Shown piece after piece: positions 1 through 64,000 of a stretch of DNA of 64,000 nt. The translations under genes were made by a program, and so were the position numbers. How positions within the stretch are numbered: the stretch's first letter is position 1; the number at the start of each line of letters is the position of its first letter. This stretch comes from Ceratodon purpureus (Eukaryota; Streptophyta; Bryopsida; Pseudoditrichales; Ditrichaceae). The stretch lies in NCBI GenBank assembly GCA_014871385.1, contig CM026425.1, positions 8,161,243-8,225,242 of the forward strand. Direction: 5' to 3'. The notes beneath the pieces were generated by a model, which was not told the DNA's origin, ran no database searches, and saw only the letters and a program-made list of their open reading frames with translations.

Positions 1-437
1 GAATGCAGGGTACGGACGCTCTCAAATTGTGAACAGATGTTACTCATTAAACACCGTTCGAAACATTAGGCTAGGTACTTCTTACTACAAACTCAGAAGA
101 CATGCTTTCCAGATAATGCTCGGGTTATAATTGTTCCTTGGGTAGGTATTGCATCACAGATCTGAAAATATTCTACTGAGTACAAGACAAGCCAATTCTG
201 AGAATGACTCAGAAAATCCAACACCAGTCCGCTTCGTATGCAATTTGTCCTGAAATCGTCAGCGTCGAATGGATATTTCAACCCCAACAGATCGAAAGAC
301 CGAACGAAAGCTTTTAAGTATTCACAAGATGAAGCAGTAATGCAGTATTTCAAACTGAAGAACCCCGAATCTGCATGTCCACAACCTCTGCGTCAAGGCC
401 TAAATTTGTGAGTTCGAAACAGCTACATGAACTAATG

Positions 438-686
438 TTAGTCATTCGTCAGCATCATTAATTGTGACAAAGGTTTGGTGCATTCCCAACACATTTCCAG
501 TGGCTTTCTTGCAGCAAACTTTGCATAATCTGGTGCATCGGCTGGAATGGCATTGGGCTCCACATAAGGTTCCATAAACTGAGTGATCTGAAAACCTGCT
601 TCCAGTATCCAAGTCACCCATGATGATACTGTGTAAAACCGGTTGGTGAACTTGATCTCTCGTTCAGAATTCATCCTCATTGTAAT
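438..686 (-). CDS. Orphan 3' exon of a SAM-dependent methyltransferase-like gene
   Basis: This is a single exon preceded by a good acceptor (pyrimidine tract and CAG at 687-692 on the minus strand). It reads in phase 0 to a stop at 438 and gives about 82 residues. The peptide contains FYTVSSWVTWILEAGFQI followed by an EPY motif. That pattern resembles the C-terminal strand-helix region of class I methyltransferases (Methyltransf_11 type), where a Ser-x-Trp helix leads to EAGF and an EP motif. I see no glycine-rich SAM-binding motif upstream before the next gene begins at 1201. The exon may therefore be a remnant, or the end of a gene with a very long intron. The family assignment is moderate and rests only on this C-terminal pattern. 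Confidence 0.5.
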   Translation of the reverse strand: MTMRMNSEREIKFTNRFYTVSSWVTWILEAGFQITQFMEPYVEPNAIPADAPDYAKFAARKPLEMCWECTKPLSQLMMLTND

Positions 687-1200
687 CTGGGGAGGAAAGA
701 AAAACAAATCAAACCACCACAGCTATGAGTACTTAATCCCTAATCTGGACACAAGATATTAATTCAAACAGGTTACAGACGTGAGAAGCTGACTACATAA
801 GATACCTCTCGAGGCTTGCCTTCATCTTCATATTATTTAAGTGGCACCGAGACGGAGAGTGCATCGCAGTTGTGATTCTTGTGATTCTTCAGTTGCGTTA
901 CGATTACAAATTCCTCAAACCAAAAACGAAGAGAATACACATCAGAAGCAGATCATGCAATGTTCACTCAGTAACTCCAGTTCGACCGCAAAACTGAGAA
1001 AATTATATAATACAGATGAAACTGCTCTTGACATCAAGCCGAGCAGACACCGTGGCCCGTTTTTGGTATACTTTCAAAGCTGACTTACTCCAAAACTCAA
1101 TCAGCTTTACGAATAAACGGCAAACTCCACACTCATACTATAGCTAGCGCCCAGTGTCACGGCAAATGAACGATATCATGTTTACGTATGAGAAGTGCAC
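687..1200. other. Intergenic or intronic gap, no gene seen
   Basis: I found no convincing exon on either strand. The only long open stretch on the plus strand (841-1083) has no recognisable motif. If the methyltransferase exon at 438-686 belongs to a live gene, this stretch would be intron. Confidence 0.4.
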
Positions 1201-2767
1201 TTAAGAGTTGTCACTCAGAAAGCAAAACCCCTCGTCGTCGGCCATCCCCGGGACCCTCCCTGGAGAAGAAAGACATAAATTAGTAAACGGATGCATCGTG
1301 CACACATTGCTGCAGTCGTCGCCATAAATATCGTTACAAGCATCAGTCTGCTTGCAAATGCCGCAGTAATCTCTTGTTAAATAGCTATTCCAATAAGGGT
1401 CGCTGGTATCGACCTCGCAGCCATTCGACACCTCTCCATCGCAGTCGATGAAGCCTGGCAGGCACTCCGTGTATGCACACAAATTTCCACCCTTGCACTT
1501 CGCAGCTACAGTGTTGGGAGGAACTGAGCAAGGGGGATCATTGTTGACGACAGCGCCAGGACATGAGCCTGAATCTGAGCATCCATTCTCAACCGTGGGA
1601 GATATGTCTGTTTCGCAGCCATTGCTGGCGTCTCCATCGCAATCTGTGAATCCCTCCGAGCAATCCAAGTATCCACACAAGCCTGAAATGCAAGCAGCGC
1701 CGGTGGTATTGGGGGGCTCCATGCAGGCATTGCCGCAAGTACCGCAGTTGCTCACAGCGTTCATCAGATCGGCTTCGCAGCCGTTGGTGACATCTCCATC
1801 ACAATTAGCATGGGTTGGGTACCAACAAGCCAGCCCACAAGTACCGTTCAAGCAAGTGGCGTAGTCGTAGCCAGAGAACTTTGACAGTAGATTCAGATCC
1901 GGTTTGGGGCACTGTTTGTTGCAAGAACCACAGTTCTCCACGTCCTGCATTACATTGGCTTCGCAGATGCCGGCCGCATCCGCATCGCAATCCTGGAAGC
2001 CCTGGTGGCACACGGATTTGCACTTGCCCCCTTGGCAAACCGAGTCGGTGTTGGGTCCGGGAGGTTTGCAGCCGGAGCCGCACTTGGTTGTCGCTGGAAT
2101 GCAGGTGTTGTCGATTTGAAGCTTGAATCCCTTGTTGCACTGGAAGCTGCACCGCCCACCTTTGAGGCACCTCGGAGTGCTGTTGGCGGGCGCCGGGCAG
2201 ATGATCCCACACCCGCCGCAGTTGATGGGGTCGCAGTCCACATTGGTCTCGCACCCGTTGCCATTCGCGGCGTTGATATCGTTGTCGCAATCTTGCCATT
2301 GCGACTTGCTGCAGACGAAGCCGCACTTCCCGTTCACACATGTGGACTTGGTGTTAGTCTTGGGCGGTTGGCAAGGGCACTTGAAGTGCCAGCTGCCACA
2401 GTTGCTCGGATCGTTCCACACTTTCGCAGCATCTGCACAGGAATGCAGCACTGCACACCTTAAATATACAAGGGAATCATAGATACACTACTAGAGTTTG
2501 ATGGGAGTGTTGCACTGCTGAGTACTATACAAGTAACGTTCTGATTATACATGGATATGTTGAGCATACGATCCCCTTAGATCGACACCTATAAATTATT
2601 GAACAGTGCATCATAATTCTATCATCAAGAACTGATCATATCCTGACGGATTGGCACTGGAGGATGGCTCAGGGGGAGGAATTACCAACGACGTGAATGC
2701 TGCAGAGCAAAAGGCTGGCAACTACGGTGACGAACATGACTGCAAGGGCAGACGTGGCCGATGCCAT
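1201..2767 (-). CDS. Secreted Cys-rich repeat protein with NGCE modules (STIG1-like)
   Basis: There are two exons: 2767-2686 and 2450-1201, joined in phase (G + TG = Val), giving 443 residues. Exon 1 starts at the ATG at 2767 and encodes a typical signal peptide (Met-Ala-Ser-Ala, then a hydrophobic run to about residue 26). The mature part is almost entirely Cys-rich. About five modules repeat the order NCGxC, then CP..., then a CxxGxC pair, then DCDGDxxNGCE. The NCGxCGxxC part resembles the plant STIG1 domain. The acidic DCDGD run looks like a calcium-binding loop. The product is probably an apoplastic, disulfide-rich protein of unknown role. The acceptor at 2451 was chosen because it keeps frame; the nearby AAG acceptor does not. 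Gene reality is well supported by the signal peptide and the long regular ORF; function is not known. Confidence 0.82.
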
Positions 2768-4458
2768 ACTGGAAATTGCTGAGCTTAAATTTGTCGTATC
2801 AAACTCACTGCTACTAAACAATTCCTAGTCATAAATATACACTGGCCGACGAAAATTCACCTTCTCAATCTATCCCCTGTTGGATTGAAGATGTATGTGA
2901 AAAAAGACCAATCAAGGTGATAATCTAAAGAAGCTCGGAGGAGGAGCTTCACCACGCGCACAAGCGATCCCAGTGTCTCGACGATAGAGACATATACGAA
3001 CTGAACCTGCATATTAGGTTTTAGTTTCGATATAAGTACAGAAACTATGTGGTTCGATCTGATCACGGACTCGTTGACCGAATCACCACATGTAGAACAG
3101 TGTCACTGGCAGCCGAGGAAAGCAACTCTGAAACCGACGTTGCATGCTAAAGTTGGTACAGTTCATGGAGATATATTCATAAACAATCTGGTGCGACAGA
3201 ACTAAAGTGTTCGTGGTGCAGTACAGAATTAGAACTGGCGCTTAAAATGGATCAGGTATTTCAAAAGGGAACAGTATTATCTTGAAAGCGAGCATTGCAA
3301 CCAGCACGTCAATCTCAAGATGTGATTCAGCTTTACAAACACCGACGGCGGTGCCAGCAAATTAATCACAGTTTGGAATTGCGAGGAAAAAGTATCAAGT
3401 GAAGTGATTGCAAGTCGCAGGATCAAGGTTTCATCAACGAATCCAGCAAGCTCAAAGGTGATGTCTCGAGGTATGAAGCACTTCTGGTTGGGGCCTGCCT
3501 GATGGAATTGGCGATCGATGGATCTTCACAACCTGCTCTCAAATTCGTGGAACCAGTCACCGCATGCAGCAGAGTGTAGTTAATGTTGAAGGCAGCTAGT
3601 CTTGATGTGGGTGGACATAAGTTGTACATATAATCGATTGGAAAAGGGGTCGAGCTGAGCATTGTTTATGCGCTGGATCAGCGACACTTGTATACTTTAG
3701 CAAGAAGTGCAACATTTGTGTCAAAAATATGCATTAAAACTTGAAAGCATTCTGTTTGTAGCTTAAGATGCACCTGGTATTTTTAAAGGACTCCAAAAGT
3801 TATGAACATGAACTTGTGCACGAGGTTTGTAATCGATCACATCATATGGACATCTGGCTGTGATATAGTATTCATTATTCATCGCCAGAGCCCAAATTTT
3901 TGTAACAGCAAAGTGTTTCTAAGTGGATGTGATCATGAGATAATAATATAATCACTTATTTAAAAATGTAGAATGAATCAATTCTTTTTTTAAACAATTT
4001 AAGATATTTTTTTCTATGATAAAAAAATATACTTTTTAGATGGAAGTTTGATGCTGCCGAGGTTGACATCCAACTTAGATCTCAGTTGCACAGACGTATT
4101 CGGCTTGAATTAACCACGGTAAGACCATTGCATAAAAACAATTCGTACTGCTACTGAAGGAATTTCAAATGTGGCAAGGAAGACACAAGGTTTACAAATA
4201 GAGAATCATCCTCAGCAAGGGCACTGCAAAGAGCAGTTAAGTTCAATTATTAGCTTCCTACCGTTTTCAACAAAGAACTTGTATTCACAGCTCAGGTTTT
4301 AACTGGAGCTCAAGGACTCGGACGATGCAAATCCAAAACCAGGAGAGATCAGGGCATGAATGGCCTCAAATTGTGAACATTGGTTTCAATATTAATTTCT
4401 TTGAGCATGATTTCCGCCCTGCACAGCAATTACAGTCTACTTCCTACACTAGAATGGC
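2768..4458. other. Intergenic region, no supported gene
   Basis: This stretch carries the presumed promoter of the Cys-rich gene (just above 2767) and the 3' flank of the gene at 4459. Two minus-strand open stretches, 2857-3066 and 3423-3662, are short and have no motif I recognise. The region 3900-4040 is very AT-rich with runs of T and A. Confidence 0.4.
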
Positions 4459-5712
4459 TCAATATGATTTCTGTGCCTGCCTCGCAATCTCTGCTAGATT
4501 ATCTCCAGACTGAACCTCATACAGAACTGGCGAAGACTGTCTTTTCTCCTTAGACACTACCAAGACCACAACAGCACCAACAAATACAGCCGCTCCAGCT
4601 GCATACGGAAACCAGGGACGCCAGCCCTTGCGCCTCCTCTTCTCTTTTGTCACACACAGATCCAGTGCCGGGGGCGACCGATCACCTTCATAGGTCATTT
4701 CCAACCCATTCACATGAGGCTTCTCAGACATGGCTAATTTTCTCTCATCAGACACTGAAGTCTGCACCAGTTCCAAGTAAAAGCCTTCAGATACTGAAGT
4801 GGTGGTCTCCACCGGCCTCAAGTCTGTATCTTCACATACGGTAGTGGTGGTCTCCATCGGTCTCGACTCTGTTTCTTCAGATACTGAAATGGTGGTCTCT
4901 ACCGAACTCGAATCTGTATCTTCGGATATTGAAATAGCAACCTCCACGTCTGCCTCTCCTTCGTTTGCCAATTCCATTGTATTAGAATCAGCAATCCCAT
5001 CTGATTCTTGCAGCACTTCTAGAGGATTCTCATCGCTTGCCACATCTGATTCTAAGCTAATATTATTCGGATCTGAATCACGCATTTGTAAATCTGCGAT
5101 GCTTGGCAAAGGCTCTTTACCCAGCTCCTCATTCTTGAACCTTGAAGGAGTCGTGTTTGACGGCTGCTGGAGAGACTCTTCGACAGGCGTTGTGTGTTTA
5201 TGCGAAGGACTCCTCAACAATGAGTGCTTTACATTATCGAACTCCGGCAATTGAACGTTTAGTGTTCGAGCTTTCTTTGACAGCCTGCGTAAGCAAACAC
5301 ACACATGTCGTATATCCTTCTTGTCGACTGCATCAGATGGGTTGAATAAGTCCAAATCCAATAAGCCTACATCCTTGCAAACCTTAAGAAAGGCTTCAAC
5401 ATAGGAATATGGTTGATACTTCAAGCTAGTCCTTCGGTTCACGTCTGGGGAGGGAATTGCACCCGCAGGTAGGTGTTCAGTATGTCTTCCTTTGACTTTA
5501 CTCAAATGTTCCTTAACAATCTGTGATACTCTGTAAAGAACGGTGCCGTCAGCTAATAGATCCTGTAAGCTTGTCCCTGGGTCGAGTTTTTCCTCCAGCA
5601 CCGCCTCCAGCCATTCTCTAGCTTCTGTTTGAAGAAATTCAACATCTGATTCTCGAAATGAAGCACTAGGTCCCAAGTTCCTCCCCCGAGAACTTGGGGT
5701 GGAACTCTCCAT
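4459..5712 (-). CDS. Calponin-homology protein with C-terminal membrane anchor and partial LysM
   Basis: One uninterrupted coding exon of 417 residues starts at the ATG at 5712, six bases inside a leader acceptor (CAG at 5718-5720). Residues about 25-133 form a calponin homology domain of the plant kinesin/fimbrin type, with the early Trp-Leu helix, LLADGTVLYRV, YVEAFLKVCKDVGL and DLFNPSDAVDKKD. CH domains bind actin or microtubules. A long acidic Ser/Thr-rich linker follows and includes a 15-residue repeat. Residues about 357-363 are basic (KEKRRRKGWR), 367-386 form one membrane helix, and 398-417 read YEVQSGDNLAEIARQ, the first half of a LysM motif, before the stop. A full LysM is about 44 residues, so this one is cut short. 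A tail-anchored cytoskeletal adaptor is one inference. No splice donor that would extend LysM is visible. Confidence 0.8.
   Translation of the reverse strand: MESSTPSSRGRNLGPSASFRESDVEFLQTEAREWLEAVLEEKLDPGTSLQDLLADGTVLYRVSQIVKEHLSKVKGRHTEHLPAGAIPSPDVNRRTSLKYQPYSYVEAFLKVCKDVGLLDLDLFNPSDAVDKKDIRHVCVCLRRLSKKARTLNVQLPEFDNVKHSLLRSPSHKHTTPVEESLQQPSNTTPSRFKNEELGKEPLPSIADLQMRDSDPNNISLESDVASDENPLEVLQESDGIADSNTMELANEGEADVEVAISISEDTDSSSVETTISVSEETESRPMETTTTVCEDTDLRPVETTTSVSEGFYLELVQTSVSDERKLAMSEKPHVNGLEMTYEGDRSPPALDLCVTKEKRRRKGWRPWFPYAAGAAVFVGAVVVLVVSKEKRQSSPVLYEVQSGDNLAEIARQAQKSY
4743..4945 (-). repeat. Coding minisatellite, about 45-bp unit
   Basis: Inside the linker of the CH-domain gene, a 45-bp unit is repeated about four and a half times with divergence. 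It encodes units of the form SVSEETESRPMETTT. The period is a multiple of three, so copy number can change without shifting the frame. Confidence 0.75.
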
Positions 5713-7440
5713 CTCCACTGAAATCTAGTAGCTCCAAATCTTTCCAAAGTTGAAACAGTGTTTGATATAACTGTGGCTCTTGAAAAATCTACATTTCAAA
5801 TCAAAACTCTCATTGATCACCAAAAGATCTGCCATGTACAATGCAACAGAAATTAATTTAAAACAAAACTCAACTTCCGCATGTTCAACGATGTACAAAT
5901 GTGTCTAGTCCAGGAAGACCAGAATACATTACAACACTAATCGATGATTGATTTACAAAGAAAATAGTACATTACAATGGTTGACCCTCGAAATCAAAAA
6001 AGAAATTCATGAATTATTGACCAAGAGACGCATCACTTTCTCAAGCCCTAATACAACTCGAACAACTCTCTAGCTATGCTCTCTAATCGTAATCACTATG
6101 TAACTTAAAATCACCATATACTATGGCCCACGGCAATCAATAAAAGAGCATGATCAATGAATAAATGAAAATGTAAATCAACCCCAGACACCATCACAAT
6201 GAACCTAGAATTTCATGTCAGAGCTCACTACACCAATTTGAATTCTCTGTGACAAAACCAACCCGCACAATCTTCACATAATTTCAAAGGCAAAAGTTCT
6301 CTCAACTTCCTTGCTTCTATGAAAATTGTAGCTGCAACTATGTAAAAGCTAAATATTAGTTAACAACTTTAGTCCCAAATCTTGTGCCTAATATCGGCAG
6401 GACATCAGATACAAAAATGGTACACACAATACTGCAGCCCAACCCAAAGAAAACATGTTACTCAAAAGCTAGCCCATACACACCGAAACGGAATCTAGCC
6501 CATACACACCGAAACGGAATCTAGCCCATACACACAACTGCAGAGAAACTGTTGTCAGATCACTATCCACATTTTAAAACTACCATAGTAACCTAACAAA
6601 AACACACCTTCTAAAACGACCGCAGTAAAATGCCAGGAAAAATAAACAAACTCACACACTGCCTAACACCTCGAAACCAACAAAAGACGTTTCTCCTCGT
6701 AACAACATTACTTCAGTCGATCACTTGCAAGCAACACTCTCCCAAATCACGTAAACCTAACTAAGCCTCTAATTACTACGAACTAAAAACCAACCGGCGT
6801 ATAAATCTCTGAAGACCAAATTCCTAACGAAGCGGCCCATTCCACAGTAACGTCCACTGAAACCTCGGAACGATCGATTAGTATTCCAAAAATGCGCTCC
6901 AGAGACACATTGGACGCCATGTTCCAAAACAAGCACAAGCTTGTTTCTCCAACTTAATTGGGCTAAATTAGTTTCTAAACCAGTACTCAACTACCCACAG
7001 TAATGAACGCAGACCCAACCCGAATGATCTGAACACAAAGTCCAAAGTCCAGAAAGGGCTAAACCAAGCTCGCGACTTGAACAAGATTCACCAGTGCTTG
7101 CAGGGAGAAGAAACTAGATAAGTTAGCTTAGATCAAAGCACAGAGGAGCAGAGTAGGCTAGTGAATGGAACAAAGCTAGCTAGCGCAATGCACTGGAGTG
7201 TGGATCGATCAGAAGCTCTGCAGAACTGGTACCAAGTGAACTCACCATCAGAAAGCCGCGACGTACTGAAGCGTCGAAATTCGTGAGCAGCGGAGGCAAT
7301 GCAGTGCAGTGCAGTGCAGGTGGCGATCTGCGTGGAGGTCCGGATCATGATCTGAGTGAGGATTGCGGATGATGCCGATGCTGGCTGTGGATCGCGCCTC
7401 GCTCGCTCCGCATTCTCACCCTCTCCGTCACGGCGTCGCG
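5713..7440 (-). promoter_or_regulatory. Spliced leader and promoter region of the CH-domain gene
   Basis: A good 5' splice site (ATG|GTGAG) lies at 7246/7245 on the minus strand and a 3' splice site lies at 5718, so the leader probably contains one intron of about 1.5 kb. The sequence becomes CpG-richer at 7370-7445, as expected for a transcription start. I see no protein-coding exon inside the intron. Confidence 0.5.
6469..6536. repeat. 26-bp tandem repeat, 2.6 copies
   Basis: A 26-bp unit beginning CTAGCCCATACACACCGAAA starts at 6469, 6495 and 6521. The first two copies are identical and the third is partial. It lies in the presumed leader intron of the CH-domain gene. Confidence 0.9.
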
Positions 7441-7719
7441 GAGGTCGTTACCCAAAGCCGTTACCATATCCAAAACCAACATTATATACACAATTCATAG
7501 ATTCGGCTGACGTATATCTTTGATTGAACGGAGATGTTGTCGCTCGGCTTTTAGGAGGTGGATGTCAAGAAACCGCCACTGTGGGGCGACTGATGAATTA
7601 TTTACACATTACGTAGATTTAAGAGTGTCGAATCTTGAGATGGGCTTGATTATGTTGGGGGCTGATGGTGAGTTTGTTTGTTGTAGTGGGAAGCTTGGGC
7701 TGTAAATCGTGAACCCTAC

Positions 7720-8009
7720 CTAAGGTCGGCTGTCCTAAAAGCGCCCCCTGACCCAAAAGCGCCCTGTTCTAATTCTCTTGATTGTGAGAAGACAGATGTA
7801 CCTCATTTGTAGAGTGCGCATTTGGGTCAAATCTTACTTAGCAGTTTGGAATTTTGTATAAAATTCAGAAATGCGAATTACATGTTGCAAATTTTTTCAA
7901 TCCTCGTGAAAACCTATTTTGAATGTGATCATATTTTTATTTTGAATTTAATACTGCTAAAAATAGGTCAGGTCGCTTAAGTTGGTGCTTTTAGGACAGT
8001 CGACCTTAG
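7720..8009. mobile_element. MITE with about 26-bp terminal inverted repeats
   Basis: The left end starts CTAAGGTCGGCTGTCCTAAA and the right end is its inverted copy with two mismatches over about 26 bp. The element is 290 bp and has no coding capacity. TAC is present on both sides (7717-7719 and 8010-8012), which is compatible with a TA or 3-bp target duplication. The interior is AT-rich. It is probably a non-autonomous DNA transposon; the superfamily is uncertain (Tc1/mariner-like or PIF/Harbinger-like). Confidence 0.82.
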
Positions 8010-8012
8010 TAC

Positions 8013-8474
8013 CGGTGAGGTGGATGGTGGATTTGGATTCCAGCACGCTCGGTATATTGCCATAAGTAGAACTGGTTGTTGCGCCGGCTTTGCAGTGGGA
8101 GGGAGAGCTGCTTCACGCTTGTTGCCTGATGAGCTGCTGGAGATGGAGCATGAATGTTGTGACAGTTATTTTTGGGAAAAATCTTTCATGCCTCTTTCAT
8201 GCTCTTCCATGCTCTTTCGGGCCTCCTCCAATATAAACCTTAAAATCCCCACCGGGGTTAAACAAATCAATGTAATAAACAAGAAGACCCCCGGTAAAAA
8301 CCACCAGGTATATGGGGCGCCGGGAGACCCAATGGCGGGGTTCCTCCAAAATAAACCCATGCTTACCTTGGTGTCAACTTCGCATGAAGCACGGGTCAAG
8401 ATTTTTGTTCACAAAATTGTACACGTTACATGACGTAATGGCACTCTTGAGAAGTTACGGGTGTTGGCACCATA
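8013..8474. other. Non-coding stretch between MITE and foldback
   Basis: Base composition is more balanced than in the neighbouring desert. An open frame on the plus strand (8020-8433) shows no domain or codon pattern I trust. It may be old transposon sequence. Confidence 0.3.
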
Positions 8475-8652
8475 ACTAGTGTTAGTGTGCGTAACCACCT
8501 TTGTGCTTTATGATGGGGAGGCCTTGAACACAGGCTGCCTTCCATGGGCAGGCTCTTAGCTCCTCGGCCTACAAGCCTCGACGCCTTGAGCCTTTCCATC
8601 CAAGGAAACCCTTGATTCAAGGCCTCCCTCTTTACATAAAGCATACTAGTGT
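8475..8652. repeat. Foldback element bounded by ACTAGTGT direct repeats
   Basis: Positions 8503-8572 and 8573-8643 are imperfect inverted copies sharing TGCTTTATG, GGGAGGCCTTGAA and AGGCTC blocks. The sequence would fold into a hairpin about 140 bp long. ACTAGTGT occurs at 8475-8482 and 8645-8652, which could be an 8-bp target duplication of hAT type. ACTAGT is self-complementary, so it may instead be part of the termini. Confidence 0.6.
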
Positions 8653-9159
8653 ATCAACCGGGGAATGGCGGATATATGGAATTAAAGCAGTCTGGCCATT
8701 TTAATCTAATAGATACATTCATATAGTTTTTATAAAGTTGATATCAAGGGGAGCATGGAATTCTCTTAATTAGCAAAAAAAATATCATAGATTGTGAAAG
8801 TAAGGAGATTTGTATATTAGAATAAAATGTATTCTAAAAATTTGTATTTCTTCATATATAAAAGAAGAAATCATAAAGAGGGAAAGTGGATTTATACTTT
8901 TGATTTGTTTTTTAGAATAAAACATTTAAAGGAGGAACAAAAAAAAAATTAAAAATTAGAGAAGGAGCCCATCGGTAAACACTTCTCTCATCAAAAAAAA
9001 TTTATAATTACATCATAAATTATTTCAACGTTAGTATATTGCACAACCTATAGGCCTTCATACTTTATGAAATTCCCATGTTATGTAACTTGGAGGTAAA
9101 AGCTTTGGATTATGCTATTTAATATGCCCAATTTATTAAGATGATTTTTGAGTTTATTA

Positions 9160-9680
9160 AAGCAACATTTATTACTTCAAAATTCACATTAAAAATATTT
9201 TATGAAGTTTGAAGTTTTTTTTGACACAAAAATATAACAATTAAAAGAAAAAAATAAGAAAGTTAAGTACCACAATGTGGATTTTTAATAAAGAAGAATG
9301 GAGATTGAAAAAAACACTCGATGAGCAATGAGTGAGCTCGGCAAATTCCGGTGAAGTAACGAATTGGAAGTTAGCCTTATTGGCCTGATGTATAGACAAT
9401 AAGGAGGTTGGGCTTGCCGTGGATCCTCCACACATAGGGCGATTAGTATTGTGCAACTGGAAGAGGCTTCACTAGTATTGCATACACAAAGACAATTTTT
9501 CTTTGTCTTTTTTTTTCTTCTTTGCATTTTTTAAGAATAGAAATAATCAATTTCTATATCAATGTATTTTATACTAGTGAATGTGTTTTTTAACTTTAAA
9601 TAAATTACATCATATTCAAACGATAGATTTTATTTTTATTTTTTCTTCAATTTTTAAAAAAAATGCATATTTGAACCTAC
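9160..9680. repeat. Old direct repeat, copy 1
   Basis: Blocks such as CTTCAAAATTCACATTAAAA and TTTCTATATCAATGTATTTT recur in the same order and orientation about 1.1-1.4 kb downstream (10553-10870). The two copies are diverged and interrupted, so this looks like decayed dispersed repeat DNA. Confidence 0.55.
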
Positions 9681-10552
9681 ATTGAGAAAAATATTTACAA
9701 AATTAAATAATATACAAATAATATACTTTCATAATTTTAATATATTTTTTAAATTGATTACATCGTGGTCAAATTATGGAATCTAATTTTATATTTTCTA
9801 TTACTATTATTATTCTTGTACACCAGAATTATAAATTCAAGTTCTTTTTGGCCTGTAGTACGTGATAGCGAGTAGCCACATTCCTGCTACAAGCAACAAA
9901 GTATCTTTGAGGATATTAACTACAAAGAACAAAAAGTCTATGTTAGCACCCTAAAAATCAAACATTCACAATATGCAAGGTAATGCCATGTTTTTCTATG
10001 CAATTTTTTTTATCATCATTCATATTTGGGATTGCAAGAATTTCAGATGAACCTTTTCTTTGGAAAAAGTTCCACCAAAATTCCAAACAACTTGCTCAAG
10101 ATGTAAAAAGGATTTCAATATATTGGTAAAACAAGAAATGTACTTAGATCAAGCAATGAAAAGGCATCCACTCTTGGGTACAATGTTGTTATCACTTCCA
10201 CGTTTATCTTTTTTGACAAGTAGTTTGTGAAAAGTATGATGACTCGTTGAAGTTGTCTGCCGCAGCAAGTTGTGAGAACGACTGGTGTGAGTATGCCATG
10301 AGCTTTGCCGAGAGGAAATCATTATAGACAACTCACTATATTGGATATGTCTACTTCTTGTCCAACTATTGATTCCTAAAACCAGTCCGTCACCATTATT
10401 GTCCAGCAACTCATCTGCTGAACTCTCTCTTGTTTTTATACAGCAAACTTAACGATTGTTAATCCTTGGAATTTTGGAGGATACAAGAGATGCATCATGC
10501 ACGAGTGTAGAAGTCATTGACATGCCTCTGTCAAGAGATTTTTGCATTTGCT

Positions 10553-10870
10553 ATAGGAATTTTTTATGCTTCAAAATTTACATTAAGATCATTTTATGAA
10601 ATTTAAAGTTTATTAAGTACTAATACTTTGAAATTAAAAATAAATATATAAAAACTTATGAAAAAAATAAAAAATAAAAAATCATTATAAAAATAACCAA
10701 TCTCTATATCAATGTATTTTGCATTGAACATAATATGTTTTGTTTCTAGATAAACTATATATATTCAAATCATAAAATTCTTTTTTTTTGAAGTTTAATT
10801 ATGTCCTTAAAGTAAAATGGAACTATGCATATTTTAATGTATATTAAAAAAAAATTACACAATCATATAC
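10553..10870. repeat. Old direct repeat, copy 2
   Basis: This is the counterpart of the repeat at 9160-9680, with the same ordered blocks (CTTCAAAATTTACATTAAGA, then CTCTATATCAATGTATTTTG, then a shared AAACTA/ATTCAAA run). It is shorter than copy 1. Confidence 0.55.
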
Positions 10871-10939
10871 TAATATATCAACATATTCTTTATTGACTAT
10901 GTAATTTTTTAAATTCTAAAATATTTATATTAAAAATAA

Positions 10940-11005
10940 TTCAAATTTAAATGTAGTCATAATAAAACAAGCATAATTTTTCAATCTATGAAGCTTCAAT
11001 AATCA
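10940..11005. repeat. Dispersed AT-rich repeat, copy A
   Basis: A block containing CATAATAAAACAAGCATAAT followed by AATCTATGAAGCTTCA is matched, with few changes, at 24835-24880. This indicates a dispersed repeat family. Confidence 0.5.
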
Positions 11006-11952
11006 AAATTTCATCCACGTCATCTAATTAATAGTCTACTATAAAATTGTATAATTAAAAATTTCACATTTCTTTTCCGTTTAAACATATAATACTTTAA
11101 ATCAATGACATATTTTGATTGAAAAAGCCCACAAATTTATGGATATATACCCCTTAACAACATCAGTGTTTTTTTAATAAATATTGCATGAAATTACTTA
11201 TTCATTAAAATCAAAATCATTAGATTTTATTTTTTATACCTTCACCAATCTTAATCAATCATTACATATACTTTGTTAATGGTAAGGACCATACTTAAAA
11301 CAAATTTTCATGGCCAAATTAATGAACAAATAACAACCAATGATAAACATTCATGTTTAAAAAAAAATTAATGCAACATACATACATGTTACAAAATCCT
11401 CAAAAAAATCATTTCTTTTACTATTTCACTTGAATGGTTCCATTTGAGTAGTTAAAACATGTGATGTGAAAGAACATGTTCAAAACTTTGAAAAGAAAAC
11501 CAACAACAAAATACTTCTAGAGCATGTATAGACACACCAGATTGAAAGCAATCTACCAAAACTGCCAATAACATACCCTTACTAGTAAATACTTATTGTT
11601 TTCTAAATTTAATCTTGATATTAAATATGTAACTGAAAGATCTTGTACTTACCTTATTCAAAAAGGTGTAGACCAAATTTGAGGACAATCCACCATACAA
11701 ATTATAAGATTATAAGGTTTGAAGTCATTGTAAAAGTTTTTTTTTTTTAACCATGCCACAAGAGTATGTATAGCTTATTCAAAGAGTATTCATTATCATG
11801 GTTTTTAACAATTCAAAAAATGTGATAATTACAAACTTGAGTATTGTTTGTAGGTACAAACTTCAATGACTCTTTGTTAATTCATTAAAAACTTGTAAGT
11901 ATGCTCAATTTATAATAGTAGCTTTTGAATGCAATAAATTAAATATCAATAG

Positions 11953-12252
11953 AGTGGACCCCACATCGACACTCAGCAAAACGAATGAGAAACATCCAAC
12001 AAGACGAAAGTCATCCACAGCAAAGCCCAACAGAGATCATCGTCGTCTCCATCGGAGGCGAAGCCCTAGACAAGAGACTCCGAGTTTGCGCCAAGAGATG
12101 CAAAATTGCTCGCATTTTGATGCGAGTCCGCAACTTGGGAGGGTGTCGCGTCGCCGTTGCAGCTTCCAGAGAGCAGTGTGCAAGCGAGGAGGAGGGAGGG
12201 GCGGGAGCAAGGAGCGGGGAGGGAGGAGGGAGCAGGCGGGTAAGGTAGCGCA
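11953..12252 (+). promoter_or_regulatory. Promoter and leader of OEP16-3
   Basis: The sequence switches from the AT-rich desert to GC-rich, CpG-containing DNA here. The last 60 bases are a purine-rich leader (GGAGGGAGGGGCGGG-like) up to the ATG at 12253. Long open frames across it reflect composition rather than protein. Confidence 0.45.
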
Positions 12253-13398
12253 ATGGAGAGCGACAAGTATGCCAACATGGACCCCGACGAGCTGCGCAAC
12301 CTGGGAGAGTACGACACGATCGCGTTCCGGACGTTCAGCGGCGCCGGGTCGAGCTTCCTGGCCGGCACCATCCTGGGCGCCATCACGGCGACGTGGCAGG
12401 ACGTGCCCGCCGTGGAGCGGAACGTCGCGTTGCCTGCGTTGAGGAAGACCGGGCGGATTATGGGCAACTACGGGCTTACGTTCGGGGCGATTGGGGGTAT
12501 TTTTGCGTTCACTGAGGCGGTGGCGGAGTCCGTTCGGGGGAAGAAGGATGTGTGGAACTCTGCCCTTGGAGGTGCTGCTGCTGGGAGTATTCTCGGTCTT
12601 CGAGGTTAGCTCTTGATTCAGTGATTGTCTCTCGGTAAACTTTGGAAGGTTTTTTGTTTTTTGGGTTGCTACTTGGTTTGTCGATCACGGACATTGGCTT
12701 TCGGTTCTCGTAGTTTTGCTTGTTTGAGGGTGGATTGGTTTTGTGATCAATGCGTTTTGATGTGACTCAATTAGGGTTTCTGGTTAGAAAATGGGGTCAT
12801 GGATTGAGATTTGGTTTGCGTTTGGTTCCAACGAATTGTTAATTCTTATTTTGGGTGTGGGCTGCTGGTGGTTAATCGACATCGATCACTTTTCTGGGGT
12901 GAAATTTGGATGAATTTTGTCTAGTTTATGAGATTTGTAAGCGTAGGAAAGGTTTAAGGGGTTTAGGAAATATTTGGACTAGGGTTGTGGTAAATCAACC
13001 GTATGTGAAAATCATAATATCTCTGAATAGTTGACCTAGAATGTGTGAGAGAGAAGGCTTTGAATGACTTTGAAATGTGAGGAATCAGGATTTCGACTCA
13101 TTCTATTACGTGGACTTCAATGTTGGCGTTTTGGAGTCCACTGTTCTTCGTCTGGATCATTCAGCATTTGTGCTAGTTTACTGTTGAGTAGATTGTGTTA
13201 CGAAGACATCCAGCTGCCTCTTTTTGTATTCTATTGACAGATTGCAATGTTGTTGCAGCTGGGAAGTTGCCCGTGGGTTTAGGAGCAGCAGCTGCACTGG
13301 CAGCGTGTGCTGTGATTGTTGATGCTGGAGGTCAAACTGTAAGGACACCAACTGGGCGGGAATACTTACCTTACCCAAGGACTAATCCAGACCTTTAG
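12253..13398 (+). CDS. OEP163: OEP16-3 / Tim17-Tim22-Tim23 family membrane protein
   Basis: There are two exons, 12253-12604 and 13259-13398, joined as G + CT, giving 163 residues against about 159 in the Arabidopsis OEP16-3 family. Recognised blocks are ATWQDVPAVERNVALPAL, YGLTFGAIGGIFAFTE and, in exon 2, GGQTVRTPTGREYLPY. These match plant OEP16-3, which is found in mitochondria as the plant counterpart of complex I subunit B14.7. Four hydrophobic Gly-rich helices span roughly residues 25-145. The ATG follows a GC-rich leader and the acceptor TGTTGCAG is strong. The gene converges with the phosphate carrier gene downstream. Family membership is firm; the complex I role is by homology. Confidence 0.93.
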
Positions 13399-14340
13399 GC
13401 ATTACTTGGATTTTTCTTTTCAGAAAGAGTAGGGAGTCATCCGCAAGCAGACAGCAAATAACATCATTAGTAGTTGGGGTGATACACTCTTAACCCACTT
13501 CGGAGGTTGCTCTTTTTGTAGTGTTCAAACCTTTCTAATTTCATCAATAATTTTGTGCTGTTCCTCATTCAAATGTTCATTCCTAAAATTTTCTTTATCA
13601 TTTCAAAGTAGTCCAAGCGTACGAGTTTATCATGTCCGTTACTATGACGTTTGGTACAAGATATTGTTGTGCCGTTCTCCTGGATTTACATCAGTTTGCA
13701 GAGTTTGGAGACAACTTGCTGACGAGAGATAAATCTAGACATGCATACTGTCAGTACAGTACAACCATTATGTGTGAAACATATGTGATTGTGCACAGTT
13801 GTATAAGTACAGATCATATTTTGTGTAAATGAAGATTGATTTCGAAAACAATGTGTCCGGACAAAAATTTATTACATGATACACTAAATGTTGTACGCAA
13901 AGTTGAATACATTTCTAGAATGTTGTTGACACTACACACTATGGATGCTAGTTCTCGTACAAACCCCTAATCGTAACAATTACCTCGCATCCATTTGTAA
14001 TATCGACAGAATCTCGGCGCATTCAAGTGATGTCCAAAAACCTAAGCAGACTCAATCTCCAGTTGATGAGAAACTACGAAATCGGGACCATTTCTGGGAC
14101 AAATACAAGCTGCTTCAAACTGGTCAAAATCGAACCCACTGCGTTGTTTCTTCGTCATTCACTGCTTCCGAAAAGATTTAATAAATCGTCTCTTTCTTCC
14201 AGTACTGGCGCAGCTCTTCGGCCGTGCCAGCATCAAAACTGTAAGTGCGTTGATCCGCCATGGACACAACCCATTTTACGTATTTCTCCAAAACGACCAC
14301 AACTCTCAAAACAGCAGTAGTTTTGCAATCACGGAGCCAA
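13399..14340. other. Convergent 3' flanks of OEP16-3 and the phosphate carrier
   Basis: The two genes end facing each other here, so the stretch holds both 3' UTRs. T-rich and AATAA-like signals are present near 13545-13560 and 13860. No additional exon was found. Confidence 0.5.
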
Positions 14341-16442
14341 TTACTTGGAGTCTTGAGCTTCAATTAAATGCTCCACACCTCCGCTCGTAGGCCTGTCAAA
14401 TTTGACAATGTGAACGGTTAGGAATATACAAAATGCAACCACCAATGCAGGAGATCACCTTTAACTCAGTTTGCAACCGTGTCATTAATTGAGATATTGT
14501 TCCACGTTTCTCAATTTGGTGTAAATCAGCTAAGTATAATTGCGCTACGAGCACATTCCTTATTCCAGATATAAAACAAAACATTAGGCACATCACAAAG
14601 TTCCCACATATTGATCGTTCATGCTGCAGCACAGGTGACAACTCAAATCAGAGTGGTAGGGAACACTTACAGGCCAACCAACACCTTGATGGTGTCGTAA
14701 CAGAACCACTGTGCGGTCACCAGTGGACCCACAAGCATCACACGCAGTGGCAAACTTCTTGTGAAAAGCCCTACCACACCTATGCTCTTAGCAGCCTGGT
14801 GAGAGAACAATTGTATGAACGTCAGTTAAATTCTTAATACCTTTGATTTCATTTAGTTTACCATTGGAACTCTAAACGAGATAGGGTATATATAAGATAA
14901 ACATCTAGCATTGCGTGTTGTCTTCTAAAAATCTATTAAACCTTTGCTTGAGACTACGATGCCAGGGTGGAAACCTCACCTGCATGTATGAGATGCCTTT
15001 CCTATTGTTGATGGCAGTGATCATGTTGTCGGCTGGGTTAGAAATGATAGTTCCCGTCACCCCAGACATGTATCCAGCTATGCATGTCACCCCGAGTTGC
15101 GTCCCTTTTGAGCACTCGTTCTTAGGTCTTCGGATAACGTTCCCATAGAGGAAGTCAACCGAATGCTCAAATGTCGAGAACATCAGCATGGCAACTGCAA
15201 CAATATGCACACCGGTTATATAAGGTGGCGTTCACCGACTCTAATGCATCCAAACTGTGTACAAGGGAGAGCAGAGCTAAATACAATCAATCTAGCAAAT
15301 AAACACTGCAGTTATACAGAATAAGGTGGGTTTAGCAGAAGGTGCAAGGCATTTCAAAAAATGGCTACTCACAAGGCAGGTTGCGTCCCCAGAGAGGCAA
15401 AAGTCCCTTGTAGAGTCTGCGAACACACAAAGAACAAGAATTTAGAAATAAATTAAGACACCAGTTGAAATTTCAAGATTATGTACTAAGACATTGAATC
15501 GTATATCTCCTTTTGCACACTAATGCAAGCATCGCAATTCCTGAAAATTACAACAAGAGCCAGTAAGTGCGAAACGGTCTCATCCCTTTTGGCACCTACT
15601 ACATTTTACACACGAGAGAGGACACGAAAGACTGCTCACCCAGTAAGTCCCTCTGCACGATACAAGCGAGGAAATCCATCCATCAGACCCCGGGCGTAGC
15701 CTCTCTGTACCCGCACTTTAATAGATTCGAAAGGGCACAGTGCGGTATCAGCTATGATCTGCGCAGACAAGCTGCTAGCCACATAAATCGACGTTTTGTT
15801 TGCTCTTGTAAAATCTGGGCCAGCTACGTCACTGTAAAACTTCTTGAAGTACTCATACAGACCAAATTTACATGCCCCTTGAGCACTGTAGCCGTAAAGT
15901 TTACTTCCCCAGCCTTTCCATACTCCTCTCAGGCCTTGCTCACTGTATATTATCCCTGCACTCGACAGAACTGAGGTGTATTTGGACGGATTGGCCTGCA
16001 CATGACAACGGACAACAACATATCATCTCAACATATGAACCCTAATGTTAAAAAGATCAGCAGATCAAAACCCCACATCGAAAATTACTACAAGTCAGAA
16101 AGCTGAAACCTGCACATGGCCGATTTCGAATATATAGGTAAAGACTAAGAATCATTGTAGTGTTGTATCCTTCTTCGTGAACATAGTTAATAAACAAAAA
16201 ACAGTGTGAAATCCAAATCGTAAGAGAAATCACACCTGCATGTTGACCTTAAGCATGTCGAATGGGGTGACAAGCAAATGCACGGAGCCTGTGGACACCA
16301 TCCCGCTGAACGCACAAGCTGCGTAATACTTGTTAGAAAAGAGTTCCAGTTTCTTTGTAGCTACTTGGGCCCCCCATGTTTGCTCCATGTTCAGTCTCTC
16401 CACTCTGTTCTCTGACTCCAGCACTCGTGCTTGGCAGTCCAT
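14341..16442 (-). CDS. MPT1: Mitochondrial phosphate carrier, MPT1 type
   Basis: Six exons (16442-16236, 15995-15640, 15416-15373, 15194-14980, 14795-14671, 14392-14341) join in phase to give 332 residues. The protein has the three repeats of the mitochondrial carrier family. Signature motifs are TPFDMLKVNMQ in repeat 1, CPFESIKVRVQ in repeat 2 and NPADNMITAINN in repeat 3. LPLWGRNLPF and VGLFTRSLPLRVMLVGP are typical of plant phosphate carriers, and the C-terminus PTSGGVEH matches the MPT1 subgroup. It imports phosphate across the inner mitochondrial membrane for ATP synthesis. As in MPT1, repeat 3 lacks the Lys of the PxDxxK motif. No long N-terminal presequence is present. It lies next to a vacuolar phosphate transporter on the same strand. 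Confidence 0.95.
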
Positions 16443-18949
16443 AGCCGCTTTTACAGCCTAAAAATCTCCAAAAACCCAAACGCTATCCTCTAAACCCCTT
16501 AACTAATCCGATGTACAGCTTCTCGTTTTCCAGTCAAATGCACCAATAACGATCAAAACACTCGTAACGCTTCTTCTTTCCGGTCTACAAATGATCGGCG
16601 CACTGTCGCCAAATCCACATTGCCGACTCATTGTGCACAAAGCCTAGTAAAATCCACCTCAAAACACTTCCTGCTCCTCACAGAATATCGCCCACTTCAC
16701 CCGTTCATATACGCCTCCCGGAGCCTGTTGCAAATTCAGCAACTGGCCATTGTAAGAACAGTGATCTAAAAACTGCTATACTCCAAGAATCCCCCAAATC
16801 ACAAACCTACTAACTTCTCTTAGTAAAGTTATTTTCCCCACATTCAAAGTATAAACAACAACCATTTCAACACCCTCTTCCTCCAAACGTGTTCACTTCA
16901 AATACCCAGGGATCCGATGCCTTACTCTCACTACCATGTGTCTGATCTTGTTACACAACCCAAAACCTTGAATGGTTACCCTGACTTCTCAAACCAAGGA
17001 GAGAAGAGAATAAAAATGAAGAGCCTAATCTACAAGTACAGAATCCGCAAACACTAACCAACCATAGATGGAACCATGAAGCCAGACTCTCACAAAAACA
17101 ACACTCACATACATACTTCATCCCCAAGTTCACATACACCACAACAACTAAGAAACTCTCTCAAAACCTACTAAACAAGGCTCCCCAGCTCTTGTCTCCA
17201 AAACCACGCCCTCCATCTCTTCACCAGTAGCAACAACACCAACCCCTAAACAAACAAACCCCTCCACTGATCTCCACTCCCCAAACTACCATCACCAAGC
17301 CATCGATCAAAAACCAACCGCCCCAAACGATGCAACGGAAAAAGCAAAACACTAAAACAACGGCAGCTCAACAAAACCAAAAGAAGAAACACTCACCCAG
17401 ACAGACCATGCAAAACAGAACTTTGGTCCTTCCCAGAGATGCAACAAAATGAATGAGATGTGTGCAACTTCTTCCTCCACACAGCCTAATAACTAAACTT
17501 CCTCAGATTCAGCTGCAAGCAACATAGCAAGCACTCACTTGTAGGTCGTCAATAAGATACTCTACTGTTGTCAATATTACACTTCTCTCTGCTCCTAATA
17601 ATTAATTAACCAAATGATCAGTCCACTATCTGCCCTTAAGTTTGATCAGTCCTGTAACTCAACTAGAGTTGCAACAAGAAAGGGTAACATAACTTATCAT
17701 GCCTGGTTGTATCGATCACCATAACAGTGTGGTGTTATTATTATTAATGGCACTTGGTGAGCATCAGATGCGAATCTTTCTTTCGTACACAGCTGAGCCT
17801 GAGCTTCAAGTTCTGCTGCACGAGAGTGTGGTTTATTAGTGAGTGAGTGAGGTGGAGTGCCAGCTACGCAGGGTGACGTGGCGGGGGGGGTGAATCATCG
17901 AGGGAGAGCGTTGCCAGCGTGGCGCGTGGGGTGCCAAGTGGGCGGTGCTTGGGAGGGAGGGGCGGGGCCTTCCATGTCATGTGTCGGCCGCCGCAACGCT
18001 CCCTTCCACTACTTTGGTAAAAGTGTTCACTTACCTTCGGCAGATTATCGGATTTGTAATGTGCTATTTTTCACCATTTTTTAAATATTCTATAATTTTT
18101 TAAAATTCAGCTTTACTCAGCAGGTTGTTTTCCCAGTTTGCAGAGGAACCCACGTTGTTTTTGCAGGCATTCCAGTGGGTATAAACTTGGCATCTCCAGC
18201 ATTCTTGGGAATCTTTTGCAAGGAGCGTGTGTGTACCGTCCAACCTCATTTCTTACATTAGCACTTTATAATATAGTGGACAGAGAGTGTGTATACTATT
18301 GGGATGAATTTACAGTCATGTTTGACATTTGTCATGCTGATACAGTACAAATCGTGTTTTTTTGACTTTTTGTGATTTAATTGCTGCGTCCACAGACAAA
18401 TACATCAGCTCAACAATCTGGGGTCTGGCCGATTTGGGTGACCATTTTCTAATGGACAACGCATTACACAATCCAAAATAAAAGATTGATTTTTGGATGT
18501 TAAGGTCATTGATATGTGAAAAAGCTCCTAAGAATTAATATTGGAACGAGTTTTCAAATATCTGAATATGAAAAGTAATAACAATGTAAAACATTGGAAA
18601 GAGTACTTGGAGTAAGTGTTCTAATGAACATTTGAGCTTCAGGTGAGTCAATTAGAAGGGATTGAGGGAACACAACCTATATCTCATAGCGATATGCAAA
18701 TTCTGTATCTTTAGCAATTAATTGTAGTACATCTCAACCAATTATGGCCCTACTCACTCCATGAAGGTAATCCAGTATACTTTTTTCCAGATGGAAAGAG
18801 CACGTCTGCTACTTACTCCTTGGAATAAAATCCACATGAATCTCAAAACAAAAAAAAATCACCACAAAATTACATAAAAAGTTATAATGTATGGTACAAT
18901 GCTACAGCAATATTTGACAGACCCTGCAGTTGATGCAGGACATCAATTA
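16443..18949. other. Leader/promoter of the phosphate carrier and 3' flank of the SPX-MFS gene
   Basis: The stretch 16443-17600 is probably 5' leader and promoter for the carrier on the minus strand, and 18500-18949 is the 3' flank of the SPX-MFS gene. A short GC-rich block sits at 17860-18010, containing a run of G at 17882-17890. No further exon is supported. Confidence 0.4.
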
Positions 18950-21900
18950 TCAGAACATGGAGTCATAGGTGTACAAGGTTCCCACAACTCCCAGAATACC
19001 GATCAGCAAGGTCGGAGCCATGGTGGCATTCAGCAGCTTGTCCTGCCCAAGGTAGCCTGTGAGGGTGATTGCGCAATCCGAGACGACACGCGCTAACGTC
19101 CCTGCTTCAGTCGACAGAAGCCCTCCATTGTAGGTGCCACGGGACAACCTCGATGACATAACCTTGGACAGCAGGGATAAGTTCACCCCTGCAAAAGGGA
19201 GCTCAAAATACATGTCAGAATTCAAGTTTATGTATTTGTAGTTGATGACAAATAAATCTAGAATTCAGGACATTACTAGGTGTGACATATGGAATTCAGA
19301 TTATTGGAATTGTTAAGGTGATTTTTTTTATGATGGATCACTTCAAGTTACCTTCGAGAACTTCGGCAGACACGAATAAAATGAAGGCTCCAGTCACGTA
19401 TTGAGTGACAGAGTAAGGGAATATCTTGTAATCGAAGCTTATTACGAGTCCAAGGCACGTCAATATTTCTGCTCCAACGAGTAGTTCCCTGCAAAAATAG
19501 GATACTCTCATACTCAGCCAACTGATTAAAATTTAAGCTATGAATGATTTGAAAATGAATTTTTGAAATTGAAGATCTTTATTTTGCTACTGTACTTCGA
19601 AAAGGATCTGTTTGAATACCGGTCTTGGAAAATGTTGCTGGCGTAGCTTCCAACGACCCAATTGACAGGCAGCACAGTGAGTCCTAGAAGAGCCAAAAAC
19701 AAAGCCACAGAACGAGTATTCCAGTCGAAATAGTACTGTGTGACCACACTGGACTCTGATAGGAGGATTTCCATTGCAAATTTCAACATGAAGTAAACAT
19801 ATAGCTGGACCTGCAATAAGGAACACACCGCCCACTGGAGATGAGTAAAAATCTATATGCAGAAACTTGAGCATGTGAAATATTTATGCTGAAAGATCAT
19901 TGATAAGGCAACGGATGGGTAGTTCTTTCCATCCCAGGAATTTTAATCACATATGATTTGATGAAATGTATGAGTAAGCCAATCACAAGTGCATGAAACT
20001 TCACAAAAATTTCAAATTAAGGCCAGATGCACAAAACCAAAAGTGATGGCTACTGAAGCCTACCACTGACCTCGACAAAAAACTGATATTTGATTTCTTT
20101 CATATGTGCCAAGGTACTACATGAATTTGTCGAAGCGAGAACAAGAGCAAGTATATTTACCTTAACAGGAGCTGTTAGTAATTTGTATGCTTCCAAAAAG
20201 GAAGTTGCTGCCTTCTTAGATTGCTTGTTAGAGTCGCGGTCCGAGTTGCTAGCCTCTACAACAATCAGCAAGAAAATAAAGGTTATAAAAATGAGAGTTA
20301 ATTTGAGGCAAGAGCTAAAATTCAAGAGCATGCGGAATCATGGAAAATGAGATGGATTTCGTCACAAGAAGATAACCTGCTTCTGCTTCTGCTTCATCAA
20401 GATCGGCATCGGAGAGCTTCAAAGAATCAACTGATAAAAAGGGTTCCAAGAGACCATCCTCTCCTTCTCGACTTTCTCCCCTTTTCGCATGATTATCTGC
20501 ATTTTCAAGCAACAAGAATTTAATTTCTTCCATTACATGAAATAGATAAGAGAAGCTGAAAAGCTTATTTTATGTATGTCAAACAATCAATGTATTATGC
20601 CGACAGGCAAAGTTTCAAATAGATGTGGTTTTCTTGACGGAAGCATACTTGCAGATGCTGACGGGCTGCCTTCATCCACTATCAGAGGTTCATGTGCAGG
20701 CTCCTTGAAGCCTAAGAGAACCCATATAAGGTAGAGAAACCAAGCAACGGCCATAATCCACCCAGGCAAAGTATTTGCATTAAATGTGAGCCCCAATGCC
20801 GTGTACTTGAACTCCATCAAACCTGCCAAAGCAGGACCAGAGGCCATTCCCAAGGCACTTGCACTCACAAACGCAGCCGACGCTTGCAGCCGAGATTTTG
20901 AAGGAACACAATCGCTGATGTACCGCCTGTTGACTGCTCTAGCGGAACCCAGGCTGGTCATGCACCATCCCACTCCGTCAGCGACACAAGGAGATTGAAA
21001 CTTGAGACGAATTTATTCTTTATTGACACAAGTGAAAAGAGGAACAAGAGACAAGTTAGATGTCCTTACTGAGCCAGCAAAAGAACCAACTACGATGAAA
21101 TTTTCGAATCCTTAAAGAGAGCGTGTTGGATATGAGTGCTTACCCACAGAGCAGGCGGCCGACGAGAAGCATGGTCACAGAATTGAAGTTGTAGGCAAGG
21201 GCATACATCAGGTTCCCAAAGCAAAGGATAAAACTACTGAAAATCAAGGGTCCATAGTATGACTTATTCGACCAAGCACTCAAGTAAACAGATGAAACTA
21301 ATTGGGCCACAGCCATGGAGCCAATAATCACTCCACAAAGCGTTGGTGCAGCCCCCAAGCTTGTAGCGTACTTGTCAGCGGTAGGGACGATGATGTATGT
21401 ATTCACCTGACAAGATGTTGAATGAGCCAGATAATAAATAAGAAAATCAACGAGGCTATTCCACATTAGAAACACAAATTATAATTGAAGCGTTGTAATG
21501 TAAAAAAAGTTTTGGCTCCGGCTAAAACACTCACCATATAAAGGTATGTGTTCACAAGGTTGAGCACAAGCGATATAAAATGGTATTTCTCCAATTCAAG
21601 CTCCTCTTCCTCTTCTGGAACATCTTCTCTCTCGTTCACAAGCTGTTGCCCCAGGAAGCGTAAAAAGCTAGCTGAATTTGTGAGCCTATCTTCTGCCTTC
21701 TTTATCGATTCAATAATGGGATCCTGCAAGATTGATAAAGAAAGTAAGACTTCTTTTGATCGATTCCTCCATATTGACACTTGCAGGACGTTTCTACATT
21801 GATCACCTACGTAAAAATACTAAATCACAACCTTAATATGTTGCCGGTGTAATTTCGACTGTGTATACACAAAAGGGAACGTACCTGGAAGCCCAACTTT

Positions 21901-23235
21901 GACTTCTGCTCATATATGGAAGTAACAGGTTTCCCATTTTCAAGCTCAGCAAGGTTGCGTGATATTGTAGCGACCATTGAACCAATTCCCTGTCAGAGTT
22001 TAAAAAAACATTCATGATCAATATTGTGGTTCCGACCCTTCCATTTCCAGTACTTGGTAGGTTTAATGTAAGTGCATGAAGTGACACGTTTTCAAGAGAC
22101 CATAGTTTGAGCGAATACGATCAATAAGATATTCTACTGTAAGTGTGAGAATGAATTTTAAGAAAGTTTCGCACACTAACCACATGGCGAAAGATGTGCT
22201 GAAGCTGCGAGAAAGGGTGGTTAGAGCGAGAGGCAACATACTCGTCACTCAAGCGGTAACCAACAGTTTTATCAAACTTCTTCAGAATTTTCCGCAGCCC
22301 TGTAGCATTTAGATCCACAAAACGCAATAGTGAAAGCAAGTCTTCTCCCACTGCACGGTAGGCATGACGCAGTCTGTTCCGCCGCTCTAGTTCCCCTCCT
22401 CCTTCACGTTCTCTGTCTTCAGCTTCACGTTCGTCTGCCAGTTTGGAAAGCTGTAGAGCTAATTGGCCTTGCTTGATGAGCAGAAACAATACCATCTTTT
22501 CAACCTGAAAGAGGACACTTACAGGGCGGGTTTAGAAACAAGAATTAACATGATTAAATAAGAGAAAATGAGCAAATATTTCTTAGACCTCACATTCGTA
22601 GCAGTTTTAGTGTGATCTTTTAAGTGCCCTAACTTCTACCCATGAACGCACTTATGACTCAGTTGCGGACGAGCAGTGGAACTTTGATTTTCATCTGCTG
22701 TTGAAAACATGTAAAAAAATATTGCCTGTGACAAGAATTACGCATACCTGGAGATCAAGCATCTCAGAAAATTCTTTGAGGATGCGCTTACGGTCTTCTT
22801 TGTGACCATTCTGGAGCTGCTCACCGTAATGCTTGACTTTCTTTTTCATCATCTTGTAAGATATATAGTACCTACACCAAACAACAGAATAATTGAACTA
22901 GGGTATGCAATTACCTAACCAGGCATCGTTAAACTTAGGGCACAAGACACAAAACAGACTTGAATGTTCGTGTCAATATTCCATGGCAATTTTTCGTGCA
23001 GCTCACTTTCATCACGCTTGCCACATGACTTTGAAATTCTCTTGTTAACTGACTAACCTTTCGGACATCATCCGGATATCAAAGATCATAACAACTGGTA
23101 TGCGAAAACAGAAATGCAGGAAGAAGCTAAGTCTCAAATATTTCTCTGCATTATTGACGAAACTGAAGAAAGCCACACATACCCTTCCCATGCTGGAATC
23201 CGCCTCTCCTCCAGCTTTTTCCCGAAGCCCACCAT
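18950..23235 (-). CDS. PHT5: SPX-MFS vacuolar phosphate transporter (PHT5/VPT)
   Basis: Twelve exons join in phase to give 714 residues: 23235-23183, 22871-22748, 22504-22181, 21989-21885, 21723-21535, 21406-21144, 20953-20649, 20496-20377, 20255-20161, 19810-19620, 19488-19352 and 19188-18950. The N-terminus [18 protein letters not shown] and the [15 protein letters not shown] and [16 protein letters not shown] motifs define an SPX domain (about 1-165), which senses inositol pyrophosphates through Lys clusters. From about residue 250 a major facilitator domain follows, with [29 protein letters not shown] and the C-terminal [19 protein letters not shown]. Plants use this family to load phosphate into the vacuole. 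The length agrees with Arabidopsis PHT5 (about 700). A central loop (about 440-520) is acidic and Ser-rich. Confidence 0.96.
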
Positions 23236-24300
23236 TGCTGATCACGACCCGCTGAATCAAACTCAAAAACAACTATTAGGGTTTAGGGTACAACCAGATT
23301 CCCTGCACTTTGGCTTCAAGAAGTGATCACCATCAGTAGCTGCTGGAGTCTAACATGAACAAACCCATGCATACATGCTTACCTAACAAATGAAGCTGTA
23401 AGGAACTCCCAATTAAACTCAAACCCTTTGTGCTAGCATGTAAGACACTAAACTCACACTAATGGCGTTAATACAACCGTACATTCCAGAGATTCCCAGC
23501 AGTAATTTTTCATAAACTCACCTAAAATACTATCATTCTCACATTCCAAAACATGAAATTCCTTGACAGCAAAACCATACAACCCACCCAATTCACCACC
23601 AAAAGTTCACATTGTGACCAGAAATTCAAAAATTCAACCAGCAAATCAGTCTCAATGCGCTAAACTCATTCTCTAACAAGAGACTACAAATCCTCTCCCG
23701 ATCCTCCCAATCCTCCCAATCCAGAATTCACAAGACAAATACACCAAAAATTCCCGAAAAAAAAAAAAGCAAGTCCTCTGAAGTGATTCAATCACAAATG
23801 AGCTGAATGCAAAAAAACTCACCCGAAATCAAAGAAAACTCCGAGTTGCAAAGAAACATATGTCACTCAAGTTTCAACCTTCTCACCACCGTGCTCCAGA
23901 ACAGAGCACCACCATCAAGTGGAGAGAAACTCGTCAAGCTAACATTTTGGCACAACCACGGTACGCGTGCGAGGCAGCAAACTCGCAAACGCATGCACTT
24001 GCGCGATTCACTTCTGATCGAGTCACTCGTTAAAAATGCAATCTTTGGAGGAGATGAAGTATGGGACCAAAACCCGCCACTGCACCCCAAACCAACATGG
24101 TCAAGAAAATATACATCCAAGTTATCGATATCTATAGGATGAGTAGATATTGGGAATTTTTTGACATGGTGATGGTTTTGGGGGATGGGATGGGCCTTTG
24201 TTTTGGGTTAGGAAGAGGAATCCGGAGAGATTCGTGGATGGGGCTGTGAAAGGACAATAATGGGGGGCCCTCCATGCTTATGTGTTGAGTTGGGGGGGTG
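23236..24300 (-). promoter_or_regulatory. Spliced leader and promoter of the SPX-MFS gene
   Basis: A donor (GG|GTGAGTTTT) near 23821 and an acceptor (TTTGATTCAG) near 23252 on the minus strand point to a leader intron of about 570 bp. The region 23930-24070, CpG-richer, is the likely first exon and start area. No coding exon was found inside. Confidence 0.45.
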
Positions 24301-24356
24301 TCCACTTGGCGGAGGAAGAGGGCTGTGGTGAAATCTATGATCCTATCCAGGCCCTG

Positions 24357-24387
24357 TCTGGGAAAGGTTGCCCAGCCCTTTCCCAGA
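24357..24387. repeat. Perfect 11-bp stem-loop
   Basis: TCTGGGAAAGG (24357-24367) and CCTTTCCCAGA (24377-24387) are perfect inverted copies with a 9-base loop. The stem is isolated between genes. It could be part of a degraded foldback element; a role is not established. Confidence 0.7.
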
Positions 24388-24403
24388 TGAATATGGTGTC
24401 AAT

Positions 24404-24472
24404 TCATGTTACCTCCTTTTGGTTGAAAAAAATTAAAAAATTAAAAAATTAAAAAATCATGTTACCTCCTTT
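24404..24472. repeat. A-rich insert flanked by a 16-bp direct repeat
   Basis: TCATGTTACCTCCTTT is present at 24404-24419 and again at 24457-24472. Between them is a 37-base segment ending in repeated AAAAAATT units. This is the pattern expected of a severely 5'-truncated, target-primed retroposon with an A-rich tail, or of a simple tandem duplication. Confidence 0.6.
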
Positions 24473-25919
24473 CTCCCCTTCCCCAGACTCCCCCCTTGTC
24501 TCTCCACTGGGGAGGTCTGCCTCTCCTGGCCAGGCAGGGCAGGAGCTTCTGCCTTGCCCAAGTGGCCCCCCGCCGGCGCCCCATCCCTTCCTCCCCCATC
24601 CCAATCTTCCCCCTCCCCACATCCCCTTCCTATTTATCTAATTTTCTTTCAACTAATTTATTATTATGGTTGAAACAATATAAATGCATATATAAATCCA
24701 AATCAAGTGAAGTTAATTACTCAATTATATAATATGCAAATTATATTCTAATTAATTAATATGTTTTTTAGTTGACTATGTTGGTTTTTTTAGTTCCAAA
24801 GAAATTTATATTGAAAGAAAATAAATTATAATTGTGTTCATAATAAAATAAGCATACTTTTCTAATCTATGAAGCTTTAAAGCCTTTAATTTCATGGCAT
24901 TCTTGAATTAGTATCTAAAATTTTCTTCCTTCAAAGTCTATTCACTTGCTTTGATACATAAGCTTGAAAATTTTCTTGTAATAGTTGCATAAGTCCATTA
25001 AGAAGAATGGAAGTGGTGGTATAATGTATTGTCATGAATGAAAGTTAATAACACACAACGTGGATATGGGCAAACATGTATGTTGAATGAAATACTATTC
25101 ACTTAAAAATTGTAGTAATTTTTCTATAGCAAATTAAATTGTGGGAAAATATACATTGCTCATGAAAATTATCTCCTTACCTAGGACAATTTATTTATCT
25201 AAAAAAAGTTCTATCACAAATATGTTAGAATTCTTAAGTTAGTGTTTATAAAAAATTTGATGTTAAAAGGGTTACCCATTGCTCACCTTGGCTTTTTAGC
25301 GCTTATCTAGACGTTCTCCCATTTTGTACAGGGATTCCCAAGTGACATAACATTTTCATTCTTCTGACCAAAAAAAATGAGATGTAATTGGGTCAAAGGA
25401 TGTGGAAAACATTGGCTTTCACCAAAGTTTTGAAATGCAGAAGATTCCATTCAAGACACCTCTTGAATTAGACGCACCTTTTTGTACTCAAATCCGTCAA
25501 TGCCAACTCATCCTACTGAAACGAGTGACTAGTGCTTTCCAGTGTGCACAATCTTGTGAATATACACATAGTCGAACGCATCCATACCTTACATTCAGGC
25601 ATCTTCTCAATGTATTCACACCAAATACAAGCATATTCTCAATGTATTCACATCAAGTATAGACATGTTAGCTTCCCAAAGCATGGATTGCGGGTGAACT
25701 CGCAGAAATTTTAATGAAATACATCAGAAATTTCAGCTAAAGGGTAAATTGGCATTATACATTCAGTATCTGCTGGCTCCTTTAAGGGCTACAGCTCACA
25801 CTGGTGGACACCTCAACAAGCAGAATCAATATTGAAAATTCCGACGCAAAAAAACACAAACACACAAAAAATACAAGATGTCTAAAATTGTACTTGACAA
25901 ATGTACAAATTAACGTGGG
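24473..25919. other. Intergenic, C-rich then AT-rich, no gene
   Basis: The first 150 bases are strongly C-rich (runs of CCCC and CTCC). The remainder is AT-rich and includes the dispersed repeat near 24835-24880. The 3' UTR of the SUMO protease gene lies at the right edge. Confidence 0.45.
24835..24880. repeat. Dispersed AT-rich repeat, copy B
   Basis: TTCATAATAAAATAAGCATA followed by AATCTATGAAGCTTTA matches copy A near 10940-11005 with few changes, in the same orientation. Confidence 0.5.
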
Positions 25920-28900
25920 TTAGTACAAAGGTACAACCGCCAACAACTCCATCAAAGACTTTACCTGAGCTTTCAGCTCTTCAAGTAATGCCTCTTGCCG
26001 ATCTAGACTACCCGTCTCAGATGCATATTCTACCTCTCGAGATAGGCCATATATCAGCCCTCGTTTGAAACTAGGCTTACAGGTAACCTTATCGAAAGAA
26101 CTGTTACCAATTGTCTGACCTTAAATCGTTGAGGTCCAAGCCTGCAATCTGACATGTAGATTGTACAAAAAATACAGACTGTGTTAATCTCTAGTCCAGT
26201 CAGTTGCCGTAGAAGCTCCTGAAGGTGACCCTCAAAAATGGGTATCCAAACTAAAATACAAACCTCTAGGACTGCTGCTTGTTTCGTAACACTTGTCGCA
26301 AATCCAAGAGAAAGCACAAAATTGTACAAGCGTTTCTTACGTCTGGGAAGCCGGTTTTTGAAAACTCACGTCTTGCAACGTAAAATTATACCCATATCGC
26401 AGGAATTTGATAGACAACGTTTCACCTCTTTCTGCAATTCTTCTCTCTGCAAAGCGCGTCAAGCGCAGCTCTTTTTGCTTGTTTCTCTGCACTGACTGGC
26501 AATCCGTGAGAGCTTTGGGTTTTACTTCTTGTTACCCTCTGCCCAACCTCTCTGGAAGACCGCTTTGCAATCCGCTCTGATGAGCACTTTTCGAAGTTCC
26601 ACCTTTTCGAAGAACCCGAAGAGTCATCAGAGGACAATTCCTCGATCACTTGAATCTCTTCACTATGCACAAAAGACCCACATTGCTGATGATTATCCCT
26701 CCGTGTCACATCCCTATCCTCTGACTGCTTCCTCTTTCCATGGTTAAGTGCACCCTGCATATTCAATTCAGAATACCTACCGAAAGGGTGTGTACTGTTC
26801 TTAAATTTTGCTGGACCTCTCCCACTTTCAACAGTACGTACCTCTTCATCGAATTCACTATCCAGCACAGTTTCCAACGGCTCAGGAGATCTAACTGGAC
26901 CAAAACGCACATTTTCCGGCGTTCCTACAACTGGCGAAACGACCTCATGTTGCAGCTGCGAAGTAGACCGTCTTTGATTTGCACTAAATGGGCTGCTCTC
27001 ATACATTTCATCATCGCTACCAGCTGTCACAAAGTTATTCACTTGCTTGGGAGATAATATGCTATCAAAGTCTACTAGTAGGCGTTCCTTCTGAGATCTT
27101 CCAGCACCTTCATTAAAATAAGAGGATGATAGCTCATCACTTGTTTCTGAACCATCCTGGATTCTCAAGTCTACTGCCGCAGGGGGTTGAGAAAACATCT
27201 GCAGTTCTTCATCAATCAGAGAAGGGACCTGTAGAGGCTTGACCTGCAGAAGAATATGACTCAATCAGCAAACATTGCAACACAACCTTCGAAGGAATGT
27301 CTAGACCATTAAAAGATTGTAACTGACAGCCAAGGGACATCTGGAATGAGTATAACTGAAAACAACAAAAAATGAACAGAGCAAAAATACACAAATTGAT
27401 TACCTGAAGCGATAACCTTGGGACTGGACATCTCTCATGGTTCAAAGTCTCGTCATAAAAATGAACTACAGGATCAGGTCCTGACTTCAGGTCATCGTTC
27501 TCTACCGAAATGTGGGTACTAGATTGATCTGCACGATACTTACAGCTTGCGTTTGGCTGGTCACTGGTAGTATAATGCATACCTCTGCGTATATCGTCAC
27601 ATTCTGAGGCTTCTGTACTACCATCAAGATTTCGCAACTTGACATGTTTATCACGCCTATCAGGGTTTGAGAATTCACATAAGTCAACATGCAGTTCCAT
27701 TGCTTCTGATCGAACAGAAGAGCAGTTTTCAATCAACAGCTCCTTCACTTCACCTAATGGATTGCTTTGAACCGGACTCAACTCGTCTATAGTTTGAGCA
27801 GCACGCCGTTTTTTAGTATGCAAGGACATTGACGATACCCTAGTTGGTTGTTCATTTACTGAAAACACCCCATCAGGTGAATTCTCTTTCATATTAGAAT
27901 ACTCTCCAAGACCTTCCAAGCTTCTTCTTTGTGAAAGTTCAATAATTAATTTCTGAATCACACGACGTTTCGCTGAGGCTTCTGATGGTTTAAACCAGTT
28001 CCTTCGAAGCTGTTAAGATACCACACCACACCACCACATCACTCAGGGAATCAACAAGCAACAACGCCAGATTCCGCAAGTGAAGGCGGCCCAAGGAATA
28101 CAAAGAAAGCACATGGCAAAGATGTGCACTTAAAGATAAAACAGACATGTACACGAACTTACGAACTCAGTCGGCGGGTTCCTCTGTATTCTTGTACGAT
28201 ACACTGAAGGTGCTTGTTTTAAGAAGAGCTCCACATAATGCAGTAGAAAGAGACCACAGTCGTAGTTGTTCCCCTGTTGGGGAATCTGTACAACGAATGA
28301 TAATTTAAGTTCAAAAACATTCAAGAATGTGTTACCAGTACGCAGAGGCTTTAGCTGTTAACCCCTAAAGGTAAATCGACAGAAAAGTTCTCCACGCTTT
28401 ATGTACTGCACCCGTATTGCACTGCATTCTTATGTTCCGTACGAGAACAGCTTCGTAAAGGTCAAGTATCAAATGCAGAGTGCCAAGGCAGCAGTCTTTG
28501 AAATAGAACGTGTGAATAGTGTCAACCCGCTTTTGAAGATTAATCTTCCACAAAGCAATAGAAACCATTATATCCATTTGTCATACCTTTAAATACATGT
28601 AAGGCATTCCAGAGAAAAACACTTCAGCGTAAGACATCTCCTCACGGTCTCTATTTCGTTCAATCCATTCCTGAAAAAGATAGCTGCATTCCAATAATAA
28701 ATAGAGATTTAGTTCAACTATCCATCACCTGCGCTGCGCTTAAACATTTAGATTACCCCCAACAGCATCAAATCAAAGAGCATCTGCTCTGAAATCTTCG
28801 GCTGTGGATGATGACAAGTGTAATAATGATTTAGCAACTAAGCTCAACCAGTGGAAGCTTGAAGGAACTTAATCGAATGTCCGTAAGGAATGTCAGGCAG

Positions 28901-31900
28901 AAAAAGAATGTATGTACACGAAGCTATCGTTTTCAGGAATGGAAACAGAGTTTCATAATCCCAACCTTTATTCTCATAAGTCAATCCAGAATAAAGACTG
29001 ACTCACTTTCTTCTTAAGTTCCATCCATCAAAATCATCACAAGTTACTGTCGAATGATAATCATATTCTACAAGAAACACGGAGTGCATGTCACAAAACA
29101 ACTAGGATGCGCACGCAATATACAAAACTGACGAACTGGACCAAGATTGATGTATGAGGGAAAAGAGAAAAAATGACCCACTTTCTGATATGCTCATCCA
29201 CCGATTGCCCCCTATGAGAGCCCTCCATAGAGTCAAGATGCAAAATGCAGGCATCCCCATCCGATGACCCATCTATTGCTGTTGTTACATTAACAAGAGT
29301 TGTTCAGCATATCTCAAATCAGCAAACTTCTGTATCCAATCAACACATCACAAGAACAGCAAACAGGAGAGCAAGAAATTCTCAATAAAGTGTGAGCTGC
29401 CAGACAAGTAGCTAAAATCCGAACTTGCAATATTATCAATAAATTCTTACTTGGAACTTCCCATATATGTCCAGGGTGGCAGATGATAATCAGACTCCAG
29501 TGTAAGCTGCAAGGACCCAGATGATCAACTTCCTCAAATATGTGTAAAAATTCAGTATCATTTCGGACTCACACACAAGCGCTTGAATGCCTGATACAAA
29601 CTAAACAATTAATAATTTTGAGGTTGTCAGAGAGGTCACACCTCTGATTAACAGGTATAAAAACAAAGTCCTTCTCGAAGATGTTCACTTTCCTGGTCCA
29701 CTTCTTCACTCTCTCGAAAGAAGCTGCACCGCTAACTTCCGCAAGCTTGCTGTAGAAGAAACTGTTGAAAAAATGAAGAGTCTTTAACTTCTCTGACGAA
29801 ACGATTGTTTGTTGCAAATACCTGTAAACAAAATAAGAAGCAAAAGAACGACACGCATTAACCACATTGTCACTGCTCTAAAATTCTCACGCTTAGTGCA
29901 AAATTAACTTCAGTAAGCGAATTATATATATTCATAACTAAGTGCCTCCATGCAGCATTCATGGGCTGCTACGTCAAAAACAAGAAAAACTTAACACGTG
30001 TATCAAGAATTTTCTTCCTGGTACACAATGAACCACCGAGAATATCCTCACTTAAACCCAAAGCCTAAATGCTGCCGCACCCTATAACTGGAGGACCAAA
30101 ATTACGATGTTTTCAGACTGCACATCCGACTCTTGCCAAGACAAGAAACAAGCATATCTTTTGTCCTGAGATATGTCAATACTTACTTGATATAAAAGTC
30201 AATGATTGTATCATTAAGGAACTCCAACGGCTTCTGGTGTCCAAGGATTTTGATGTCCTTTTGTGTGATGGTAACTGCGTCTGGGTCATCTTGAGGATAA
30301 ACAAGCACCTTGAAGGCATCAACTGCCTCATTGAGCCTGACCCATGCAATAAGCCGAAGTTATTCTTCACAGCTATCAAGCAAAGAAATGTTTGGAAGAA
30401 AAAATTAAGAGACTGCACTTCCCTTCCTCCAAGACCTCTAGTATTTGCATAGATATACGAGTACATAAATTCTCAATGCCAAAGATATACTGAGAATGCA
30501 GAGAACAACATTCAGTAGTTACTTCTGTAGGCCAATAGATTATGCTGCCAAAAAACCCATCATTAAAGAAAATCCAAGATAAGTGCACTGCACAGAAGAA
30601 TATCCAAAACTTACTCTTCTGAACTCGATGAAAACAATGACTTGGACGCCTGAGTGTTTTGCATCTTTATTGTGCGGGCAGTTTTCTCCACGTCTTCCCT
30701 GTAATGACAGAGATAAGATTGTGGTTCAGCAAGAAAGAGTTTTCACTGAGAACGAGCGCTTCGTGGCAATGAACAATATTCATCTGGAAACCGGTTGCTG
30801 CAACCAACAGCGTAATTGACAAAGTTGTCAAAATACGTTAAGAAATAGCCACTACTCTTAGAAATGAGAAAGTACTCATAACAACACGACTTAAAACCTA
30901 TTGAGCTGATGTTAACCAAGTTCAACTTGCTAATGGCATTGGAATACATGCAATACCGGACAAAGATCTCGCAGGAGACACTAATGATGCGTTAGAAGAA
31001 TTCCTAAAAAAAGAGAATTTGAAACAGATGAGGATAGCATACTTTTCCAGTTCCTCGATAATACTCCCAAAAATAGGTGATAATTTGAGTATACCAACAA
31101 CGCTATCCCTAAACTTTGAAAGTTGCAGCAAGTATTCGTCTGCAAAGTGAGATATAGAAAAGTCTTTCAGATACATTCTTCCATGATAAATTGTGACAAC
31201 TAAACCAAGAAGAAGCGAATTTTGTGTATCCAAGAGTAGCATTCTTATTTTATTTATAAATAATGAGCATTGTATTAGACATTAGAGAAAAATTAGCCAG
31301 CACAATAAGACAGGAAATGTGCAGCCCCACAAATAGAAAAGCACGACCAACTGACATTCATGAGACGGGGTTAAGGATGTACAGATACACGCACCAGTTT
31401 CCTTGCTGGATCGTGACAAAGAACGTAACGGAACTAACACCGTTACGGCGACAAATGCTCTTGTATCCTGAATCCAAGACATGGAAAGAATGATCAATAA
31501 AAAGGGGAATACTTGACCTCACAGAAACAACCTTAGCTATGTTAGTCAATTGACATCTAAACTCTGAATGTTGAGTTCTCAAAAATATCAATACTTTCGG
31601 CGAATAAGCGAATCTAATTTATAAAAAGGCTATACAAACTCGAAATGTATTATATTCAAACTTTCCTATCAACACTACTAGCCTCGACCCACCACACAAC
31701 ACATAAATGGTCAAATGGAGGCACTTATTGCAGCACTAAAATAAAAGATTTAAAAGACCAATTTTACTTGTCCTCACCACTTCCTCTTCTGAAAGATAAT
31801 GAATGCCAATCCGAATAATATTCTCCAGGGGCCATTCATGAATCATGCTTTCCTCATCACCCCCTCGAATTTCAATCGCTTGGGCTGAAAATTTCATATA

Positions 31901-32986
31901 TAAGCCATTAATCTTGGAAGGAGGCTGGATGCTCTCGACAGAGAGAACAATTTGAGAAACACCCCTCTGTACACAAGGTGTCGAACAGGTCAAGAAATCG
32001 AACATAGCAACCCTGCTGAAAAAAATAAAAAATAAACCTCACATACACACACAAGACATCAATGACCTCACTAAATGATCTCATGAACCTCCAAGATGAG
32101 ATATATTTTAGGTTAGCTCCCACTGACATCGCTGCTAACTGTGTAAAGTAAGAGTTCTGAGACCGTTTGAGATTACGATATCTAGACAACATAATTTACA
32201 ATCTGAGCAGTCAACCTGGAACAATCTAGTCAAAACACTCAGACAGATCGCACAAGCTTATGAACTAAAAGGAACCCTCAAGACATGTCTGTGATATGGT
32301 AATATCCCTCATGATATGGATCAACAACGACTCACCTCTGAGTGATTCTCAAGCTCGGTATTTGTCTGGCTATCAACCTCCACACCTGTACATACATCAT
32401 AATATCAGGACATTAAGATATATACACGATGCATTTGGGAAGACAGACAGACATTGCAGGGGCAAAGTCGACAGCATAGATGCAGATGAATAGGCCATCA
32501 TAACATACACGCAGACCGCTACCAAGGAGACCACAATATAATCAGCTCAAAAGCCCGGAAATGGAAGTACCAGAACGAAAGAACATATGACGGAAATCAA
32601 GGTTCGTAGCAGGTGCAGGAAAAGGATTGTAATACGGATGCCAAATTCATATTCTCATGTTAAACCCAATTAGTACTATAGTTTTGGCAATTGTCAGACT
32701 TACATGTATCCATGGCAATAGGAGAATCCTTGGTTGGACTGGAAAACTGTAAACTATCCTCCTCCTCCTGGTCGCCCAACAGAATCTCTCGATCAAAAGA
32801 GGAGGAGTCCACCGTCTTCGCGGAACTTCTTTTCCCATCTTCACTAGAGTTGAAATCAGAAATGGACACAGCATCTGACTCATCTCCATCTTTAGTTAGA
32901 TCAAGAAGAGGGTAAACATCATTGCCAAGCCAGTCAGCCTGCTTCCTCTTTCGCTTCGTGACCTTCGTGTTCTTGAACACGACCAT
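25920..32986 (-). CDS. ULP2: ULP2-type SUMO protease (Ulp1/C48 peptidase)
   Basis: Sixteen exons close in frame (1010 residues): 32986-32704, 32385-32336, 31966-31778, 31467-31395, 31139-31043, 30698-30615, 30336-30187, 29821-29642, 29506-29451, 29272-29182, 28683-28587, 28285-28163, 28009-27404, 27243-26426, 26141-26120 and 26033-25920. A basic, acidic-flanked N-terminus precedes a plant ULP2 N-terminal beta-rich region (about 112-200). The catalytic domain (about 270-480) has FLNDTIIDFYIK, KWTRKVNIF, LHWSLIIICHPG with His371, ILHLDS with Asp401, and QQGNNYDCGLFLLHY with Cys460, so the triad and oxyanion Gln are intact. This family removes SUMO chains from nuclear proteins. The long C-terminal tail (about 490-1010) is polar and looks disordered. 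The last two small exons are the least certain; exon 3 was chosen at an internal acceptor because only that keeps frame. Confidence 0.94.
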
Positions 32987-35890
32987 CGTCCACAGCACCC
33001 CGGTCACTCTGCCACCGGCAAGAACTTCATAACGCGTCGCGAAAGATTGCCGGAACTCTCCAAAACGCAACACTCCAACACAGGAAACTCAAAAACTACA
33101 CTCTGCTCCAGCTGCAGAAGACTCTCCAGCTTCTTGCGAAGCCAGAGAACTGGATGCAGAAGGACCAGCTTCCTGATTCCCCCTTTCCGTTCCAGGAAAT
33201 AACATCTTAATATCACCAAACCCAAGATTATCTTCCGATTCCAAACTCAGCTGTCAAAGCTCACCAAGACGAGCCGCCACTGCAAAATCCAAAGAACACA
33301 ATATCAATACAACCTGCAGTCATTTCATGAACTCTTCTACGTCGACAAGAACTCGAAATTCATCCACCTCCGCACTCAACGACCACTGCAATCACTCCAA
33401 ATAAACCACATCTGCTTCGCACAACAAACCCCAGCAATTGACGACCAGACGTACGATCAGATTCCAGGGCTAAGGTTCAACGGTCATCAAATCGCATCAC
33501 AACCATCAAAACACTCCCTCCAAGCTCGAATTTCGCACAAACTACTCACCAAGAGCACAGTCCACACCAAACGCTCCTCAAAATCCATAGAACATCACAA
33601 AATTCCACAAAAATTCCATAAAATCCGCGCAAGAGCACATAAACCCTAATTTGCGCACCACAACCAACCCTTCCAAAAGCTCCCAGAAATCAACGTCGTG
33701 AGATTTTCACACTGAGCCTCTACTCAGGAAACCAGAAAAGAAATCACAGAACGAGAATACGAAGAGAAGAAGCGAAGACGGCAAGAAGCGCAAGGAAACC
33801 CCACCGTTCAGGAAAAAGAGGAATTCACGTCGTCCAGGCCACGGCTGAGAGTAAAAATTACACCAAGGGAAAGCTCTCAAAGTGGTGGTTCCAAAGCGCG
33901 AGCGAGCGCCACAATGCTCCCACGGAGCGAGGAGCAATCAGTGCGAGAAGCACCTGGGGGTCGCTTCAAGGCTCGCGCATCGCCATCGCCATCGCCATCG
34001 AATTCCTCACAACCTCGTCACCATGTTCGTTTCCCAAACCTTCAATCAAACCCCAGCGAACATTTTACTTTGGTTTAATAATCAGGAAAACAGCCGGTGC
34101 ATCTTACAAATAGGTAGATTTGAAAGGATAAGAGTGTTCGTAGAGTGTAGATGAGAGTGGGTTTAGGTGCAGGGACGGATTTGGATGTGTCCCTCGAAGT
34201 GTCTTCTTAGAGAAGCCGATCGGAACTAAATTTGGTGGCATGAGATTGATACCCTCGACAAATACCCTGTCCTGAACCGGTTGAACTTCTGTCTACCGGA
34301 TATTGGCACCAGTGGGTGAGATCAGGATTGTTTGATCAAAAGGGAATGGAGATAATATGTTAAATTTATTAGATGGTGTTAGAACGAGAGTTGGTGACTT
34401 CATTATGGAGAGAGGGGAGGAAATTAAGTCTTATCATAGGAGTTGACATGCTAATTCTCCTAATAACTCTTATTTACAACAAAAGCTATGTTGGAGTATT
34501 AGGAGTTTTCTACATTTTATAAAGTTGATTCACCCACTACAATAATTCATGTTGTTGTTTTAAAAAACATCTTCGACAATTTATTATCAAATATTATTTT
34601 TTCTATCTTTAAATTGGATGCCCACTTACATAAAACAATAATAGCCTCTATACATTTGGAACCCTGATTCCATAAATACTCTTCACCTTCTTTGTCTTGC
34701 ATCTTCTTTTTTACATCACATGCTAGTAAAATCACTTTTGGCCTACTCCATGGACTAGCTCTACTTCCTCATCTCAAACTTTCGCTTTAGATAAATGTAT
34801 TCAACATGTTTGTATGTTTTTTTTTTCGTATGCACAAACATCATGAGATAAATGGTTTAATCTTCACAATGACAAAACAATTCAATTAAAAACTTTAAAA
34901 TTGTGAAAGAAGGCCACACTTCTAACCAAGTGGTATTCAAAATAAATATAGTTACTTAAACTAATGCGACAATATATTCATACAAATCTTTGAAATATCT
35001 CTTTCAGGTTTTCGATAATTGCTTATCATTATTCATTCGCAAATTTGATATTATTTTACTATTCCTAATTTTTTTTAATTCATGTTATTATTAAATTAAA
35101 AATATTTGCAATTGGATATATAATGTTCAAAGTTGGACATTGAATAATAAAACCAGATTGAACATAAGAAATATCAATGTTGGGGATCTAAGTATTTCTA
35201 TAATTGAAACTAACATCTAAAATTGTTGTTGTACCTTAAATGAATACTTTTGATTGGATTTTTAGATTTGAAAAAAGAAAAATGCATAAGTTGTTTAACT
35301 AGCGTTGATTATATATGCACATGTATTCCTCTCAACATCTTTTTAAAAAGTTAGATGCAATTGAATTTGAAAGATGTTTTTAATTGATAAATCTATACAT
35401 ACTGATTGTTTGGAACTTCACATTTTTTATGGATAGATAAAAGTGATATGAATAGTCAGCCTTGAACTATCTTCTTTTGTATGCATTTTATATTAACTTA
35501 ATTTAGATTCATTGTTAATCCTACAAGAAAAACCGCTCTTCTCAAAATAAAATAAAGTTTTATGTGTTAAAATTTTCATTTTATCAATATTACAGATTTT
35601 TCCCATCAACATATGAGTTAGGTTTGTTGAATGTCCTCGCTTTGTGCACAAATGTGCACTTCCCTTTTCACAAGAGCGAGTAGACCATATCATACAAATT
35701 CCCACATTACCAAGTGGGTAGAGCGTATCACATTAAAAAATCTAATGCATGTGGTCCGCAACATTCCAAAATTATACACAAATTTAACACACTATACATA
35801 AAATTTCAGTAATTCCAGGGTGACTATCTACATTCTCCACACTCTCTAAGAAATCAATTGTGGTAAATACACGCTAATTTACGTGGCATA
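32987..35890. other. ULP2 promoter and AT-rich intergenic region
   Basis: The stretch 32987-34020 holds the leader and promoter of ULP2, with a possible leader donor (TTG|GTGAGTAG) near 33551. From about 34300 the sequence is AT-rich with no gene supported on either strand. Confidence 0.4.
33979..34000. repeat. Hexanucleotide repeat (ATCGCC)n
   Basis: About 3.6 copies of ATCGCC lie upstream of the ULP2 gene. The same hexamer on the opposite strand (ATGGCG, i.e. CGCCAT) forms a longer array at 37351-37383 upstream of the BTB gene. Confidence 0.85.
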
Positions 35891-36417
35891 TTAACCCTTT
35901 AACGCGCCGGCGTCCAGAATCTGAACGCCGGATGAATTTTAGCAGCCCGTTTTCTGTTCTGCAGGATGTTTTTCAATTCTTGTGCTAGTTTTATACTATT
36001 TGTATGGTTTGGATTTTCAGAATAAGATAATGTGAATTTTTGAAAAATTACAAAAGTGATTTATATCAAGTTTCAATCTTAGTTCAAAAAGAGAGACCTT
36101 AAACATGATTTTTCATAATAAGTAGAATCAAATAATGGAAACTATACCATCTTATAATGCATGTTATTCCAATCTCATTACAATATTTTTTAAAAATTTA
36201 GTGTTAATTTTGGATTTTTGATTGAATTACAAAAGAAAACCTTGCAAAATTACTTTAAAAATATTATTAATAAATATGATGAATCTAACCGTACAAATGT
36301 TATCTTCACATTGACATCTACAACTTTGTTTTGTACATCAAATCCATTTTCCATTTCATCAACCATTTTATAACAAATCTTTAAAAACAGTGATGAATTG
36401 GGACGTTAAAGGGTTAA
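35891..36417. mobile_element. TTAA-flanked element with CCC...GGG ends (piggyBac-like MITE)
   Basis: TTAA is present at 35891-35894 and 36414-36417. The 519 bp between them begin CCCTTTAACG and end CGTTAAAGGG, a perfect 10-bp terminal inverted repeat. A 25-bp near-perfect palindrome lies at 35907-35931 (arms CCGGCGT and ACGCCGG around CAGAATCTG) just inside the left end. TTAA duplication plus CCC/GGG termini is the piggyBac pattern. There is no ORF, so the copy is non-autonomous. The superfamily call is inference from the ends only. Confidence 0.75.
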
Positions 36418-38087
36418 TCAAAATTTTCACTTATAGTAACTTACGAAGTCTAAGAAATTTTGAGAACTTCGAAGTCCAGCGTCAGATCCAGACTCCAACG
36501 CAGGCACTGGAAAACAGACACTGCACCTCTTCTAGACAGGATCCAAGAAATGGCTCTAGTTCTATAAACTATCTAGATTTGCTTCACTTTGTGGACAGTG
36601 TCAGGGTTAGGTTCCATCCAACTTGACAAGCACCACTACTGTAGCGGAAACGCATCCCAATGAAACGTAACCTAAACAGGACACCACCAGTCAAACGGAC
36701 AAAGTCTACCCCAGTCAACAGCACACATATCTAGGCACTCACCACTTTGTGTTCCACTATCGGTTTTACGCCCCCGTGTATCCTCGAAAAGCCGCGAGAA
36801 GAGCTGTAGTAGTGTAACTATTCCCCACTCAATGAAAACCTAGTAGGTAAAATCTATCTCCTCCCTTCATATCCCCCAACATATCTACAAAACAGCCTAG
36901 TTTTTCAACACTGCCAGTTTCAGGCTCCGTCCACTTCCAGTGCTGAAAGACGAGCTCCAGTGTGCATGGAAGAGAATCTAAACGCAACATAGCACCTAAA
37001 GTAGCTTGAAATACACTCATTTGTTCATATTCAGAGGTTTATCTAGGAAACGAGAAGAGGTGTGTCCAGTTTGGGATACCGTGGCGGCGTTAGGTTCCCG
37101 TCATGGCGACGGCAGCAGCGAGGCCATAGCTCGCAGGTGACGACTCCGGCGCAATCATGGTGGTCTCGCTGCGACGGGCATTATTGCGGGGACGAGGCAT
37201 CGACACCGCGACCACGGACTGATTGCGAACTTCCGCCCTGATGTCGTAGAATTGAATTCCATGCACCACGGCACCCGCACAAACTCATTCACTCACTCAT
37301 TCAGCCACCTGCTTCCGGTTCCGCAAGTGATGCCCATCGTCACGGGCGCCATGGCGATGGCGATGGCGATGGCGATGGCGATGAATTGCGCCCCCTGACA
37401 CCGCTCATCAATTCGCGTCGGTGTCGAGTTCACGCCCGTACGGTTCTGTCACGAGACTCGAGTGCTGTGCGTTGGGGTAGTGAAGTGGTGATGTAGAGTG
37501 AGAACTAGGATTTGTCGTGGAAATAGTTGTTGTTTTGGAGGTGGCGAATTGCTACTGCATGTTTGAGGGTGCAGATTTTCGTTTGGAGTTCCTGTTAGCT
37601 TGGCATTCGTGTGGAGAATTCGATAGTTTTGTTCATAGTTTTGTTGATGGTTTGGACATGACCTACATGGTTTGGCTGAAGAGTGTTGGAAGTGAGGTTT
37701 GTGGCTCCGGGTGAGGATTTTCTTATGAATATGTGTAATTCACCTAATTTTGTTGGTGTACTAATTCGGTGAATTGAATTTCGCGTCAGAGGAGTAATTG
37801 ACTGAAGGATTGAAGGGGTTGTGCAGGGTTGCAGGGAGTTTATGTGGTGTCTGTCGGAGGGTGATGTGTTTAATTCCGTGATTTTGATGAATTGATCAGT
37901 GACTGTGTGAGCTGCGGTTTATTGAGGATTTTTTTGTAACGCATGGGTGTGGGAGTTGGTGGTGGAGTTCTTGACAGTGCACTGTTATGGTTGTGAGGAG
38001 GTTTGGTGGTGGAGAGGGTAGAGGGGATGTTGTAGGAGAGTGTGGAGGAGGGGTTGGGGTTGAAAGAGGGAGAATCTGAGGCATGCG
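36418..38087. other. Intergenic region and BTB gene promoter
   Basis: No gene is supported. The sequence becomes GC-rich from about 37080 to 37460, with the hexamer array at 37351-37383. This is the likely promoter of the plus-strand BTB gene. G-rich leader sequence runs up to 38087. Confidence 0.4.
37351..37383. repeat. Hexanucleotide repeat (ATGGCG)n, 5.5 copies
   Basis: Five and a half perfect copies of ATGGCG lie upstream of the BTB gene. Read as codons they would give Met-Ala repeats, but no ORF context supports translation. Confidence 0.9.
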
Positions 38088-39177
38088 ATGGATTGCTGCT
38101 TGTGCTCCTCGTTGGGGTGCTCGTACCGGCCTCCGCGCAACAATTTGTGTATGAGTTGTTATGATGGTGCGAAGTCGATTATTGATCTTTGTCGGAAACG
38201 GGAGCAAGAGTGGCGCGATGATGGAGAGGATGGGGAGAAGGGGAGGCCAGTGGGTTCGCTCGGGCTGCAGTATGCGTTTAAGCAGATTAAGCAGCTGGAA
38301 CAGATGGAAGAGAATGTGAGTGAGAAGCTCGAGTTTCTGGAGTCGCTTGTGGAAGCTTTCCAAATGGGGATGCATACTGATGTTGAATTGATCACGAATG
38401 ACGGTCGCTCCATTCATGCACACCGCGTCGTCATGGTTGGTGCTTTCTTCTCCATCAACCTCTTACTTATCTCTGCATGTGTCTTAATTTTTTTGGATCG
38501 GATGTTCAATGTACTCGCTAAGGTTTCCACGAGTTGTCTAGGTGTATTCCTTTTTCTCATTTACTTCTGTTCTCTCAATGTTGAGCAAGCATTTCCTAGT
38601 TAGTCTTGTGAAAGCGGCGAGGAGTGTGCTTTCGATGGAAATATTGTGCAATGGCACCATATACACACTTGCCCTAAAAACTCTTCTTGCCTTGATCTTA
38701 CATGTGAAGTTTGTTGGATTTTGACCGTAGGCAACCAAGTCACCTGTCTTCAGAGCAATGTTCGAGTCAGATGAATTGAAGGAGCCAGATTCGGGAGCTG
38801 TTCACATACAGGAGCTAAGCCATGATCAATTACGGTACCTCCTTGAGTTTCTCTACTGTGCTGAAATTCCTGCCGACGCCATGGCGGAGCATGGTCATGC
38901 TCTCTTGATAGCAGCTGATAAGTACGACATACCAGTATTGAGCAAGGTTTGTGAAGCTTACATCAGTCCTACAGTGTCTTTACCTAATGTTCTGGAAATT
39001 CTCGAATTGGCGGATCTTACTCATGCTACTTCACTTAAGGAGACGGCTATCAGTGTGATCCTCGAGAGCTATGAGGATGTTGTCTTCTCAAAACAGTATG
39101 AGGACTTCGCCATGAAGAATGCTCTCCTATCAGTTGAAATAACTAAGGCTTTTATCAAGGATCGTAAAAAGAAGTAA
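38088..39177 (+). CDS. BTB/POZ domain protein (At3g56230-like)
   Basis: There are two exons, 38088-38435 and 38731-39177, joined in phase 0 to give 264 residues. The N-terminus is Cys-rich (MDCCLCSSLGC, then RPPRNNLCMSCYDGA), a feature of a small plant BTB subgroup, and could bind zinc. Residues about 84-107 are a short coiled helix (QIKQLEQMEENVSEKLEFLE). The BTB fold begins at about 98, with HTDVELITNDGRSIHAHRVVM continuing across the intron to ATKSPVFRAMF, then LLEFLYCAEIP and AADKYDIPVL. BTB proteins commonly recruit targets to CUL3 ubiquitin ligases. A donor is chosen after ATG because it restores the conserved HRxxMAxxSPVF spacing. Confidence 0.93.
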
Positions 39178-40476
39178 CTGAGGTCATTGAGGTGCAGACT
39201 CATGTTTCTAAGTTATAATTCTTAGGTATATTCTAGCTTATCCCATCTAAACCCTGGGTGTAACATAGCAAATGGAGAGTAACATACATGGGGTTAACTG
39301 GGAAAACAGAACTCCATGTATAGATAAACATATCAAGCCGCGATGGGCTCTTCTGATCGACTCTCTCCCTAATGTGGCCTTCATATGAGATCTCTCTGTT
39401 TATACCGTAGATAATATAGAAAATTTGTAAACCTTCTTTCTTCTCCACCATTAAGCACTGTGTTACTGGTGTTTGCAGCTGAGAAACGTCAATTTTGTTC
39501 ATAATTATAGTTCATATAGTTGATAACCACAGTTTGGGTAGTGTCTGCACAAACCAACATGGTGCGCATAACAGCTGAAGCTCATCTGTATAATTGGATA
39601 GCTTGAGATCCCTCACCTTACAAATAAAGTTGTCAGAATACGAATGAGCATAGAGGCGGCTTTTGGGCCCACTGTGAATGAACAACGTAAGCTTCGTTTG
39701 TACAGCTTCGGAGTTGGTACGTATGATTGTACCACACTTGATGGGGCTGAATCCAGCCGAAATGTTGAGTGTTCTCTGACTGCCATATTTTCATATGTAC
39801 ATTGCATTGGCATTCATCCCTTCCAAAATTTCGAAAGTCCTCAACTACCCTTTGCATGACTTGTAACGTTGTTCACCTGGCAGTTTCCAGTGCACAACTT
39901 TCATACCTTCAATAACGCAGATTAGTGCCAGAGCCCCATCAGTCCTCTTGTGCATTCTCATCGTTTTTTTCATGCCCAACCTGTCAGTGTAAATCTTAGA
40001 AACGACAATGAAAGAAACCAGTACGAATAACAACAATCCTGAACTTTTGTATGTAACTGCACAGCGGCCAATTGCAATCATGGTGCAGAAACGTACTCAT
40101 TTACCTTTCACCATGAACCACCACTGGAGCGATACATGTACATACGGAGTGACCAGTCGTCGGAGACGATCTGTTCGAAATACATGTGACATCACTGACT
40201 GAGGCGGTTAGCATCGTTCACAGACAACCTTACCAAGGTCCGCTGCAGGCAGAGGTTTGCTTCAAGCACTCCATTTCGGCCAAGACCTCTTTTAGGTGTT
40301 CTAATCCGCTGATAAATCAGAGTCTGCAGAGAAAAACTTCAGGAACAAAACGAGTGAACACTCTTGAAATTGCTATCAAACTGCTGAGAAGAGATATGAA
40401 GATTATTAAAGTCTCGCTTTGCAGCATTATCGATTTACTTCATGTTGTAGGATGTGTGAAAGTGGGGTGAGCAGCG
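39178..40476. other. Intergenic region between BTB and BAP31-like genes
   Basis: Contains the BTB 3' UTR and the BAP31-like promoter. Short open stretches on both strands (39613-39859, 40008-40202, 40186-40470) overlap each other and show no motif, so no gene is called. Confidence 0.4.
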
Positions 40477-40869
40477 ATGGCGTTGGAGTGGGCGGTTTTG
40501 GGATTTGTTGCGGCCGTGGAAGCTGTTTTGTTGATATTGATCACCTTCCCGGGATTGACAATACTACGAAGACAGCTGATTGCGTTGTCGAGGGCGGCTC
40601 TGCAGCCGATGCTTGCGGTCGTGCCCTTTTGCTTTTTCCTGATGCTTGAGATTTATTGGCAATTTGAGAACATGCCGGAGTGCAGTGGCTCTCCATGCAA
40701 TGTTCCGGAACAGGATCGTTTGACGAAGAACATGATGAGGTCCCAAAGGAACATGGTTCTCGTGGCGGCGACTTTGCTGTTGTATTGGCTTTTGTTTCGC
40801 GTCACGGCCATTCTTGTTCGCGTTGAGGCTTCCAATGTACAGATCAACAAACTCAAGATCTCCGACTAA
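40477..40869 (+). CDS. BAP31-like ER membrane protein
   Basis: A single exon of 130 residues. Three hydrophobic helices lie at about 5-26, 43-62 and 91-113. RSQRNMVLVAATLLLYWLL at the third helix is the hallmark of the B-cell receptor-associated protein 31 family, and IYWQFEN follows helix 2. Plants have short members of about 130 residues without the long coiled-coil tail, as here. The family is thought to help with ER export and quality control of membrane proteins. The start is the first ATG after an in-frame-free leader, and the product begins MALEWAVLGF like plant homologues. Confidence 0.87.
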   Translation: MALEWAVLGFVAAVEAVLLILITFPGLTILRRQLIALSRAALQPMLAVVPFCFFLMLEIYWQFENMPECSGSPCNVPEQDRLTKNMMRSQRNMVLVAATLLLYWLLFRVTAILVRVEASNVQINKLKISD

Positions 40870-42443
40870 CACTGATGTCTTTGGATATGTTGGACAGCTT
40901 ATGCATAGCCTCTGTATATTAGCATTACGTCTTTTAATTAGTGTTTTTAAGTTTTAGGTTATGCACAGCTTTCATATTTACAACAACTTGGTGTCACTTC
41001 GCACAAGGCCAATGAGATCAAACATCTTGGCAGTTTACTACAGTGAGTGGACAACAATGTAAAATATTTGACACCATCTGTGACTTGCTACATCGAACTT
41101 TTGTCTAGAATTTTTCTCAAAAGCTTCTATCTGTGAGTTGCTTTTTGTTGGACATATGACAGGGTGCTGATACGAGAGTTGAATAACTGACGTTGAGGTG
41201 TTTTTTTCCATCTCGATGCTGCGATCCTCCAGAGGGTGGCAGCTTTGCATAGATGCGTTACGGGGATTCTGTTCTAGAAAACTTTCGCGGTACGGTGGAA
41301 AATGAAAAGATAGAGAACGTGTTGTATGTATCTTGCTAGCATGGATCGAAGCTTGGCGTCCAGCTTGGATGCGATGGGATTGATTGGAATTCATGGCTTC
41401 AAATCCACGAAGTATCTCAATATAAAGCATGTTTGTTACCTCCGCATGTGTCTGTCGACTTCGATGCTCGGTGGTTTACAGAGGTATCCAAGATGTATAC
41501 ATCATTCAGATATGGTATCCATAAGTTATCCACTTTTATGTGATACTACGATTTACCCAAGTGATATCCAAGTGATACCAAGGACGGTATCAAATAGACG
41601 TGAGTCCTTAAATTCTGTGCCCGCTTCTCAGTGTATGAGTTCTGGAACGGCTGAGGTGCTGTTAATATGATGAGCTACAAACGTAATTGAACGTTTTCAG
41701 CAATCTGAAGCTGTTAGTAGTTGCGAAATCCATGAACTACAATCTTTATTCGCTTCCGAGAGCAACAGTGAGTCTTGTGAAATTCCTCACTCGAACTTAA
41801 ACTGGACTGAAGCCCTCAACCCCAATAAAAATGGGCAGAGCACGAGGCCCATCATGATACTAGTGTTCTGTGAAACTTCTCAATATGTAGATATCGTCTA
41901 TATTGTTCTCAGTTTACTAGGGCACGTTTAGTGAGGCTTTGCAATGAGATAACACATGAACGCAGTCGAAGAGTGACGAGTCACAAGGTTGATTGACAGA
42001 AGCTACTCATTTAGCTTCTATCAATTCTTTGTGCATTATATTACAATCTGCTTCTCAGCATGATCTTGGCATAAGTTATCTCAGCATGATCTTGGCATCC
42101 GTCAATGCGCACCTAGAGTTGCATTGGCAGGGTAACGAAGCACAAGAAGACTATGGTACTAAATTCCCTGTACTAAATTCACAATCAGGATCCCCTAATA
42201 ATTAACAGACTCAATGTCGCCCAGCCCCTCCTTTTGCCCTGAAAGAGAAGGGCTACCTTGTTTTATAGCAGTGAATGGTCCTTGCCATCCAGCAGGTCAG
42301 GGTGTGAACGTGTACAGATGCTTAAGCCTGACGTTCAAACGGTGGAAGCCTTCTTACGCAGAGGTGTTGTCTCTATCAATGTTATGGAATTCCAGCAACA
42401 AGATCTAGATAAAATTTTGAGTCGACAGTATGTTCGTAAAGAT
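40870..42443. other. Intergenic region, no gene
   Basis: Holds the BAP31-like 3' UTR and the TBL 3' flank. A 20-bp block (TCTCAGCATGATCTTGGCAT) is repeated at 42055-42074 and 42080-42099. No exon is supported. Confidence 0.4.
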
Positions 42444-44654
42444 TCACTGCTTGTACACTGCATCACGCAAGGACTCCACAAGGAGATCATTCCATGTATC
42501 AATGGGCCCTGGAAGGCACCAATGCAAGCAGTCATTCTGGATCTTTTGCGTGAACTCTTTCGCGAATGGTTGAAATCTCATGAACGAGTTTGGGTGGCCG
42601 TCGGCTCGAATTTGAGCAAGGTTCGTAATATCCAACACCTTGATTCGGTCCTTCTCAGAGCCACTAGTAGCACCTGCAGGAAAACATCAAACCAAAATAT
42701 TTAACTTCAAAAACAAGGTGACAGAAAAACGGTGATTCATTTTCAAATGGAAGATTACGCCATGGTTTGAATTGTTTCTTGATCGAATTTGTCGTGAATG
42801 AGATCAATGAGTACGTACTCGTGACATTCAGAAATTCTTCCATTTGAATGTCGTACATCCATTTCGTCAAGGAGCTGACAGGCACACCTCCGGGAGCAGT
42901 GCGCACACACTGGCCGCCATTGTTCCACGATCCGCCCTCAAAATGCTCCGGAGCAAAAGTTCTTAGGATGGTGGTGCCGGAGTACCCGGGGATGGATAAG
43001 CTACCTCGCAGGATAGTTCGGATGGTTGTGCGGTAAGGGTCAGCGAAACCAATCTCCTTCTCACATTCTGCCCACCCATCACATATGTGACCGCCCAAGG
43101 GTTTACCTTCTTGCAAGAACAGCCCCCTCTTGAACCACCATTGCCCTGAAAATCGAACATGAAAACCTTAAACTTGTTATAAAGGTTGATCAAGATGACA
43201 GATTAGCAAGAATCCATTTCCTCAAATAGCCTTTTTAACAGTAAAGGAAATAAGAGGATATTATATTACCTGTAGAAAGTTGCAGAATATCGACGCCAGG
43301 GATTCGATCCACCCAAGCTTTATCAAGCCTATCAACGTGAATGAACGCCACAGTTCGGGTTTGGTTATCAGAAGAAAAGGTTATCTCCTTGTCTTCCACA
43401 TGCACAAGGTATGGAGACCAGTAGATTGCAAGGGTGAAGTTATGTTTTCGAAACACCCACACGTTGTCTCTATCGTCTGGTGCATTATATGTGTGATCTG
43501 GTTGCTCAACCTGGAAGGTGCAAAATGATTTCCTTTTAAATCAACACTCATCAAGCCAGAATAAAAGAAACTCTGTTTCTAGATATGTGAATCCGCACAA
43601 GTAATGTGGAATAAAGAATTGTCATACCTGTGAGAGGACGCAAAGGAGGGATTGAAACTGATTGCGAGCAATGGAATCGCCAGCAAAAGCCATCGACCGA
43701 TCTCGCATGGCAGTTAAAAAAGATGGAGGGTCGATTCTCGGGAGCTCACATTGGTCTGGTTTCCACTTCCAGTGGAGGAACCCCCTGTCCTTGCGTCCGT
43801 TTTTCATGCAATTCTGATGCCCTTGGATAAACCCGCAAGTGGAGTTTGTGTATTGTGGTGGTCGTGAGTCTGGCACCCAGCTGCCTTTCACCAAATCACA
43901 GGCCTCTGGAGTACAAACAGAAGGAATCAATCAGTTAGAAGATGGAAACAATACCAATGACTCACACTAGTTCAAATTTGGACTACTCGTGTTAAGTTAG
44001 CAAGAACAGCTAGCTAGCAACCTTTTTTTGTAGAGTTCGTGGTGTTCGAGAGCCCCATTGTCAACAGTGGTAGGATTTCGGAGGTTGAGTTCTTTGCTTG
44101 TTCCTGCAAGGAGCTCTCCAATGCAGCGCTAGTTTCATTTGCAGATGAGTTAGTCTCACTTGGGTCCAACTCTATAGCCTCCGGATCCGTATCCTCCGCA
44201 TCTACTTCTTCTTGCTTTGCATCAAGGCTGTCTGTAGTATTTGTTTCGCTACCAGTTGTATCATTAATGATTGAAGAGGCATTCGTATCGTCCTGAATAG
44301 AGACATTAATCTTCGATGTCAAATTCTATAGCATTCGAAGTAACATGATACCACAACTCTGAATTACGGTTGAAAAGAGCGCTTTGCGCAATTTTAGTAC
44401 ATGGAGAAGGGGGCATATTAAAATACCGTGAGACTAGGTGAGAAACCAGAGAAAGGTCGTCTTTGGAGGAAAAGCATGGCTTCGGTAGCAGCATCAGGAG
44501 TGGTATAGTAGAGGTAGGTGCTGGTGATCACAAAGGGTAGGAAAAAGGATACTAGTGCCACAACAACCACCCTTCTCTTGGTCATACTCCGAAGGCCTCC
44601 CCCTGGGATCGATTTCTCAACATCATACATGCTCATTTGCTGACCCCGCCCCAT
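42444..44654 (-). CDS. TBL: TBL/PMR5 family polysaccharide O-acetyltransferase
   Basis: Six exons (44654-44427, 44292-44022, 43905-43628, 43510-43270, 43145-42819, 42673-42444) join in phase to give 524 residues. Residues about 29-50 are a single membrane helix after a basic stretch, as in Golgi type II proteins. An acidic, Ser/Thr-rich stem (about 77-165) has many NxS/T sites. The TBL domain starts at CDLVKGSWVPD. It has the GDS motif with catalytic Ser244 (AFAGDSIARNQ) and the C-terminal DCLHWCLPG with Asp496 and His499, so the Ser-His-Asp triad is complete. The family acetylates cell-wall polysaccharides such as xylan, mannan or pectin in the Golgi. The substrate cannot be told from sequence. 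Confidence 0.95.
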
Positions 44655-47600
44655 CTTGACCGAGGGTGCAGCCCCTGCCTTTACAATTTCAGATTCTCCT
44701 CACCTGCTTAATACCTGCTCATCACATTTAAACACACCTCTCAAAACATTAGAACTGAATCCATCACCAACAAGGAAAGCTAGATCTGGCTACTTGGGGG
44801 ACTCTCCGCAAATTCCATTCGAAATGCTCACTCACACTTTCAAATTATGAAAGCAAGAAGAAAAAAATTCATTGACAATGGACACACAGCACCTACTCTT
44901 ACACTTCATTCGACTTAAAATCAATCTCAGTACAGAAAACAGAGCAGCAGACCTCGCCACCGAGCACAAGCCACAGTCTAATCTGAAACTAGCCCTGCTA
45001 AGAAGATTTCAGAAGCTTGTCCATTGGTGTCTTCAACCCTAACATCAACTATTGCTGGGTAGCGCTGCTGCACCTACTGTGCTATCCATTAATCTAAACA
45101 GTGGAAGAAAAGGGCATGGAAGCTGAAACCGACACACCGACATTTATGAACCTAATCCACCCTCGCCAACATGAAATGAGAACACCGCCAGCGTTGATCT
45201 AGTCGAAACATTACCTTGAGAAGCTTCTCCCTTCATGCCCACAATACGATGAGCTAAGCTCCGACTCTTCTCTGTCCACACACAGCTCACGACCTGCCAC
45301 TAGAATGTGGAATGACAGTGAGGCACCGGTCCACCAAACAACTCCAGCATATACCTGACTGCAGAGCAAGAGACTAGCATCACGGGCTAACTCCCTGCAC
45401 CATTTCTAACACGGTACTTGTACATAGAATGCCACAGCTGAACTATGGCTTTGAATCTCACTTACATCTGCACTGACAGGATGCCGTACCAGGGCTCGAA
45501 GTGCGCTACACTTCCGCCTGTGAAATCGGCACAATGCTCGCTCGCTCGAACCCAGACAGACAGCCTGCGTCTATCTCGATCCAAGAGCAACGTTCTCGAA
45601 AGCTAGGATGGGAAATGCAACAGTCTAGTTCGTTGTCAAAGCGCTGCACGTAAGCTCCTAGTCGATGGGGACAGTCCGGGGAAAACAACTGGGTGATGAA
45701 TTCTAGATGTGGATTGGGAGGGCTGCAGGGTGCTTGAATCTCAGTTATCAATGCGCAAGCGATGAAACAACATGAGTGTACTGGCTTCTCATCCGGGCGT
45801 GGAATGATCGACCGTGGGAGAAGTGAGGAGAGATTGTTCCAGTGTGTGTGTGATATGTCACGAGGATAGAGTGCCAACTACATGATTGATGCGGCCCACG
45901 GCGGCCTATTCACTCTATATCGTCCGCTTTGCAGCTGCTAGTGTAGGTGGAGTGCACACGACAAGGCAACTGCAGCATTATTCATCTCTCATTCGCTGCA
46001 CATGGCACTCCACAACAGAAGGCACCCACGGGAAGGCCACCCCCTCCCAAAAAAAATGAAAAAATGAAAAAAAAAAAACACTGATAGGAATGGGGCATCA
46101 AAGAAAACATTAGCTGCAGCAGCACTGCAGCAGTGTTCCCAAGACGACTGCGTTACTGTAGACTTACCCAACTGGGTTCGAAGCATATTATTATTTTTTC
46201 ATTCTTTTTCATTTTTTCGACACCGGAGCTTATGATCCCATTGTACTAGACGTACACTTGAACACGCTCACCAATGGAATGGTACAGTAATAATCTACAT
46301 GTCAAAACCTCTGTCCTCCATAAAAACCATAAAACAATCAACACAGTGACCAATGACACCACCAGAACTGAATGGTAGTGGATCACTATCCAATAAACTC
46401 AAACAGTTACCTCGAACTTCCTTTCCTCTGCATCTCATTTTTTAATTTTCAACTTTGGTTACAGAAAGGCGAAAAGGCCGGAATGCTAAAAGAATACGCA
46501 TCTCAAATTGTTGAAACCATCGACACTGGAAGTATCATGGTATAATGCTACACAGCATACTGTATAATGTTTTACCGATATTGCGAAAAATAATTAAGCA
46601 TCAAGGTTTCTACTCTGCATGCAACTCTGATTAGCGAATTTGAAAATTATATGACAATAATTACGATGTCATTGCAAGAATAAATGGGTACAGTTGAGGA
46701 GTGTACGAGAATGCAGTAGACGAATACCTTTAGTCTGTACACTGTAAAAGACCACAGAGTTCGTAACTTTGTACAGAGCGCTATCTGGGAGTTTATGGCT
46801 AACATGAATGTCGGGAGCCAACGGGTATCACCCTTGAATTCTGTAAAAAGTGGGAATGCAATTCGCTGTAGCTGCTCCAGTTCGGTGATTTTAATAGGTA
46901 ATTGTTCGGTTGACTGTGTCCATGGCTCATCATCGTCAGATTCCGCAACCTTGCCAGAGTGTCCGAAGTGGATTACTGGCGGTTGACCTGGGAAAATAGT
47001 CACAGTTGCCCATCTTCGAAGCCATTTTTGGCCCTGCTCAGGTGATTTAATTTCCGAATTAAACCAATGTCAAATTAGAGCATCCATCAGGTGCCAAGTT
47101 CCAACGACTCTTTCGACACTCACCTTCAGCTTGATCTGGTTATCATTTGGGAATAGAATTTCTTAGGAATCGTTGTGATTCATTATTCAATCACTGTAGT
47201 GCACAGGATGACTTTACAAGGTACCTGGATTCCTGGTTTGCGGTAACTTATGTGAGGAACAGTTTCTGATTTTAAGTAAAACTGGCACTGATTGAGAAAT
47301 AAACTGCTCCACTTGAACACCTTGTTGTGTGGATGGATTTGATTGTTAAAACAGTGTAAGTTAAAGGTGTTTGGGTGATGATCATAGTTGGGTGACTGAA
47401 TTGCATGTATGAGTTTTTCAGTTTGCTTCGGTTTCAAGGAGGGAGTGGCAACCATTGGACGAGTGGTTTGTAATAAGGCACAGAGTGTATGATGGCTGTG
47501 CAATGATGCACAACACTCTATGCTATTGCAGTGGGTGTGAATAGTGTATGATTCAATCAGAGGGGAGGGGGGGCCTCACCACTCCGAGATCCCTTTGATG

Positions 47601-47877
47601 GCTCAGTTTACCTTGTCTTCGTGCACAATATCAGGCTATACTTGTCCTGTCAAGTTTGAATCTGGTTTTCATTTGTCTACAAAATTGAATCAGCCATGTT
47701 GTATCCTTTTGGCTATGTAAGGCCACTTTGCTTTAAACTAGAGTTCATCACCAAGTGAACATGAAGATTTTGTGACCAGGAGAAATTAGGAAATGGCCAA
47801 AACTGAGACCATAAATCATTTTTTAGAGGTCATACTCACTTTCCATAGAGTACATCAAGGTTGGACTATAAGGAAAG
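44655..47877. other. TBL promoter and long intergenic region
   Basis: The stretch 44655-45900 is the probable leader and promoter of TBL. An A-rich run lies at 46047-46080. No complete gene is seen; a possible gene fragment is listed separately at 46647-47003. Confidence 0.4.
46647..47003 (-). other. Possible exon or gene remnant of unknown family
   Basis: A minus-strand open stretch of about 118 codons has amino acid composition that looks protein-like (for example IFPGQPPVIHFGHSGKVAE and an acidic ESDDDEP segment). It has no ATG at its start, and reading further upstream (KWLRRWATV) is in the same frame. I do not recognise a family. It may be an exon of a gene I could not assemble, or a remnant. 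Confidence 0.2.
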
Positions 47878-48149
47878 TACCGTAACGTAACACCATAGCA
47901 GGTTTGTTCTTAAATGATTCTAAATATAAAGAACAAGAATAAAATAAAATTATGAAGACATAAAGACAAAAATAGAATAAATGAGTTTTTGCAATATTTT
48001 GTTATTTATAAGCCATTTAAGGTCAATTTTGCTGATTTTTTTGCTAAAAAACAAAACTTGATAAATTCAATTTTTAAGAACGAAACTCAATTTTTCAAAA
48101 GAATAAATATTTGTTTGCTGAGGACTAAACCTGCTATGGTGTTACGGTA
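47878..48149. mobile_element. MITE with TA duplication (Tc1/mariner-like)
   Basis: The left end reads CCGTAACGTAACACCATAGC and the right end is the inverted copy of CCGTAACACCATAGCAGG, with a 5-bp extra GTAAC at the left. Dinucleotide TA is present on both sides (47878-47879 and 48148-48149). The 268-bp interior is AT-rich and non-coding. TIR homology extends about 28 bp. Confidence 0.8.
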
Positions 48150-48990
48150 GTTGAATTGGCAAGAAGATGTGTTGATCTTTCTATGACATTTAAAAGAACA
48201 AAACAAAGCTTTACATGTAATTCTAGATTTTTCTTCTACACCTACTTCATATTCAAATACATCAAAATATTTGAAATCAAAATTATAGTTTGGTAGCAAT
48301 AGATGTCAAAAACCCTTTTTTCACAATGTCAAATTCAAAAATTTGGACTTTAACTTTCAAGCAACATCTCAAAATCTAAAATGGAACATTGAAATACATC
48401 ATTGCTTTTGAAGTATCATTAGTATAGATGGAAGTGACATACGGAAATCTCATCCGTACAACTTTATAATAGACTTTTTCTAAATGATGTGGATCAAATT
48501 GGACTCTTTGAGCGTCCTAGATTGAAAGATCATGATTTTTCATGCATGAAAATTCTAAAAGTTGGTTCCAAGAACTTTGGAATTAAAATTCTGTTTATAG
48601 ACCTTTAGAAATTAACAAAAATTCAACTATAAAATTGATTAATATTAATTTTCATACACCGTTTTATGTAATTTAAAAAATGAAAAAATCAGAATGTATC
48701 ATAGAATGACCTTGCAATGTCAAAAGTGGCCCAAATTTTAATCTTTTTTGCACATTGTTTGAATGTAGAGCAAGCAATGCACGTAGAAGAACATATGTAC
48801 AAGACTATGCTAACAATACTTGATTGGCAATCATGATTTGTCCAGCAAAGAAGAGGCAGCGAGCTTCTCATGTTGCTAGCCATTCCGTCATCAACAAAAC
48901 AAATTTGTTACTAAGCTCCCTGGCTGTGACACGGAATCCAAGGGAAAAGCATATGTAGGATGAAATATCTCCTTTTTTTAACCATTTTAA
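48150..48990. other. AT-rich intergenic sequence
   Basis: AT-rich with no supported gene or repeat beyond short A and T runs. Confidence 0.4.
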
Positions 48991-49756
48991 GCAACGGCAA
49001 ATACGACTTTTGGAGTGCTTTCTGAGAAGCGAGAGGTGAACTGGAGAGTGATTCTACATGACATTGTTGGAAAGCTGATTCCGGGATCGGTAAGAAGCCT
49101 TCTACTTTCTCCCCATACTTCTTTTACCCCTATAACTAGAACAATTGTCTAACGGTGCATGAGTAATAAGAGTTGCAGATTGCCAAGAACATGCTTGACT
49201 TGGAAGTAGATCCGGAAGAAGTGACTCAGGAAGCGGAGACGAAACATGAGTTGCTGAGTGACGCGGCCATCCAAGAACTGTAGCGGAACACACCCCGAGG
49301 CGGAATGAAGACCATAGTCACCCACTATGACAGATTGATTCCAACGCCTGTCAACACCTTGAGTCAGTCACATCTTAATTTGTGTTGCCAGATGATCCTT
49401 TCCGAGGGATCTGAGAGGAGGTTCGTAAGTTCCAGATCTAGTACAAGAAGTTGGAGCACATCACCCGGACCTCTTGCCGATTGCTAAACGGTTGTAAGCC
49501 CGAAAATCTTATCCGACAGTTAGAACAACTCACCACGCAATTGCACGCGAATGAAGAGCAAGACAAGCTCGTCATTTAAATTGCAGATTTGACAAGGGAG
49601 CTAGCCCAAAAAGGTGAGGAAATCTGACACTTTCACACGGAAGAGCAAACGGTGCTAAATCGGGAACAACTAGGCGATGTCGTCAATAAAGCCCGGTTGT
49701 TTGGCAAGGAGTACAAGTCTGCAAGACAGATGGTCATGTATCATCTGCAAAGGTGA
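48991..49756 (+). pseudogene. Decayed coiled-coil gene
   Basis: A frame can be followed from 48991 (ANTTFGVLSEKREVNWRVI) across a likely intron (donor at 49090, acceptor TTGCAG ending 49178) into IAKNMLDLEVDPEEVTQEAE. It then meets a stop at 49281-49283. Past it the same strand still codes for heptad-like sequence (RQLEQLTTQLHANEEQDK and VNKARLFGKEYKSARQMVM), with further stops at 49577 and 49626. The ordered helical content broken by at least three stops indicates a decayed gene. The family is not recognised. Confidence 0.5.
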
Positions 49757-51219
49757 TTCCCATCCTTGTGAAGTTCAACATAGAGATGGAGGAGGTTCTC
49801 CATGAGATGCGGAAGTTGCTGCAGTCTATCACACTACTAGAAAATCCGGTGGCTAATCAAGTAGTGGGGAAGAGAATTCACTTGCCGGTTGGTCTTGAAT
49901 CGGACAAGTTGTTTCAGACGCAGGGAAGTGTCTTTACTTGAACCACTATGGGCGCTCCGAGGGTGTGTCACGTAGGACAGTCGACGTGGATTCTGTGCTG
50001 ACTGGACCGACACGTAGGCAGGGGGGTACATGAGGGCTGAGGGCATCGGATGAACGGGTATCAATCAGGTAGTAGGGTGTCAATCGAGGTTTAGGGTGGA
50101 TCTCAGGTATTAGGGTGCAATCATGGTTCATGTCCTCAGTAGGGGTATCAATCGGGGTTTACGCATTGCCAGCCGGGTTTCAAGCGGTCCTAAGGTCACA
50201 CTTTAATGCAGTCAGAGTCTCCAAATTCTCGAGTTTGACCAGGCCCCGTCGTGACACGTGTCTGCAGATGGTGAACTTGCATCACCAGTTCTTGACCGTT
50301 GATTGTGATACACGCAGACTGCGGAGATGGGGGATCAGATGGGAAGATGTAGGGTTCCTACGGCGGCTGCAATATAGGATTTAGGGTGTACTAGTTGATG
50401 AACCGGTTGATAACCTTTTCGGTTGACCTCAGGGGGGAACAGGTTCTAGGTATAATTCGACCATTACATTAAAATACAATGTACATGTACACAGATACTC
50501 AAGAAGTTTCTGCGGAAGTGCATTACGAGAGTAGACCAAATTTATAAAATTGCCAAATGGCCAAAGTGCAAATTTACTGATAATTTCGGTAGGAGTACAC
50601 ATTTCTGAAACGCGTTAATATCTCTCCCGCGTTATTCAGAAATGATAAAGTGGAATGATTTGCCCGGTTCAAACACAAAATCGCCCTGATGTAATGTGTT
50701 CAAGGGGAAAAATGAACCTCGCTGCTCAAACAACAGACGGTACTGTATTATGAATCCAGATCGTCACAAGAACTATGGCTCTCCAAATAGCTCCATAGAA
50801 AAAGCAAATTAGTAGAAAAGTGGTAGTTAGGTGCAACTTCAGTATGAAGGTATGCATCAGTCCCCAAGTCCACGCCCGGACTAAATCAAACACAGCCGAC
50901 ATGGGCTTCTGTTGCATCGGAGGAGTATGATGATATCTTGAGAGTGGTTGAGATTAAAAAGGCAGCAATTCCCTATATCAAACATGGAAGACGTATTGTC
51001 ATTTCAGAAAAGAAACGGATTAAGGTGCAGTTAATATCATCATATCAAGGAGTAACAAATACAGATATGTACATGTATGCATAAAGAATCTCATGAATTG
51101 AACCCATTATAATACGGAAAGAGCTAATTAGTGTTACCACTGGGTTTTATGAGAAGTGGAGTTGCAAAAGAATAGACACTTCAAATGAACCTGCGCAGAA
51201 TTATGAGATAATTAGTATT
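49757..51219. other. Intergenic region with interspersed TTAGGG-like units
   Basis: Around 50040-50170 and 50379 the motifs GGTATCAATC, AGGGTGCAATC and GTTTAGGGT recur in loose array, suggesting a decayed satellite. The right half is AT-rich 3' flank of the dioxygenase gene. No gene is supported. Confidence 0.35.
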
Positions 51220-52362
51220 TTAAAAGTGAGAATTTTGAAATAGGGCAATTCCATACTGTCCTTTTGAACCTAGAGTTCTTGTACAATGATACAAGTCTCT
51301 AGACTTCAATAGAACAACATCTCCAATTTTGGGGATAAAGAAACAATTCAAACCTTGCAAGTAAAATTTGGCTTCATTGCCAAATTCATCTCTGTCTCCT
51401 GCAACCACCAAAATAATAAATTATTTAAAACAAAACAATTTAGAAGAAAAAACAAGACATAATGAAAAAAATTCAATAACGAATAAATTAGTTGAATATA
51501 GAATTTTAGCTTACCATCTGAGCCAAGCCAAATAAAAAATCCAAAACTATTATCATGTTCATCGTTATGCGGGTTACAAGAATAATCTCTTGTAATGCAC
51601 ATTGTAGTGAATGGTGCACCACCTACTCTCCCCTCATTCATTGGCATGCCTTCTCTGATCCAAACGACCTCCAAGTGTTCAAAAATAGGTGGAAAAAGCT
51701 CTTTTAAAACCTTGCACAGCATCGTAGCTAACTTCTCACCATATGAATAACATAGAGGGTGTTTAGAATGGCTAAACCTACATAACAATTGCTCAGAACA
51801 AAAGGTAGCATTAATGTAGCACAAGAGAAATTCATCGCTACGTATTCCACGAATCTCCGTTGGTGTTTTAATTCTTTTCTCCTCACTCCAATTCTGTTCC
51901 TCTAAGATATATTCATTCTTCCAATATATCTTAGGACGATCACTATGCTGCACTCTACGTATGAATCTACAGCTAAAGGGCCCCTTGTACACTTCGTTCG
52001 GTGCAGGTGGCTGAATAATCCTAAGAGATGACAAATGCATATTTGTAACATGCTTCTCAAAGACACTATACCTTGCTTGAAGCTTTTTCGTTGGATCGCA
52101 CCGAATGCGATTACAAACGAAAAAAAGGCAAATTGGGACTCCATGACAAACCTTGGTCAAGTAAAAATGGCTCATAAATTTTCAACTTCTCTAGACGCCT
52201 ATGTTTCTTCCCAACAAAATGTATACTAATACCATGAGCAGTAACTGTAGTATTACAAGCAGAACAATAAAATTCATCACCGCTTGGTAACTCGGAGCCT
52301 CTGTCACTATAAGAAAAGATTTCTCCTTGTTTGGAACAAGATCTTCTTCTTTTTCCACCCAT
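51220..52362 (-). CDS. U1-type zinc finger protein with Tet-like 2OG-Fe(II) dioxygenase domain
   Basis: Three exons (52362-52152, 52075-51515, 51398-51220) join in phase to give 316 residues. Residues 33-54 form a C-x2-C-x11-H-x5-H finger ending GKKH, the U1/matrin type seen in RNA- or DNA-binding proteins. The C-terminal half fits the double-stranded beta-helix of Tet/JBP-like 2OG-Fe(II) oxygenases of the kind expanded in fungi. CNPHNDEHDNSFGFFIWLG supplies the iron ligands His240 and Asp242, and GDVVLLKSRDLYHCTR supplies His295. A Gln (305) stands where an Arg for 2-oxoglutarate might be expected. By homology it may oxidise methylated bases, but the substrate is unknown. The first intron is short (76 bp) and inferred from phase. 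The coding sequence is AT-rich like its surroundings. An acceptor-like CATAG lies just above the start, so an upstream non-coding exon is likely. Confidence 0.78.
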
Positions 52363-53825
52363 TGGGAAACCTATGAAAATATACAACAAAACAAGAGAAA
52401 ATAAGTCATTTGAAAGGCTGTTACAAATAAAAACATAAGTTTTTTTTTTCTTACAAAAAGAAACTATACGTAGTACACATTTACACATAGTTTTCATAGT
52501 ATTTTTGTTATCAAAACTCATTTTCACTTAAGAGGCAATGGCTACCTTAGTCAAAGGATAAATATCCTATGACTTCTCACCATCACATCAAGGACAATTA
52601 AAGGTCTTTTAATTCAACGGATTCAGTTCACATATCCACAGAATGTGCAAACCTTCACTGGAATTTATATGTAACACGAATACTAAGCCAACAAGAATGT
52701 TATGCTTACAAGAAATGAACAATACATGTTATCTAAGTGGTAATAAATATCACAGCGGCTAGTAACTCATAATGTATGTATACATTACCCTACACATGGA
52801 TACATGTTTAAGTAAAAAATCTCAAGGACAAGTTTTACCTTACAATCAATCAAAAATTCAAATCATATGTTAATATACTCATAAAATTATCATACTATTA
52901 TTCAACTAAGTTCAGCAAGCATTAATATACATATATCATGATGCATAATAAAATCCCTCAACTTTATAATATACTTACAATTCAATCCAAATTATACTTT
53001 CAAAAATGATCATTTAAACATAAGTGCATCAGGCCCAAACTTATAGCATTCATCACAAATTATATAGCAAAATCAATAAATTTTCTTCAAAATTCATCTT
53101 CTGATTCTATACCAAACGGTTTCTATGCTCAGTTGAAGTTGGTGCCTTCTTCCACGCTTGAATCTATTCGGCAGCTCAACACCCTCACACCTTCAAAGCC
53201 ATAACTTTGTCTCTAACAATCTAAATCAGAACTTATAAAGCTCCATAGAAAACTAACACAGTAATACTTCACTTGATCAACCTTCATAAACAAAAAGACT
53301 ATAAACAAGTTTCTACAAGCTTTTGAAGTCTTGGTCTTCTAAATTTCTTTATAGCAGACACTGTCTCACTCAAACACATATAGGAATTACATAATGAGTT
53401 TAAATAGAGCGTGCTATATCATTATGGAACCACAATAAGAGTATATACAAGCTCTCAAAATCTTATAAAAAAACTTATAGTACACACTGAGTTCTCGCTC
53501 TCCAAAAACCGCACACCAAAAAATAAACTCTGGTGGAGGATAGACGGGAACCGGACCCTTCGCCTCCACCCAAAGTCAACACTAGCCCATACCTACGCCT
53601 CATTGGCCTCAACTACTTATTGGCTAACTCCTTCAAGCTTACTTCAGCCTTATCTATCCCTTATTTTAGCCATAAGGCATCAAAAATTTACCAAATGGTA
53701 AACTATTTCTACATTTATCTTCCAAACTTGTAACATGGAAGGTGAAGTTTGGAAGCATTAAAAACTAAACAAATAAAATTAAATATATGTCTAAAAGAGC
53801 TTGAAAAGAAATATCAAGAGGAATT
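52363..53825. other. AT-rich region between the dioxygenase gene and the next ORF
   Basis: Likely leader and promoter of the dioxygenase gene, with AT-rich sequence throughout. Plus-strand open stretches (53411-53733) overlap in two frames and have no motif. No terminal inverted repeats flanking the dioxygenase gene were found by eye. Confidence 0.4.
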
Positions 53826-54284
53826 TCACTCCATTTGCAAGAACTTGAGGATGCGTTGAAAGATAAGAGCAACAAAGTCAGCACATGCAGCCTTAGTCAA
53901 CGGATTAACTGGTCCTTCAAGCCAACGTTGATGACCGCGACTTCCTTTGACAGGCCTAAGACAACAAGAGTATTGATTGTCATTTAGGCCTTCAAAGATC
54001 CCTCCAAACGTTACATCTTCAGTATTTAGTTCAACACATCCAACCTGCAATAAAATCACCAAGGCACGACCATCTTGTTGAAGATTGTCGTGCCACCGTT
54101 GCTCCACACGAGGTTGCTTTGGCGGCCGAGAAGGCCCAACTTCTTCTTGTGGACAATCATGCAATGGTCTAGGATTAAATGACATAAGAGTACAAACCGG
54201 CAGTTGAGATAAAGAAATGTCTAGCTCAAGCTCTGGTTGAAGCTCTTCATCTTGAGACTCAGAAAAAACTCTCCAATTCGACAT
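53826..54284 (-). CDS. Unassigned ORF upstream of the dioxygenase gene
   Basis: An uninterrupted frame of 152 residues starts at the ATG at 54284. The protein begins MSNWRVFSESQDEELQ, with an acidic N-terminus and a proline/basic middle (GPSRPPKQPRVEQRW), then ends in a hydrophobic helix-like segment (ADFVALIFQRILKFLQ). No family is recognised. It lies on the same strand as, and about 1.46 kb upstream of, the zinc finger-dioxygenase gene, so it could be a separate gene, an exon of a longer gene or part of a mobile unit. No TATA or intron signal settles this. The length without stops in AT-rich DNA favours real coding or recent decay. Confidence 0.4.
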   Translation of the reverse strand: MSNWRVFSESQDEELQPELELDISLSQLPVCTLMSFNPRPLHDCPQEEVGPSRPPKQPRVEQRWHDNLQQDGRALVILLQVGCVELNTEDVTFGGIFEGLNDNQYSCCLRPVKGSRGHQRWLEGPVNPLTKAACADFVALIFQRILKFLQME

Positions 54285-56281
54285 GATCAAAGAAAATCAA
54301 AACAACTACACAAAACTGATGAAGTTCTAAATGAACCTTCTTCTTATAACACAAATACTTTGTAGAAAGCATCACGTTGAAGCTTTCCCAAAGATGTGAT
54401 CTGTTTTCTCCAATCAAACCCATTCAAATAAAATATAAAATATAAAATATAAATATAAAACAATAGATAGGGATATAAATCCCTTCAGCATGCTCTGATA
54501 ATCGCCAAGCCGCTGAAGTCCAACTGGTAAAGTGCTTCAAGCGCCATAGCATTGGTCTGGGTTCAAAACCCTTTGGACCCGTATGAGCATGCGAATGGCC
54601 ACGTGGATTAGCACTGCTAGTGAAAATTAGGCAAGAAACTATCAGTTGGCGCCACCTTCCCCCTGAGCATGTGAGAAGATGTAGAGACTCCAAGTTTCGT
54701 GGTTAAAACCACGTTCCTTTCTCCTTCCCCTTCATTTCTCTGATCTCCCCCCTCCCTTTTGTCTATACTTTTATTTTTCCTAGTTTTATTTCTATTTGCT
54801 CTGAACACTGCTCCCAAACCATTCCACACTGTAATTACATATTGAACCATTTCCTTACACAACAACGGAGGCTGAGCAGCAAAGTGGTTGGGGTGGAGGA
54901 AGGCTAGATTCGCGAGAGTAGAGGGCAATCGCCGCAGGAAAGGTTGCAGCTTAGGTGATGGTGTGCCATAGCTCTTTGGCTTAGCGACGGAGGTGGAAGT
55001 GGGGGCTCGCCACTAACCCTAAAAATTTCATGACGGCACTTGGGTTTAGAGTTTTGGGCTTTGGTGGAGGGGGGAGGAAATAATGTTAGACGACGGTAGG
55101 ATGAAGAGAGATGGGAGATTCTGCTATGGAGGACAATTTAGATATGTGATAACATGGGATTTGTGGGTGATGTGAACATGGCGATGAAGCTTGAGTGGAA
55201 GTTGCAAAGGAGGAGAAGAAAGTAAGTAAGGAGAATGGAAATAAGAAGAAGCGGAAAATGATTTTTCAAGACGGGGATTATAATCGTTACTATTGGTACT
55301 GGGTATGTTTTTCTTAGTCTGTCTTGTGACATTTTATTTGTATATGTTGCCAAGGAACGATCTGAGTAGAGACCATGGCTTTACTCAGATGACTCTTGAC
55401 ACTCTTGAAGGTCTGGTCAATGATCTCATGTTTTCATGCCTTACATCTTTCGACTACCAGCTTCTCATCTCATATAAGCAATACTGTGTTTAATGATTGT
55501 GGGATTGGAAAACACAAAGTAAGCAAAGCGATTGTCCTTAGAGGTTCACTCTGAGGAAGGAACTCCACCCTAGAAAGCCTTTGCCGAGGAGTGACGATGC
55601 TCGCGTATCCCATTCAAGCCGAGCAGGCCGTGAACTCCATGTGATTATTCATCTTCATTATAAACTACTCTCATGTACTAGATCATGACAATTGAAAGTA
55701 ATCTATCTCATATGCAAGAGAACAAAGCGATTGCTAGCTCTTCTTGGCCGAAATGCCCCCACCGGATATTCAACGATATCAAATACAGGAGATGCTCTAT
55801 ACATGGCAGGCCAAAATCGCACCCCAGCAATAACAAAACGAGTGAAGCAACTCACAGCCAGCACTTGGCCTCTTATACACGAACTTCACAATCTGAGAGA
55901 CTCAGGTTTGACGACGGACTTCCGCTTGTCAGAACGAGAAGGTAAACGACAAGGAGTGGTAAAACGCGGGACATGTAAAAGTAAAACAAAAACCCGAATT
56001 ACCATGACGAAGGGGAGTGACTGTGGGAGCCTGCCTTCGGGAGCATGAGGCTCAGCTCCCAGCCCAACCTCCAGGTGCAGAAGTTTGCCGTAGTGGTTGC
56101 TCATTAGAGCGTCTTTGAAAGACATTGTATTCTTTGCAAAAGCAGTTTTGAACAACCAAAAGCAACATTGAAACTAACTAAGTCGAAGTTTACCGAATAG
56201 TAGCGATGCCTGCTTGTATAACTAGGGATTTTTGTCGTCTAGTGGTCTAAGTTGCAACCGGCAACAAGGCTCGTGTTGCTA
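54285..56281. other. Intergenic region, no gene
   Basis: AT-rich at 54420-54470 with (AAATATA)-type repeats, followed by the tRNA-like segment at 54505-54575. Beyond that, open stretches on both strands at 55685-56155 overlap in several frames and show no motif. Confidence 0.4.
54505..54580 (+). repeat. tRNA-like segment, candidate SINE head
   Basis: CCAACTGGTAAAGTGC (54520-54535) resembles a pol III A box and GGGTTCAAAACC (54559-54570) a B box. The spacing is about 25-35 bases. The segment does not fold into a complete acceptor stem by eye, so it is not called a tRNA gene. A unique tail of about 150 bases follows, ending in a palindrome (GTGGTTAAAACCAC), as in tRNA-derived SINEs. Confidence 0.4.
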
Positions 56282-56631
56282 GAAAACTTGCCTCTGCAAT
56301 AAACCTCGCCCTCGTCTTAATGACGAGGCGGGCCCTCCCCTTCCTCCTCCCCTTTCTCCTTTCCTCCTTGCTCTATTTTTAGGGGCCCTACGGCCCTTTT
56401 TAGTAATTTTTTTATTTTTAATGAAACCGGGGACCCCGAATTAATATAGGGGGATCCACTAGATTAATTTTAGTTAGTTTATATTTATTTATTTTTAAAT
56501 TAATTTTTTTTTTTTTGGTTTCCATCAACATGCAAAATATAGGGGGCTTTTTGCCCCCTCCAATGACAGCCCTGGTTGGGGGGCCCTCGTCATTAACAGG
56601 AGGGCGAGGTTTATCGCAAGGGGAAAACTTG
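56282..56631. mobile_element. Mutator-type MITE with 9-bp target duplication
   Basis: GAAAACTTG is repeated directly at 56282-56290 and 56623-56631. The 332 bp between have terminal inverted repeats of about 40 bp sharing ATAAACCTCGCCCTC and TTAATGACGAGG. A 9-bp duplication with long TIRs is the pattern of Mutator-like elements. The interior has no ORF but carries C/T-rich and T runs. A tRNA A-box-like string (GTCGTCTAGTGG) sits about 50 bases to the left, so it may have inserted into an older SINE. Confidence 0.8.
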
Positions 56632-58026
56632 GGGTGTGTTCTTTTAGATTGTGCAAGAGAGATGCCATGCATTCTAGCTGACCAGCAATCAAGCAGGGAA
56701 AGCATCCTGCAAGTCTCCTTGCACACGGAGTGTTCCAGAAGTCCATTGCCCTCTCTCCAGTTCTTTCCATTTTCCACACCCTATTGATCACTGATGTGGT
56801 CATCTGGGCAGTAGAGGGTTAACACTTGATGATGATCCCCATCAAGGGTAGCAACTGGAACTGTATTGAAGGAGTCCAGGAGACGAGCTTGAACACAGAG
56901 AGACTCAGAGAGACTCAGAGAGAGGCAATGAGGCTGAGTAGGCTCACATGAAGAACCAGACCAGAAACAGACATATGGGTCAGTGCTTGTAAGTGGCACA
57001 GTACATCCAACCCCTTGTCCAAGTGTGCAACAGACTCTGGACTCAAAACAATCTTTGTGGTTCATATTCTTGTCGACTGTACAGTGTATGTAAACCCATT
57101 CTCTTCTTATCCAAGTCACACCATGTCAGCATGCATATAATTTTCAGAGAACATGGAAACATCCCACTTCACAAATGTTAAAAGTGCCTTCTGTGTGCTC
57201 TCTTTTTACAATGGAAATGAAGATCCCACTTGTATCAAAAATAAGAAATATGAAGTTGCTAGAATTTGCATGTCCTCAAAATAAGGGCACATCCTCTTAT
57301 GTTGCTCAAAAGTAGGATATCAATTTATCAAATATAAAAATCAAAATCAAAATCAAACAAAACTGAAGAAGAGAGAGGAAGATATCATGTCAACTGAAAA
57401 CAAAAGCAAACTTGACTTATTAAAGTTGATGCCAAGCAGTGTATATAAGTTGGTGTGGATTGCAATGCCATTGAGTTCAGCCAACCAACTTGACTGAATG
57501 GTTTGGCTCTATACTCCATATAATTGGGCAAAGGTTGCCGCTGTGCTGACTTTGAGTTCTACCCATCATCTTCCCATCATCTAAAGGAATGAGCTCGGCA
57601 AGAGATTCCTTTTCTGCGAGATTGAATGGTCTAGCCTGGAATTTACACTAGAATTTTCATCACTGGATGCTGTAAGTTGGTTGCAGCTTATAAATCATTC
57701 AATATTCAGCCCAAAATTGTCACTCGGAAATGTCTGATGTTTGGAATCTAACAAAAAGATGATGTGGGAACTACATTGCCATAGCACCTTACTCGTACTT
57801 GATTTTATTCTTCCATGCATAAATAATTTCTATTGCACCATAAATGATCTATATTCTGCCACAATTCAAAAGCAAAACAACTGATTGTACAAAGGAATCT
57901 TGCATCCAAAATTGTGTGCATATATTTTTGTTGGAAAATGGTGTGTTGGTTTTGTTCCTGGTAAACATTAATTTTAAGTATATGTTAAAGGTCATGAAGC
58001 ATAAAAGAAAATACCACTACATTGTT
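56632..58026. other. Intergenic region, no gene
   Basis: No exon is supported. A short GAGAGACTCA tandem lies near 56897-56925. The rest is unremarkable and becomes AT-rich after 57700. Confidence 0.35.
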
Positions 58027-59105
58027 TTAACCCCTAAATTACCTTGTGTTTTTGAGAGCTTAATCCTCAAAACTGTAATTTTTTACCACTATGCCCTTTC
58101 GAGGATATGAAACAAATTTTTTAACTTTTTTTGGAATTTCAACCGTAAGATCTTGTACCTAATCCTACTTGGAAGAACTGATCCAAATTTCAACCGTTGG
58201 ATGTTTTTCGTTAGTGAGATCGTAGTGTTCAAAGTTTCAGCATATATTTTTTTGGGCCTTGACGGAGAGGCATGGTGCAAATGGGCCAAAGGGAGACTTG
58301 ATGATTCCTACTTCAAACATTTTGGTCACATTTTTTTTCATGTAGCTAACTAGGTTAGGTATGCTCATGCAAAATTTTAGGGACTCGAAACGCTTTTTAG
58401 ACCTTCCTGCAAATTATTTTCTACAAGAAGGTATAAAATTGACAAAATAGTAAAACATGCATTACAATACAATTTGTGAGCTAAAGAAAAAGTGAACGGT
58501 GAGTAGGTACCTTTATAAATTTGTGATTTTCAGATAATTTTTTTTTTAAAAAATTCAAAAATCTCGAATCTTGACAAATTTTTGAAGGGAAAATTCAAAA
58601 ATTACTAAAAACTTTGAAGCTTGTCTTTGTAAGTTTTGGAGGTTGCCCTTGTAAAATTGGTAAACTTTTTGACTTCGGTCACTATGGAATTTGAGTAGTG
58701 ATTTGATTATGAATATATTTCAATTTTTTTTTTTTTAAAAAAAGACCTAATTTTAGACTGCCCATTTTGGACTTGAAACCTAAAATTTCCAGATGAAGGT
58801 TCTAAAATTGAAATTTGGCTTCAAATTTTTTACTACATAGACCTTATTGTAAAGGGAATATCCAATAAAAATCTCAAAAAAAAAAATTATTTTTAACCTC
58901 CCCTACTAGGCTGCCCGAAAGTGCAAAACCCATTTTGGGTTTTAAGGATAGTTAGAGGTCAAGGACACATTTTAAAGCAGTGAATAAGTATTTTCTATAT
59001 TTATAATAAACTAGAAATTGATTTTTATTAATAGTAATTCTATCATTAGGTTTAAAACATGATCTGAAATCAAAAAAACATTTAAAAAAATATCTACAAA
59101 TATAT
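58027..59105. mobile_element. TTAA/CCCCTAAA element, left copy
   Basis: TTAA at 58027-58030 is followed by CCCCTAAA, the same start as at 59106. Both copies contain AACCGTAAGATCTTGTA and a GATC...GTTCAAAGT block in the same order, so they are related. No matching right end (TTTAGGGG TTAA) occurs before the second copy, so this copy is truncated or joined to the next. Non-coding and AT-rich. Confidence 0.6.
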
Positions 59106-59973
59106 TTAACCCCTAAAGTTCTGAGGGTATTTTTCATCAAAACTGCCTCAAAACAGCCCTTCTTCAAAGCAAGGTGGATTTTGCAAACTTGGGGTTTTTT
59201 TTAGTACATCTAACCGTAAGATCTTGTAGCTAACTTCTATGTCTACATGTCCACCAAATCTCACACACTCATTCTTCACCAATTGCAAGATCATAACGTT
59301 CAAAGTAGAAAAACAAGTTTTTTTTCCTACAAAAAAAGGGGACATCAGAGTTTTGAAGGCCCAAAAAACCATTTTTTTGCATTATGGATTTTGGGGGTTT
59401 TCATGCATGTCAAAGAAGACTGAGTTAGCTAATTGTACTGAGAAAATTATATTCAAAAAAAATGTGGAAAGTTGCCAAAAAAATCATTTTCCACTACGGG
59501 GTATACTGAAATTCACAAATAAAGGCCGTTTTTGGACAATAAAAATAGCATATTAAAAAAAATTGGATTAAAAATCCGAAAGGTGGGAACATGCTCTACT
59601 GCCTTCCCTATACATTGAAATTTTTATTTTTGAAAAATATCAAAATCTCAATTTTTGGTGGAATTTCAAGGTTTCGTCTTTGGGCAGATTTTGGCAGTTT
59701 TGGGCAGTTTTGGGCAGTTTTGGGCAGAATTTGCTGCATTCACAGTGGCTTAGAAACATTCAACAGCTGCCCAACGAGCAGCGTTTGACACTTAAACCTT
59801 CATAACTTTTGATCCCGATGTCGGAATTGAAAATTAAAAATACCCACACGAAGATCTCCGAACGGCCCACCTTCAATAAAAATTTCAGAAAATCCTGATA
59901 TAAATTGCATTCATAGGTACATGCCCAAATTCAAAAAAAGCCCAAATGTGGCAGATTGTCCTTTAGGGGTTAA
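59106..59973. mobile_element. TTAA-flanked element with CCCCTAAA...TTTAGGGG ends
   Basis: TTAA occurs at 59106-59109 and 59970-59973. Between them are 860 bp that start CCCCTAAAG and end CTTTAGGGG, a perfect 9-bp TIR. The ends follow the piggyBac-like rule (TTAA, then CCC). The element includes a 10-bp tandem repeat at 59679-59727. No transposase ORF is present. Confidence 0.68.
59679..59727. repeat. 10-bp tandem repeat, about five copies
   Basis: The unit TTTTGGGCAG is repeated about five times with small variation, inside the TTAA-flanked element. Confidence 0.85.
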
Positions 59974-61840
59974 AGAAGTTTTTATCACATTGATACCAAA
60001 TTTTACAAAGTTCATTAGTGCCATTGATGATATTTGAAATCATGGACATTGATAGTTGCATTATACAAGAAAGTATGATCAAATAATGAATAAAAGTAAT
60101 ATAGAATCTCGATGAACATAAATTTAAATCCAAGCATAACCATATCCATGGCTAATTTAAATTTAAAATCATCTTTGGTCACTCTTTAAGAAGCAAAACA
60201 AAGCAGAACTAGAAAGAAGCCATCATGTATTGGAATGATAACGAGTTGATAGTTTTGAATTTATGTTTAAAAATGTTGTGAACAATGAATAGATGATTGA
60301 TAGTAAACCTTGAGTAAATTGATTTTTCTTGAGATAGTTAAGAAGTTAAAGATATTTAAGTTGGTAAGTTTTCAAAATGTTTTTTTACTTAATTTTAAAC
60401 ACTACCTTTAAAATTTGTATTTTTGAACCACCCAAGCAATTTGGCACAACCTTGCAACACTAGCTTTTAAGACTGCACATTACTTTAGTGTGATAATCTA
60501 GAACATAAAAATTGTCTTTAATCAATACAAGAATTTAAAAACACTGGATGGATGAAAATGCAAATACACAAGTAATGTGGTACTTGAATATGTTGATCAC
60601 AATCAAGAATTTGAATGCTTTCACTTATAAAGATCAATATATATTGATGACAAGAATGAATTCCATCTCAAGAGAAAGCCTAAGGCTCAAATTAGACATA
60701 GCAATATGTACTATCACCCGTTGAAAACCTTATATGGTGTCTAAAAAAATTGTTCTAGAGCCCATTAAAATCTTTTTCTTTTCTTACAAATAGGATCCAA
60801 CTAGAATTCATCTTATTTATTAAACCACAAGTATCAATACATAAAGCGGAGATAGTCCATTTTTATTTTACTATAGCTCATATCTACATGTCTTTATTCT
60901 CTTTGTTGACCTTTTCCTAAAATCATACTAATAGTCAAGCAATATGAAGTAAGTTTTTTATGAATATGGGGATGGACTCTATTACTCTCAATCAATGGCG
61001 TAGGAAAACCATACATAGTGAAGGTCCAAAACTTGTGCAGTAAATTAACATTGAAATAGTTAAGATTGTAATTATAAACTGCTTTATAGGAGACTAATGT
61101 TGATCAATCAATTTTTTAATTTTTTAAATTTTCTCTATTTTGACTAAGATGGTAAGTCAACCCACATATTGACTTTGGATTGGTCCTAGTATCAATTTAA
61201 GATGAGCTTGTAAAAGGGTTTGAAATATTCTTCACTTTGAAAAATTGTCAAATTAATACCTATATGGGATATCAATAAGAAATCACTTTACCTCCTTATG
61301 ATTTTTTCTCTTTTATGCAAAAAAACCGAATCTTGAGGGGAAAAAAAATATTTCTAATATCCAAATCTCCTTATTTTCACAATTTCTGGTATTTCCACGC
61401 TAACGACAGGAATAGGCTGATCTACCTCTCCTGCAATTTGTATCCTTCATAGGTGTCGGTTCTTCCTAGTGCACCCAGAATTAAAAACAAACTGGGTGAA
61501 TGAACAGCATGGATGGGACTCATCATCACTGACACACATCCCACAGCACCCTCAAACCACCTCAAACCAACATGGACAACACACACTCTTGAAAAAACAC
61601 CCTGTGTGTCCCCCAAAAAAAACACAAAAAAAACACACTCTTGAAAGCTGAAAGAGAGTGTGCACTGAATCCAAGGCCATGTCACTCACATCCCATCCCA
61701 TCACATTACATTGATCCACACAAACAATCACTCCATTTGGGTTCACCTACCATCAAGTTATCAGCATATTCAACATTGCAACTCCTCAAATCCAAGTAAT
61801 GCTCTCTTTCTTACACCTTGGCAATCGCCATCTTTCACAA
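59974..61840. other. AT-rich intergenic sequence and promoter of the last gene
   Basis: AT-rich until about 61380, with no gene. From 61400 the composition changes and A/C-rich sequence leads to a probable leader exon ending at the donor AAG|GTATGT near 61841. Confidence 0.4.
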
Positions 61841-62960
61841 GGTATGTCTGTCTGTCTGTTCAATTTTCTCTCTTTGAATGGTATCCTAACTCATACACTT
61901 GATTTATGCCACTGTGCTTGTGAACATAGATACATACAAGGTACTGGATAAATAAATAAACAGACAATTCACATCAATCTACTGTTTGTTTTATGTTTGT
62001 GTTTTGTAGACATAGTTCCTGTAGACATAGAGACAAGGTAGTGGACAAACAGACAGATCACATGAAACCACTGCTTGGTTTATGTTTCTGTACACATAGA
62101 TACAAGGTACTAGACAAACCAAACCGATGCTTGATTCACACCAACCCATCTGAGAGGTTTCAATCTTTCTATCTGTCTTTGAATTTCCTGCAAGCTCCCA
62201 ATTACTAGACAGGTTGGTTCAAGGATCATGGTAATCACTTTCAAATGGGGCAACACTTGTTCTGTTATGGACAACAGCAATGGATAGAATCTAGGTTACA
62301 GCCCAGTGAATGGATCAGTTTTGCTACCCAGTGAGTGGTTTAGCTCAGAAATCTCAAAGAGTGACTTAACCCTTGCCTTGTTTCATCTTGTCAATTATCT
62401 TCTAGTTTGAGAATTCTGGTTAGTTTGTGATTGATTGGAAGTTGTGGGAATTTCATGCTTAAACCCTGGGTTTTGCTGTTTGTTGTTTGTTGATGGGTGG
62501 TTGCGGAGAGTGGTGCTGGTTTTATGTTGGTTGGTGTGCTTGATGGTTTGAATTTCAAGTTTTTGCTTGACTAGCTTGTAGAAGAATTGGTGGAATTTAA
62601 TCAGTTTTACCCTAAACCCTGAATTTTCTCTCTGGAAGCATTGATTGTGTGGGCGTTGCTTGTTCGTGTCTGTTGTTAGTGTAGATGAGGATCTTAGTCT
62701 TGATTTTCTACACAACTGGGTTTAGTGGGTTGGAGTTTGTTGGAATTCATTCAGCTTATACCTTAGCTTAAACCCTAAGCCCGGGATTTCTTGTCATTTG
62801 TCTCTGTGTGCTTGCGGAAAGCGTGGGTGAAATGGTGTTCATGACGATTTTTAGTTTTGAGATTTGAATTAGTTGATCATGGGGAGCCTGGTTGATTGAG
62901 AGTTGCTGGATTTTGATGATTTCAACCTTAAACCCTAAACCCAGAGTGTTTTTTGTGCAG
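61841..62960 (+). promoter_or_regulatory. Leader intron with telo-box motifs
   Basis: A donor near 61841 and an acceptor (TTTTGTGCAG) at 62960 suggest a leader intron just before the ATG. Four telo-box-like AAACCCTAA/AAACCCTG strings occur at about 62456, 62608, 62767 and 62930. Such motifs in plant leaders mark translation-related and housekeeping genes. The intron also holds diverged repeats at 61926-62140. Confidence 0.5.
61926..62140. repeat. Diverged tandem repeat, about 85-bp unit
   Basis: Two and a half copies share ACATAGATACAAGGTACTGG, ACAAACAGACAGATCACAT and GTTTTATGTTT blocks in order, starting near 61926, 62010 and 62095. Confidence 0.65.
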
Positions 62961-62977
62961 GTAATTCATTTCGAAAG

Positions 62978-64000
62978 ATGGCGGTTGCTATGGCGATGAC
63001 CATGGCCGGCGCTCGCCCGTCGCTCTTTGAGCAGCACCCCTTCGTTCGCCTTCTGGAGCTTCCTGCTACAACGTCGTCGCCCCCCCTCCCAGTTCTTCAG
63101 GTGCGATTTGTGAACATTGTTGTGATATTTTTGCGTCTTGTTGAGTGTGATTGCATCGCTTACACATTCTTCCCAGAGAGATCATTATGTCAAAATCCAC
63201 CTGCTGGTCGATATGGAATTTTGAGGCGAATCAGTTTGGAGGAAGTGCTAATGCCACTGTTGTTGAACTTTAATGCTTGTGGCATTAACCGATTTGATAT
63301 ACATTGTTCACTTTCATGATGTCGTAATGCCATCATTTTTGGATTAATTTGATACTATCCCTTACTTTGTTTCCATATCGTGAATATCTTGGATCACTTA
63401 ATTCGATTAGGAATGAAGAATCCCTACTAGTGATACTTTGGTTGCATATCTGGCGAGATCATATTTGGCGCGAGATTATAATGTAGTGCTGCAGCAATTT
63501 AGTAGATGAAATTCTTTTTAATTCTTTTGTGTTTCTTTCGAAGTATCGAGTCTGTCTGTCGTCTCTGGGCGGACTTCTTCTGAGGTCATATGACATTTTC
63601 CTAACACACTTCGAGAGCCCAAGTTTGATGTGTGATTTTGCTTATTCGCTTTTGTCGTGAACCTCTTTTTCCAATCTCAGATTCCAAGTTGGTGTTTCCT
63701 TTGGTCTTCTTTCTAAGATATGAAGTACATTGACGTTTTTTTTTTTCCTTTTTCGAAGGACTTGTGTTGTAGAAGTCCATGGTTGCTGCTGACAATGGTG
63801 TAAAATTTATCTGTTATCATGTGCAGACTTCTAGAGGTCCTTCATTTGAGACAATCAATGGAGTTGTAACTCCAGACTTACCAATTAAAGCTTCTCTTAT
63901 CGAATACTTTCACTCTTTAGAATTGAAGCATATTTTGCCAAATTTGAGGCAAAAAAGTTTGAAGGAGGAGATTTCAAGCTTTGATTCATCACTTGATAGT
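62978..64000 (+). CDS. Unrecognised gene, 5' part, running off the window
   Basis: Exon 1 (62978-63100) encodes 41 residues beginning MAVAMAMTMAGARPSLF and joins in phase 0 to exon 2 (63827 to the window end), which begins TSRGPSFETINGVVTPDLP and continues open to 64000. The donor CAG|GTGCGA and acceptor GTGCAG are good. The N-terminus is rich in Ala and Met with Arg and Ser, and could be a targeting peptide, but it is not diagnostic. I do not recognise the family. The rest of the gene lies beyond the window. The telo-box-rich leader suggests a broadly expressed gene. Confidence 0.7.

Follow-up and report, generated by a model that had tools for sequence, protein, structure and literature searches.

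A zinc-finger dioxygenase pseudogene of the moss Ceratodon purpureus and its probable place in a large, dispersed TET/JBP-type family

On contig CM026425.1 of Ceratodon purpureus (GCA_014871385.1), a stretch of 64,000 nt (8,161,243-8,225,242; hereafter the window) was noted in a preliminary description to carry a three-exon gene at 51220-52362, in which a C2H2 zinc finger is joined to a Tet/JBP-type dioxygenase domain. Such a gene in a plant raises the questions of whether it is intact, to which family it belongs, how it came to be there and what it might act upon. The joining of a finger to a Tet/JBP-type domain was borne out, both by the motifs read on the minus strand and by matches to the Tet_JBP profile. 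The locus itself is a dead copy; it belongs to a large family, dispersed in the moss genome, whose proteins combine a finger with a TET/JBP-type iron dioxygenase.

All parts of the window copy lie on the minus strand, apart from the deletion junction, to which no strand applies. The first part of exon 1 runs from the ATG to a frameshift (52123-52362) and includes, as read from the translation, a zinc-finger motif of the form C-x2-C-x11-H-x5-H (52201-52266). At about position 52122 there is one extra base relative to copies A, B, C and E (described below), all four of the close copies that allow the comparison, so the finger and the dioxygenase core are in different frames; it is this frameshift that had been taken for a first intron. 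The remainder of exon 1 follows in the other frame (51787-52121), with its end deleted. The deletion (junction at 51786-51788) took away the last part of exon 1 and the greater part of intron 1; the loss comes to about 303 bases against copies A, B and C, and to 338 against copy E. Exon 2 (263 bases, 51515-51777) and intron 2 (51399-51514), the sole real intron remaining, have splice sites common to the intact copies. Within exon 2 is the sequence HNDEHD (51552-51569), an HxDxxD motif with two Fe ligands and an Asp that aligns with Asp350 of CMD1, and beyond it a Trp at H+13 (51528-51530) that aligns with CMD1 Trp358. Exon 3 (51223-51398) is truncated, with about 33 more residues in intact copies, and the distal His, the third Fe ligand, was read from its sequence at 51286-51288. 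Homology to the close copies stops at 51222, at a stop codon (51220-51222) created where the homology ends. Judged from its reading frames, the window copy is a pseudogene, being frame-shifted, internally deleted and cut off at 51222, and a working three-exon gene at these coordinates is not supported. On the other side, an upstream flank (52363-53071) is common to copies C and E and forms the limit of window homology, with DNA identities of 94% and 93% to these two copies over 51786-53071. The surroundings had been called AT-rich, which holds only mildly, as the two 2-kb bins holding the gene have GC values of 0.40 and 0.34, and the window's bins span 0.27-0.47.

The genome searched consists of 151 contigs totalling 362.5 Mb, including one of 110.5 Mb. 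Exon 3 of the window has six matches at 91-100% identity, its own included, and the five others share 91-97% protein identity with it; these make up subfamily 1. Among the six, copy A alone has joined exons without a stop (C6, minus strand, 100283378-100281835; three exons, 412 aa). Copy B has one stop in its joined exons and copy C two, copy E is frame-shifted like the window copy, and copy D is without most of exon 1. Intron 2 is common to the other close copies at the DNA level, and these copies thus multiplied as DNA and not through processed messages. The dN/dS values are 1.1-1.5 when the broken copies B, C and E are compared with one another, and 0.32-0.49 for A against B, C or E; no reliance can be placed on values involving the window copy. 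A badly decayed relative, nearest to subfamily 1, lies about 29 kb ahead of the window start (L035, C5:8130900-8132600).

To which family do these genes belong? The window frame at 51348-52181 matches Tet_JBP (PF12851) with an E-value of 0.0012 and 18.6 bits, below the cut-off of 34.9. The Tet_JBP profile search that had been proposed as a check gave matches for 4 of 5 sequences in moss alignment A1 and 5 of 6 in A2, of which the best, at 7.3e-7, falls short of the curated cut-off; PF20515, the other profile put forward, did not fare as well, with a best E-value of 0.086 and matches in 2 of 5 and 1 of 6 rows, respectively. Most single moss sequences fall below the Tet_JBP cut-off, L043 scoring 32.0 bits and L042, at 35.3, slightly exceeding it. 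In a genome-wide search, one of eight Tet_JBP matches was over the cut-off, and none of 14 control genomes, which may themselves lack TETs, was positive.

Searches of the PDB pointed to CMD1 of Chlamydomonas reinhardtii (PDB 7CY4-7CY8), an algal TET homologue that uses vitamin C and acts on 5-methylcytosine. A profile of eight moss translations taken straight from DNA, unspliced (A5), found CMD1 first (E 3.3e-10), with two Tet-like dioxygenase sequences next (E 0.05 and 0.055). CMD1 was the sole match of A4 (E 1.6e-4), and came first with A2 (E 0.012) and, weakly, with subfamily 3 alone (E 0.093); it was second with A1 (E 0.095) and with A3, in which exon-1 pieces are misplaced (E 0.16). By these profile comparisons, the closest solved structure to the moss proteins is CMD1. 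NgTET1 and the Tet-like dioxygenases (4LT5, 5CG8) align with the moss proteins at the HxDxxD motif and the distal His (E 0.05). Exon 3 alone drew WelO5 at an E-value of 0.19, which is not significant. Plant 5mC DNA glycosylases of the DME/ROS1 type deal with the same base by another fold and chemistry, and no match to that family was seen in Pfam scans of the window frames, A1 and A2. Taken together, we consider it nearly certain that the moss genes belong to the TET/JBP family, and they are best read, from their sequences, as an amplified plant branch of it.

Pattern matches in two sets of viral contigs (41 and 40) and in GTDB genomes (117) yielded no confirmed relatives, and none were found in phages. 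The best PHROGs match (0.0039) was to a family of unknown function, and NCBIfam returned nothing usable. As other plants are absent from these collections, they are silent on how widespread the family is. A viral origin is unsupported, there being no confirmed relatives in the viral contigs or phages.

The N-terminal finger is a feature of the moss proteins. Its spacing fits the U1/matrin type of C2H2 finger, as had been suggested, but no Pfam finger family was matched in scans of the window frames, A1, A2 and L042/L043, and a PDB match to Bud20 was non-significant (E 1). A C-x2-C...H-x5-H pattern is also present close to the N terminus of L043.

The copy-number search that the preliminary description had called for revealed many copies, which speaks against a chance origin of the motifs. 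Exon 3 of the window matches at least 73 places, on C1 to C13 and C23, and the L043 query at least 111; the two lists are unmerged and count exons and decayed pieces alike, so both figures are lower bounds. The 110-Mb contig carries 13 of the 73 exon-3 places (by eye) against 22 expected from its length, and so shows no excess. Subfamily 2 has the same exon borders as subfamily 1 and a product of 421 aa, and five of the eight copies read are stop-free (L014, L015, L018, L019, L020). Its three subgroups give dN/dS values of 0.16-0.27 when compared with each other, so the subfamily 2 protein has been under purifying selection; within the main subgroup the values are 0.23-0.59, based on few changes, and that for L019 and L020 is 0.10. 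In view of the ratios for copies A, B, C and E, we restrict the claim of selection to subfamily 2. Subfamily 3 (L039-L041) and a single-exon family (L042, L043) share the dioxygenase core, copy A matching L043 at 27% identity over 182 positions (E 1e-15; 2.9e-12 for profile against profile). Seven TET-like pieces, 33-34% identical to L043, form a tandem array at C2:5970400-5978820, spaced at exactly 1,353 bases. Three subfamily-2 copies (C6:7655442, C4:1065759 and C4:1089300) are followed 6-7 kb downstream, on the same strand, by a second TET-like piece (by eye), and perhaps represent a larger unit with two such genes.

How did so many copies arise? An acquisition with mobile DNA had been suggested, and the many dispersed copies are consistent with such a spread. 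The segments shared between copies have ragged ends, and neither terminal repeats nor target duplications were apparent at the segment ends inspected by eye. Part of an armadillo-repeat gene recurs in several subfamily-2 units, a pattern that gene capture would produce. One piece of this gene lies at L015:8828-9487 (minus; Arm match, E 3e-8), and part of it is common to L014, L016, L017, L024 and L025. Spread of the copies by mobile DNA seems likely to us. The alternative of an ordinary host multigene family, expanded by segmental duplication and now decaying, with no mobile carrier, would account for the ragged ends, for the occurrence of L019 and L020 within a duplication of at least 9.9 kb and for the purifying selection on subfamily 2. 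It is harder to reconcile with the number of exon-3 places and the range of contigs they occupy, with copies that are 96-99% identical in DNA yet lie on different chromosomes between unlike flanks, and with the armadillo-repeat gene fragments common to copies, and we judge it unlikely.

PiggyBac transposases are abundant in this genome (998 first-look candidates; all 116 that were scored exceeded the cut-off, and many of them have long open frames). That PiggyBac transposons carry the copies is suggested by transposase fragments (PF13843) adjoining L022 and L023, and by two of the 116 scored matches, on C2 and C12, lying less than 3 kb from exon-3 matches (compared by eye), where 0.23 pairs would be expected within 5 kb (P 0.023). 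The four cases, however, differ in orientation and distance, neither L022 nor L023 showed TTAA-flanked inverted ends, the same tblastn search was negative for the window and for the loci of subfamilies 1 and 2, and two of 26 ten-kb loci is within chance given 998 candidates (0.72 expected, P 0.16). Carriage by PiggyBac elements is accordingly very improbable, and spread by some form of mobile DNA remains our preferred reading. Frames resembling CACTA/EnSpm transposases were seen by eye at L015:143-1299, at L019:8947-9792 (gene-oriented) and downstream of copy A; L015:143-877, within the first of these, has no Pfam match. At L021:3564-5135, two inverted arms of 372 bases, 97% alike, bound an insert of about 1.6 kb in total with long inverted ends. 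The Ceratodon genome paper is said to describe transposons named Lanisha.

The active site offers clues to the chemistry that intact members might perform, and its likeness to CMD1 lies outside what the preliminary description had read. The mapping used nine sequences from four lineages: subfamily 2 contributed five close copies, the single-exon family two sequences, and subfamilies 1 and 3 one each. The HxD...H iron triad, lost in some decayed copies such as L038 and L035, is present in all nine, as are a Thr at H-8, the full HxDxxD motif and the Trp at H+13. Two residues after the distal His is a Thr in four sequences and a Ser in five. By alignment and counting, the CMD1 equivalents are Thr337, His345/Asp347/Asp350, Trp358 and Thr399, and the position of Phe371 is shared as well. 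The CMD1 Ser335 position is Ser in six sequences, Cys in one and Gly in two. Other CMD1 residues are not kept in all moss subfamilies: counting slots without gaps, the Arg418 position has Arg in subfamily 1 only (Gln, Pro or Lys elsewhere), the single-exon family has lost Phe416, and Ser occupies the Ser414 slot in one of nine, that of subfamily 1. Arg244 and His249 fall outside the alignments with moss sequences. The moss genes also differ from CMD1 in their many copies.

According to the available text of PMC7854593, Thr337, Trp358 and Thr399 of CMD1 bind vitamin C and Asp350 binds N4 of cytosine, and mutants of these residues, or of His345 or Asp347, are reported to have lost activity. The same source states that Trp358 stands where TET2 and NgTET1 hold 2-oxoglutarate by an arginine, and that it blocks this co-substrate. 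The moss proteins keep the Trp that fills this pocket in CMD1 and lack the 2-oxoglutarate arginine, on which grounds ascorbate would be favoured over 2-oxoglutarate; we put ascorbate-type chemistry forward tentatively, at somewhat less than an even chance. A conventional TET enzyme would use 2-oxoglutarate, with another residue holding its carboxylate, and convert 5mC to 5hmC and beyond. Membership in the TET/JBP family favours this, and an aromatic residue at H+13 is not unique to CMD1, since the Tet-like 5CG8 has a Tyr there. At this position CcTet has Leu, and Val is given for human TET2 (PMC11040006, available part; the offset is our own count). The same source indicates that CcTet binds its co-substrate in its own way and that co-substrate-binding residues are less conserved among Tets. 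Conventional TET activity is nonetheless rather doubtful, as no other PDB entry matches nearly as well as CMD1, the blocking Trp of CMD1 is kept, and the positions distal H+10, +13 and +15 are free of basic residues in all nine sequences, which share a Gln at +10, where 5CG8 has Arg.

As to the substrate, the intact enzymes probably act on 5-methylcytosine. Thymine in DNA, or RNA, might be acted upon instead by an enzyme of this type. NgTET, with the same HxDxxD motif, is reported to be active on thymine too (PMC12344493, in the part available), so the motif does not fix 5mC as the substrate, and in its spacing the finger is like U1-type fingers that bind RNA or ribosomes, as in the weak match to Bud20. 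Against this, the motif's second Asp pairs with cytosine N4 in CMD1, and D350N gave no thymine product (PMC7854593, available text); we think another substrate improbable and retain 5-methylcytosine.

A working model for the intact members can be outlined. The finger would help to place the protein on nucleic acid, and Fe(II) would be bound by HxD...H in the presumed double-stranded beta-helix. Of the HxDxxD residues, the second Asp may then contact N4 of a flipped-out 5-methylcytosine, by analogy with CMD1 Asp350, and the methyl group would be modified, more tentatively with ascorbate rather than 2-oxoglutarate as co-substrate. Most tentatively of all, the genes might be mobile DNA themselves, or travel within it, and act against silencing by methylation, a role proposed for fungal TET-bearing transposons. 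In its fullest form, the model would have mosses harbouring self-spreading, finger-guided, vitamin-C-dependent enzymes that convert 5-methylcytosine to 5-glyceryl-methylcytosine and so escape methylation-based silencing, a combination we hold to be unlikely as a whole; if true, 5-glyceryl-methylcytosine would exist in land plants. CMD1-like chemistry is offered here as a proposal from aligned residues and not as a claim of membership.

TET/JBP proteins of fungal DNA transposons were reportedly treated by Iyer in 2014. The available text of Kojima 2025 (PMC12730594) shows that fungal transposons with TET/JBP genes are already known and, as in the moss, occur as many dispersed copies in one genome; there the genes sit in defined transposons with transposases, whereas no carrier was found for the moss copies, and that text contains no mention of moss or of a zinc finger. 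Recent papers call TET-like enzymes unidentified in plants. We found no report of a plant or moss TET/JBP gene in the titles and abstract openings of the open-licence literature, nor in the available parts of PMC9916717, PMC12108942 and PMC12344493. A large plant family with stop-free copies apparently under selection and a CMD1-like active site would provide a new set of natural TET variants.

Ten other frames of the window were also scanned, and four match Pfam families at E<0.001 (mitochondrial carrier, MFS, SPX and BTB), the MFS match being below the Pfam cut-off for that family. A degenerate 19-base tandem repeat lies within a G-rich stretch at 50056-50123, and a repeat at 59083-59974 is 93% identical to a C4 stretch in the 30-kb region around copy B.
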